Positions 1-43,973 of a stretch of 43,973 nt of DNA are shown here, one piece after another. This stretch comes from Janthinobacterium sp. Its GTDB lineage: Bacteria; Pseudomonadota; Gammaproteobacteria; Burkholderiales; Burkholderiaceae_D. The stretch lies in assembly GCA_025356595.1 (NCBI GenBank), contig JANXSQ010000306.1:1-43973 (forward strand), written 5' to 3'. The notes beneath the pieces are model-generated. The model did not search any database. It was not told the origin of the DNA and worked only from the letters and a program-made list of their open reading frames with translations. The position numbers and the translations under genes are program-made. How positions within the stretch are numbered: the first letter of the stretch is position 1; each line of letters opens with the position of its first letter.

Positions 1-2
1 CG

Positions 3-449
3 GCGGGCGGCGTGCGCCAGCGCCTGTTGGCGCGTTTCCTGGCGCGCCGCGCCGATCCGGCGCCGCCGGCCGCCGCTTCGCCGTGGCGCGCGCTGGGCGA
101 GGATGAAATGCGCGGCGTCACCGCGAAGGGCTACGCCGGCATGGCGTTCAGCCAGAGCCGGCTGCGCGCCGCCGCGCCGGGCGGCGTGGGCGAGGCCGAC
201 TTGTTCCTGCATCCGGTGCTGGGCATGCTCAGCGCCGACGCGCAGGCGAAGGACGTGCTGTACGGCCCGGGCGGCGCGCTGCCGGTGTGGAACCGCGACG
301 GCTCGGTGACGCTGGCGCTGCCCAGCTGGGTGGGTGAAATCGAGGTGCAGAACATCCGCCCCGGCGCGGCCGAGGGCAACAGCTTCGGCAGCGTGCGCAT
401 CAACGCCATCGACCTCAGTCGCACCACGATCACGATCGCGCCGAAGTAG
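3..449 (+). CDS. Hypothetical protein, 5' end outside window
   Basis: The frame is open from the first bases of the window, so the true start probably lies upstream; a GTG at 12 is the first start-like codon inside. The C-terminal part (about residues 90-145) looks like short beta strands ending in SRTTITIAPK, and a DEMRGVTAKGY stretch resembles the short recognition segments seen in secreted beta-rich proteins. I do not recognise the family. It ends 13 bp before the stop of the convergent oxidoreductase gene. Base composition matches the host chromosome. Confidence 0.5.
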   Translation, partial: AGGVRQRLLARFLARRADPAPPAAASPWRALGEDEMRGVTAKGYAGMAFSQSRLRAAAPGGVGEADLFLHPVLGMLSADAQAKDVLYGPGGALPVWNRDGSVTLALPSWVGEIEVQNIRPGAAEGNSFGSVRINAIDLSRTTITIAPK

Positions 450-462
450 GGGCGCGGCCGAT

Positions 463-1185
463 TCAGGCCGCCTGGCGCGTCGCCGCCAGCACGATCTCGC
501 GGATGCACACGTTCTGCGGCTGCCTGTAGGCGTACAGGATGGCGACCGCCACGTCGCCGGCGGCCAGCACGCCGCCCATCTGCTCCTTCCATTCCTGATA
601 GCCGCGCTTGATGCCCTCGTCGGAGGTATGGCCGAGCAGTTCCGTGTCCGTCGCGCCGGGCGCGATGGTGATCACCCGCACGTCGCTGCCGGCGACTTCC
701 TCGCGCAGGTTTTCCGAGATTGCATGTACGGCGAATTTGCTGCCGCAATAGGCGACGTGGTTGGGGAAGGTCTTGCGCCCGGCCACCGAGCTGACGTTGA
801 TGATGCTGCCGCCGCGGCGCGCCACCATGCCCTTGAGCACGGCGTGGATGCCGTTCAGCAGACCCTTGACGTTCACGTCCAGCATGCTGTCCCACTCGGC
901 CGGGTCCTGGCGGCTCATCGCGCCGAGCAGCATCACGCCGGCGTTGTTCACCAGCGCGTCGGCCGGGCCGTAGTGGCGCTCGGCCATCGCCACGGCGTCC
1001 CGCATCGCCGCGCGGTCGCACACGTCGAGCGCCACGCACAGGGTGTCGGGCAACTCCAGCGCCTGCAGGCGCTCGAGGCGGCGCGCCAGCAGCAGGAGCG
1101 GATGGCCGGCGGCGGAGAACAGCCGAGCGGTGGCCGCGCCGATGCCGGAGCTGGCGCCGGTGATGATGACGAGGGGTTTTTTCAT
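463..1185 (-). CDS. SDR family NAD(P)-dependent oxidoreductase
   Basis: Classical short-chain dehydrogenase/reductase of 240 residues, the usual size for the family. The Rossmann motif TGASSGIG lies at residues 9-16, NNAG near residue 80, the catalytic serine in INVSS and the catalytic pair in YCGSK (Y-x-x-x-K). This arrangement is typical of cytosolic NADP-dependent enzymes close to YdfG-type 3-hydroxy acid dehydrogenases; the substrate cannot be read from sequence. The ATG at 1185 is preceded by GGAG at a good distance. It is transcribed away from a LysR gene across a short shared intergenic region, so that regulator probably controls it (inference). Confidence 0.92.
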   Translation of the reverse strand: MKKPLVIITGASSGIGAATARLFSAAGHPLLLLARRLERLQALELPDTLCVALDVCDRAAMRDAVAMAERHYGPADALVNNAGVMLLGAMSRQDPAEWDSMLDVNVKGLLNGIHAVLKGMVARRGGSIINVSSVAGRKTFPNHVAYCGSKFAVHAISENLREEVAGSDVRVITIAPGATDTELLGHTSDEGIKRGYQEWKEQMGGVLAAGDVAVAILYAYRQPQNVCIREIVLAATRQAA

Positions 1186-1293
1186 TTGGAACTCCGATAG
1201 ATAGTGTGTATGTTTGAGTGCGTGAAAACAGTATAATCACCACATAAACAATTGAAAAATGATAAATTCCACTGGAAGCCATCGTTAAAATCT
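1186..1293. promoter_or_regulatory. Divergent SDR/LysR promoter region
   Basis: This AT-rich spacer separates the oppositely transcribed SDR and LysR genes. A perfect TATAAT lies at 1232-1237 on the plus strand, with only a weak -35 upstream. On the minus strand TATACT overlaps the same place. LysR-type regulators usually bind such shared spacers; no clear T-N11-A palindrome was confirmed by eye. Confidence 0.4.
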
Positions 1294-2154
1294 ATGGATA
1301 TCCGCCAGCTCAAAGCCTTCATCGCCGTCTTCGAAGAGCGCAACATCACCCTCGCGGCGCAGCGCCTGAACGTCACCCAGCCGACGCTCTCGGTCACCAT
1401 CCGCCAGTTGGAGGAGGAGCTGGGCACGATTCTGTTCGAGCGCCGCGCGCGCGGCGTCGACGTCAGCGCCGACGCGCGCCAGTTGTATCCGCAGGCGCGC
1501 CGCCTGGTCGACCAGGCCGAGGCCATCGGCGTCCTGTTTCTCGACCGTAAAGAGGGCCTGCCCCTGAGCCTGAGCCTGGGCGTGGACGGCGACATCGGCG
1601 CCGGCCAGATCGACGCCTTCCTGTTGCTGGCGCGCCGCCTTTGTCCCGAGCTGCGCCTGAGCCTGGAGGAGGGCTGCAGCGGCGACGCCCGGCTGGCGGC
1701 CGAGGAATCGCGTTGCGAGGACGAACTGTTCCTGCCGCTGTGGGAGGAGCAGTTCGTGCTGGCGGTGCGCGCCGACGCGGCGCTGGCGCGGCAGGGCCGG
1801 CCGAGCATGGCGGCGCTGGCGCGCGCCGACTGGATCGTCTGCCCGGGCCACTCCTCGCACCAGCGCCTGCTGGCGCTGCACGGCGAGGGCGGCGCCGGCC
1901 TGGCGCGCGCGGCCAGCGCTGGCAGCCTGCGCCTGGCCCTGCACATGGTGGCCGCCGGGATCGGCGTGGCGCTGCTGCCGCAGTCGCTGATCGAGGGCCG
2001 CGCCGACATCGCCGCGCTGCCGCTGGCCGGGGTGGCGCTGAGCCGCCGCGTCGGCCTGTGCTTCGCCGCGCAGGCGCTGGAGCGGCCCGCGCTGCAGGCG
2101 CTGCACGCCGGCTTGCCGCGCGCGCCGGCCGGCGCGCCGGACGGCGGCGTTTGA
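1294..2154 (+). CDS. LysR family transcriptional regulator
   Basis: Starts MDIRQLKAFIAVFEERNITLAAQRLNV in the standard LysR way, so the ATG at 1294 is preferred to an in-frame ATG at 1252 that would add 14 unrelated residues. This gives 286 residues. The N-terminal winged helix-turn-helix covers about residues 1-60 (TLAAQRLNVTQPTLSVTIRQLE) and is followed by a LysR substrate-binding domain (about 90-280). The effector domain is slightly short for the family. It sits head to head with the SDR gene and likely regulates it and itself (inference from the usual LysR arrangement). Confidence 0.92.
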   Translation: MDIRQLKAFIAVFEERNITLAAQRLNVTQPTLSVTIRQLEEELGTILFERRARGVDVSADARQLYPQARRLVDQAEAIGVLFLDRKEGLPLSLSLGVDGDIGAGQIDAFLLLARRLCPELRLSLEEGCSGDARLAAEESRCEDELFLPLWEEQFVLAVRADAALARQGRPSMAALARADWIVCPGHSSHQRLLALHGEGGAGLARAASAGSLRLALHMVAAGIGVALLPQSLIEGRADIAALPLAGVALSRRVGLCFAAQALERPALQALHAGLPRAPAGAPDGGV

Positions 2155-2229
2155 CAAGCGCGCGGCGCGCGCCAATACTCGTCCGATGGAACGGCCGCCG
2201 GTCGTTCAACTGATGCAAGGGCCCCACCC

Positions 2230-2886
2230 ATGAATACCACTTCCGCGCCGGACGGCCTGCGCCTGCTCGTGCTGGGCGGCAGCGGCGCCGTCGGCCAACA
2301 GGTGCTGCGCCTGGCCCTGGCCGACGCGCGCGTGCGCCGGGTCATCGCGCCGACCCGCCGGGCGCTGCCGGCGCATGCCAGACTGGAGAATCCCGTGGTC
2401 GATTTCGCGCGCCTGGCGGACGACGCGGCGCCCTGGCAGGCCGACGCCGTCATCTGCGCGCTCGGCACGACGCTCAGGCTGGCCGGTTCCGAAGCGGCCT
2501 TCGCGGCGGTCGACCGCGACCTGGTGGCGCGCCTGGCCGCGCTGGCCAGGCGGGGCGGGGCGACGCGCTTCGCCCTGAACTCGTCGCTGGGGGCCAGCGC
2601 CGACGGCAGCTTCTACCTGCGCGTCAAGGCGGAGGTAGAGCAGGCGGTGCGCGCGCTGGCGTATCCGCAATACGTGATCGTGCGGCCCTCGCTGATCGAC
2701 ACCCGCCGCGCCGCCGCGCGCCCGGCCGAGCAAGCCGGCGCGCTGCTGGCGCGCCTGTTCCGGCCGCTGATCCCGCGCCGCTACCGCGCCGTCACACCGA
2801 CGGCGATCGCCGCGGCGCTGCTGGAGGGCGTGCTGCACGGCGCGCCCGGCGAGCGCATCGTCGAATCGGAGTCGCTGCAAGACTGA
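2230..2886 (+). CDS. NAD(P)-binding protein, atypical SDR (HTATIP2-like)
   Basis: A protein of 218 residues with an N-terminal nucleotide-binding motif LVLGGSGAVGQQVL (GxxGxxG, about residues 14-27), then a Rossmann-like fold with ALGTTLRLAGS and SLGASADGSFYLRVKAEVE. This resembles atypical SDRs of the NAD(P)H-binding / HTATIP2 group, which have lost the classical YxxxK site and often act as quinone or small-molecule reductases or as sensors. The substrate is unknown. It follows the LysR gene by 75 bp on the same strand and faces the convergent MFS gene 48 bp further on. Confidence 0.83.
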   Translation: MNTTSAPDGLRLLVLGGSGAVGQQVLRLALADARVRRVIAPTRRALPAHARLENPVVDFARLADDAAPWQADAVICALGTTLRLAGSEAAFAAVDRDLVARLAALARRGGATRFALNSSLGASADGSFYLRVKAEVEQAVRALAYPQYVIVRPSLIDTRRAAARPAEQAGALLARLFRPLIPRRYRAVTPTAIAAALLEGVLHGAPGERIVESESLQD

Positions 2887-2934
2887 AGGCTCGCATGCAC
2901 CCGCGCGCCGCCGCTGGAACAAGCCGGCGACTTT

Positions 2935-4113
2935 TCACGGGCGCGCCGGCAGCCCCACGGGCCGTCCGGGCGCGCCGTACAGCGCAACCTTGGCGACGAT
3001 CAGCGCGGCGGCCAGCGCGGCGAACACCAGCCCGCTCCAGATGACGCCGGACATGCCGTAGCGCCCGATGCACCAGCCGCCGCACAGGGAGCCGATGGTC
3101 ACCCCCAGGTTGATGAAGGAGATGTACAGGCCGGTGGCGAATTCGGGCGCCCCGCCGGCCTCCGACGTCAGCCAGATCTGCGTGACGACCAGGCCGCTGG
3201 TATGCGCCGCGCCCCAGAACAGCGCGACGGCCGCCATGCCGGCGACGCCAACGTCGGCGAACAGTGCCAGCGCGGCATAGGCGAGCGCCAGCGCGGCCAC
3301 TTGCAGCAGGGCGGTGCGGACCACGTTGCGGGTCAGCAGGCGCCCCGCCACCAGATTGCCCAGCACGCCGCCGACGCCGAAGACGAAGAGCAGGCCGCTG
3401 ATGGCGCTCCCGCCCAAGCCGCTCACCCGCTTCAGGTACTCGGCCGCATAGGCATAGACCGAAAACATCGCCGCGAAGACCAGCGTGCAGGCGGCGATGT
3501 TCCACCACAGCGCCGGCTTGCGCAGGATCGCCAATTGCCTGCCGTAGGCGAGCTTCCGCGCCGGCGCGTCGGGCAGGCTGAGGAGCAGGCCGATGCCGGC
3601 GACGGCGTTGATGGCGGCGCAGGCCAGGAACGAGGCCTCGTAGGAAAAGCGCGTCGCCACCCAGGTGGTGATGGGGATGCCCAGCACCATGCCCATGCTG
3701 GTGCCCGTGAAGGCGTGGGTGGTCGCCCGCGTCGCCTGCTGCGGTGGATACAGGGCCATCGCGGCGACCATGGCCAGCGAAAAATAGATGGGATGAAACA
3801 GGGCCGGCAGCACGCGCAGCGCCATCAGCGCGCCCAGGCTGGGCGCATACGCCGAGGCCACGCTGGCCAGCGCGAAGATGAAGAGCGCCGTCGCCAGCAC
3901 CGCCTTGCGCGGGAAGCGCGAGGCGGCGAGCACCAGCAAGGGCCCCAGCGCGGCGATGATGAGCGCGAACGAACCCACCAGCAGGCCGGCCTGCGCGGCC
4001 GTCACCTGAAAGCGCGCGATGATGAGCGGCAGGACGCCGACCACGCCGAACTCGATGCAGTAGACGCCGAACAGCCCTAGGGCGATGAAGGCGATGGGAT
4101 GCGCGCCCCTCAT
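2935..4113 (-). CDS. MFS transporter (AraJ-like efflux permease)
   Basis: Major facilitator superfamily inner-membrane transporter of 392 residues with about 12 hydrophobic segments. The ATG at 4113 (MRGAHPIAFIALGLFG) is chosen because the first membrane segment starts at once; a longer in-frame extension upstream is only shadow of the preceding gene. The sequence VGVLPLIIARFQVTAAQAGLLVGSFAL matches drug/arabinose efflux permeases in which motif A follows the second helix. The start overlaps the stop of the serine hydrolase gene in an ATGA, so the two are translationally coupled. The substrate is unknown; a product or substrate of the hydrolase is possible (inference). Confidence 0.9.
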   Translation of the reverse strand: MRGAHPIAFIALGLFGVYCIEFGVVGVLPLIIARFQVTAAQAGLLVGSFALIIAALGPLLVLAASRFPRKAVLATALFIFALASVASAYAPSLGALMALRVLPALFHPIYFSLAMVAAMALYPPQQATRATTHAFTGTSMGMVLGIPITTWVATRFSYEASFLACAAINAVAGIGLLLSLPDAPARKLAYGRQLAILRKPALWWNIAACTLVFAAMFSVYAYAAEYLKRVSGLGGSAISGLLFVFGVGGVLGNLVAGRLLTRNVVRTALLQVAALALAYAALALFADVGVAGMAAVALFWGAAHTSGLVVTQIWLTSEAGGAPEFATGLYISFINLGVTIGSLCGGWCIGRYGMSGVIWSGLVFAALAAALIVAKVALYGAPGRPVGLPARP

Positions 4114-5327
4114 GGCCGGGCTCCGGCGGCGTCCGCGCCCGCGTCCGGGCCGTAGACGGCGCGGCACAGCTCGGCCACGAAGGGGCCGGACATGCCTTCC
4201 AGCGCGGTGTTGGTGAAGGCGACGACGCTGAGTTGGCGCTGCGGATCGACGAACCAGGAATGCCCGTAGGTGCCGCCCATGCGCCATGTTCCCGGCGATT
4301 CCGGCGTCTGCGCCGCCAGCGGATCCTTGAGCACGGTGATGCCCAGGCCGAAGCCGCGCCCCGGCCAGAAGGCCATCGGCAGATCGCCGATCTGGTTGCT
4401 GCCCATGGCCTCGACCAGGGCCGCCGGCAACAGCGGCGCGCCGCCTTGGCGCAGCGTCTCCAGCAGCAGCATGAAGTCGGGCGCCGAGCCGACCATGCCG
4501 GCGCCGCCGGACGGATAGGCGGCCGGATCCAGGGCGCGCCGCGGCGCCAGCAGGAAGCCGGCGCTACCCTCCAGGAAGGGCAGGCTGTCGTTGCCCCGCA
4601 AACGGCGCGGCTGCGGCGCGCCGTCGGCGTAGGCCACGGCCAGGCGGCGCGCATCGGCGGCGACGAAGCCGGTGTCGCGCATGCCCAGCGGTTCGGTGAC
4701 CAGCGCCGCGACGGCCTGGGGCAGCGGCAGCCCGGTGACGCTTTCGATGACCGCGCCGAGTACGTCGCTGGCGATGGAGTAGGCCCAGGCGCTGCCGGGG
4801 CGGTGCAGCAGCGGCGCGGTGCCGATGCGGCGGATGTTTTCCGCCAGCGTGAAGTCCGCCGCGTCCATGCCGTCCGAGACGCCGGCGCGCGCGTAGGGAC
4901 CGTCCTCGGGCTGGAAGAAGCGATACGTCAGGCCGGCCGTGTGCGTCATCAGGTGGCGGATCGTCATCGGCGCGGCGGCGCCGTCGGGCAGGGTGGGTTG
5001 GAAGCGCGGCAGCCAGCGCGTCACCGGCTCGTCGAGCTGCAATTGGCCGCGCGCCACCAGAACCAGCGCGACCGTCGAGACGATGGGCTTGGAGACGGAC
5101 GCCAGCCGGAACAGCGCGTCGTCGCGCATCGCCAGGCCCGCCTCGCGGTCGGCCATGCCGGCGGCGCGCCGGTAGACCTCGCGGCCGGCGTGCGAGACCA
5201 GGACGACGGCGCCGGCCAGGCGCCGGCTCTCCAGCGCCCGCTCAAGCACGGCGTCGACGCGCGCGCCCAGGGCGCCGTCCGGGAAGGCTGGCGCGGAGGG
5301 GGATGGGGTGGGAAGGGGGAGGGTCAT
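4110..5327 (-). CDS. Serine hydrolase, class C beta-lactamase/EstB-type esterase family
   Basis: A protein of 405 residues in the beta-lactamase-related serine hydrolase family. The nucleophile motif SVSK lies at residues 77-80 and the tyrosine motif YSIASDVLG starts at Y183. A GGTYGHSWF segment near residue 355 stands where class C enzymes carry KTG. The YSxxxDVLG form is typical of EstB-like carboxylesterases rather than true AmpC lactamases, so esterase or peptidase activity is more likely than antibiotic hydrolysis. There is no convincing signal peptide; the Pro/Ser-rich N-terminus suggests a cytosolic enzyme. It is first in a two-gene operon with the MFS gene and diverges from a LysR gene. 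Confidence 0.9.
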   Translation of the reverse strand: MTLPLPTPSPSAPAFPDGALGARVDAVLERALESRRLAGAVVLVSHAGREVYRRAAGMADREAGLAMRDDALFRLASVSKPIVSTVALVLVARGQLQLDEPVTRWLPRFQPTLPDGAAAPMTIRHLMTHTAGLTYRFFQPEDGPYARAGVSDGMDAADFTLAENIRRIGTAPLLHRPGSAWAYSIASDVLGAVIESVTGLPLPQAVAALVTEPLGMRDTGFVAADARRLAVAYADGAPQPRRLRGNDSLPFLEGSAGFLLAPRRALDPAAYPSGGAGMVGSAPDFMLLLETLRQGGAPLLPAALVEAMGSNQIGDLPMAFWPGRGFGLGITVLKDPLAAQTPESPGTWRMGGTYGHSWFVDPQRQLSVVAFTNTALEGMSGPFVAELCRAVYGPDAGADAAGARP

Positions 5328-5438
5328 GGAGTCTGCCTTTGTATGGATTGTTGAGGTGTCCAGACATGGTAGGGTCGCGCCGATAGAAGAAAAATGGGGT
5401 AGAGTTTCGTTATTAAAGGAACTTGGAGTCCGCAATAC

Positions 5439-6350
5439 ATGCGAGTCGCAATGGATAGTCTGGGCGGTTTCACCGCCTTCGTTCAAGCCGCCGAAACGCG
5501 CAGCTTCGTCGGCGCCGGCGCCGCGCTGGGCATCTCCGCTTCGGCCGTGGGCAAGAGCATCGCCCGCCTGGAAACCCGGCTGGGCGCGCGCCTGTTCCAC
5601 CGCAGCACGCGCAGCATCACGCTGACCGACGAGGGCGCGGTGTTCCTGGCGCGCTGCCGCCACATCCTCGAGGAGATCGACGCGGCCGAGCGGGAATTGA
5701 GCGATGCGCGCAGCATCCCCGGCGGCAAGCTGCGCATCAGCCTGCCGATGGTGGGCCGCCTGCTGAATCCTGTGCTGGCCGACTTCGCGCGCGCCTATCC
5801 CGACATCGAACTGGACCTGAACTTCAGCGACCGCCGCGTCGAAGTGATCGAGGAGGGCTATGACGCCGTGATACGGGCGGGAAAGATGGCCGATTCGCGC
5901 CTGATGAGCCGCAAGCTCGGCAGCTATCATCTGCAACTGGTGGCGGCGCCGCACTACCTGCGCGCGCGCGGCGCGCCGCTGAAACCGTCCGAGCTCAAGG
6001 GACACGCCTGCCTGTTCTACAAATTCGCCACCACCGGCAAGGTGGAGCCGTGGCCGCTGCGCGCCTGGGACGCCCTGCAGGGCGCCGGACTGCAAGGCGC
6101 GGCCGTGTGCGACAGCACCGACACCCTGCTGTATCTGGCCGAGCAGGGACTGGGCATCGCCTGCCTGCCGGACTTCATCGTGCGCGAGGCGCTGGCCGCA
6201 AAACGCCTGCAGCGCGTCCTGGAAAAGCACACCCGACATGCGGCGGATTTCCATGTGCTGTGGCCATCGAGCAAGCACCTGCCCAGCAAACTGAGGGTCT
6301 TCATCGACTTCCTCTGCGGACGGGTGTTCCCGGACGCGCACGCCGGCTAA
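5439..6350 (+). CDS. LysR family transcriptional regulator
   Basis: A LysR regulator of 303 residues. The winged helix-turn-helix (MDSLGGFTAFVQAAETRSFV, then GISASAVGKSIARLETRLG and LFHRSTRSITLTDEG) is followed by the effector-binding domain. The ATG at 5439 has a GGAG about 10 nt upstream; an alternative ATG at 5451 lacks one. The gene diverges from the serine hydrolase-MFS operon across 111 bp (5328-5438) and is the likely regulator of that operon (inference). It belongs to the common AaeR/DsdC-like branch judged only from the RSTRSITLTDEG signature. Confidence 0.92.
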   Translation: MRVAMDSLGGFTAFVQAAETRSFVGAGAALGISASAVGKSIARLETRLGARLFHRSTRSITLTDEGAVFLARCRHILEEIDAAERELSDARSIPGGKLRISLPMVGRLLNPVLADFARAYPDIELDLNFSDRRVEVIEEGYDAVIRAGKMADSRLMSRKLGSYHLQLVAAPHYLRARGAPLKPSELKGHACLFYKFATTGKVEPWPLRAWDALQGAGLQGAAVCDSTDTLLYLAEQGLGIACLPDFIVREALAAKRLQRVLEKHTRHAADFHVLWPSSKHLPSKLRVFIDFLCGRVFPDAHAG

Positions 6351-6524
6351 AACGGCGCCCCCCGGCCAGCCGGCGCCGGACGCTGTGGCGCGGCGGCGCG
6401 GCGGCGACGCCGCGCGTATGCCGGGCCGCAAGGCCGGCGCCGCGATTGCGGTGTACTGTCGAATGCCGTGTTTCAGCCGCCGGCGCCCGCTTTCCAGGTT
6501 TGCCGCCCTCGATCAGGTGAATCC

Positions 6525-8408
6525 ATGAAGCCATCCCCCACACCCGCCGCCGCCGCCCGGTCGCGCGCCACGCTCGCCTGCCTGCTGGTGTGGGGCGTGC
6601 ACGCGCTGCTGCTGTCGCTGGCCTTCCCGCTGTCCGAACTGCTGACCGACGCGCCGATTTTTCACATCGACGCACCATTTCATCAGTATCAAATGGACGT
6701 GGCGCGCGAACTGTGGGCGACCCACGCGCTGGTCGGCTACGACCCGTGGTTCGGCGCCGGCCACGTGGGCGGCGTCAACTACAACGCCAGCGCCAAGGCG
6801 CCGGCGCTCCTGGCGACCCTGCTCGGCCCTTCCGTCGCCACAGCCGTGGCGTACAAGCTGTACGTCTTCTTTGCGGCCCTGCTGGCGCCGGCCTGCGTTT
6901 TTCCGGCGATGCGTTGGCTGCGGGCCGACGCGGTGAGCGTCGCGGCGGCGACGCTGCTGGGCTTCCTGCTGTGGTGGATATCGGCGCTGCACTGGTACCA
7001 CGGCGCCGGCATGGTGGCCTTCGTCGCCGCCGGCTACGCAGCGCTGCCCTACACCGCTTTGGCGTGGCGCGGCATGACGGGCGACCTGCGTCCCGCCGTC
7101 GTGCTGGCGCTGGGAATCTGCGGCGCGCTGGGCATCCTGCTGCACCCGCTGTTTCCGCTCCCGGTCATCGTCACGCTGCCCTTTCTCATGCTGGCGAACG
7201 CAAAGGAGGTGCGCCCGAGGGCCGTGCTCCTCGTCGCGCTGCTGGTGCCCTTGATTTGCCTGCTGCCGAACATCGCCTGGATGCTCGCCTCGATCCGTCA
7301 TCCCGGTTGGTCCGACGGCGCGCTCTCGCCCTTCCAGAAAGCGGTGGACATCCGCATCGTCTTTCAGGAAGCCATGGGGCGCATCGAGGGCAGCGCGCGG
7401 GGCGCCAAGCTCAACCCGGTGATATGGCTGTGCGTCGCCTGGGCCCTGTCGCCCGCCACGGACGCCCGCATGCGCCGCGTGGCGGGCGCCTTCGTGGCCG
7501 GCGGCGTCGCCTTGCTGCTCTTTTCCGCCGTCGGCGCGTGGTGGCCTCCGTTCGGCACGCTGCAGCCGAACCGGCAATCGGCCGTCGCCTACCTGCTGCT
7601 GGCCATCCCCGCCGCGATCGGCATCGGCGGCGTCTGCCGGGCGCTGGGCCGCGGCGGCGCGACGCGCTACGCGGCGGGGGCGACGGCGGCGGCGCTGCTG
7701 GCGGCGTCGGCCTTCTTCGCCGTCGAGCTGGAAAACGAAGTGTCCACGGCCCGCACGCCCCACTACGGACGGCCCGCGCCCGAGGTGCGCGGCGTGGGGG
7801 AGACGGCGCGATGGCTCGCCGCGTGGATCGCGGCGAACACCAGCGACGAGGCGAGGGTGCTGTTCGAAACCTCGCAAGGCCGCATCCACGACGGTGCGCA
7901 TGTCGCCGGCTTCCTGGCGCGGGCCAGCGGGCGCGAGTTCATCGGCGGGCCCTACCTCTTCATGCACCATGCGGACTTTTGGGACGGCGGGGTGTTTGGC
8001 CGCGCGATCGGCGCCTTCTCCGCGGCGGACTTTTCCGGGCAACTGGAACTCTACAACGTGGGTTGGATCGTCGTCCATTCGGGCGCCAGCAAGGCCTACC
8101 TGGACGCGCAGCCGCAGATGGAGGTGCTGGCCCGCCACGGGCCGCTGGCGATTTACCGCGTCGGTTACCGTGTCGGGCGGACGGCGAGCTATTTTCTTGA
8201 GGGGAGGGGGCGCGTGGTCGGACGCCGGATGGGCCGGATCGAGCTTGATGACGTGGCGGGCGAGGCAGTGACTCTGAAGTACCATTTTGTTGCAGGATTG
8301 GTGAGCGATCCACCGGCGGTTTTGCAGGCGGTTTATTGCGGCGGCGATCCGCAACCCTTCATCCGCGTGCTGGCGCCGGCGCGGCGCATGACGATCCTGT
8401 TTCCGTGA
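6525..8408 (+). CDS. Large polytopic membrane protein, possible PTPS-related/glycosyltransferase-like
   Basis: A protein of 627 residues with about ten to twelve hydrophobic segments in the first 420 residues and a soluble C-terminal region. The first loop contains HIDAPFHQYQMDVARELW and GYDPWFGAGHVGGVNYNAS, reminiscent of the periplasmic loop of the 6-pyruvoyl-tetrahydropterin-synthase-related membrane family and of GT39-like enzymes, which carry acidic residues there. An enzyme acting on a lipid-linked sugar is plausible but not shown. The ATG at 6525 follows a GGTGA; an upstream in-frame ATG at 6468 would add 19 non-hydrophobic residues. No operon partner is visible. Confidence 0.72.
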   Translation: MKPSPTPAAAARSRATLACLLVWGVHALLLSLAFPLSELLTDAPIFHIDAPFHQYQMDVARELWATHALVGYDPWFGAGHVGGVNYNASAKAPALLATLLGPSVATAVAYKLYVFFAALLAPACVFPAMRWLRADAVSVAAATLLGFLLWWISALHWYHGAGMVAFVAAGYAALPYTALAWRGMTGDLRPAVVLALGICGALGILLHPLFPLPVIVTLPFLMLANAKEVRPRAVLLVALLVPLICLLPNIAWMLASIRHPGWSDGALSPFQKAVDIRIVFQEAMGRIEGSARGAKLNPVIWLCVAWALSPATDARMRRVAGAFVAGGVALLLFSAVGAWWPPFGTLQPNRQSAVAYLLLAIPAAIGIGGVCRALGRGGATRYAAGATAAALLAASAFFAVELENEVSTARTPHYGRPAPEVRGVGETARWLAAWIAANTSDEARVLFETSQGRIHDGAHVAGFLARASGREFIGGPYLFMHHADFWDGGVFGRAIGAFSAADFSGQLELYNVGWIVVHSGASKAYLDAQPQMEVLARHGPLAIYRVGYRVGRTASYFLEGRGRVVGRRMGRIELDDVAGEAVTLKYHFVAGLVSDPPAVLQAVYCGGDPQPFIRVLAPARRMTILFP

Positions 8409-8430
8409 GGTGAGGGGATGCGGGCCGGTA

Positions 8431-8540
8431 TGTTCCACAAACGACAAGGCCAAGCGCTTAGGATTGGCGTTGCGGGAACGATGTTCTTGGTGGCCCGGGA
8501 CGAAATCGAAGCACCGACACAAGGATTTCCAATCCCTGAG
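8431..8540 (-). repeat. Decayed copy of tRNA-Phe 3' end and its terminator
   Basis: This stretch aligns along its whole length with 11899-12005, the 3' half of the intact tRNA-Phe gene plus its downstream terminator. Shared words include GTTCCACAA, GGCGTT, TTCTTGGTGGCCCGGG, CACCGACACAAGGATTT and CAATCC. Several substitutions and small gaps break the T-arm and anticodon pairing and the D-arm half is absent, so it is not a functional tRNA. Its orientation is the same as the intact gene, as expected for the distal attachment remnant of an element inserted at the tRNA 3' end. Confidence 0.72.
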
Positions 8541-8557
8541 CCGGTGTTGTCCATATC

Positions 8558-9001
8558 TTAGTGGTGCAGTTGCGCAGCGGCGGATGCCTGACTGGTTTGC
8601 TCTGGACGGAAGGCCTTTTCGGTCGCCGCCGTATCGTAATAAGCTTCAAACCGGGACACTTTGCCGTCGCGTAAGGTGAACACATGCACCCAGTCGCTAT
8701 CGTAACGACGGCCGGTCGGCTTGGCCAGCCAGGATGCGAATCCTGTCACCACCACCTTGTCGCCATCCGCAATGAACTCTGCGGGTTCGAAGCGGTCAGC
8801 GTGGACGGCTTCGTCAAGCTTGGCGAAAAACTGCGCTATCCCCGTCTTGCCGTGAAAAGCGCCTGAGAAGGGGACGAACGCCAATTCCGGGCCGATCCAT
8901 TCGGCGTCGTCGTGATAGAGGTCCAGCAACTTGCGAATATCCCCGCTCTGGAATCGCCGATATCCCTCCATCACCGCTTGCTTGTTCTCCTGTATGCCCA
9001 T
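8558..9001 (-). CDS. Nuclear transport factor 2 (SnoaL-like) family protein
   Basis: A single-domain NTF2-like protein of 147 residues. MGIQENKQAVMEGYRRFQSGDIRKLLDLYHDDAEWIGP followed by GAFHGKTGIAQFF and FTLRDGKVSRFEAYYDT matches the SnoaL-like cone fold found in polyketide cyclases, ketosteroid isomerases and many stress-related orphans. The catalytic role is unknown. It begins with ATG at 9001, preceded by AGGAGG. It lies just inside the tRNA-Phe-flanked region, so it may be island cargo. Confidence 0.85.
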   Translation of the reverse strand: MGIQENKQAVMEGYRRFQSGDIRKLLDLYHDDAEWIGPELAFVPFSGAFHGKTGIAQFFAKLDEAVHADRFEPAEFIADGDKVVVTGFASWLAKPTGRRYDSDWVHVFTLRDGKVSRFEAYYDTAATEKAFRPEQTSQASAAAQLHH

Positions 9002-9131
9002 GACATACCTCCTGTTCTGTCGGCAGTCCGATGGCAGTCGCGGACGGTCGTGCCGCAGATGGCCGATGTATGAAGCCTAGTACCGCAGGCGGGGAAGTCA
9101 AGGTGGCATGCATCGATTCAGCAGCTGCGCC

Positions 9132-9265
9132 GGGAGCGTCGAGGCTCGCTACGAGGATGAAACTGTCTGGCTGACGCGAGGCTAATAATCGAGCTGTTCG
9201 CGGTGGCTGCGCACACGGTCAGCGGGCACTCGAACATGTTGCTGAACAACGCAGGCAAAAGAGGG
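9132..9265 (+). pseudogene. Remnant of RhuM-family gene (tentative)
   Basis: Frame 1 reads GSVEARYEDETVWLT (9132-9176). A shift of one base then gives RLIIELFAVAAHTVSGHSNM. Together these resemble the N-terminus of the virulence RhuM family, where an E-x-E-T-V-W-L-T segment precedes Q-x-x-M-A-E-L-F and a T-V-S-x-H helix. No start, no continuous frame and no C-terminal domain remain. The match is from memory of the family pattern and is tentative. Confidence 0.35.
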
Positions 9266-9290
9266 GGCAAACTGCAAGTGCAACACTGGG

Positions 9291-9512
9291 TTAATGAGCA
9301 GTGTTCGTCGGGTGTTGCAGCAATGCTATGTGTTGAGTACAAACGACCAGCGGCGATTCAAATCCAACCGTGGCCCTTGGACGCGTATCTAGCGACAGCG
9401 CAATGGCATCCAACTCGTCCTGGAAGTAAATCGATAGGTCTGAGCTTTTGGGCATGTACTGGCGCAACAGGCCATCGGTGTTGTCATTGATTCCGACGCT
9501 TCCGTTTGCTTG
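9291..9512 (-). mobile_element. IS30-family transposase 3' fragment
   Basis: In one minus-strand frame the segment reads NDNTDGLLRQYMPKSSDLS followed by LDAIALSLDTRPRATVGF and stops at 9291. This is the well-conserved C-terminal end of IS30-family transposases (NENTNGLLRQY-P-K-x-T-D then LNxRPRKTLGF). The rest of the transposase is missing; it abuts the Mrr remnant, suggesting insertion into or recombination within that gene followed by decay. Terminal inverted repeats could not be identified. Confidence 0.7.
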
Positions 9513-9865
9513 GCTGACCGAGATGCATCGCGAAATTCGACGAATCCAGGGAATCGGTCGAGATATGTGACGTCGACCCGTGTCGGGTTTTCGCTGAGAA
9601 CCTGCTTGCCGCGCGTGGTAATCCGCAGCGCGCCGCGACGAGGCGATTCCAGCAGACCGGCTTTTTTGAGGTATGAGTTCGCCCAGCAGATTCAATCATT
9701 GAAGACGGCCTGCGGGCCGCTCGCAAGCAGTTGGTTGCGCTAATCTTGGTCTAGCTTGAACTCCTCAGCCAATACATCAACGGCTTCCCGGGTGGTGTGA
9801 TCGATATCGTCCGACGCGAAGCGGAGCAAAGGCAGCATGAGCGTTTGGTAGTCTGGGATTGGCAT
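9513..9865 (-). pseudogene. mrr: Mrr restriction endonuclease, N-terminal remnant with two stops
   Basis: From the ATG at 9865 the frame reads MPIPDYQTLMLPLLRFASDD, the typical start of Mrr-type type IV restriction enzymes. It continues through a TAG at 9740-9742 (RNQLLASGPQAVF next), a TGA ten or so codons later, then WANSYLKKAGLLESPRRGAL and TYLDRFPGFVEFRD in the same frame. This covers the winged-helix Mrr_N domain. The catalytic PD-(D/E)xK domain is gone; the frame runs into IS30 debris. It is therefore a dead modified-DNA restriction gene. Confidence 0.75.
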
Positions 9866-9989
9866 CGATTGGCTAGGATCCGCTAGATGGCTGGGAAATG
9901 TGTATGCCGGCAATACACCATCGTCTAGGCCGCTCGGGTACCGTGTATTGCTGTTGGAATTGCTGCCGCAAGAGGCACTCAGCACAAGG

Positions 9990-10018
9990 TGGACAAACTC
10001 TGCTAATCTTGCTATTCA
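9990..10018 (+). promoter_or_regulatory. Putative sigma-70 promoter of the parA-HEPN pair
   Basis: TGGACA at 9990-9995 and TATTCA at 10013-10018 with a 17-bp spacer, about 35 bp upstream of the ParA-like start. Composition here is more AT-rich than the host genome. Confidence 0.4.
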
Positions 10019-10051
10019 CTTTTCAATCAATCACCTGCGATGAGGCTGCAC

Positions 10052-11092
10052 ATGGCGAAGATCGTCTGTTTATTCAACCACAAGGGCGGCGTGAGCAAAA
10101 CGACGACCGCGTTCAATTTAGGATGGATGCTGGCGCTAAAGGGCGCGCGGGTTCTCCTTGCGGATTTTGACCCGCAGTGTAATCTCACTGGAATGGTTCT
10201 TGGCTACAAGGGTATAGCTGATTTGGAACAGACCTACACTTCGCTTCCGGCTAACAACGTGATGGACGGCTTAGCGCCTGCATTCGAGTCGCAACCGCGA
10301 CAAATCGTGGGCGCCGAATGTGTCAATGTGCCTGGAAACGAAAAATTATTCTTGCTACCGGGTCATATTGGTCTTGCGGAGTACGAAACGACGCTTGGCA
10401 TTGCTCAAGAGCTAAGTGGTTCTCTATTGGCACTTCGCAACTTGCCGGGTTCATTGCGCTTCCTAATTGACGCGACAGCTGAAAAATACGAGATTGACTT
10501 CGTTATTGTTGATATGAGTCCGAGTCTAGGCCCAATCAATCAAAATCTGTTGATGACATGCGACCATTTTATCGTCCCACTTCACCCAGACTATTTCTCG
10601 TCGATGGCGCTTAGTTCGCTTGCTAAGTCGTTGCCGCGCTGGGTCGCTTGGGCACGGACTGCGTATGAGGTCGAGGTCTTGCGAAAGGCTGATTACCCAT
10701 TCCCAAAAATGAATGCGACATTTATTGGATCAGTAATTCAGAAGTACCGTCCCCGCAATGGACAGCCAAGCGCCGCATTTGATCGTTGGATCGATAAACT
10801 CAAGGAAGGCCTCAGAAATGAACTAATACCTAGTCTTGAAAAGGCTGGATTACTGAATGTGGTGGAGTTTAAGGCTAGAATTGGCGCAGAACCGTCGGAG
10901 CCCATACTCTCGGTTGCGGACTTCAACAGCCTGATCGCGTTGTCGCAGGAATTCCAAGTTCCCGTATACGCGTTGACGTCGGAACTAATTCAGCAGACTG
11001 GTAGAGTTTGGGATACGACCAAGGCGAGTATGGCAGTTTTCGAGGCAGAATTTAGTGGCTGTGCTGATAAACTGATTGCTCTCACAAAATAG
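10052..11092 (+). CDS. ParA-family ATPase (AAA_31)
   Basis: A protein of 346 residues with a deviant Walker A motif KGGVSKTTT (K11-T19), a switch segment DFDPQCNLTG (from about residue 39) and a Walker B-like IDFVIVDMSPSLG. Such MinD/ParA ATPases bind ATP as dimers and position DNA or protein cargo. The ATG at 10052 has GAGG six bases upstream and is preferred to the ATG at 10040. The protein is longer than plasmid ParA, with an extra C-terminal helical region, and there is no parB gene beside it. Instead a HEPN gene starts 7 bp after its stop, so a non-segregation role is likely (inference). Codon use is less GC-rich than the host. Confidence 0.88.
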   Translation: MAKIVCLFNHKGGVSKTTTAFNLGWMLALKGARVLLADFDPQCNLTGMVLGYKGIADLEQTYTSLPANNVMDGLAPAFESQPRQIVGAECVNVPGNEKLFLLPGHIGLAEYETTLGIAQELSGSLLALRNLPGSLRFLIDATAEKYEIDFVIVDMSPSLGPINQNLLMTCDHFIVPLHPDYFSSMALSSLAKSLPRWVAWARTAYEVEVLRKADYPFPKMNATFIGSVIQKYRPRNGQPSAAFDRWIDKLKEGLRNELIPSLEKAGLLNVVEFKARIGAEPSEPILSVADFNSLIALSQEFQVPVYALTSELIQQTGRVWDTTKASMAVFEAEFSGCADKLIALTK

Positions 11093-11099
11093 TTGACCA

Positions 11100-11726
11100 A
11101 TGACTCCGATTGCACATTTTCAATCGGTGTGGGAGCGCTGTGAGCAAATTGCAGGCATACACACCTATCTATCCGGTCGCCTGACAGTTGCCCTAAGCCC
11201 GGATGAGTTGTTAAGGGCTGAATGGGTTGCGCGCGTTAGTGCTCTCGACCTTTATGTACATGAGTTGGTCGCACAGCAGATGCTGGAAATTTTCGAGGGG
11301 CGCCGTACACCGTCATCTGGATTTCAGCGCTTTACGATACCCAACGATGTGTTGATGCGAATCCGTGCGGCTGAATCGAAGGCGGATGAAAGCTCTGCAT
11401 TCGATTTGGAGGTTCGTAGTAGGCTGGGCTTTGCAACCTATCAAGATCCAGACAAGATCGCTGACGGAGTGCGCCAGTTCTCAGATGTTGAGTTGTGGAA
11501 TGAAATCGCTATTAAGCAGGGGGCGACTAACGCGACCAAGGTCAGCGTAGCTAAGGCTTTGAAGCGCGGACTTTCGTTGATCGTTGAAAGACGGAACAAA
11601 ATTGCACATGAGGGCGACTTGCAGCCAGGCGCTCCCCGCGTTCCGTGGCCCATAAATCGCGCCGATCTGCAAGAGGTCGCTAGGATGGTTTTGCTTATCG
11701 TGATGGCACTCGAACAGATCGCGTGA
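11100..11726 (+). CDS. HEPN-domain protein (RiboL-PSP/MAE_28990-like), putative RNase effector
   Basis: A helical protein of 208 residues with the HEPN signature RNKIAH (R165-x4-H170) inside RRNKIAHEGD near the C-terminus. An SALDLYVHELVAQQML helix lies near residues 47-62. The Rx4-6H motif is the catalytic centre of HEPN ribonucleases in toxin-antitoxin, abortive-infection and CRISPR effectors. The layout, with an N-terminal helix pair and late Rx4H, recalls the RiboL-PSP-HEPN group. It starts 7 bp after the ParA-like gene without a clear ribosome site, so expression is probably coupled. A defence or toxin role is inferred from family and from the neighbouring mrr debris. Confidence 0.78.
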   Translation: MTPIAHFQSVWERCEQIAGIHTYLSGRLTVALSPDELLRAEWVARVSALDLYVHELVAQQMLEIFEGRRTPSSGFQRFTIPNDVLMRIRAAESKADESSAFDLEVRSRLGFATYQDPDKIADGVRQFSDVELWNEIAIKQGATNATKVSVAKALKRGLSLIVERRNKIAHEGDLQPGAPRVPWPINRADLQEVARMVLLIVMALEQIA

Positions 11727-11904
11727 ATCAAGTTAGGCCGTTGAACCGAGTATATCGCCTTGGTGGCCCTTGCGAAAAACCTTCAATTAATGAGGAAAAT
11801 TTCAATTTTGTGAGCGCTGCTCGCGCCGCACACGGAAGTTGATTTGTTGGGTGGAGTTAGGAGCGTACCGGAAATTGACCGGACACGAGGTCTACGGGTT
11901 CCAC

Positions 11905-11943
11905 AAAACAGAACGCCAACCGGCATGGGTTGGCGTTCTGTTT
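11905..11943 (-). terminator. Rho-independent terminator of tRNA-Phe
   Basis: A perfect 13-bp stem, CAGAACGCCAACC (11909-11921) with its complement at 11928-11940 and a six-base loop, extends by A/T pairs and ends in TTTTG on the minus strand, just downstream of the tRNA. Confidence 0.85.
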
Positions 11944-11954
11944 GACACTGTTCT

Positions 11955-12030
11955 TGGTGGCCCGGGGCGGAATCGAACCACCGACACAAGGATTTTCAAT
12001 CCTCTGCTCTACCGACTGAGCTACCAGGCC
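11955..12030 (-). tRNA. tRNA-Phe (GAA)
   Basis: The minus strand gives a complete 76-nt cloverleaf including an encoded CCA. The acceptor GGCCTGG pairs with CCGGGCC (one G-U), the D arm is GCTC...GAGC, the anticodon stem GAGGA/TCCTT carries loop TTGAAAA with anticodon GAA, and the T arm contains GGTTCGATTCC. The sequence of the mature tRNA is identical to the second copy at 19227-19302. Its 3' end faces the remnant island. Confidence 0.97.
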
Positions 12031-12040
12031 AAGGTGCGGA

Positions 12041-12049
12041 ATTATAGCA
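12041..12049 (-). promoter_or_regulatory. Extended -10 promoter of tRNA-Phe
   Basis: On the minus strand TGCTATAAT (extended -10) ends 10 bp before the tRNA 5' end. The 14-bp context is identical to that of the second tRNA-Phe gene. No good -35 is visible. Confidence 0.6.
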
Positions 12050-12281
12050 GGCCTGCGCGGCGGATGGCTAGGGGGCGTTTCGATCTGTCGCGTTCGGCGC
12101 ATATTGCCGCCGCACTTGGCTCCGCGCGGCGGCGGCCGCTGCGGCGCGGGGTAAAATATGGCGTCTGCGGTGGCTGGTTCGGCGGGCCGTGCGGCAGGGA
12201 TTGCCGCCGCGTCCCTCACGGCCCGGCGCAAGGCGACAGCGCCCGTACGGTGTGCGGCCGAGCCACTTCCGGAGGTTCATT

Positions 12282-13112
12282 TTGTTTGCGATTTCACGCG
12301 CGCTGCGGCGCGCCGCGCGCCCCTTGGCGGCCGCAGCGGCGCTGGCTTTGCCGCTGGCGGCGGCGGGCGCGTGCTCCCGGAACATCACGGTGCCCGTCGC
12401 GCCCACCGGGTTCAGCGTGATCGTGTCGGGCGACAAGGTCTCCGGCGCCTTCCCCGATATGCTGCGCGAGCTGGGCGAGAAGCTTGGCTGCCACTTCGTC
12501 TTCCCCGTCGTGCCGCGCGCGCGCCTGTCCTTCATGTTCCTCACCTCCGGCGAAGCCGATCTGATGTTGCCGGCCTCGCGCAGCGCCGAGCGCGACAAGC
12601 AGGCCGTCTTCGTGCCGATGATGACGCTGAAGATGGCCTTGATCAGCCTGAAGCAGCGCCAGATCCGGACGGCCAGCGTCAAGCATCTGCTGGGCAGCAC
12701 GCAGTGGCGCGGCATCGTCGTGCGCAGCTATGTGTTCGGCGATGAGTACAACGCGCTGGTGCGCTCGCTGGACGAGCAGCACCGCATTTCCTATGTGAAC
12801 AGCCTGGTGACGGTGGCGCGCATGTTGCAGGCCGGCCGCGGCGATTTCACGGTCGTCGCGCCCTCTGTGTTCCTCACTTCGCTCGGCGAGGATCCGACGC
12901 TGGCCGGCTTGCGCGAGCAGCTCGAATACAGCACCCTCGACGGTTTGCCGCCCACGGAGAGCGGGGCGTATATTTCCACCCGATCGCTGTCCGGAGCCGA
13001 CCAGGCCGAGTTGTACAGCCTGCTTGAAAGCGGTCGCAAGGGCGTGCTGTGGAAGTCCTTCCAGAAATACTATCCGGCCGATATGTTGCAGTTTTTCGTC
13101 TTGCAGCATTAA
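12282..13112 (+). CDS. Periplasmic solute-binding-like protein (SBP_bac_3 type)
   Basis: With a TTG start at 12282, preceded by GGAGG six bases upstream, the protein has 276 residues and a clear signal peptide (basic ISRALRRAARP then ALALPLAAAGA). The mature part resembles extracellular family 3 binding domains: FSVIVSGDKVSGAFPDMLRE, GEADLMLPASRSAERDK and a late ISTRSLSGADQAELYSLLESG. In this bacterial group such stand-alone proteins, without permease genes, often serve as amino-acid-like ligand sensors. A cysteine at the end of the hydrophobic stretch could be a weak lipobox. An upstream frame extension from 12189 lacks a ribosome site. Confidence 0.75.
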   Translation: MFAISRALRRAARPLAAAAALALPLAAAGACSRNITVPVAPTGFSVIVSGDKVSGAFPDMLRELGEKLGCHFVFPVVPRARLSFMFLTSGEADLMLPASRSAERDKQAVFVPMMTLKMALISLKQRQIRTASVKHLLGSTQWRGIVVRSYVFGDEYNALVRSLDEQHRISYVNSLVTVARMLQAGRGDFTVVAPSVFLTSLGEDPTLAGLREQLEYSTLDGLPPTESGAYISTRSLSGADQAELYSLLESGRKGVLWKSFQKYYPADMLQFFVLQH

Positions 13113-13382
13113 GCGCCGCGCGCGCCGCGCCGGCCGTCTCGTCTTACGTCCTGAACACCACGCCGCCCCGCGCCTTCGTGGCGGCATGGGTCGCAAACCC
13201 CGCTTGCTCGCTTTTTCCGCCCGCTCGCCGCCATCCCATCCACGCTTCGGGCGCCGCCCCGCAGCGCTCCCATCGTCCCTGAAACGCGCCTGTCATCGTG
13301 CCGTCACGCGCACGTCACGCTAGTGCAACATTGTCGCTTTACTATTCGGCTGGCCCGCAGGAGCCCGTTCTCCCGTCCTTGT

Positions 13383-13616
13383 ATGTTCATTTCGCCACCG
13401 AAAGTTGAGTCCATAGTGTTCCTCTCCCCGACCCTGCGCCATCACGGCGCCCGCTTGTTGTTCGCCATCCTGACGGCCGCCGCGCTGACCGCCTGCGGCG
13501 AAAATTCCGACGCCCCCGAGGCGCCGGTCGTCAAGCCGATCGACAAGCCGGGCGACGCCGCCGATCCGGCGCGCAGTTGCTCCGTCAAATCGCCGAACAC
13601 CCGCTGCGCCCCTTAA
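13383..13616 (+). CDS. Small putative lipoprotein
   Basis: A short protein with a hydrophobic segment ending in the lipobox LTAC followed by GENSDAPEAP. The mature part is about 40 residues, proline and acid rich, with two cysteines near the end (SCSVKSPNTRCAP). Start choice is uncertain: ATG at 13383 gives 77 residues, while GTG at 13416 gives a more typical lipoprotein signal. It precedes the phospholipase gene by 86 bp on the same strand. Function unknown. The region 13113-13382 upstream shows no gene. Confidence 0.55.
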   Translation: MFISPPKVESIVFLSPTLRHHGARLLFAILTAAALTACGENSDAPEAPVVKPIDKPGDAADPARSCSVKSPNTRCAP

Positions 13617-13702
13617 ACCGCCGCATCCCCGCAGCCGCCCACAGCGCGCGTGCCGGCATGCCCCGGCGCGCGCTCGACCATCGCAAATAGAAAGAAGTCC
13701 TC

Positions 13703-15868
13703 ATGATGTCCACCACTCGCCGCGCCTTCCTGCGCAAGGCCGGCAGCGTCGGCGCCGCCGCCGCCGCCATTTCCATGTTCCCGCCCGCCATCCGCAGGGC
13801 GCTCGCCGTTCCCGCGAGCGTGCGCACCGGCACCATCAAGGATGTCGAGCACATCGTCATCCTGATGCAGGAAAACCGCTCCTTCGACCATTATTTCGGC
13901 ACCCTGAAGGGCGTGCGCGGCTTCGCCGACCGCTTCCCGATTCCGCTGCCCGAGTCCGGCTCCATGGGCAAGCACAACGTCTGGTATCAGCTCAACGACA
14001 GCGTCGCCGCCTTGCCGCGCGTGATCGCGCCCTTCCGCCTGAACACGCAGCAGTCCTTCAACTACATGCGCGTGTCCGGCACGCCGCACACCTGGCCGAA
14101 CGCGCAGGGCGCGTGGAACCAGGGCATCCTGGAGCGCTGGCCGACCTACAAGCAAAACCATTCGATGGGGTATTACACCGAGGCGGACATTCCCTTCCAG
14201 TTCGCGCTGGCGAACGCGTTCACGATTTGCGACGCCTACCATTGCTCCTTCCAGGGCGGCACGAATCCGAACCGGGTCTACGCCTGGACCGGCGCCAACG
14301 ATCCCTTCCAGCAGGGCCGCGGCCCGGTGATCGGCAATAGCTACGACAATCTGGACAACGATCCCACCGGCGGCTATCTGTGGACCACCTATCCGGAGCG
14401 CCTGCAGGCGGCCGGCATCGGCTGGCAGGTGTACCAGAACATGGGCGACAACTTCACCGACAATCCGCTGGCCGGCTTCCGCAGTTACCGCGACGCCTAC
14501 GCCGGCGTGCGCAACGCCGACCCGCAACTGCTGGCGCGGGGTCTGAGCACGCGCGATCTCGACCTGTTGAAACGGGATGTGCAAAACGGCACGCTGCCGC
14601 AGGTGTCCTTCATCGTCGCCACGGCCGAGGGTTCCGAGCATCCGGGGCCGTCCAGTCCGGCCCAGGGCGCCGCCTACACGGCCGCCGTGCTCGACGCGCT
14701 GACCGCCAATCCCGAGGTGTGGAGCAAGACCGTGCTGTTCCTGATGTTCGACGAGAACGACGGTTTCTTCGACCATGTGCCGCCGCCGGCCGCGCCCTCG
14801 TATCTGCAGTGGAACAGCGACCCGCGCCAGGCCACGCTGGCCGGCGCGTCGACCGTCAGCACGGCCGGCGAATACCATGAATTGCCGAGCAGCGAGTCGA
14901 GCGAATCGCCGACCCTGATGCACCGTCCCTACGGCTTGGGGCCGCGCGTGCCGATGTATGTCATTTCGCCGTGGAGCAAGGGCGGCTGGGTCAATTCCCA
15001 GGTCTTCGACCACACTTCGGTGATCCGCTTCCTCGAGCAGCGCTTCGGCGTCATGGAGCCGAACATCACGCCGTGGCGGCGCGCCGTCTGCGGCGATTTG
15101 AGTAGCACCTTCAACTTCAGCGATCCGGACGGCGCGCCCTTCGCCGCCAACCTGCCCGAGACGCAGGCGCTGGCCCTGCGCGCCCGGATGCTGGGCGCGA
15201 CGCGCACGCCGATCACGCCGGCGCTGCCCGAGCTGCCCACGCAAGCCAGCGGCTCGCGGGCGCTGCCCTACGAGCTGCACGTCAGCGCCCGCGTGCATCC
15301 GGAGACGGTGCAGGTCGAACTGCTGTTTTCGAACACGGGTACGGCGGCGGCCGTGTTCCACGTCTACGACCGGAGCAATCTGAACCAGCCGCCGCGCCGC
15401 TACACGGTGGAGGCGGGCAAGGACCTGGCCGGCGCCTGGCCGCTGGGCGCCCAGTTGGGCGTCTACGATCTGTGGGTGCTCGGGCCGAACGGTTTCCACC
15501 GCCACTTCCGCGGCGACGCCAACGCCAGCGCGCTGCGTCTGTCGCCGAATCCTGAGATCCAGGTCTGCTACGACATCGTCAACGGCAGCGTGACGGCGAA
15601 GCTGCACAACACCGGCAGCGGCGCCGCCACAGTGACGCTGCGCGCCAACGCCTATCTCGACGCGGCGCCGCTCACCGTCACCCTGCCGGCGCAGACGGAG
15701 CTGGAGCAAACCTGGTCGCTCTGCGATTGCGGCAACTGGTACGACTTCAGCGTGCAGGTGCAGGAATTGCCCGGTTATGCGCGGCGCTTCGCCGGCCGCG
15801 TCGAGACCGGCAAGGACAGCATCAGCGACCCGGCGATGGGCGGGCTGGCGCTGGGCACGCCGGTGTAA
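13703..15868 (+). CDS. Phosphocholine-specific phospholipase C (Tat-exported)
   Basis: A protein of 721 residues starting with a twin-arginine signal (TTRRAFLRKAGSVGAAAAA). The phosphoesterase domain shows QENRSFDHYFGTLKG near residue 55, then TAEGSEHPGPSS and FDENDGFFDHVPPP, metal and substrate motifs shared with PlcH/PlcN and acid phosphatase AcpA. Two C-terminal beta domains of the DUF756 type follow (about residues 520-615 and 620-705). Such enzymes hydrolyse phosphatidylcholine or sphingomyelin outside the cytoplasm for phosphate/choline supply or lysis. Length is normal for the family. No lipase chaperone gene such as plcR is seen nearby. Confidence 0.93.
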   Translation: MMSTTRRAFLRKAGSVGAAAAAISMFPPAIRRALAVPASVRTGTIKDVEHIVILMQENRSFDHYFGTLKGVRGFADRFPIPLPESGSMGKHNVWYQLNDSVAALPRVIAPFRLNTQQSFNYMRVSGTPHTWPNAQGAWNQGILERWPTYKQNHSMGYYTEADIPFQFALANAFTICDAYHCSFQGGTNPNRVYAWTGANDPFQQGRGPVIGNSYDNLDNDPTGGYLWTTYPERLQAAGIGWQVYQNMGDNFTDNPLAGFRSYRDAYAGVRNADPQLLARGLSTRDLDLLKRDVQNGTLPQVSFIVATAEGSEHPGPSSPAQGAAYTAAVLDALTANPEVWSKTVLFLMFDENDGFFDHVPPPAAPSYLQWNSDPRQATLAGASTVSTAGEYHELPSSESSESPTLMHRPYGLGPRVPMYVISPWSKGGWVNSQVFDHTSVIRFLEQRFGVMEPNITPWRRAVCGDLSSTFNFSDPDGAPFAANLPETQALALRARMLGATRTPITPALPELPTQASGSRALPYELHVSARVHPETVQVELLFSNTGTAAAVFHVYDRSNLNQPPRRYTVEAGKDLAGAWPLGAQLGVYDLWVLGPNGFHRHFRGDANASALRLSPNPEIQVCYDIVNGSVTAKLHNTGSGAATVTLRANAYLDAAPLTVTLPAQTELEQTWSLCDCGNWYDFSVQVQELPGYARRFAGRVETGKDSISDPAMGGLALGTPV

Positions 15869-15929
15869 TGTTCGAAAACGGCGGCGCCACGCCGCCCTTG
15901 CCGCCCCGGGTCAGACGGGGCGGCGGCGC

Positions 15930-17945
15930 TCAATCCGGCGCGGCCAGGCGGTGCGCGCCGGCCTGGTACAACTGCACGCGGTCGTGTCCGGCGTTCTTGG
16001 CCTGGTACATGGCGATGTCGGCGTGCTTGGCCAGTTCGTTCTCGTCGCCGCCGTGCTCCGGGTAGAGGGCGGCGCCGATGCTCGCCGAGATGCGCAATTC
16101 GTGGCCGGCGATGAGGTAGGGCCGCGCCAGGCTGTGGCGGATCTTCTCGGCCACGCCGAGCGCGCCGTCCGCGTTGTCGACGCCGCGCAGCAGGACGACG
16201 AATTCGTCGCCGCCGATGCGCGCCACCGAGTCCGATTCGCGCACGCAGGCGAGCATGCGCTGCGCCACTTCCTTGAGCAGCAGATCGCCGGCGCGGTGGC
16301 CGAGGTGGTCGTTGACGGGCTTGAATCGGTCCAGGTCGATGAAGAGCACGGCCAGTTGGCGCTGTTCGCGGCGGGCGGCGGCCAGGGCCAGTTGCAGGCG
16401 GTCGGAGAACAGCGCGCGGTTGGGCAGGCCGGTCAGCATGTCGTGCTGGGCCAGGTGGCGGATATGCTCCTCGACGCGGCGCCGCTCGCTGATGTCGCGC
16501 GTCACGCCGAGCAGGCCGATGAAGGCGCCGGCGCCGTTGCGCATGCCGTTGACGGTGGCCTCGGTCCAGACGGTGCTGCCGTTGCGGCGCCGGTATTCCA
16601 GCTCGTGGCGGAAGGCCGGCACCGGCAGGCCGGCGCGGATGGCGGCGATCAGGCCGCGCAGGCCGTGTTCGGCGATCGCCGCCGAGGCCGGCGTGAGGAT
16701 CTCGGCCAGCCCGCGCGGCAGGATGGCGGCGGCGTCCTCGCCCAGCAGTTTCTCCGCCGAGGGGCTGAGGTAGGTGAAGCGGCCGTCCAGGTCCATGGTC
16801 CAGATCAGGTCGGAGGCGTGGTCGGCCAGCAGGCGGTGGCGCTCCTCGCTGAGGCGCAGCGCCCGCCCGGCGCGCTTGCTGTCGTCCAGCGCGGTGGCCA
16901 GGCGCCGGTTGATGCGGTAGATGTAGGCGGCCAGGACGCTGATGGCGGCCAGCAGGGCCAGGGCGCCGCCCAGCCAGCCCAGGTCCAGCTTGGGGTCGGA
17001 CTGGTAGAGGAAGCCGCGCAGCGAAAAGTCGCGCGGCAGTTCGCCCAGGCCGGCGTAGGTGTCGGCGATGTGGCGCCAGCGCGCCGGGTTCATGTAGCCG
17101 ACCTCGATCATGTCCGTTTGCAGCAGCGCCACCATGGCGTCGGCCTCGTACAGGTAGAAGGCGCGGCTGTGGGCGCGCGAGTATTTGCTGAGTATCAGGT
17201 CGGCGACCTGCTCCTGGTGCGCCATCGCGTATTGCCAGCCGCGCAGGCTGGCGTCGCGGAAAGCCTTGGCGCGGCCCGGGTGGGCGCGGATTTCCGCCTC
17301 CGTCGTGAACAGGTTGTCGCCGTAGAAGTCGATGCCGGCGGCGCGCGGCGTGTAGGCGCGGTAGGCGAACTTGGCCCGTTCGAGATAGTACGGCTCGGTC
17401 GTCACGTAGGCGGTCATCGCCTCGACCTTGCCGTCGATCAGGTCCTGCGGCCGGTTGCTGTGCTCGACGGGGGTGAAGCGCCCGGTGCGCACGCCTTCGC
17501 GCGTCAGCAGAGCGAGCAGCTCGTCGGCCTGGGATTCGATCATGATGCGCTTGCCGAGCAGGTCGGCGATGCCCTGCGTGCCGTCGCCCCCGGGCGTGAG
17601 CAGCACGGCCGGCGAATGCTGGAAGATCACCGCCAGCGCCACGACGGGCAGGCCGGCCTTGCGCGCCAGCAGCAGGCTGCTGTTGCCGACGCCGTACTCG
17701 GCGCGGCCCCGGGTGACGCTGGCGACCGGATCGGCGTTCGGCGCGCCCTCGATGATGGTCACGTCCAGGCCCGCCTCGCGGTAGTAACCCTGTTCCTTCG
17801 CCGCGTAATAGCCGGCGAACTGGAAGGCGTGGGTCCATTTCAGCTGCAGCGTGACGGCGTCGAGCGCCTGCGCCGATGCCGCCGGCCAGAGCCAGGCGTG
17901 CATCGCCAGGACGGCGATCAGGATGCGGCGGAACAGTGTCTTCAT
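15930..17945 (-). CDS. NMT1 periplasmic sensor - PAS - GGDEF diguanylate cyclase
   Basis: A protein of 671 residues. A signal peptide (to ASAQA, about 26) precedes a ThiY/NMT1-type ligand-binding domain (about 30-300; LQLKWTHAFQFAGYYAAKEQGYY). A membrane helix (LALLAAISVLAAYIY, about 330-345), a PAS domain (about 370-490; DGRFTYLSPSAEKLLGED) and a GGDEF domain (about 500-660) follow. The active site RIGGDEF is intact and an RESD inhibitory site sits five residues before it, so it should make cyclic di-GMP with product feedback. There is no EAL domain. The ligand may be a thiamine precursor-like molecule (inference from the fold). Confidence 0.92.
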   Translation of the reverse strand: MKTLFRRILIAVLAMHAWLWPAASAQALDAVTLQLKWTHAFQFAGYYAAKEQGYYREAGLDVTIIEGAPNADPVASVTRGRAEYGVGNSSLLLARKAGLPVVALAVIFQHSPAVLLTPGGDGTQGIADLLGKRIMIESQADELLALLTREGVRTGRFTPVEHSNRPQDLIDGKVEAMTAYVTTEPYYLERAKFAYRAYTPRAAGIDFYGDNLFTTEAEIRAHPGRAKAFRDASLRGWQYAMAHQEQVADLILSKYSRAHSRAFYLYEADAMVALLQTDMIEVGYMNPARWRHIADTYAGLGELPRDFSLRGFLYQSDPKLDLGWLGGALALLAAISVLAAYIYRINRRLATALDDSKRAGRALRLSEERHRLLADHASDLIWTMDLDGRFTYLSPSAEKLLGEDAAAILPRGLAEILTPASAAIAEHGLRGLIAAIRAGLPVPAFRHELEYRRRNGSTVWTEATVNGMRNGAGAFIGLLGVTRDISERRRVEEHIRHLAQHDMLTGLPNRALFSDRLQLALAAARREQRQLAVLFIDLDRFKPVNDHLGHRAGDLLLKEVAQRMLACVRESDSVARIGGDEFVVLLRGVDNADGALGVAEKIRHSLARPYLIAGHELRISASIGAALYPEHGGDENELAKHADIAMYQAKNAGHDRVQLYQAGAHRLAAPD

Positions 17946-18100
17946 ATGCGCTCATGCCGGCAACGGGGCTGTCCGGCGACTGTGGCGGCCGGCATGCGGG
18001 CCCTGCTTGATTATACGTTGATGGTGGGCAAGAGCAACGGGCCGGGCGGGCCGCCGGCGGCCTCCTGTTGCAATCCGGCACGCGGGCGCCGCGGACGAAA

Positions 18101-18128
18101 AAAAGCGGAGGCCGCAGCCTCCGCTTTT
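18101..18128 (-). terminator. Rho-independent terminator of the PEP-CTERM gene
   Basis: A 12-bp perfect stem AAAAGCGGAGGC/GCCTCCGCTTTT with a four-base loop is followed on the minus strand by a run of T residues (18098-18104). It lies 17 bp past the PEP-CTERM stop. Confidence 0.87.
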
Positions 18129-18145
18129 GGGTCGCGCCGTTCCGC

Positions 18146-18691
18146 TTAGGCTTGCGCGGCGGCGTTCTTGCGGCGACGGCTGATCAAGCCCAGCAGGCCC
18201 AGGCCACCCAGCAGCATGCCGAAGGTTTCCGGTTCCGGCACGGCGCTGACGGTGAGGTTGCCGCCGAAGCTGCCGGCTTTGCCCGAGGCGGCGTTGCCGC
18301 CGACCTGCAGATAATAGCTGCCGGCGGCCAGGTTGCTGAACGAGAGCGACCACAGATCGGTTTTGCCGGTCTGTTCCTGCACGCCGCTGGCGACCAGGCC
18401 GTGGGTGCCGTACAGATCCAGCGAAGTGATGTTCAGGCCGTTCGCCGCCGACGGGCTGTAGGACGAGATCTGCGCGTCGATGTTGGCGCCGCCGTTAAAG
18501 CTGAAGGCGAACTGGTCGAGGAAGGTGTTGCCGCGGTTGGCGGAGCCGAAAGAGGCGCCGATGTCGCTGGTGCCGTCGAGCAGGGTCAGCGTTTCCGGCG
18601 CGTGGCTGATGTCGGCGGCCATAACGGCCGAGGCGCTCAGTGCCGCGCCGGCGAAGACCAGGGCGGAGATCAGGGAGGTGGTTTTTTTCAT
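18146..18691 (-). CDS. FxDxF family PEP-CTERM protein
   Basis: A protein of 181 residues with an N-terminal signal peptide (KKTTSLISALVFAGAALSAS...AMA-like end), the FLDQF segment that defines the FxDxF group, a beta-rich body and a C-terminal sorting signal VPEPETFGMLLGGLGLLGL followed by ISRRRK. Such proteins are recognised by exosortase (EpsH/XrtA-type) systems tied to exopolysaccharide export. No exosortase gene is in this window. The ATG at 18691 is preceded by GGAAAT; a strong terminator follows. Confidence 0.94.
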   Translation of the reverse strand: MKKTTSLISALVFAGAALSASAVMAADISHAPETLTLLDGTSDIGASFGSANRGNTFLDQFAFSFNGGANIDAQISSYSPSAANGLNITSLDLYGTHGLVASGVQEQTGKTDLWSLSFSNLAAGSYYLQVGGNAASGKAGSFGGNLTVSAVPEPETFGMLLGGLGLLGLISRRRKNAAAQA

Positions 18692-19184
18692 GGGATTTCC
18701 TATGAAGTGGCCGCGCGCGGGGCACCTTTAGAAACCTGCCGCAGCGGCTGCATGGCGGCGTTCGCGCTGGCTTGTAGAGGTGCCCCGTTGCGGCCGGGGT
18801 TGATGGATCATCAGAGAGGCAATCCTAGCAGGCGTACTCGGCAATTCAGGCTGCGCGCGCAAGCGTGCGCGTGGTCACGGTCGATGATTTTTCAAGGCAA
18901 TATTTTTGCCGGCGCACGGCGCGCCGGACAGGCTCTCATAGGGGAAGAGCGCCGGGGAATCTTATTTTTTCGCCCATAAAATAGCTTTTTTATCACATGA
19001 GTGGGATATCTCCTACATGACGACGGGCGTTGCGCTGGCCCGCCGCCCGGGCCGCCGGTGCGGCGGGAGAGGGGCGCGTCTTACCGGCGTGACAAGACGA
19101 CGCGCGGCGGCGAAAGGGAGGAGGGGGGATGTCTGTGGATGCAGGCGATGGGCGGGAGCAAGAATTGCGGACGCCGGAAACAAA
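18692..19184. promoter_or_regulatory. Gene-free spacer with a 9-bp inverted repeat
   Basis: About 490 bp without a gene. GGGGCACCT at 18719-18727 and its exact complement AGGTGCCCC at 18778-18786 lie 28-95 bp upstream of the PEP-CTERM start and could form a long leader hairpin or an operator. A locally AT-rich tract (18890-19000) probably holds promoters. No ORF with a plausible start was found. Confidence 0.35.
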
Positions 19185-19210
19185 AAAGCCAACCGGCGGG
19201 GGTTGGCTTT
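19185..19210 (-). terminator. Rho-independent terminator of second tRNA-Phe
   Basis: Ten-base stem AAAGCCAACC/GGTTGGCTTT with a six-base loop, followed on the minus strand by TTT of an A6 tract (19182-19187). It lies 17 bp beyond the tRNA CCA end. Confidence 0.87.
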
Positions 19211-19226
19211 CTGTACAACTAATTCT

Positions 19227-19302
19227 TGGTGGCCCGGGGCGGAATCGAACCACCGACACAAGGATTTTCAATCCTCTGCTCTACCGACTGAGCTACCAGG
19301 CC
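19227..19302 (-). tRNA. tRNA-Phe (GAA), second copy
   Basis: Identical in the mature 76 nt to the gene at 11955-12030: anticodon GAA in loop TTGAAAA, acceptor stem with one G-U pair, encoded CCA. The duplicate explains how the first copy could tolerate element insertion at its 3' end. Confidence 0.97.
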
Positions 19303-19312
19303 AAGGAGGAGA

Positions 19313-19340
19313 ATTATAGCAGGCTCGAGAAGGAATGCAA
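19313..19340 (-). promoter_or_regulatory. Promoter of second tRNA-Phe
   Basis: On the minus strand TTGCAT (complement of 19335-19340) and TATAAT (complement of 19313-19318), 16-bp spacer, with TGC making an extended -10. It ends 10 bp before the tRNA. Confidence 0.7.
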
Positions 19341-19532
19341 GGGCGCAAAAGCATTTTTCCGAAAAATGCCGGGCTGGGTCGCGCGTTTCCCCGCCCCGGC
19401 GGTCAGCGGCGCGACGCTCGCCACGGCAAATATTTGCATTCGAATCAAGAATCATTTGCCTGTTCGGGTGTTTTTCTCAATAAAAAATGGGCGCATAGTG
19501 GCGTTCATCTATTGGATACAAAGGAAAACATC

Positions 19533-20342
19533 ATGAGCGTCAGCATTCCGAACATCGGCCTTGGCACCTTCCGCCTGCAGGGCCAGGTAGTGATCGACTC
19601 GGTGCGCAATGGCATCGAGGCCGGCTATCGCCACATCGACACGGCGCAAATCTACGCCAACGAGGCCGAGGTCGGACTGGCCATCGCCGCCAGCGGCGTC
19701 GCCCGCGACGCGCTGTTCGTCACGACCAAGATCTGGACCGAGCATCTGGCCGCCGACAAGCTCATTCCCAGCCTGAAGGAAAGCCTGCGCAAGCTGCGCC
19801 TGGAGCGGCTCGACCTGACGCTGATCCACTGGCCCTCGCCGCAGGGGGAGGTGGCGGTGGCTGAATCGATGGCCGCGCTGGCCGAGGCCAAGGCGCAGGG
19901 CTTGACCGGTCTGATCGGCGTGTCGAACTTCAACAACGCCCAGTTGCAGGAGGCCATAGACGCCGTCGGCGCGGCGCAGATCGCCACGCAGCAGGTCGAG
20001 ATCCATCCCTTCCTGCAGAACCGCAAGGTGGTCGAGTTCGCCCGCAGCCGGGGCATCCGCGTCACCGCCTACATGCCGCTGGCCTACGGCAAGGTGATGG
20101 CCGAGCCGCTGCTGGCGCGCATCGCCGCCCGCCACGGCGCCGACGCCGCGCAGGTCGCGCTGGCCTGGTCGCTGCAGCAGGGTTACGCGGTGATTCCCTC
20201 GTCGACGCGGCGCGCCAATCTGGAGGCCAATCTGCGCGCGGCCGACATCGTGCTGTCGGCGGACGAGATGGCGCAGATCGCCGGCCTGGAACGTGGTGAG
20301 CGCCTGGCCAATCCGCCGGGGCTGGCGCCGCGCTGGGATTGA
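19533..20342 (+). CDS. dkgB: Aldo/keto reductase, 2,5-didehydrogluconate reductase B type
   Basis: A protein of 269 residues in the aldo/keto reductase family. GLGTFRLQGQVVIDSVRNGI, GYRHIDTAQIYANE (catalytic D and Y), TTKIW (K), LTLIHWPSP (H) and a final GLAPRWD closely follow the DkgB/YafB pattern, an NADPH-dependent reductase of 2,5-diketo-D-gluconate and methylglyoxal-type carbonyls. The ATG at 19533 has AAGGA seven bases upstream; the in-frame extension from 19335 runs through the tRNA promoter and is discarded. It appears monocistronic. Confidence 0.92.
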   Translation: MSVSIPNIGLGTFRLQGQVVIDSVRNGIEAGYRHIDTAQIYANEAEVGLAIAASGVARDALFVTTKIWTEHLAADKLIPSLKESLRKLRLERLDLTLIHWPSPQGEVAVAESMAALAEAKAQGLTGLIGVSNFNNAQLQEAIDAVGAAQIATQQVEIHPFLQNRKVVEFARSRGIRVTAYMPLAYGKVMAEPLLARIAARHGADAAQVALAWSLQQGYAVIPSSTRRANLEANLRAADIVLSADEMAQIAGLERGERLANPPGLAPRWD

Positions 20343-20428
20343 GGCGCGGTTTTTGATGGGCCGCGGCGGCCATCCGGCGCGGGTCTTTGATGCCGGTTTC
20401 CGGGCGGGGAAAGTGGTCCGGCAAACGC

Positions 20429-20434
20429 TATAAT
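20429..20434 (+). promoter_or_regulatory. TATAAT just upstream of UbiH-like start
   Basis: A perfect TATAAT ends six bases before the ATG at 20441. Transcription would begin at or very near the A of the start codon, and no Shine-Dalgarno is present, so the mRNA is predicted to be leaderless. The -35 is poor. Confidence 0.5.
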
Positions 20435-20440
20435 GCTTGC

Positions 20441-21664
20441 ATGAACAGTCCATCATCCCCCACCATGCGGCGCGCGCTGCACAGCGACGTTTGTATCGTC
20501 GGCAATGGCGCCATCGCGAAAACCACCGCCCTCGCTTTCGCCCAGGCCGGCCAGAGCGTCACCCTGCTGTGTCCAGCCGAGGCGCCGCCCCCGGCCGGCA
20601 CGGCGCCCAGCTGGGACGTGCGCGTCTACGCGCTGAACCACACGGCGTTCAATCTGCTGTCCGCGCTCAAGGTGTGGGGCGCGCTCGACGCGGCGCGCGT
20701 GGCGCCGGTCGACGCGATGCTGGTCAGCGGCGACGGCGCCCACGCCGGCGGCCTGGCCTTCGACGCCTACGGCGCCCATGTCGGCGCGCTGGCCTGGATC
20801 GTCGAGGACCGCAACCTGAACCAGGCGCTCGACGCGGCCCTGAAATTCGCCCAGAACGTCAGCATCGTCCACGGCCGCGCCGTGCGTCTGGAAAGCGGCG
20901 CTGACGACGCCACGGTGCATCTGGACGGCGGCGACAGCATCCGCGCCGCGCTGGTGGTCGGCGCCGACGGCGCCCAGTCCTGGGTGCGTGGGCAGTGCGA
21001 CATCGGCCTCGATTACCGCTCCTACGGCCAGCGCGGCGTGGTCAGCAATTTCGCCTGCGCCAAGCCGCACCACGGCGCCGCGCACCAGTGGTTCACGGGC
21101 GCCGAGGGCATCGTCGCGCTGCTGCCGCTGCCCGGCCAGCGCGTCTCGCTGGTGTGGTCGGCGCCGGACGCGCTGGCCGACACCCTGCGCGCCGAATCGG
21201 CGGGCCAATTGGCGGCGCGCCTGGCGCCCTTCTGCGCCGACAAGCTGGGCGCGCTGACGCCGCTGCAGCCGGAGCTGGTGCGCGATTTCCCGCTGGTGCT
21301 GATGCGCCCGCACGCGATGGTGGCGCCGCGCGTCGCCCTGGTCGGCGACGCAGCCCATGTGGTGCACCCGATGGCCGGCCACGGCATGAACCTCGGTTTC
21401 GCCGACGTCGTCGAGCTGGTGCGCATCGTCAACGAGCGCGAGCCGCAGCGCGGCGTCGGCGACGCCCGCGTGCTGGCCCGCTACGCCCGCGCGCGCAAGG
21501 AGGACGTGCTGTTGATGCAGCTGGCCACCGACGGTTTGGCGCGCCTGTTCGGCAGCGATATCGAGCCTTTGCGCGCGGCGCGCAATTTGGGATTAAACTT
21601 GCTGGATAAATTGCCCGGCCTGAAGCGCCGCCTGATTTCCCACGCGCTGGGAAAGCAGTCTTAA
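20441..21664 (+). CDS. FAD-dependent UbiH/UbiF/VisC family monooxygenase
   Basis: A flavoprotein of 407 residues. The dinucleotide-binding segment VCIVGNGAIAKTTALAFAQAG (a GxGxxA variant, about 17-37) is followed by the DG motif VVGADGAQSWVR and the second FAD motif VALVGDAAHVVHPMAGHGMN. This is the aromatic-ring hydroxylase group that makes ubiquinone (UbiH, UbiI, UbiF, UbiL/M). Which ring position is used cannot be told. The A replacing the third glycine is a mild deviation. dsbC follows after a hairpin. Confidence 0.87.
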   Translation: MNSPSSPTMRRALHSDVCIVGNGAIAKTTALAFAQAGQSVTLLCPAEAPPPAGTAPSWDVRVYALNHTAFNLLSALKVWGALDAARVAPVDAMLVSGDGAHAGGLAFDAYGAHVGALAWIVEDRNLNQALDAALKFAQNVSIVHGRAVRLESGADDATVHLDGGDSIRAALVVGADGAQSWVRGQCDIGLDYRSYGQRGVVSNFACAKPHHGAAHQWFTGAEGIVALLPLPGQRVSLVWSAPDALADTLRAESAGQLAARLAPFCADKLGALTPLQPELVRDFPLVLMRPHAMVAPRVALVGDAAHVVHPMAGHGMNLGFADVVELVRIVNEREPQRGVGDARVLARYARARKEDVLLMQLATDGLARLFGSDIEPLRAARNLGLNLLDKLPGLKRRLISHALGKQS

Positions 21665-21714
21665 GCCACGCTTAAGGCGCCCTTAAGGGCTGAAAAGTAG
21701 CATGGCCGAGGCAG

Positions 21715-21742
21715 GCGGGGCGCAAGCGCGATCCCCGCTTTT
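21715..21742 (+). terminator. Probable terminator after UbiH-like gene
   Basis: GCGGGG (21715-21720) pairs with CCCCGC (21733-21738) and is followed by TTTT. It lies between the monooxygenase stop and dsbC. Confidence 0.5.
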
Positions 21743-21763
21743 CGCGTAGTTACCGGAGAAGTT

Positions 21764-22489
21764 ATGAGAAAGAGTAAGACCGCACTGTTGCTGCTATCGG
21801 GGCTGATGATGTCCTGCGTCGGCGCCGAGACGCCGACCGAGGCGACCATCAAGAAGCTGATCGAACCGCGCCTGGGCGAGGGCGCCAAGGTCGATTCGGT
21901 CAAGGAAACGCCGTACGCGGGCCTGTATGAAGTGCGCGCCGGCGGCGACATCCTGTACACCGACAAGAGCGCGCAATACCTGATCGTCGGCCATGTCTTC
22001 AACGCCAAGACCTCGCAGGACCTGACCAAGGAGCGCATCGACGAGATCAACCGCGTCAAGTTCTCCGACCTGCCGCTGGAGTCGGCCATGAAGGTCGTGA
22101 AGGGCGACGGCAAGCGCGTCATCGCCGTCTTCGAAGACCCGAACTGCGGTTATTGCAAGCGCTTCCGCCAGACCACGCTGAAGGAAATCGACAACGTCAC
22201 CGTTTACACCTTCATGTACAACATCCTGTCGGAGGATTCGATCGCCAAGTCGAAGAACATCTGGTGCTCGGCCGACCGCAGCAAGGCCTGGGACGACTGG
22301 ATGCTGAACGGTAAGGCGGCGGCCGCCGCGCCGGCCGGCTGCGCCTCGCCGCACGACAAGGTGTTCGCGCTGGGCCAGAAGCTGCGCGTGAACGGCACGC
22401 CGGCGATCTTCTTCGCCGACGGCAGCCGCATCCCGGGCGCCATCGACGCCAAGACCATGGAGGCGAAGTTCGCCGCCATCAAGCAGTAG
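21764..22489 (+). CDS. dsbC: Thiol:disulfide interchange protein DsbC
   Basis: A periplasmic disulfide isomerase of 241 residues. A signal peptide ([21 protein letters not shown]) precedes a DsbC dimerisation domain (about 25-90; [21 protein letters not shown]) and a thioredoxin-fold domain with active site CGYC in [12 protein letters not shown] and the cis-proline in GTPAIFF. It corrects wrong disulfides together with DsbD. The ATG is preceded by CCGGAGAAG. Length is normal for the family. Confidence 0.93.
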
Positions 22490-22498
22490 TTCGTGCCC

Positions 22499-22567
22499 GG
22501 CGCGCCGTTTTTGCCGTCCCCGGCGTTTTCCGCCGCGCGGCGCGTCCCTCAGCGGCGCGCCGTTTTT
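22499..22567 (+). terminator. GC-rich hairpin and T-run after dsbC
   Basis: The dsbC-iorA spacer holds two CGGCGCGCC-G-TTTTT segments (near 22500-22513 and 22553-22567). The second can pair with GGCGCG at 22539-22544. Likely terminator, not exact. Confidence 0.4.
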
Positions 22568-22616
22568 CCTTCCCCCGCAGCTCAACAACAAGCGCAGTCC
22601 CTCCAAGGAGCAGTCG

Positions 22617-23075
22617 ATGATTACATTGAACATCAACGGGCACGATATGCAGGTGGACGCCGATCCCTCGACGCCGATTTTATGGGCGCTGCGGGATAAT
22701 CTGAACCTGACCGGCACCAAGTTCGGCTGCGGCGCGGCGCTGTGCGGCGCCTGCACCGTGCATCTGGCCGGCCAGCCGATCCGCTCCTGCGTGACGCCGA
22801 TTTCGGCCGCCGTGGGGCAGAAGATCACCACCATCGAGGCGATCGGCGCCGACAAGGTCGGCAAGGCGGTGCAGGACGCCTGGGTCAAGCACGACGTGCC
22901 GCAGTGCGGCTACTGCCAGAGCGGCCAGGTGATGAGCGCGACGGCGCTGCTGAAGGCGAACCGGAAGCCCAGCGACGCCGACATCGACGGCGCCATGAGC
23001 GGCAACATCTGCCGCTGCGGCACTTATCAACGGATACGCGCGGCCATCAAAGACGCCGCCCACACGCTCGCCTAA
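22617..23075 (+). CDS. iorA: (2Fe-2S)-binding small subunit of molybdenum hydroxylase (IorA type)
   Basis: A protein of 152 residues with a plant-ferredoxin domain (CGAALCGAC, then a lone C in IRSC) and a second [2Fe-2S] helical domain (CGYCQSGQ and CRCGTY). This two-cluster subunit passes electrons from the molybdenum site. The family includes isoquinoline 1-oxidoreductase and aldehyde/nicotinate dehydrogenases. It overlaps nothing and is 10 bp from the large subunit gene in the same operon; AAGGAG precedes the ATG. Confidence 0.92.
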
Positions 23076-23085
23076 GGGGATAGAC

Positions 23086-25305
23086 ATGCGCACAGAATGG
23101 CTTAATCAGGACGCGCTGGAGAGCGCAACGGCGGCGCCGGCGGGACTCTCGCGGCGCTCCTTCATGAAGGCCGGCGCGCTGGCCGGCGGCGGCCTGGTGC
23201 TGGGCTTCTTCGTCCCCGGCGCCAACAAGTTCGCCCGCGCGGCGGACGCCCGCACGGTCTTCCAGCCGAACGCCTTCCTGCACATCGCGCCCGACAACAG
23301 CGTCACGGTGCAGGTGAACCGGCTGGAGTTCGGCCAGGGCGTGCAAACCAGCCTGCCGATGCTGATCGCCGAGGAGCTCGACGCCGACTGGTCGCAGATG
23401 CGCGGCGAGCTGGCGCCGGCCGCCGAGGCCTTCAAGGATCCGGCGTTCGGCATGCAGATGACGGGCGGCTCGGGCAGCATCGCGCACTCCTTCACGCAGT
23501 ACCGCGAGATCGGCGCGCGCGCGCGCGCCATGCTGGTGGCGGCCGCCGCGCAGCAGTGGCAGGTGGCGCCGGAGCAGGTGAAGGCCGCCAAGGGCGTGCT
23601 GAGCGGCCCGGCCGGACAGAAGGCCACTTACGGCGCCTTCGCCGACGCCGCCATGCGCCAGCCGGTGCCGGCCAGCGTCAGGCTGAAGGATCCGAAGGAC
23701 TTCCGCATCATCGGCAAGCCCGTCAAGCGCCTCGACGCGCGCCTGAAATCGAGCGGCGGGCAGCAGTTCGGCATCGACTTCAAGCCGGCCGACTGCAAGG
23801 TCGCCGTGGTGGCGCGCCCGCCCGTGTTCGGCGCCCGGGTGGCCCGCTTCGACGCCGCCAAGGCGCTGGCGGTGAAGGGCGTGCTCGCCGTGCTGGAGGT
23901 GGCGACCGACCGCGGCGGCAGCGGCGTGGCGGTGATCGCCGACGGCTACTGGCCCGCCAAGCAGGGCCGCGACGCGCTGCAGATCGACTGGGACAGCAGC
24001 GCCGTCGAGAAGGTCAGCAGCGCGCAGCAATTGATCGAGTTCAGGGCGCTGGCGCTGACGCCCGGCACGCCGGTGAAGACGGTCGACACCGCGCCGCTGG
24101 CGACGGCGGCGAAGAAGATCAGCGCCGTCTATGAATTCCCCTATCTGGCGCACGCGCCGATGGAGCCGTTGAACTGCGTGGTCGACCTGCGCGCCGATTC
24201 CTGCGTGGTCTGGGCCGGCTCGCAATTCCAGACCGTCGACCAGGGCGCCATCGCGCGCACCGCCGGCCTGAAACCGGAGCAGGTGACGCTGCACACGATG
24301 ACGGCCGGCGGCGGTTTCGGCCGGCGCGCCGTGCCGACCTCGGACTATATCGTCGAGGCGGTCAACCTCGCCAAGGTCTGGCGCGCGTCCGGCAAGAGCG
24401 CGCCGCTGAAGGTGATCTGGAGCCGCGAGGACGACATCAAGGGCGGTTACTACCGGCCCTCGCATGTGCACCGCGCCGACATCGGCCTCGACGAGAAGGG
24501 CAACATCGTCGCCTGGGACCACAGCATCGTCGGCCAGTCCATCCTGACCGGCACGCCCTTCGAAGCCTTCATGGTCAAGAACGGCGTCGACAGCACGATG
24601 GTCGAGGGCATGGGCGAGCCCTACGAGGTGCCGCTGAACCTGTCGGTGCACAACGTCAAGGCGAACGTGCCGGTGCTGTGGTGGCGCTCGGTCGGCTCGA
24701 CCCACACAGGCTTCGTCATGGAGACCCTGATCGACGAGGCGGCGCACCTCGCCGGCGTGGACCCGGTGGCCTACCGCAAGCGCCTGCTGGGCGAGAAACG
24801 CGCCCGCCACATCGCCGCGCTGGACCTGGCGGTGGCCAAGTCCGGCTACGGCAAGAAGGCGCTGCCGAAGGGCCAGGCCTGGGGCGTGGCGATGCACGAA
24901 TCGTTCAACTCCGTGGTCGCCTACGTGGTCACCGCCTCGCTCAAGGACGGCGTGCCCAAGCTGCACAAGGTCACGGCCGGCGTGCACTGCAACCTGGCCG
25001 TGAATCCCCTGACGATCGAGGCGCAGGTGCAGGGCGCCGCGCTGATGGCGCTGGGCACCACCTTGCCGGGCGCCGCCATCACGCTCAAGGACGGCGTCGT
25101 CGAGCAGCAGAACTTCGGCGATTATCCGGTGGCGCGCATGCCGGACATGCCGCTGATCGAGGTGCACATCGTCGCCTCGACCGAGGCGCCGACCGGGATG
25201 GGCGAACCGGGCGTGCCGCCGCTGGCGCCGGCCTTCGCCAACGCCCTCTTCAGGCTGACCGGCAAGCGCCTGCGCAAGCTGCCCTTCGACCTGGCCGCGG
25301 CCTGA
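23086..25305 (+). CDS. iorB: Molybdopterin-binding large subunit of molybdenum hydroxylase (IorB type)
   Basis: A protein of 739 residues with a twin-arginine motif SRRSFMKAGALAGGGLVLGF at about residues 23-42, as usual in IorB-type subunits that are exported with their partner. Two xanthine-dehydrogenase-like molybdenum domains follow; signatures include NRLEFGQGVQTSLPM, GGGFGRRA and MGEPGVPPLAPAFANAL. It hydroxylates an N-heterocycle or oxidises an aldehyde using water as oxygen donor. The substrate is unknown. Upstream is the Fe-S subunit gene, downstream the cofactor-maturation gene. Confidence 0.92.
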   Translation: MRTEWLNQDALESATAAPAGLSRRSFMKAGALAGGGLVLGFFVPGANKFARAADARTVFQPNAFLHIAPDNSVTVQVNRLEFGQGVQTSLPMLIAEELDADWSQMRGELAPAAEAFKDPAFGMQMTGGSGSIAHSFTQYREIGARARAMLVAAAAQQWQVAPEQVKAAKGVLSGPAGQKATYGAFADAAMRQPVPASVRLKDPKDFRIIGKPVKRLDARLKSSGGQQFGIDFKPADCKVAVVARPPVFGARVARFDAAKALAVKGVLAVLEVATDRGGSGVAVIADGYWPAKQGRDALQIDWDSSAVEKVSSAQQLIEFRALALTPGTPVKTVDTAPLATAAKKISAVYEFPYLAHAPMEPLNCVVDLRADSCVVWAGSQFQTVDQGAIARTAGLKPEQVTLHTMTAGGGFGRRAVPTSDYIVEAVNLAKVWRASGKSAPLKVIWSREDDIKGGYYRPSHVHRADIGLDEKGNIVAWDHSIVGQSILTGTPFEAFMVKNGVDSTMVEGMGEPYEVPLNLSVHNVKANVPVLWWRSVGSTHTGFVMETLIDEAAHLAGVDPVAYRKRLLGEKRARHIAALDLAVAKSGYGKKALPKGQAWGVAMHESFNSVVAYVVTASLKDGVPKLHKVTAGVHCNLAVNPLTIEAQVQGAALMALGTTLPGAAITLKDGVVEQQNFGDYPVARMPDMPLIEVHIVASTEAPTGMGEPGVPPLAPAFANALFRLTGKRLRKLPFDLAAA

Positions 25306-25312
25306 GGGGACG

Positions 25313-25882
25313 ATGGGCATGGTCGGCATCCTGCTGGCGGCCGGACGGGGGCGGCGCTTCGACCCGTCCGGCGCGCGCAACAAACTGCTGCAGCCGCTGC
25401 CCGGCGGCGAGGCCGTCGTCGTCGCCAGCGCGCGCCATCTGCTGGCCGCGCTGGGCCGGGTGATCGCGGTGGTGCGTCCCGGCGAGGCGGCGGTGGCGGC
25501 GGCGCTGCGCGGCGCCGGCTGCGAGGTGACGTGCTGCGCGGACGCCGACAGCGGCATGGGCGCCTCGCTGGCGCACGCCGTGGCGCAGGCGCGCGGCGCG
25601 TCCGGCTGGCTGCTGGCGCTGGGCGACATGCCGCATGTGCGGATTTCGACCATGCGGCTGCTGGCCGAGGCGGTCGCGGCGGGCGCCGACATCGCCGCGC
25701 CGCTGCATCTGGAGCGGCGCGGCAATCCGGTCGCCTTCGGGCGCCCGCATTTGCCGGCCCTGCTGGCGCTGCGCGGCGATCAGGGTGCGCGCGCGCTGCT
25801 GACGCGCTATCCTGTCTGCGAGTTGCGCGTCGACGATCCCGGCGTGCTGCAGGACGTCGATACCCCCGCCGACCTGAATTGA
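25313..25882 (+). CDS. mocA: Molybdenum cofactor cytidylyltransferase-like protein (MocA/MobA-like NTP transferase)
   Basis: A nucleotidyltransferase of 189 residues. ILLAAGRGRRFDPSGARNKLLQPL is the nucleotide-binding loop with signature lysine; GDMPHVRISTM is the metal-binding region and GNPVAFGR the substrate segment. In MocA the enzyme attaches CMP to molybdopterin for xanthine-dehydrogenase-type enzymes, which fits its place 7 bp after the IorB gene. MobA-type activity with GTP cannot be excluded. A second ATG at 25319 is possible. Confidence 0.88.
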   Translation: MGMVGILLAAGRGRRFDPSGARNKLLQPLPGGEAVVVASARHLLAALGRVIAVVRPGEAAVAAALRGAGCEVTCCADADSGMGASLAHAVAQARGASGWLLALGDMPHVRISTMRLLAEAVAAGADIAAPLHLERRGNPVAFGRPHLPALLALRGDQGARALLTRYPVCELRVDDPGVLQDVDTPADLN

Positions 25883-25916
25883 TCAAAACACGTGTACCCC
25901 ACGAGGAAACGAATAG

Positions 25917-27728
25917 ATGAAAAAACCGAGTAAAAAAGCCCCCGCCATCGCCTACGCGATCCACGCCAAGGACCTGGCCGGCCACCTCTTCGAGCTCACC
26001 CTGACGGTGCAGAATCCGGATCCGGAAGGGCAGGTCTTCGCGCTGCCGGCGTGGATACCCGGCAGTTACATGATCCGCGAATTCTCGCGCAACATCGTCC
26101 AGATCAGCGCCGAGGCGAACGGCTGGCTGATGCCGCTGGAAAAACTCGACAAACACAGCTGGCAGGCGGCGCCCTGCGCCGGCGCGCTCACCGTGCGCTA
26201 CGAAGTCTACGCCTGGGACTTGTCGGTGCGCACCGCCCACCTGGACCAGAGCCACGCCTTCTTCAACGGCACCAGCGTCTTCCTGCGCGTGCTGGGGCAG
26301 GAGGGCGAGGCCCACCAGGTCGACATCGTGCGTCCCGCCGACGCCGCCTGCAAGAGCTGGCGCGTGGCCACCACCCTGCCGGAACTGGGCGCCAAGCGCT
26401 ACGGCTTCGGCACCTACCTGGCCGCCAACTACGACGAGCTGATCGACCACCCGGTCGAACTGGGCGACTTCGCCCTGGCCAGCTTCAAGGCGCACGGCGT
26501 GCCGCACGACATCGTCGTCAGCGGGCGCGTGCCCAACCTGGACCTGGCGCGCCTGTGCGCCGACCTGAAAGCCATCTGCGAAACCCAGATCGCCTTCTTC
26601 GAGCCGAAGAGCAAGCGCGCGCCGATGCAGCGCTACCTGTTCCTGACGCTGGCCGTCGGCGACGGCTACGGCGGCCTGGAGCACCGCGCCTCGACGGCGC
26701 TGATCTGCGCCCGCGCCGACCTGCCCAGCACCGCCACGCCGAAGGGCCAGGAGATCGGCGAGGGCTATCTGAAATTCCTCGGCCTGTGCAGCCATGAATA
26801 CTTCCACACCTGGAACGTGAAACGCATCAAGCCGGACGCCTTCGCGCCCTACGACCTGCAGGCGGAAAGCTACACCCCGCTGCTGTGGTTGTTCGAAGGC
26901 TTCACCAGCTACTACGACGATCTGATGCTGGTGCGCGCCGGCATCATCGACGAAGCGGCGTATTTCAAGTTGCTGGGCAAGACCGTCAACAGCGTGCTGC
27001 GCGGCAGCGGCCGCAACAAACAAAGCGTGGCCGATTCCAGCTTCGACGCCTGGGGCAAATACTACCGCCAGGACGAGAACGCGCCCAACGCCATCGTCAG
27101 CTACTACACCAAGGGCTCGCTGATCGCGCTGGCGCTGGACCTGACGCTGCGCGCCAAGACGGCCGGCGAGAAATCGCTGGACGACGTCATGCGGGCGCTG
27201 TGGCAACGCTACGGCCGCGACTTCTATCCGCACGGCGGGCGCGGCGTCGCGCCGGAGGAGGTCGAAGCCCTGTTCGACGAGATCAGCGGCAGCAAGATGA
27301 AAACCTTCTTCCAGCGTTATGTGCGCGGCACGGCCGACCTGCCGCTGGCGAAGCTGCTGGCGCCCTTCGGCGTCGCCTACGCCGACGAGCGCAAGAGCGG
27401 CAAGCCCAGCCTGGACGTCGGCCTGGGCCGCGACGGCAACGACAGCAAACTGACGCAGGTGCACGAGGGCGGCGCGGCGCACCGCGCCGGCCTGTCGGCG
27501 GGCGACATCCTGGTGGCGCTGGACGGTTTGCGCGTCGGCCCCGCCAATCTGGACACGCTGCTGGGCCGCTACGCCGTCGGCGCGACGCTGGAGGTGCACG
27601 CCTTCCGGCGCGACGAATTGATGCGCTTCGAGCTCACGCTGCTGGGCGAGCGCGTGCCCGGCGTCACCCTGAGCCTGGCGACGGGCAAAAAAGTCGCCGG
27701 CCCACCGCGCCCCAGCGCCGTCCGCTAA
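25917..27728 (+). CDS. M61 family glycyl aminopeptidase with PDZ domain
   Basis: A protein of 603 residues. A beta-rich N-terminal domain (about 1-170) precedes the zinc peptidase domain with HEYFH (HExxH) inside CSHEYFHTWNVKRIKP and the third zinc ligand in LFEGFTSYYDD. A C-terminal PDZ domain (about 500-590; HRAGLSAGDILVALDGLRV) is typical of M61 peptidases, which release N-terminal glycine or alanine. There is no signal peptide, so it is probably cytosolic. The ATG follows GAGGAAACGAAT. Confidence 0.92.
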   Translation: MKKPSKKAPAIAYAIHAKDLAGHLFELTLTVQNPDPEGQVFALPAWIPGSYMIREFSRNIVQISAEANGWLMPLEKLDKHSWQAAPCAGALTVRYEVYAWDLSVRTAHLDQSHAFFNGTSVFLRVLGQEGEAHQVDIVRPADAACKSWRVATTLPELGAKRYGFGTYLAANYDELIDHPVELGDFALASFKAHGVPHDIVVSGRVPNLDLARLCADLKAICETQIAFFEPKSKRAPMQRYLFLTLAVGDGYGGLEHRASTALICARADLPSTATPKGQEIGEGYLKFLGLCSHEYFHTWNVKRIKPDAFAPYDLQAESYTPLLWLFEGFTSYYDDLMLVRAGIIDEAAYFKLLGKTVNSVLRGSGRNKQSVADSSFDAWGKYYRQDENAPNAIVSYYTKGSLIALALDLTLRAKTAGEKSLDDVMRALWQRYGRDFYPHGGRGVAPEEVEALFDEISGSKMKTFFQRYVRGTADLPLAKLLAPFGVAYADERKSGKPSLDVGLGRDGNDSKLTQVHEGGAAHRAGLSAGDILVALDGLRVGPANLDTLLGRYAVGATLEVHAFRRDELMRFELTLLGERVPGVTLSLATGKKVAGPPRPSAVR

Positions 27729-27848
27729 GGCGGTTGCGTGTCGTCCGCGTCGGACGATGGACGAAGGGCGGGGCGGCAAGAACGCCAAGCGCTCCCCAGG
27801 TGAGGTCGGCCCAAATCACCCGGGGGCGCGCGGCCGGCGACCCGCCCC

Positions 27849-27898
27849 GTTCATGCCGCTTGCGGCGGCGGCATGAACGCCGCGCGCCGCCATTTTTT
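27849..27898 (+). terminator. Hairpin after M61 gene
   Basis: An 11-bp perfect stem GTTCATGCCGC (27849-27859) and GCGGCATGAAC (27868-27878); a T6 tract follows about 14 bp later. The rest of the 27729-27999 gap shows no gene. Confidence 0.4.
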
Positions 27899-27999
27899 GG
27901 GCAAGCATTTCAAATCCTCAATATCTGCGCTAAAATTCTGGCGGGCAATTCTTTCCCTATCCTTCCAGCGGTATTTAACCGGGCGCGACGCTACAGACA

Positions 28000-29200
28000 G
28001 TGAACTCACTCGACCTCCGCACGATTCTGTTGATGACAACCTTGATGTGCGGTGTGATGAGCATCGTCATGTTTTCCGTCTATCGCAGCTTCCGCGCCGA
28101 GGTGAAGGGAATCGGCCACTGGGCCTTGGGCCTGCTGCTCCTGGTCGCCGCCGCCGCGCTGTTCGGCTTGCGCGGCATCCTGCCCGATTGGCTGGCGAGG
28201 CTGGCCGCGAACGCCGCGCTGATGGCGGGCATCGGTCTGTCGATGATCGGCACGCAGTTGTTTTACGGCCGGCGCCCCAGTTGGACTTTGTTCCACGCGA
28301 TCTGGCTGGGCGGCTTGGCCGGCCTGGCCTGGTATTTGCTGGTGCAGCCGAATTTCGCCGCGCGCGTGGCCTTGTTCTCCGCCCTGATGCTGGTGTTTTA
28401 TCTGCTCCAACTGGGGTTGGTGCTGCGCCACGGCGAACGGCATTTTTCCAGTTATTTCTTCGGCGCCTTGATGTTGCTGCAGTCGCTGGTGGTGCTCACC
28501 CGCGGCGTCGCCGCCCTGATCCACGGCGGCGCCAGTGTCGATCTGCTGCGCGGCAGCCTGGTCGCCAGCCTGTACGTGGCGACCGCCAATTTCATGGCGT
28601 TGCTGCTCAACGTCGCCTTCATGGCCGTCGCCACGCGGCGTCTGCAAACCATCCTGGAACGGCGCTCGACCCTCGATCCGCTCACGCTGGTGCTGAACCG
28701 GCGCGGTTTCGCCGACGCCTACGCCAAGGAGAAGGCGCATCTGTGGCGGGAGGCGCCCGTTGACGCTGCTGAGCATCGACCTGGACCATTTCAAGGCCAT
28801 CAACGACCAGTACGGGCACGCCGTCGGCGACCGCGTGCTGATCCATGTCGCCTGCCAGATCGGCGAGGTGCTGCGCGAGAGCGATTGCGTGGCCCGCTTC
28901 GGCGGCGAGGAATTCATCGTGCTGCTGCCGGACACGCCGGTGGCGCGGGCGCTGCTGGTGGCGGCGCGCATCCGCGAGTCGCTGCGCGCGGACAGCGAGC
29001 ACTTGCCGGCCTATACCGTCAGCATCGGCGTGGCCTGCCAGGTGGCGCCGGAGGAAACCTTGGAGGGCGTGCTGGCGCGCGCCGACGCGGCGCTGTACCG
29101 CGCCAAGGCGAACGGGCGCGACCGCATCGAGCTGGCCGGCGCCGAGGCGGCTATTGCGGTCCGGCCAGGCTCCGCAGCTGGAAGTGGTAGTGCTCGTTGA
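28000..29200 (+). pseudogene. Membrane diguanylate cyclase split by a frameshift
   Basis: From the GTG at 28000 the frame gives six to seven membrane helices (about residues 1-215) and the start of a GGDEF domain (STLDPLTLVLNRRGFADAYAKE). Around 28745-28757 the domain leaves this frame and continues in the next (TLLSIDLDHFKAINDQYGH). One extra base, possibly in the GGGAGG at 28748-28753, would restore a single protein of about 400 residues. The active site FGGEEF and an RESD inhibitory site are intact in the second frame. It may be a true lesion, an assembly error or a two-protein arrangement. Confidence 0.75.
28760..29200 (+). CDS. GGDEF domain fragment, possible independent translation
   Basis: An open frame of 146 residues starting at TTG 28760, directly after GGGAGG at 28748-28753 (six-base spacing, a good ribosome site). 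It holds the GGDEF domain from its second strand on: DLDHF metal site, GGEEF active site and RESD inhibitory site. The N-terminal strand and helix of the domain are in the other frame, so a stand-alone product may not fold fully. The 3' end overlaps the convergent lipoprotein gene by 50 bp. Confidence 0.5.
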   Translation: MTLLSIDLDHFKAINDQYGHAVGDRVLIHVACQIGEVLRESDCVARFGGEEFIVLLPDTPVARALLVAARIRESLRADSEHLPAYTVSIGVACQVAPEETLEGVLARADAALYRAKANGRDRIELAGAEAAIAVRPGSAAGSGSAR

Positions 29201-29654
29201 ACAGGAAGGTTTCCGAGAAATCCAGGGTCTTGTGGCTGTGGTGCAGCAGGTGCAGCGGTTTCGGGAAGGGCGCGCCGACCCGCTTGACGGCGGCCAGCGC
29301 CACCTTCGACGCCTCGCCGTCGCGCGAGCGCTTCACCGTGACGCCGCGCAGGTCGCCGTCGCGGTCGATGCTGATGGTGACGACGACGATGGCCGGCAGC
29401 ATGGGCGGCAGGCGCCCGCTGAAGGTGATCGGGGTGTTGGCGTCGAGGATTTGCTGCGCCACCAGGGTCTTGTAGTCGTCCATGGTCTTCATCGGCGCGG
29501 CCGGCCTGGGCGCCTCCGTTTCGGCCAGCGGCGGCCTCGGCCGCGCGTCGACGCTGGGCGTGGGCGGCGTCAGCGGCGGCACTTTCTGGCAGGCGCTCAG
29601 CAGCAGGGTCAGCAGCGCCAGCGGCGCGAGGAGGATGTTGACGGTGCGAGACAT
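29151..29654 (-). CDS. Lipoprotein with TonB-C-like (energy transducer) domain
   Basis: A protein of 167 residues. The signal ends in the lipobox LLSAC followed by QKVPPLTPPTPSV, a proline-rich linker and a domain (about 75-140; VVTISIDRDGDLRGVTVKRSRDGEASKVALAAVKR) resembling the C-terminal TonB fold that appears in stand-alone proteins. No transmembrane anchor other than lipidation. It follows trpC by 125 bp on the same strand behind a terminator, so it is probably expressed separately. Confidence 0.78.
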   Translation of the reverse strand: MSRTVNILLAPLALLTLLLSACQKVPPLTPPTPSVDARPRPPLAETEAPRPAAPMKTMDDYKTLVAQQILDANTPITFSGRLPPMLPAIVVVTISIDRDGDLRGVTVKRSRDGEASKVALAAVKRVGAPFPKPLHLLHHSHKTLDFSETFLFNEHYHFQLRSLAGPQ

Positions 29655-29722
29655 GGCCTATCCTCCCATGCCGCTGTGCCCTCTGTCGGGCCGCGCGGCG
29701 CATTGAATCGAAAGCGAAGACG

Positions 29723-29754
29723 AAAAACCGGGTCGCACCGCATCGGTCCGACCC
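29723..29754 (-). terminator. Terminator of the trp gene cluster
   Basis: GGGTCG (29730-29735) pairs with CGACCC (29749-29754), with an inner ACCG/CGGT stem; T5 follows on the minus strand (complement of 29723-29727). It is 26 bp beyond the trpC stop. Confidence 0.82.
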
Positions 29755-29779
29755 CGTGGATTGCCGTCGCCGGTATTGT

Positions 29780-30580
29780 CTAGCTGAACAAACGCTGCAG
29801 TTCGGCGCCCGGATCGGCGGCGCGCATGAAGGCTTCGCCGACCAGGAAAGCGTGCACATTGGCGGCGCGCATGCGCTGCACATCGTCCGCAACCAGAATA
29901 CCAGATTCGGTAATGATGAGCTTTTCCGCGGGTATGCGCTGCATCAGATCGAGCGTCGTTTGCAGCGAGGTCTCGAAGGTGCGCAGGTTGCGGTTGTTGA
30001 TGCCGACCAGGGCGCTGTCGAGTTTCAGGGCCGCGTCCAGCTCGTCGCCGTCGTGGGCCTCCAGCAGCACGCCCATGCCCAGTTCGTGCGCGCAGGCTTC
30101 CAGCTCGGCCATCAGGCCGTGGTCCAGCGCCGCGACGATCAGCAGGATGCAGTCGGCGCCCATGGCGCGCGCTTCGTAGATCTGGTACATATCGATCATG
30201 AAGTCCTTGCGCAGCACCGGGATGGCGCAGGCGGCGCGCGCCTGTTGCAGGTAGGCGGCGCTGCCCTGGAAGAATTGCGCGTCGGTCAGCACCGACAGGC
30301 AGGCGGCGCCGTGGGCGGCGTAGGTGGCGGCGATCTCGGCGGGGCGGAAGTCGGCGCGCAGCACGCCCTTCGACGGCGAGGCCTTCTTCACTTCGGCGAT
30401 CACGGCGGCCTGGCCGGCGCCCATGCGCTGGCGCATGCTCGCTTCGAAGCCGCGCAGGTCACGGCGCAGTTCGGCGTCGGCTTCGACCTCGCTGCGCAGG
30501 CTGGCGAAGCTGCGGTATTTTTTCGCCGCCGCCACTTCGTCGGCCTTGACGGCGAGGATATTGTTCAGGATGTCGGACAT
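29780..30580 (-). CDS. trpC: Indole-3-glycerol phosphate synthase
   Basis: TIM-barrel enzyme of 266 residues for the fourth step of tryptophan synthesis. [21 protein letters not shown] starts at the ATG at 30580; a longer upstream frame is shadow of the LysE gene. [12 protein letters not shown] carries catalytic lysines, LRKDFMID and GINNRNL the remaining active-site residues, and ITESGI the phosphate site. It is the monofunctional form, not fused to TrpF. Last gene of the trpG-trpD-lysE-trpC set. Confidence 0.96.
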
Positions 30581-30612
30581 GATGTTTTCCAGTAGGGAGG
30601 GATTCGGTGCGG

Positions 30613-31245
30613 TCAGTGCGCTTCGGCCAGGGCCAGCTTCACGCCCAGCCAGATGAACAGGCCGCCGGTGGCGCGGCCCAGCCAGGCGCTGGCGCGCGGC
30701 TTGAGCTGCACGCGGGCGCTGGCGAAGGCGGTGAAGACGGCCAGCGCGTGGCACCACAGCATGCCGTTGAGGTTGAAGACGAGGCCCAGGGCGATCAGCG
30801 CCAGCGGCTTGTTGGGCGCGTCGGCGGAAATGAATTGCGGCACGAAGGCGAGGAAGAAAATCGCCACTTTCGGGTTCAGCACGTTGGTCAGGAAACCCTG
30901 CAAGTAGATGGTGCGGTAGGGCAGCGGCGGCGGCGCCACGGGCGCGGCGCGGCTGGTCCGCTTGCTGCGCAGCAGGGCGATGCCGACGTAGACGATGTAG
31001 GCGGCGCCCACCCATTTGACGACGCCGAAGGCGGTGGCCGAGGTGGCCAGCAGGGCCGACAGGCCGGCGGCGGCGGCCAGCACATGCACCATCGTGCCGC
31101 TGCCCACGCCGAGCGCGGCGGCCGAGCCGGCGCGCCAGCCCTGGGTGGCGCTGCGCGCCATGATCAGCAGCGAGTCGGGGCCGGGGAGGATGTTGAGCAG
31201 CAGGCCGGAAAGAATGAACAGGGGCAGGTCGTGGATGCCAAGCAT
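30613..31245 (-). CDS. LysE/RhtB family amino acid exporter
   Basis: A protein of 210 residues with five to six membrane helices. [25 protein letters not shown] is the LysE family signature (N-terminal helix with PGPD), and [21 protein letters not shown] a later helix. It exports amino acids such as threonine, homoserine or homologues; tryptophan or an intermediate is an open possibility given its place between trpD and trpC. It lies 105 bp from trpD and 32 bp from trpC, all on one strand. Confidence 0.9.
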
Positions 31246-31350
31246 GGTCGAAGTCCTTCAGTGAAAGGATGCAGCGTTACAGGAGGTCGAAGCGGCGCCG
31301 CCGCGCCGCCGCTTCGTCCCGGCCGCGGCGGCGCGGCCGGGAAATCGGCC

Positions 31351-32385
31351 TTAGTGGGCGCCCAGTTGTTGCGTCACCTGGACGAACTGCGCCAGTTTGG
31401 CGATGGCCGCGCCGGAGGCGATGGCCGCGCGCGCCTTGCCCAGGCCGTCTTCGATGGAGGCGGCGACGCCGGCCGCGTACAGCGCCGTGCCGGCGTTGAG
31501 GGCGACGATGTCGTGCGCCGCGCCGGGCACGCCGCTGAGCGCTTCCATGATCTTCTCTTTCGATTCGACGGCGCCCGCCACCTTCAGGTTGCGGCTGGCG
31601 ATCATCTGCAGGCCGAAGTCCTCCGGGTGGATTTCGTATTCGCGGATTTCGCCGTTCACCAGTTCGCCGACCAGGGTGCCGGCGCCCAGCGAGACTTCAT
31701 CCATATTGTCGCGGCCCCAGACGACGACGGCGTGCTGCGCGCCCAGGCGCTGCAGGACGCGCACCTGGATGCCGACCAGGTCGGCGTGGAAGACGCCCAT
31801 CAGGATGTTGGGCGCGCCGGCCGGATTGGTCAGCGGTCCGAGGATGTTGAAGATGGTGCGCACGCCCAGTTCGCGGCGCACCGGCGCGGCGTGTTTCATG
31901 GCGGCGTGGTGGTTGGGCGCGAACATGAAGCCGATGCCGGTCTGCGCGATTGACTGGGCGATCTGCTCCGGCTTCAGGTTGATGTTGGCGCCCAGCGATT
32001 CGAGCACGTCGGCGCTGCCCGAGGAGGACGAGACGCTGCGCCCGCCGTGCTTGGCCACGCGCGCGCCGGCGGCGGCGGCGACGAACATCGAGGCGGTCGA
32101 GATGTTGAAGGTGTTGGCGCCGTCGCCGCCGGTGCCGACGATGTCGAGCAGATTGGTGGTGTCGGCCATCGGCACCTTGGTCGAGAACTCGCGCATGACC
32201 TGCGCGGCGGCGGCGATTTCGCCTATGGTTTCCTTTTTCACGCGCAGGCCCATGGTGAGGGCGGCGATCATGCTGGGCGACATTTCGCCGGACATGATCT
32301 GGCGGAACAGGTGCAGCATTTCGTCGTGAAAGATCTCGCGGTGTTCGATGCAGCGCAGCAGGGCTTCTTGATGGGTGATCGGCAT
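31351..32385 (-). CDS. trpD: Anthranilate phosphoribosyltransferase
   Basis: A protein of 344 residues with the signature [14 protein letters not shown] (PRPP-binding glycine loop) and [44 protein letters not shown] is the anthranilate site. It transfers anthranilate to PRPP, second step of tryptophan synthesis. Length is normal and it is not fused to TrpG, as usual in beta-proteobacteria. The start ATG at 32385 follows GAAGGAAGC. Confidence 0.96.
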
Positions 32386-32456
32386 GATGCTTCCTTCTTC
32401 AGTGAGGGCGCGGCAGGCTGGTGAGCGGGGCGCGCGCCGGGGCGCGCGCGGACGTC

Positions 32457-33023
32457 TCAGCGCGTGAGAAAGTTCTTCAACAGGGCGTGGCCGTGTTCCG
32501 AGAGGATCGATTCGGGGTGGAACTGCACGCCCTCGATGTCGAACACCCTGTGGCGCACGCCCATGATTTCACCGTCGTCGGTCCACGCCGTCACTTCCAG
32601 GCAGGCCGGCAGGGTGGCCCTGTCGATGGCCAGCGAGTGGTAGCGGATCACCGTGAAGGGGCTGGGCAAGCCCTTGAAGACGCCCACGCCGGTGTGCGCG
32701 ATGGCCGACGTTTTGCCGTGCATGACCTGCTTGGCGCGGATGACGTCGCCGCCGAAGGCCGCGCCTATGGCCTGGTGGCCCAGGCAGACGCCGAGGATGG
32801 GCAGGCGGCCGGCGAAATGATGCAGGATGGGCACCGAGATGCCGGCCTGCGCCGGGGTTTTCGGCCCCGGCGAGATGCAGATGCGGTCCGGGCCCAGGGC
32901 CTCGATCCCGGCCAGCGTGATCTCGTCGTTGCGCACCGTGCGCACCTCCTCGCCCAGTTCGCCGAAGTACTGCACCAGGTTGTAGGTGAAGGAGTCGTAG
33001 TTGTCGATCATTAATGTTGACAT
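32457..33023 (-). CDS. trpG: Anthranilate synthase component II, start replaced by an integrated element
   Basis: A class I glutamine amidotransferase of 188 residues. [10 protein letters not shown] carries the nucleophile cysteine and GVQFHPES the His/Glu pair; it feeds ammonia to TrpE. The protein begins [20 protein letters not shown]. The usual family start is [11 protein letters not shown]; that native start survives at 39954, beyond the integrated element. So the first four codons here (ATG TCA ACA TTA) come from the element and the rest from the chromosome. GAGAAA upstream is a weak ribosome site. Frame is fully restored, so function is likely kept. Confidence 0.95.
32993..33011. repeat. 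Left attachment site core of the element
   Basis: AGTCGTAGTTGTCGATCAT, matched at 39927-39945 by the same sequence with one change (G to T at position 14). On the minus strand it is the trpG codons ATGATCGACAACTACGACT. The copy here continues into genuine trpG; the other continues into the element. Confidence 0.85.
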
Positions 33024-33183
33024 AGCGTTTTTCTCTATATTTTGCTTTGTAATCAAGCACTTATGAGCGACTAGCTTACAAATTTCGTTCAGAATCTAAA
33101 AATTGGGTTTTCATAGGAGAAACACAGCTTGGACAAGTCGTGATAGAGTCATTTTGTCCAAATTTTTGTCCAAGCGAGCAATT
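33012..33183. promoter_or_regulatory. Left end of element: new trpG leader and integrase upstream region
   Basis: On the minus strand TATAGA (complement of 33033-33038) lies close before the new trpG start and may be a -10, though no well-placed -35 is seen. TGTCCAAATTTTTGTCCAAG at 33155-33174 repeats at 39866-39885 with one change. A TTCAGAAT...CATAGGAGAAA...ACAAGTCGT series (33088-33141) also has a counterpart at the right end (39892-39932). These are probable recombinase arm sites. Confidence 0.5.
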
Positions 33184-34608
33184 ATGACCAAGCCGAAATT
33201 GTCCAAGCCAAAAAGCGAGGTTGTCAAATCACTACCTTCAAAAATTCCATATATCTACCCCTACAAGCTCCCCAGTGGAGAGGTTAGGTATCGGGTTCGC
33301 ATTCGTAAAAAAGTCTTTGCTGGCAAGCCTTTAGACACCCCCATAAACGAAGTTTATCACACTATAGAACAGGCCAAAAAGCGACTTTATGATTTAGAAT
33401 TTGGCAATGTTTTGCAAGAACGAGCAGAAATGTCACGGTTGATTTCCTTGGGTAGCTCAATAACAATTTCTGAGCTATTTGATGAATATCACAAGAAAAG
33501 ACTTAAAGATAAAAAAGATACAAAAAATTATAGAAGTAAACTAAATGTTATTGCTCGAACACTCATTGATTCAGAAGACAACAGAATTACAAAAGTAGCT
33601 AATTTCTCTTTTAATTTTAATGCTCATTTAGCGAATGAGCAAATAAAGTTTGGTGATTTTCATGTAAACAATTTTACTCTCTTGTTGCTTAATCGCTATG
33701 TAGAAGCACGATTGCAACAAGTTAAACCTCAAACTATTTCAAATGAAATAGTTTTGATAGGTAAAGTTCTTAAAGATAGTCACAACCTTTTTACACAATT
33801 AAAAAAAATTGAAAATCCACTTGATGGATTTGATTGGAAATCACTAAAACCCATTATTGTTTATCGTGATAAAAAAGTAAGAACAGACTCAAAAAAATTC
33901 ATTGAAAATATATTGCTCAAGAGAAGTAGAACAACAAATTATTATGATATGTTTCAGTTTCTTCACGAAACAGGTTGCAGAATTTCAGAAGCTTTATCTG
34001 TTCAAGTTAAAGATATTGATTTTGACACAAGAACAATTTTTGTAATCACAAAAAAGAACAAGCAACCAAGATATTTAGGTCTTTCACCTGTTCTTTTTCC
34101 AATAATAAAAAAACGGTGTGAAAACAAAACACCCACAGATCGAATTTTTTCTTATACAGTAGATACTTATGAAAGTAAGCTTACTCGTTTAAGACCTCAT
34201 TTTTTAAAAGCAGGTGTTGTTTTTAAATGGCATGATTTGCGACATAACTATATCAGTCGTCATTTGAACTCAAAAAATGTCTTGCAAATTATGCACGAAA
34301 TGGACATTAATGATATGCAATATTTTCAAAGTCAGTATCTTAATGTAATTCAATCGGAACAGGCAGCATTAAAAGTAGCTCAGTCAATCACATTAAACCC
34401 TAATGAGGTCGCTAATGCAGTCGGACACTTTGAGAACTTAAAACAAACCCAAGAATACACACACTACAGCCCAAGCCCTGAATTTTTGCAACCTAAGCAA
34501 ATTGACTTAATGGAGATTTTGAGAAAACAATCTGAACAACTTCAAATGCAACAAAAACAAATAGAAGAGCTAATTAAATTAAATCCAAAAAAAAAGCTAC
34601 ATTATTGA
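33184..34608 (+). CDS. Tyrosine recombinase/integrase
   Basis: A protein of 474 residues. The N-terminal half carries arm- and core-binding regions (LPSKIPYIYPYKLPSGEVRYRV is an AP2-like/arm domain start). The catalytic half shows the arginine in ETGCRISEAL, the lysine hairpin VITKKNKQPR, HDLRH (H-x-x-R), the histidine of NAVGHFENLKQ and the nucleophile tyrosine in YTHYSP. All catalytic positions are present. A coiled, Gln-rich C-terminal tail follows (KQSEQLQMQQKQIEEL). The ATG at 33184 is chosen; an upstream frame from 33103 overlaps end repeats. It should excise and integrate the element at trpG. Confidence 0.93.
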   Translation: MTKPKLSKPKSEVVKSLPSKIPYIYPYKLPSGEVRYRVRIRKKVFAGKPLDTPINEVYHTIEQAKKRLYDLEFGNVLQERAEMSRLISLGSSITISELFDEYHKKRLKDKKDTKNYRSKLNVIARTLIDSEDNRITKVANFSFNFNAHLANEQIKFGDFHVNNFTLLLLNRYVEARLQQVKPQTISNEIVLIGKVLKDSHNLFTQLKKIENPLDGFDWKSLKPIIVYRDKKVRTDSKKFIENILLKRSRTTNYYDMFQFLHETGCRISEALSVQVKDIDFDTRTIFVITKKNKQPRYLGLSPVLFPIIKKRCENKTPTDRIFSYTVDTYESKLTRLRPHFLKAGVVFKWHDLRHNYISRHLNSKNVLQIMHEMDINDMQYFQSQYLNVIQSEQAALKVAQSITLNPNEVANAVGHFENLKQTQEYTHYSPSPEFLQPKQIDLMEILRKQSEQLQMQQKQIEELIKLNPKKKLHY

Positions 34609-34659
34609 GAGAAAATTTCTCCAATCGTTTTATTTGAAACAATAAACTAGGGAAAAACC

Positions 34660-35448
34660 ATGGGAATTTTTGATTTTTTTAAATCATTGGCTAAAAAAGA
34701 ACAACCTGCCAACATAAGCACTACTCCGCCTCGCCACGATAATTTAATTCCAACAATAAAGGCAGAAAAGGAGGTTTTTGAATGCTACGACGAAGTTTTT
34801 AAAGAAATGATCTGCGACATTTCTGGTTTATCAGAAATTGAGACGAAAGAAATTCACTCCATTATAAAAAAATGCGATGGTGGATTCCTAAATATGGGCG
34901 GTTATCAAGCCATTGTATGGAAAAAATATTTCAAAGGCCGAGATTGGAAATGGAATGAATATGAAGAATGGAATAGAAAATTTTTAAAAATTGGAAGATT
35001 TCCTACTAACTTTCCATTGAAAAAAGCATTCATACCAGCAACGACTGAGGACGCACTGAATCAATTGAAAGTCAGTGACCTGAAATCATTATTTGCCGTA
35101 TGCCAATTGACTGTTCCGAGCAAAGCGAAGAAAAAAGAGTTGATTGATAGTCTTAAATCGATCCCCAATATAGACAGTAACTCATTAGTATCATTTAAAA
35201 TTGAAGAGCTAAACGGTCGATTCAACTACGGTCTTTTCTCGCTACTAATGAGGACTATAAATTTTAGAGGGATAAATTTATATGAGTTCAGAAGATCTAA
35301 CAGGGCTGGAATAAAAAAATTCAAAATATTATATGTTTTTGAGGAAGATAAAGAGTTTGTAGAAATGGCATTAAAATTGAAGCCAAATGCGCTGCACCCT
35401 ATTTTTCCCTCTGATATGAGCATAAGGCAACCTATAGTTGAATTCTGA
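34660..35448 (+). CDS. Hypothetical protein with SAP-like motif
   Basis: An AT-rich gene for 262 residues that I do not recognise. Starts MGIFDFFKSLAKKE, an amphipathic helix. Residues about 132-167 (LNQLKVSDLKSLF...KAKKKELIDSL) have the helix-turn-helix shape of SAP domains, which bind DNA. The rest is mixed helices and strands, rich in Lys and Phe, with no signal peptide or membrane helix. It begins 51 bp after the integrase, and 14 bp before the next gene, so the two cargo genes likely form an operon. Function unknown. Confidence 0.75.
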   Translation: MGIFDFFKSLAKKEQPANISTTPPRHDNLIPTIKAEKEVFECYDEVFKEMICDISGLSEIETKEIHSIIKKCDGGFLNMGGYQAIVWKKYFKGRDWKWNEYEEWNRKFLKIGRFPTNFPLKKAFIPATTEDALNQLKVSDLKSLFAVCQLTVPSKAKKKELIDSLKSIPNIDSNSLVSFKIEELNGRFNYGLFSLLMRTINFRGINLYEFRRSNRAGIKKFKILYVFEEDKEFVEMALKLKPNALHPIFPSDMSIRQPIVEF

Positions 35449-35462
35449 AAAGGATAGAGAAA

Positions 35463-35867
35463 ATGATAATAAAAAAATGGTTTAAAAAATTTATAGAAAA
35501 AATATTTTTTAACAGGAAAAAAGCACTTTTATTTTGCACAATAATTTCTGTTTTTTCTTATTTTTTAGAATCATGTCTTAAAATTAATAACCTTTTCTCT
35601 TCGTCTGGAGCAATATTTACAATAGCGGGACTTTTTCTTAATATTAAGCTAACTGCTCATTTTCACCTTAAGCTACCTAATGGCAATGATTTAGGCATTG
35701 ATAGTAAGCATGCCATGATTACAGGCAGGTTTTCCTTTGGAGGTAATGAATCCCAAAGTGAGAAAGAGATTATAGTCAGGGAAGTTGAAAGTGACGAAAT
35801 ATGGGGAGCGACTCTTATGGTAGTTGGAACATTAATTTGGGGATATGGCTCTTACTTAATAATATGA
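35463..35867 (+). CDS. Hypothetical small membrane protein
   Basis: A protein of 134 residues. A basic start (MIIKKWFKKFIEKIFFNRKK) leads into hydrophobic segments at about 21-37 and 46-63; a soluble middle (about 66-112) and a last membrane segment (about 115-133) follow. I do not recognise the family. AGGATAGAGAAA gives a ribosome site. It sits 14 bp after the SAP-like gene and ends before a strong terminator. A paired soluble plus membrane protein can indicate a defence or entry-exclusion unit, but nothing in the sequence proves it. Confidence 0.7.
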   Translation: MIIKKWFKKFIEKIFFNRKKALLFCTIISVFSYFLESCLKINNLFSSSGAIFTIAGLFLNIKLTAHFHLKLPNGNDLGIDSKHAMITGRFSFGGNESQSEKEIIVREVESDEIWGATLMVVGTLIWGYGSYLII

Positions 35868-35881
35868 ATTCCTGTTTAACA

Positions 35882-35910
35882 AAAATGCCAGTCATATAGA
35901 CTGGCATTTT
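35882..35910 (+). terminator. Rho-independent terminator after cargo genes
   Basis: Twelve-base perfect stem AAAATGCCAGTC/GACTGGCATTTT with a five-base loop, followed by ATTTTA. It closes the integrase-cargo unit. Confidence 0.9.
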
Positions 35911-35924
35911 ATTTTACCTCACTA

Positions 35925-35952
35925 TTGACAATTTAAAGATATTCAATAAAGT
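35925..35952 (+). promoter_or_regulatory. Promoter-like sequence upstream of non-coding region
   Basis: Perfect TTGACA at 35925-35930, 16-bp spacer, TAAAGT at 35947-35952 (four of six consensus positions). It sits between the terminator at 35882-35910 and an ORF-free region of about 650 bp. Confidence 0.5.
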
Positions 35953-36379
35953 AAGATAGCAATCCCCCGATTGGCTATTAAATAATATTAAAAATCTTAT
36001 GATTGTCAAGACCTAATAAATATTAAATTGCCTTAGCGAGAGATTGTTATGGCAATTTTTTTATGCGTCGGTTAATTCCCACGATTCGAAATTTTGCTAA
36101 TGCGAATAGTTTGTATGAAGGCAGGTTAAAAATAGTCAGGTAATATCTGATAACTGTAAATCCCCCCAGACAGGTAGCGACACTATTAATATAGTGAAGT
36201 AGGCTAGAATGAGATTTAAACAAAGCCACATTGAGAGTCTAAAGGTCCAACCAAGTTTAAGCTGTGTTATTACGGTGAATGGACTAAACAGAAGTTATTA
36301 ACAATCTTCTGTCCCGATATGTAGTGAAACATTTAGGGAAATGATACCCACTTAAAAATTAAAACATTTTTCGGTAGGG

Positions 36380-36442
36380 AGTCTTTTCCCTTCTTAGTAG
36401 TGACTGAGCAAAGCGAAGGAGCACATAAGAAGGGAAAAGACT
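36380..36442 (+). repeat. Long hairpin, 17-bp perfect stem
   Basis: AGTCTTTTCCCTTCTTA at 36380-36396 and its exact complement at 36426-36442 enclose a 29-nt loop with GAGCAAAGCGAAGGAGC. It is the strongest structure in the putative RNA. Confidence 0.85.
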
Positions 36443-36585
36443 TGTGTTTACTATGATCTAAAGAATGCATGTTAATAGTATATCAGAAGTTATATTAAAT
36501 ATTGAACAAGCAAAGAGTAACTCGTAAGAGATTTACGATAGTAAATAAAAAAGGAAACGGCAAAAATTTACACTGACCAAATACG

Positions 36586-36611
36586 AAAGACACTCATTGA
36601 GTGTCTTTTTT
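36586..36611 (+). terminator. Rho-independent terminator between RNA region and minus-strand genes
   Basis: Ten-base stem AAAGACACTC/GAGTGTCTTT with a three-base loop and T6. It ends the plus-strand transcript and could also stop the convergent small genes. Confidence 0.9.
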
Positions 36612-36639
36612 GTTTTAGAAGACTGAGCGAGTCAGTCAG

Positions 36640-36807
36640 TCATTTTTCACTATCGTGATCTATATTCTTTAAATTTTCTTCTTCAATCTCTTTAAGAATT
36701 TCGTCATAAACAGACTCCCAGTCTTCATATGTGTGCAATTCATTTTTGAGCTCTTTAAATGTTTCTTCACTCACTAACTTTTTAACTTCAAGTATTACAT
36801 TACTCAT
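36640..36807 (-). CDS. Small acidic protein of the element
   Basis: A protein of 55 residues, MSNVILEVKKLVSEETFKELKNEL..., strongly acidic and helical (EILKEIEEENLKN). The ATG at 36807 has GGAG upstream (AGGAGATATAAAA). It follows the RHH-like gene by 25 bp on the same strand. Could be a second component of a regulator or antitoxin pair; no family recognised. Confidence 0.65.
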   Translation of the reverse strand: MSNVILEVKKLVSEETFKELKNELHTYEDWESVYDEILKEIEEENLKNIDHDSEK

Positions 36808-36832
36808 TTTTATATCTCCTTTTAGTTTATTT

Positions 36833-37210
36833 TTATACTTTCCAATCGAACTGATCAATTATTACTTTTTTGTTTTGTGCATTAGCTGAAAAATTTAGCT
36901 CAATGAGATCAATAATTGTAGTTTCAATTTCTTTTTCATATTCAATTGATAATTGAGTAAGTTTTTCATAAACTTCGTTGCCAAGAATTTTTTCTAGCAA
37001 AGCTAATTTTTGTTTTTTTTCTTTTTCAATAAATGTATCTACAGCATTACGAACCACTAAAGACATACTTGATTTACTAGTTTCAATGTGTTCTTTGGTT
37101 AAATATTCGACTTGGTCAAATCTCAAAAAGACAGAAATTTTTAAATGCTCTTTTGTAGATTTGGGTTTTGGTTTTTGATTTTCAACTATTTCTGGTTTTT
37201 GTTTTTTCAT
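36833..37210 (-). CDS. Ribbon-helix-helix-like DNA-binding protein
   Basis: A protein of 125 residues. A Lys/Pro-rich start is followed by KISVFLRFDQVEYLTKEHIETSKSSMSLVVRNAVDTFIEK (about residues 25-65), which has the strand-helix-helix pattern of CopG/ParG-type repressors; a helical tail follows. GGAGAC lies before the ATG at 37210. It diverges from mobC across a repeat-rich spacer and may repress mobilization or act as a partition/antitoxin protein (inference). Confidence 0.68.
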   Translation of the reverse strand: MKKQKPEIVENQKPKPKSTKEHLKISVFLRFDQVEYLTKEHIETSKSSMSLVVRNAVDTFIEKEKKQKLALLEKILGNEVYEKLTQLSIEYEKEIETTIIDLIELNFSANAQNKKVIIDQFDWKV

Positions 37211-37522
37211 AAAAGTCTCCTGGTTTTTCTTATCGTAGCAATCATAAAAAAAAGAACAAGAGTTCAATGATATCGACTTGTCGGAGAAAAGAAGACAATA
37301 ATAGATTTTTTACCTGTCGGATTTTATCCGATATCGAATATTAGCTATTCTATTTACAAAGAAAAATAAAAAGCTATGATTAAAACAAGTGCAAAAAAAG
37401 AGTCAAGCAAGGCTACTATATGACACGGGCTAAAATAATTTTCAATTATGTTTAGCTCTCTCATATAGACTTTTCTGGGGGTTCCCCAGTCCCCTAAAAA
37501 CAATAAAAATAAAGGCAAAAAA
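37211..37522. other. Divergent spacer with candidate oriT
   Basis: About 310 bp without a gene between the RHH-like gene and mobC. It holds TCGGAT/ATCCGA (37317-37331) and, 34 bp before mobC, CTGGGG-GTT-CCCCAG (37475-37489) followed by TCCCCT. A G-rich hairpin immediately upstream of mobC and relaxase genes is the expected place for an origin of transfer. Promoters for both directions must also lie here. Confidence 0.45.
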
Positions 37523-37942
37523 ATGCAGAAAAAAATAAAATCAGGAAGAACAAACGACGAACATATCTACAAAAGAACATACAGCTTGGACATTAAATTA
37601 AGTCCATACGAAAAAGATTTAATCGAAAATAAATATAGTCAAGAAGGTTTTAACTCAATGTCAGCATATGTTAGAAATTGCATTTTTAACGGGACAGAAG
37701 AAAGAATTGACAATTATTTGACTGAAAGATTTAACTTTAAAATATTGCAACAACCATTTTTGACAGAGCTAAATCGAATTGGTAGCAATGCAAATCAGTT
37801 AGCGAAAAAAGTAAATTCTAATAAATTTTTTACTAAAGAAGAAAAAAATACTATCAACAATCAGCTTGAAAATCTGATTGAGGAAATGAAATCTATAAAA
37901 AATTTAATTGAGTCACAGACAAAAAATAATAAAAATATGTGA
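37523..37942 (+). CDS. mobC: MobC-like mobilization accessory protein
   Basis: A protein of 139 residues. YSLDIKLSPYEKDLIENKYSQ is a ribbon-helix-helix start, and FLTELNRIGSNANQLAKKVN (about 86-105) is the hallmark of MobC (PF05713-type) relaxosome proteins, which open oriT DNA for the relaxase. AAAGG precedes the ATG. The stop overlaps a GTG of the relaxase frame, indicating coupled translation. Confidence 0.85.
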   Translation: MQKKIKSGRTNDEHIYKRTYSLDIKLSPYEKDLIENKYSQEGFNSMSAYVRNCIFNGTEERIDNYLTERFNFKILQQPFLTELNRIGSNANQLAKKVNSNKFFTKEEKNTINNQLENLIEEMKSIKNLIESQTKNNKNM

Positions 37943-37950
37943 GAAAAATT

Positions 37951-39504
37951 ATGGCAATAATGAGCTTTAACAAATCTTCAAAATCGATTATGAGTGCGAT
38001 AAATTATTTTGAGTCGGATACTGATCACACGAATACAGTAAGAAAATTTAAGCCAATTGCAATTTTTGGCGATAAAAATAGTATCGAGAAAATAGAAAAT
38101 TTAGCGAGAGAATCTGGCATTGAAAACACCCATTCTTCTTTGGCAATTTCATTTCGTGACAATGAATTTTCTGAATTTAGAAATTCTGACGGTTCTTATA
38201 ATGAAGAAAAATTAGTCGTAGCAATGAAAGAAATCGTAAAAGATTTTAGAGAAACTTGGTTCGCTGGTTTGAAAAACCCAGACAATTTTTCTGACTTTTG
38301 GAACATACATACAGACAAAGGAAATGTAGAATTAAACTGCGCATTTTTAAAAATGGAATTAAGTACAGGAAAGTCATTTAATCCTTTCCCCCCTGGCGAG
38401 CTAAACCAAGATATGCGAGATTGTTATGTTGATTTACTTAATGATAAATTGGGTTTTGATAGAGTGATAAGAAATCCTTTCTCGTTAGCTCATAATGATT
38501 TAGAGTTGAAAGATATACAAAACCCAAGCGAAACAGCCAAACGACAAAAAAACTTTGTTAAACCCAAAAAAGATAAAATACAAAATTTTCTCACTTCTCA
38601 AGTTTTAGATAAGAAAATTAATTCGAGAGAAGAACTAATCAGGGTTTTGCAGAAAAATGGAGAAGTAAAATTTTTAGACAAAGAAAATGAAAAGGACAAA
38701 TATAACTATATCTCATTTATCCCGACTGGCTCAACAAAAGCTATGAAACTTAATGGACCAATGTTTAAAAAAGATGCTAATTTTGACGAGCTAAGAAATG
38801 AACACAGAACTAATCAAGCTATCGAAAAAAACGACTCATTAAAGCAACTATCTAATGAAGAAAAAGAGTCTAAACAAGAGAAGTTAAGCAAGCATATAGA
38901 AATAGAAAAAAGCTGTAATGAGAAGTTAAAAAACTCAGGAATCAAAAAAATTAAGAAGAACAGCAGTAGAAAGTATTTGCCGAAAAGTAAAAAATTAGCT
39001 ACAAAAAAAGTTACTTCCTCAAATGAAAAAGTAACTCAAACTAAGCAGTCAGCAGAGAATAAAAATGATAGTATCAAGACTATTGATAAAGCTAATGATA
39101 TAAAAAAATTGTCTGAAAATAAGTCTATAAAAGAAAACTTGTATAAATCGTCAAATCAAATAAAAATAAAACCTGCTATACAGAATAAAGAAGACAGCCA
39201 AAAAAATAGCACGGCTTCAATATCTTCATTTAGCGCAGTAGCATTTAACTCAAGTTCTGCACTAATCACGGTTCAAATCAATTCAATCTTATTTTCAAAA
39301 CTCAATCTTGAAATGCAAATTGGTCAATTGAGTCATTTCAAAGAAAGTGATATTAAGAAAATTTTTGAACTAAAACAGAAAATTGCAGAACTTCAACAAC
39401 AAATTGAAACATTGAAAGCAAAGCAAGAACAATCAGCAGAGTCTGCATTGATTGCTAATGCTAAAAAGTTCAAAAATAGTGGTGGCTCAAAAATCGGCAT
39501 TTGA
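37951..39504 (+). CDS. Relaxase (mobilization nuclease)
   Basis: A protein of 517 residues from the ATG at 37951; a GTG at 37939 inside the mobC stop is an alternative. The N-terminal relaxase domain (about 1-200) has a candidate catalytic tyrosine in INYFESDTDH, THSSLAISFRD and the metal-histidine region WNIHTDKGNVELNCAF, then TGKSFNPFPPGELNQDMRD. The C-terminal half is Lys/Ser-rich and low complexity, ending in a coiled coil (KQKIAELQQQIETLKAKQEQ). The histidine triad is less canonical than in MOBP/MOBQ, so the MOB class is unclear. It nicks oriT and leads the strand during transfer. Confidence 0.85.
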   Translation: MAIMSFNKSSKSIMSAINYFESDTDHTNTVRKFKPIAIFGDKNSIEKIENLARESGIENTHSSLAISFRDNEFSEFRNSDGSYNEEKLVVAMKEIVKDFRETWFAGLKNPDNFSDFWNIHTDKGNVELNCAFLKMELSTGKSFNPFPPGELNQDMRDCYVDLLNDKLGFDRVIRNPFSLAHNDLELKDIQNPSETAKRQKNFVKPKKDKIQNFLTSQVLDKKINSREELIRVLQKNGEVKFLDKENEKDKYNYISFIPTGSTKAMKLNGPMFKKDANFDELRNEHRTNQAIEKNDSLKQLSNEEKESKQEKLSKHIEIEKSCNEKLKNSGIKKIKKNSSRKYLPKSKKLATKKVTSSNEKVTQTKQSAENKNDSIKTIDKANDIKKLSENKSIKENLYKSSNQIKIKPAIQNKEDSQKNSTASISSFSAVAFNSSSALITVQINSILFSKLNLEMQIGQLSHFKESDIKKIFELKQKIAELQQQIETLKAKQEQSAESALIANAKKFKNSGGSKIGI

Positions 39505-39550
39505 CAAAGCAAAAAAACGATATAAACGATTTATACCGTTTCACACACAA

Positions 39551-39649
39551 AAAACGGTCTAGAACGACCGTAGAGCGATTTTTGGCATTGAGTGCTACAT
39601 GCCACTAGATTGCTAAAAAAGTAGCTCTACGGTCGTTCTAGACCGTTTT
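39551..39649. terminator. 26-bp inverted repeat with nested palindromes, likely bidirectional terminator
   Basis: The arms at 39551-39576 and 39624-39649 are perfect complements. Each arm holds its own hairpin ACGGTC-N6-GACCGT. On the plus strand the first is followed by AGAGCGATTTTT; on the minus strand the second is followed by AGAGCTACTTTTTT. So either strand has a hairpin plus T-run: one ends the relaxase transcript, the other should stop transcripts entering from trpE. Confidence 0.7.
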
Positions 39650-39823
39650 GGTGTTGCTTTTGCTGTTGCTTTTAAACCAGCTCGTCTGGTTCTTCTAATT
39701 CAGGGGTTGCTGTTGCTGTTGCTGTTGATTTTGTTGTACCGAATTCTGCACAAACTGCCTCGTGTTAACACCTTAAAAAACCAACTTAGGACCGTGGGAC
39801 ATACTTTCCCACCACCCTGGTGA

Positions 39824-39852
39824 GTTGTTATTTTGCTATGCAAAATAACAAC
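39824..39852. repeat. 13-bp perfect hairpin
   Basis: GTTGTTATTTTGC (39824-39836) and GCAAAATAACAAC (39840-39852) with a 3-nt loop; close to the right end arm repeats, possibly a second block to trpE readthrough or a protein site. Confidence 0.8.
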
Positions 39853-39865
39853 TTTGAGGAATTTC

Positions 39866-39885
39866 TGTCCAAATTTCTGTCCAAG
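39866..39885. repeat. Right-end arm repeat
   Basis: TGTCCAAATTTCTGTCCAAG, same direction as the copy at 33155-33174 (one change). The unit TGTCCAA occurs twice within each. Likely recombinase arm sites. Confidence 0.65.
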
Positions 39886-39906
39886 TGATTTTTCAGAATT
39901 CTTTTC

Positions 39907-39954
39907 TCATAGGGGAAAATACAACAAGTCGTAGTTGTCTATCATCAGCAGCAT
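39907..39954 (-). pseudogene. trpG: Truncated native trpG start (15 codons)
   Basis: The sequence MLLMIDNYDLLYFPL then stop. The first nine residues are the normal trpG N-terminus; the rest is element sequence. The ATG at 39954 lies one base after the trpE stop (TGAGATG) with GGGGAG upstream, showing that trpE and trpG were translationally coupled before insertion. Confidence 0.85.
39927..39945. repeat. Right attachment site core of the element
   Basis: AGTCGTAGTTGTCTATCAT, direct repeat of 32993-33011 with one mismatch. The mismatch suggests the crossover lies in or next to ATGAT (minus strand), with the sequence left of it here from the element. Confidence 0.85.
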
Positions 39955-39955
39955 C

Positions 39956-41452
39956 TCAGAACTCCCCATCCAGGCCGTCTTGCACTTGTTCGGCGGCGCG
40001 CAGCACGGCGCGCGCCTTGTTTTCCGTTTCCTGCCATTCCATTTCCGGGATCGAGTCGGCGACGATGCCGGCCGCCGCCTGCACGTACAGCATGCCGTCC
40101 TTGATGACGCCGGTGCGGATGGCGATGGCGACGTCCATCTCGCCGCCGAATGACAGGTAGCCGCAGGCGCCGCCGTAGATGCCGCGCTTGCTCAGTTCCA
40201 GTTCGTCGATGACCTCCATGGCGCGCACTTTCGGCGCGCCCGTCAGGGTGCCGGCCGGGAAGGTGGCGCGCAGCACGTCGAGGTTGGACAGGCCCTGTTT
40301 CAGCGTGCCCTCGACGTTCGAGACGATGTGCTGGACGTGCGAGTATTTTTCGATCACCAGGCGCTCGGTGACCTTGACGCTGCCGATCTCGGAGATGCGT
40401 CCCAGGTCGTTGCGGGCCAGGTCGATGAGCATCACGTGTTCGGCGATTTCCTTCGGGTCGGCCAGCAGTTCCTTCGACAGTTCGGCGTCGCGCTCGGGCG
40501 TGGCGCCGCGCGGGCGGGTGCCGGCGATCGGGCGCAGGGTGACTTTCTTGCCGCCGTCGGCGGCCGTCTCGTTGCGCACCAGGATCTCCGGCGAGGCGCC
40601 GATGATCTGCATGTCGCCGAAATTGTAGAAGTACATATACGGCGAGGGGTTCAGCGAGCGCAGCGCGCGGTACAGGGTGAGCGGCGAATCGACGTAGGGC
40701 TTGCGCAGGCGCTGGCCGATCTGCACCTGCATCAGGTCGCCGGCCATCACGTATTCGTGGGCCTTGGCGACGGCCTTCAGGTAGTCTTCCTTGCTGAAGT
40801 CGCGCAGGGTCTCGGTGCGCACCGAGCTCGAGGTGACGGGCGCGTCGACGCCGCGGCGCAGCATCACGCGCAAGTCCTTGAGGCGCTGGCGCGCCTTCGA
40901 GAAGGATTCCGGCACGCCGGTGTCGGCGTAGACGATCAGGTACAGTTTGCCCGACAGATTGTCGATGACGGCCAGTTCCTCGGTCACCATCAGCTGGATG
41001 TCGGGCAGGCCCAGGTCGTCCGGCGGGGTCGTCGCGGCCAGGGTCTTTTCGATGTGGCGCACGGTGTCGTAGCCGAAGTAACCGGCCAGGCCGCCGCAGA
41101 AGCGCGGCATGCCGGGACGCAGCGCCACCTTGAAGCGGGCCTGGTATTGTTCGATGAAGTCGAGCGGATTGCCGTCGTGGCGTTCGACGACGACGCCGTC
41201 CTTGACGATCTCGGTGCGCGTGCCGAAGTTGCGCAGCACCGTGGTGGCGGGCAGGCCGATGAAGGAATAGCGCCCGAAGCGCTCGCCGCCGACCACCGAT
41301 TCGAGCAGGAAGGTGTTCTTGCCGCCGTTTTGCGACTGCGCCAGTTTCAGGTACAGGGTGAGCGGGGTTTCCAGGTCGGCAAAGGCTTCGGAGATCAGCG
41401 GGATGCGGTTGTAGCCTTCGTTGGCCAGCGATTTGAATTCGAGTTCGGTCAT
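39956..41452 (-). CDS. trpE: Anthranilate synthase component I
   Basis: A protein of 498 residues. The tryptophan feedback site LLESVVGGERFGRYSF is near residue 50, the chorismate-binding core carries PIAGTRPRGATPERD, LIDLARNDLGRISEIGSV and FPAGTLTGAPKVRAMEVIDE. It makes anthranilate from chorismate with ammonia from TrpG. The ATG at 41452 has GGAGAG upstream; an ATG at 41464 is weaker. The C-terminus is intact and ends just outside the element. A leader peptide and attenuator precede it. Confidence 0.96.
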   Translation of the reverse strand: MTELEFKSLANEGYNRIPLISEAFADLETPLTLYLKLAQSQNGGKNTFLLESVVGGERFGRYSFIGLPATTVLRNFGTRTEIVKDGVVVERHDGNPLDFIEQYQARFKVALRPGMPRFCGGLAGYFGYDTVRHIEKTLAATTPPDDLGLPDIQLMVTEELAVIDNLSGKLYLIVYADTGVPESFSKARQRLKDLRVMLRRGVDAPVTSSSVRTETLRDFSKEDYLKAVAKAHEYVMAGDLMQVQIGQRLRKPYVDSPLTLYRALRSLNPSPYMYFYNFGDMQIIGASPEILVRNETAADGGKKVTLRPIAGTRPRGATPERDAELSKELLADPKEIAEHVMLIDLARNDLGRISEIGSVKVTERLVIEKYSHVQHIVSNVEGTLKQGLSNLDVLRATFPAGTLTGAPKVRAMEVIDELELSKRGIYGGACGYLSFGGEMDVAIAIRTGVIKDGMLYVQAAAGIVADSIPEMEWQETENKARAVLRAAEQVQDGLDGEF

Positions 41453-41496
41453 GTTTCTCTCCATGCCGCCGGACTTGTGCCGGACGGTGGGTTTGC

Positions 41497-41531
41497 AAAA
41501 AACCTGTCGTTTGCGCGCGCGCAGCCGACAG
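41497..41531 (-). terminator. trp attenuator
   Basis: On the minus strand CTGTCG (41531-41526 side) and CGACAG (41509-41504 side) form a stem around a GC-rich palindrome TGCGCGCGCGCA, followed by GTTTTTT. It lies between the Trp-rich leader peptide and trpE, the classical attenuator position. Confidence 0.8.
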
Positions 41532-41545
41532 CAATCACTACGGGG

Positions 41546-41632
41546 TTACTTAGCCCAGGATTGCCAGCGTCGCCAAAGCCAGGCCTCAATCGAGCCGGTT
41601 TGGTTAACAGTGTGTTTTTTGTTGAGAGACAT
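41546..41632 (-). CDS. trpL: trp operon leader peptide
   Basis: A 28-residue open frame from the ATG at 41632. Tryptophans stand at residues 18, 20, 23 and 26 (AWLWRRWQSWAK), a density that chance would rarely give in a random frame. A hairpin with T-run follows 15 bp later. When charged tRNA-Trp is short, the ribosome should stall there and let transcription reach trpE. The start is 9 bp after the gph stop; a clear ribosome site is not seen. TTGACA within the end of gph (complement of 41695-41700) might belong to a local promoter, but no well-spaced -10 was found. Confidence 0.85.
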   Translation of the reverse strand: MSLNKKHTVNQTGSIEAWLWRRWQSWAK

Positions 41633-41641
41633 GTTGTGTGG

Positions 41642-42346
41642 TCAGTGTGCCGGTTTGTTGTGCAGACTTATTAAGCGGGCCGCTTCGAGCAGCGTGTCAA
41701 CTATACCATCGGAATCGGTGTCATGTATAGAGTGTCCGTGGTTGTAGCCATACGGCACCGTCAGGACGGGACAACCGGCGGCGCGGGCCGCCTGCGCGTC
41801 GTTCGAGGAGTCGCCGATGGCCACTACCTGGCGCGGCGCCAGGTCGAAGTCGGCGCACACCTGTTGCAGCGGCAGGGGATCGGGTTTCTTGCGCGCCAGC
41901 GAGTCGCCGCCGTAGACGATGTCGAAATAGTCGCGCAAGCCCTTTTGCCGCAGCAGCGGCAGGGCGAAGGCGATCGGCTTGTTGGTCACGCAGGCCAGGC
42001 GCAGGCCGGCCGCCTTCAGCGCCTCCAGCCCGGCCAGCACGTCCGGATACAGGGCGCTGAAGTCGCCGTTGATGGCCAGGTAGTGGCGCTGGTAGGCCAG
42101 CATCGCGGCCTCGAAGCGTTCGGCCACGCCGGCGGCGTCGAAGTCGAGCGCCAGCACGGCGCGGATCAGGTTCTCCGAACCCTTGCCGACCATCAGCGCG
42201 ATGCGCTCCGCGGCGATGGGCGCCAGGGCGAATTCGGCGCGCATGCGGTTGATGGCGACGTGGAAATCGGGCACGGTGTCGAGCATCGTGCCGTCCAGGT
42301 CGATGATGGCGGCGCGCACGCCGCGCAGGACGGTCGCCGCCGTCAT
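41642..42346 (-). CDS. gph: Phosphoglycolate phosphatase (HAD family)
   Basis: A protein of 234 residues with the HAD motifs DLDGTMLDT (nucleophile and acid/base Asp), VTNKP (motif II), RKKPDPLPL (motif III lysine) and IGDSSNDAQAARAAG (motif IV). An alpha-helical cap lies at about 25-95. Removes phosphoglycolate formed in DNA repair and metabolism. The ATG directly follows the rpe stop (TAAATG), so it is co-translated. Normal length. Confidence 0.93.
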   Translation of the reverse strand: MTAATVLRGVRAAIIDLDGTMLDTVPDFHVAINRMRAEFALAPIAAERIALMVGKGSENLIRAVLALDFDAAGVAERFEAAMLAYQRHYLAINGDFSALYPDVLAGLEALKAAGLRLACVTNKPIAFALPLLRQKGLRDYFDIVYGGDSLARKKPDPLPLQQVCADFDLAPRQVVAIGDSSNDAQAARAAGCPVLTVPYGYNHGHSIHDTDSDGIVDTLLEAARLISLHNKPAH

Positions 42347-43024
42347 TTAGACCGCCGCCCGGGCGCCGGCCAACTGGACGCGCATGGCGTCGATGACGGC
42401 CTTGTAGTCGGGCTGGCCGAAGATGGCCGAGCCGGCCACGAAGGTGTCGGCGCCGGCGGCGGCGGCGGCGGCGATGTTGTCGATCTTGATGCCGCCATCG
42501 ACTTCGAGCATGATGTCGCGGCCCGATTCATCGATCATGCGGCGCGCCAGGGCGATCTTCTTCAGCGCCTCGGGAATGAAGGACTGGCCGCCGAAGCCGG
42601 GATTGACCGACATGATGAGGATGATGTCGATCTTGTCCATGACGTGATCGAGGAAGTGCAGCGGCGTGCCCGGGTTGAAGACCAGGCCGGCCTTGCAGCC
42701 GTTGTCGCGGATCAGTTGCAGCGTGCGGTCCAGGTGCTCCGACGCTTCCGGGTGGAAGGTGATGATGTTCGCGCCCGCCTTGGCGAAATCCGGGATAATG
42801 CGGTCCACCGGCTTGACCATCAGATGCACGTCGATCGGCACCTGGACGTGCGGACGGATGGCCTGGCAGACCAGCGGACCGATGGTCAGGTTGGGAACGT
42901 AATGGTTATCCATGACGTCAAAGTGGATAATGTCGGCGCCGGCGCCGACGACGTTGCGCACTTCTTCGCCGAGGCGGGCGAAGTCGGCGGAGAGGATGCT
43001 GGGAGCGATGCGGAATGTAGGCAT
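42347..43024 (-). CDS. rpe: Ribulose-phosphate 3-epimerase
   Basis: A TIM-barrel enzyme of 225 residues: [55 protein letters not shown] and [10 protein letters not shown] carry the metal and catalytic residues. Interconverts ribulose-5-phosphate and xylulose-5-phosphate. It leads the rpe-gph-trpL-trpE run. The 43025-43245 spacer to apaG should hold its promoter (TAAAAT near 43057 on the minus strand) and the divergent apaG promoter. Confidence 0.95.
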
Positions 43025-43245
43025 GATGGTGGGGGAGCGTTGAAATAAGATGCGCTATTTTACGCCCGGCGGCGCTCTTGCGCCCCGTCAATGTGTTTTC
43101 CGCCCCGCCCGCGCGGCGCATTTTTAGCGGCAAAACCTTGCGTCCCGGGCCGTTTTGGGGTGCAATGGCGTGTCATTGATCACGCATCATCCCGCCCGCG
43201 CGGCCGATACGGACGCGGGCTTTGCAGCTTACTAGAGGAATTTCG

Positions 43246-43620
43246 ATGGCATCCTACGAATTTAACGTCAGCGTCAGAACGCAGTACTTGCCGGAGCAGT
43301 CGGCCCCGGACCGCACCAACTTCGTGTTCACCTACTCGATCACGATCAAAAACACCGGCACGGTGGGCGCGCAGCTGATCTCGCGCCACTGGGTCATCAC
43401 GGACGCCAACAACCACGTCGACGAAGTGCGCGGCCTGGGCGTGGTCGGCCACCAGCCCCTGCTGCAGCCGGGCGAACAGTTCGAATACACCAGCGGCACC
43501 GCGCTGGCCACGCCGCAGGGTTCGATGGTCGGCGAATACTTCTGCGTCGCCGAGGACGGCCACCAGTTCGAGACGAAAATCCCGGAATTCGTGCTCTCGC
43601 TGCCGCGCACCCTGCATTGA
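43246..43620 (+). CDS. apaG: ApaG protein
   Basis: A beta-sandwich protein of 124 residues. YEFNVSVRTQYLPEQS, YSITIKNTGTVGAQLISRHWVITD, GVVGHQPLLQPGEQFEYTSG and GSMVGEYFCV are the ApaG/F-box-associated domain pattern. Its bacterial role (cation or nucleotide-polyphosphate related) is unsettled. AGAGGAA precedes the ATG at 43246; upstream extension from 43222 is dropped. Confidence 0.94.
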   Translation: MASYEFNVSVRTQYLPEQSAPDRTNFVFTYSITIKNTGTVGAQLISRHWVITDANNHVDEVRGLGVVGHQPLLQPGEQFEYTSGTALATPQGSMVGEYFCVAEDGHQFETKIPEFVLSLPRTLH

Positions 43621-43665
43621 TGCCCGGCGGGGCGGGGCGCGCCGCGTGCGCCCGTCACACTTCCC

Positions 43666-43812
43666 TTACTCGACTTTGTCGCCGGGCGCGGGCTCGGGCA
43701 AAGGCTTTTTCTGCGCCGGACGGTTGGGTTTGCGACCGGAATACATGGTCCACCAGACTATGAACACCAGCAAGAAAAACGCGAAGACCGCTTCCAACAT
43801 TAATAGCCACAT
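43666..43812 (-). CDS. Small single-pass membrane protein
   Basis: A protein of 48 residues from the ATG at 43812 (GGGGA five bases upstream): MWLLMLEAVFAFFLLVFIVWWTM forms one membrane helix, then a basic, proline-rich tail (SGRKPNRPAQKK). An ATG at 43824 would add four residues. No family recognised. It is divergent from the lipoprotein gene; only 10 bp separate their starts. Confidence 0.65.
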   Translation of the reverse strand: MWLLMLEAVFAFFLLVFIVWWTMYSGRKPNRPAQKKPLPEPAPGDKVE

Positions 43813-43822
43813 ATCATTCCCC

Positions 43823-43973
43823 ATGTCATTTACACGCAGTAGTTTACTCGTTTCACTGGGCGCCGTCGCGCTTTCCCTGGCGGCCTGCAGCAGCGCGCCC
43901 GTGCCGCCGGCGCCCGTCGTCGCCGCGCCGCCCGTCAAGCCGGCCGAACCCGCGCCCGCCGCGGCGCCGGCCG
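43823..43973 (+). CDS. Lipoprotein N-terminus, possibly MltA (cut by window end)
   Basis: Only 50 codons are present. MSFTRSSLLVSLGAVALSLAAC is a lipoprotein signal with lipobox LAAC, then SSAPVPPAPVVAAPPVKPAE, a Pro/Ala-rich linker. In related genomes a membrane-bound lytic murein transglycosylase A gene commonly sits next to apaG, so mltA is a guess from context, not from the visible residues. Confidence 0.6.
   Translation, partial: MSFTRSSLLVSLGAVALSLAACSSAPVPPAPVVAAPPVKPAEPAPAAAPA

What the first reader, a model, noticed from the sequence alone, without database searches (positions are those of the whole stretch)
32993..39945. Mobilizable element that integrates into the first codons of trpG
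Seen: a strongly AT-rich block with tyrosine recombinase, MobC-like protein and relaxase lies exactly between trpE and trpG, flanked by AGTCGTAGTTGTC(G/T)ATCAT direct repeats that fall inside the trpG coding start. Known: integrases usually choose tRNA genes or 3' gene ends; 5'-end targeting (for example SXT in prfC) is rarer. Inference: the element uses a conserved trpG segment (codons for MIDNYDS) as its attachment site, a target I have not seen described. This is the best candidate for a new system in the window.
Basis: partly seen in the sequence, partly recalled or inferred. Interest (0 to 1): 0.9.

Follow-up and report, generated by a model that had tools for sequence, protein, structure and literature searches.

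The report
Mobilizable island inside the trpG start
A small, probably mobilizable DNA island has inserted itself into the first codons of a tryptophan-synthesis gene and put back a start for that gene; prophages with quite different integrases use the same spot, so the gene start looks like a shared docking site.

Summary
A 6.9-kb, roughly 30% G+C block in a 67% G+C trp operon is bounded by 19-bp direct repeats (one mismatch), both copies of the trpG start; relatives have the uninterrupted site. The crossover lies in ATGAT, codons 4-5 of trpG. The native start stays at trpE as a 15-codon stub; the element supplies ATG-TCA-ACA-TTA and a leader, giving [11 protein letters not shown] for [10 protein letters not shown]. 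It encodes a tyrosine recombinase without close relatives, arm-type sites clustered near both ends, a NikA/MobC-like protein and a weakly supported MOBP-like relaxase: most likely an integrative and mobilizable element. Mobility and trpG expression are untested.

The target is not unique to it. Four other genomes of the family carry 17-40 kb inserts (two are prophages) at the same codons, and 19 of 31 IMG/VR records with trpG tested have an integrase at the opposite end. Those integrases show no pairwise similarity to the window's, though both match one broad integrase profile. Gene-start insertion with frame repair is known (dusA islands, SXT/prfC); pyocins lie between trpE and trpG in P. aeruginosa. 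I found no paper naming the trpG 5' end as an attachment site. New variant of a known kind.

The parts
32457..33023 (-). trpG with element-supplied start: ATG TCA ACA TTA, then native ATG ATC GAC... ([11 protein letters not shown])
   Evidence: TIGR00566 270 bits, the only one of 4 matches in the genome over the family cut-off
32993..33011 (.). att core copy on the trpG side, AGTCGTAGTTGTCGATCAT; crossover within ATGAT = 33007-33011
   Evidence: same as the empty sites of relatives
33012..33060 (-). element end that supplies leader, putative ribosome-binding site (AGAGAAA) and start codon for trpG
   Evidence: sequence; function inferred
33129..33206 (.). cluster of TTGTCCAA/TTGGACAA arm-type sites (33129, 33154, 33166, 33199)
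33184..34608 (+). int, tyrosine recombinase, 474 aa
   Evidence: PF00589, phrog_1; no close relative found
34660..35448 (+). ORF of 262 aa, HeH/LEM-like stretch below cut-off; possible cargo, one distant relative in Cupriavidus (29% identity, 86% covered)
35463..35867 (+). ORF of 134 aa, hydrophobic by eye, no family in Pfam
36020..36580 (.). ORF-poor stretch that folds better than shuffles (z -4.97 on +, -2.90 on -); possible structured RNA or origin
   Evidence: no Rfam match at the gathering score
36833..37210 (-). 125-aa protein, ribbon-helix-helix-like by eye; no significant family
37523..37942 (+). NikA/MobC-like relaxosome accessory protein, 139 aa
37951..39504 (+). MOBP-like relaxase, 517 aa; H120, E127, N129 fit the HEN type
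   Evidence: weak similarity
39551..39649 (.). 33-nt inverted repeat with 33-nt spacer, holding terminator-like stems on both strands; could stop trpE transcripts entering the element
   Evidence: effect inferred
39866..39884 (.). two TGTCCAA arm-type sites 12 bp apart
39907..39954 (-). stub from the native trpG start: MLLMIDNYDLLYFPL, stop
39927..39945 (.). att core copy on the trpE side, AGTCGTAGTTGTCTATCAT; its T (A in the trpG sense) is element-derived, 29 of 29 genus loci having C in the trpG sense
39956..41464 (-). trpE, open frame, host
   Evidence: named by sequence and position

Best explanation
A 6.9-kb integrative and mobilizable element. Its tyrosine recombinase binds TTGTCCAA-type arm sites near both ends and a core of about 19 bp, and recombines the circular element into codons 4-10 of trpG, exchanging strands in ATGAT. 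Integration leaves the native trpG start behind trpE and gives trpG a start codon, three further new codons and a leader from the element, so anthranilate synthase component II is kept. The relaxase and MobC-like protein would nick an oriT and let the element leave through another element's conjugation apparatus. Shown from sequence: repeats, empty site, genes, arm-site clustering, restored frame. Inferred: excision, arm binding, transfer, and expression of trpG from an element promoter.
For: Direct repeats and composition; exact empty sites; recombinase, MobC-like protein and relaxase-like protein; 6 of the 7 TGTCCAA/TTGGACA sites of the element lie within 200 bp of an end (500 first-order Markov simulations: mean 0.036, maximum 1); open trpG frame with new start; the same crossover codons used by four inserts in related genomes and by proviruses.
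Against: The relaxase call rests on weak similarity (E 0.0017 to a family model, far below its cut-off; 21-26% identity to listed plasmid relaxases); N129 is shared by only one of three aligned plasmid relaxases; its structure model was too poor to use (mean pLDDT 51.5). No oriT, excisionase or promoter for trpG was identified; promoter-like sites are not above chance (25 found, 27.6 expected). The element is known from one contig of one draft genome, so movement is not shown.
Confidence: 0.86

Rival explanations
1. An integrated element that no longer moves: the att repeats and genes are relics of one past insertion.
For: One copy in its genome, no close relative found of the recombinase or, in viral contigs, of the relaxase; no excisionase recognised.
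Against: Recombinase, MobC-like and relaxase-like frames are all open, and the repeats are nearly perfect.
Confidence: 0.3
2. Not a conjugation-mobilized element but a phage satellite or plain genomic island whose 'mob' genes serve another purpose such as replication.
For: The relaxase similarity is weak, and no oriT was recognised.
Against: A NikA/MobC-like gene directly followed by a relaxase-like gene, the order on plasmid pVAE259; H and E invariant with three plasmid relaxases; no phage-structure family among six proteins.
Confidence: 0.11
3. Assembly chimera: foreign DNA joined to the trp operon by error.
For: Draft genome with 419 contigs and 2.45% contamination.
Against: Two breakpoints exactly at a 19-bp attachment core, where other elements also insert.
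Confidence: 0.03

Closest known systems
dusA-specific mobilizable islands (IMEVchUSA3; PMC8409611, passages read)
   Same: Mobilizable element inserts in the 5' end of a conserved gene and restores the reading frame with a new N-terminus (and, there, a measured promoter).
   Different: Target dusA, SGI1-like, mobilized by IncC plasmids; here trpG, a recombinase without close relatives and a MOBP-like relaxase.
SXT ICE in prfC (as cited in PMC8409611)
   Same: 5'-end target; new promoter and N-terminus supplied.
   Different: A full conjugative element; target prfC.
Prophages at trpG found here (G217, G054, G817/L137 and other IMG/VR records)
   Same: Same crossover codons; trpG-start remnant left behind and gene restored by the element end (seen in those whose ends were readable).
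   Different: Integrase without pairwise similarity to the window's, placed at the trpE end; phage structural genes (G217, G054); trpG leader resembling the host's (ATCAANNGGTTA type), whereas the window element brings an AT-rich leader of its own.
R/F pyocin cluster between trpE and trpG of P. aeruginosa (PMC10598620, PMC7344871, PMC11577772, PMC13075995; passages read)
   Same: Phage-derived DNA in the same gap, called a hotspot for pyocin integration in PMC13075995.
   Different: Integrase absent (PMC13075995); no att repeat described in the passages read.

Membership tests
Integrative and mobilizable element (IME) | Own integrase, direct repeats at both ends and an empty site in relatives | tested here: met
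Integrative and mobilizable element (IME) | Own relaxase and/or oriT | tested here: inconclusive
   Relaxase by weak similarity; no oriT located
Integrative and mobilizable element (IME) | No conjugation apparatus of its own | tested here: met
   Six ORFs scanned in Pfam, no such family; smaller ORFs were not scanned, but 6.9 kb leaves no room for one
Integrative and mobilizable element (IME) | Excision and transfer with a helper | not testable with these tools
   needs cultures
MOBP relaxase, HEN (MbeA-like) branch | H...E.N in place of the three-histidine motif, N-terminal tyrosine (motif recalled) | tested here: inconclusive
   Alignment A1 of 4: H120 and E127 in 4 of 4; N129 in the window and L321 only, H in the other two; Y19 matched in L319, F in L321, L320 not covering. 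L320 and L321 plasmids are typed MOBP, L319's is typed non-mobilizable
5'-end-targeting elements that restore the gene | Element supplies a start codon and an open frame | tested here: met
5'-end-targeting elements that restore the gene | Element supplies a promoter | tested here: inconclusive
   No promoter-like site above chance
trpG-targeting prophage integrase lineage | Integrase specifically related to that of G217/G054 | tested here: not met
   No blastp hit at E<=1; no phmmer hit at E<=1e-3 to candidate ORFs from 20 proviral ends. Both do match the broad profile phrog_1

The most novel reading that the evidence does not exclude
The start of trpG is a general, convergently used attachment site in Proteobacteria: at least two and perhaps three separate integrase lineages (the prophage clade of G217/G054, the divergent integrase of record G791, the window's) recombine in the same ATGATNGA codons, each element repairing trpG with its own start. 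The Pseudomonas tailocins between trpE and trpG would be domesticated descendants of such prophages.
Probability: 0.3. Interest if true: 0.65.

Novelty: new variant of a known kind. Interest (0 to 1): 0.48.

Why it matters
It adds a biosynthetic gene start to the integration targets and suggests that separate integrase lineages converge on the same codons, which makes target choice testable: strongly conserved codons (MIDNYD) right at a start, where the element can restore the gene. Insertion separates trpE from trpGDC, so expression of the two anthranilate synthase subunits may come to depend on the element. The site also offers a possible, so far untested, origin for the trpE-trpG tailocin locus.

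Tried and rejected
Recombinase relatives: pattern scans of genome contigs (36 stretches, none related) and viral contigs (19 stretches, none related), which find close relatives only; plasmids and phages by tblastn (5 and 7 records, about 22-32% identity over part of the protein); 392 family genomes (114 match at 1e-3, the best after its own at 25% identity, E 6.8e-12); 398 phylum genomes (none at 1e-12 besides its own). A genome-contig scan for the element's trpE-side junction gave 0; that collection may leave out the window's own genome. Relaxase and 262-aa ORF in viral contigs: none.

Split trpE/trpG junctions that are not such elements: G072 and G315 (6.6-6.7 kb, G+C-rich, transporter-like by eye). 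G292, G302, G020, G097, G010, G051, G121 and G315 show one trpG-start copy only and no integrase by phmmer; the coarser test had also missed G274's second copy. G186 has a natural spacer of about 650 bp. The other split genomes were judged by gap length or contig ends, without fetching DNA.

Tailocin origin: the far ends (2 kb) of 12 integrase-less proviral records showed no trpG-start remnant (best 5 mismatches of 17; reversed control best 4) and no trpE, so the test says nothing either way. The AlphaFold model of the relaxase was discarded. Rfam gave two sub-threshold matches (E 0.021 and 0.81), taken as chance.
Full report
What is in the window. The trp operon runs on the minus strand: trpE (41464-39956), then trpG, followed by what read by eye as trpD and trpC. 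No tool names the host; from content I take it to be an Oxalobacteraceae-like betaproteobacterium (recalled, untested), and the genomes below carry handles only. Between trpE and trpG the G+C content drops from about 0.67 to 0.28-0.33. The borders carry AGTCGTAGTTGTCGATCAT (32993-33011) and AGTCGTAGTTGTCTATCAT (39927-39945), the only two matches in the window against none in 100 shuffles. They are the trpG start read backwards: ATGAT(C/A)GACAACTACGACT, M-I-D-N-Y-D-S.

Empty site. All 40 genomes of the genus searched match trpG. With a 161-bp junction query from the relative G295, 379 of 392 family genomes match. Within the genus 35 of 40 have a listed row over essentially the whole query, and G230 and G338 match at 1.5e-58 and 1.7e-56 with the row not shown; the exceptions are the window's own genome (split, 4.5e-51) and G072 and G315, with a 6.6-6.7 kb gap. 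In G295 the DNA reads GGGGAGTTCTGAG-ATGCTGCTC-ATGATCGACAACTACGACTCC; the window has the left part followed by the core at trpE and the right part preceded by the core at trpG. In the trpG sense the trpE-side copy has ATA where 29 of 29 fetched genus loci have ATC, so that base is element-derived and the crossover lies in ATGAT.

Effect on trpG. The native start now reads MLLMIDNYDLLYFPL-stop. The gene itself begins ATG TCA ACA TTA ATG ATC GAC, in frame, preceded by AGAGAAAAACGCT. It is the only one of four trpG/pabA-type matches in the genome over the family cut-off, so its loss would probably matter. No promoter-like site stands out from chance (25 found, 27.6 expected), whereas terminator-like sites do (9 found, 3.2 expected), among them a pair inside the inverted repeat at 39551-39649. 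Whether trpGDC is transcribed from the element is open.

The element. Six ORFs were scanned. int is a tyrosine recombinase with no close relative in the collections searched. The 139-aa protein is NikA/MobC-like. The 517-aa protein matches plasmid relaxases weakly. In an alignment with three of them H120 and E127 are invariant, while N129 is shared with one and is H in the other two; two of the three plasmids are typed MOBP, one non-mobilizable. TGTCCAA/TTGGACA occurs seven times in the element, six of them within 200 bp of an end; 500 simulated sequences gave at most one in those ends. This is the layout expected of recombinase arm sites (recalled). The other ORFs have no known function; the 262-aa one has a 29%-identical relative in Cupriavidus.

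Other elements at the same codons. Positions of matches were examined in 61 genomes with weak or split junction matches (29, 32), and DNA of 13 of them was fetched (9, 4). Four carry an insert bounded by a second copy of the trpG start: G217 (about 40 kb), G054 (about 40 kb), G274 (about 29 kb), G200 (about 17 kb). G217 encodes a tail sheath and a tape measure protein, G054 a portal protein and a terminase, so both are prophages, P2-like by recall. G217, G054 and G274 have an integrase at the trpE end (84% identity between the first two, 41-42% to the third), with no blastp similarity to the window's; none was found in G200. So at least 5 of 392 family genomes, the window's included, carry an insert there. 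This is a lower bound: not every row was listed, 13 genomes had no match, and a split junction of high identity can still score well, as the window's own does.

Beyond the family. I tested 33 records: 31 of those 46, plus L136 and L137. 21 of 33 carry a PF00589 integrase; among the 31 with trpG it is 19, each at the end opposite trpG. Of 20 of these 21 integrase ends fetched, 13 stop at the integrase start codon; of the 7 that run further, 5 show a trpG-start remnant (G787, G788, G794, G796, G817) and 2 do not within 700 bp (G797, G801). In a tree of 50 integrases the 22 trpG-side rows (19 of the 20 ends, G809 not entering, plus G054, G217 and G274) cluster: 2 changes, shuffled mean 16.6, 0 of 500 as low. 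The 28 other rows are family members of unknown target, and G791 sits on a very long branch. The window's recombinase matched none of the candidates at 1e-3. Against full independence: it and the G217 integrase both match the broad profile phrog_1, so they share the superfamily. Prophage leaders resemble host trpG leaders (ATCAANNGGTTA type), the window's does not, which suggests an independent solution to the same problem.

Literature. Passages read: pyocins lie between trpE and trpG in P. aeruginosa (PMC11577772, PMC7344871, PMC10598620, PMC13075995), and a predicted P. aeruginosa prophage is reported to include trpG (PMC12456005). [quoted passage not shown]). In Xanthomonas arboricola trpG borders a variable region, without mention of an attachment site in the gene (PMC4686621). 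Passages of PMC8319346, PMC5704250, PMC6722718, PMC6053426, PMC11112994, PMC10413270 and PMC8910486 describe no trpG attachment site. From searches I saw listings and these passages only; most listed papers were not opened, and the library is open-access. So 'not in print' is a statement about that sample.

Verdict. The element is best filed as an IME-like element with an unfamiliar recombinase, at a site that prophages also use. Its class of mechanism is known; the target, and the apparent convergence of separate integrase lineages on it, are the new part.

Noticed in passing
36020-36580: ORF-poor stretch with a perfect 17-bp inverted repeat (36380-36396/36426-36442) folds far better than shuffles (z -4.97 on the + strand), with no Rfam match at the gathering score; possibly a structured RNA or a replication/transfer origin.
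   Followed up: partly
9000-12000: Second, milder G+C drop (to about 0.50) with a ParA-like ATPase ORF by eye (10040-11092) and a following ORF, ending near tRNA-Phe (11955-12030); a possible further island.
   Followed up: no
11955-12030 and 19227-19302: Two tRNA-Phe genes (gaa) about 7 kb apart on the same strand.
   Followed up: no
L048, L054 (G315, G072): Two genus members have a 6.6-6.7 kb G+C-rich segment between trpE and trpG; in G315 no second trpG-start copy. trpG there has a leader of the AGGTTAG type.
   Followed up: partly
L170 (G200): 17-kb insert at the trpG start without a recognisable integrase; its trpE-side end looks transposase-like by eye.
   Followed up: partly
IMG/VR records G789, G790, G792, G793, G798, G803, G804, G807, G810-G813: Twelve integrase-less records of 15-32 kb that carry trpG near one end; some may be Pseudomonas tailocins (recalled, untested).
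   Followed up: partly
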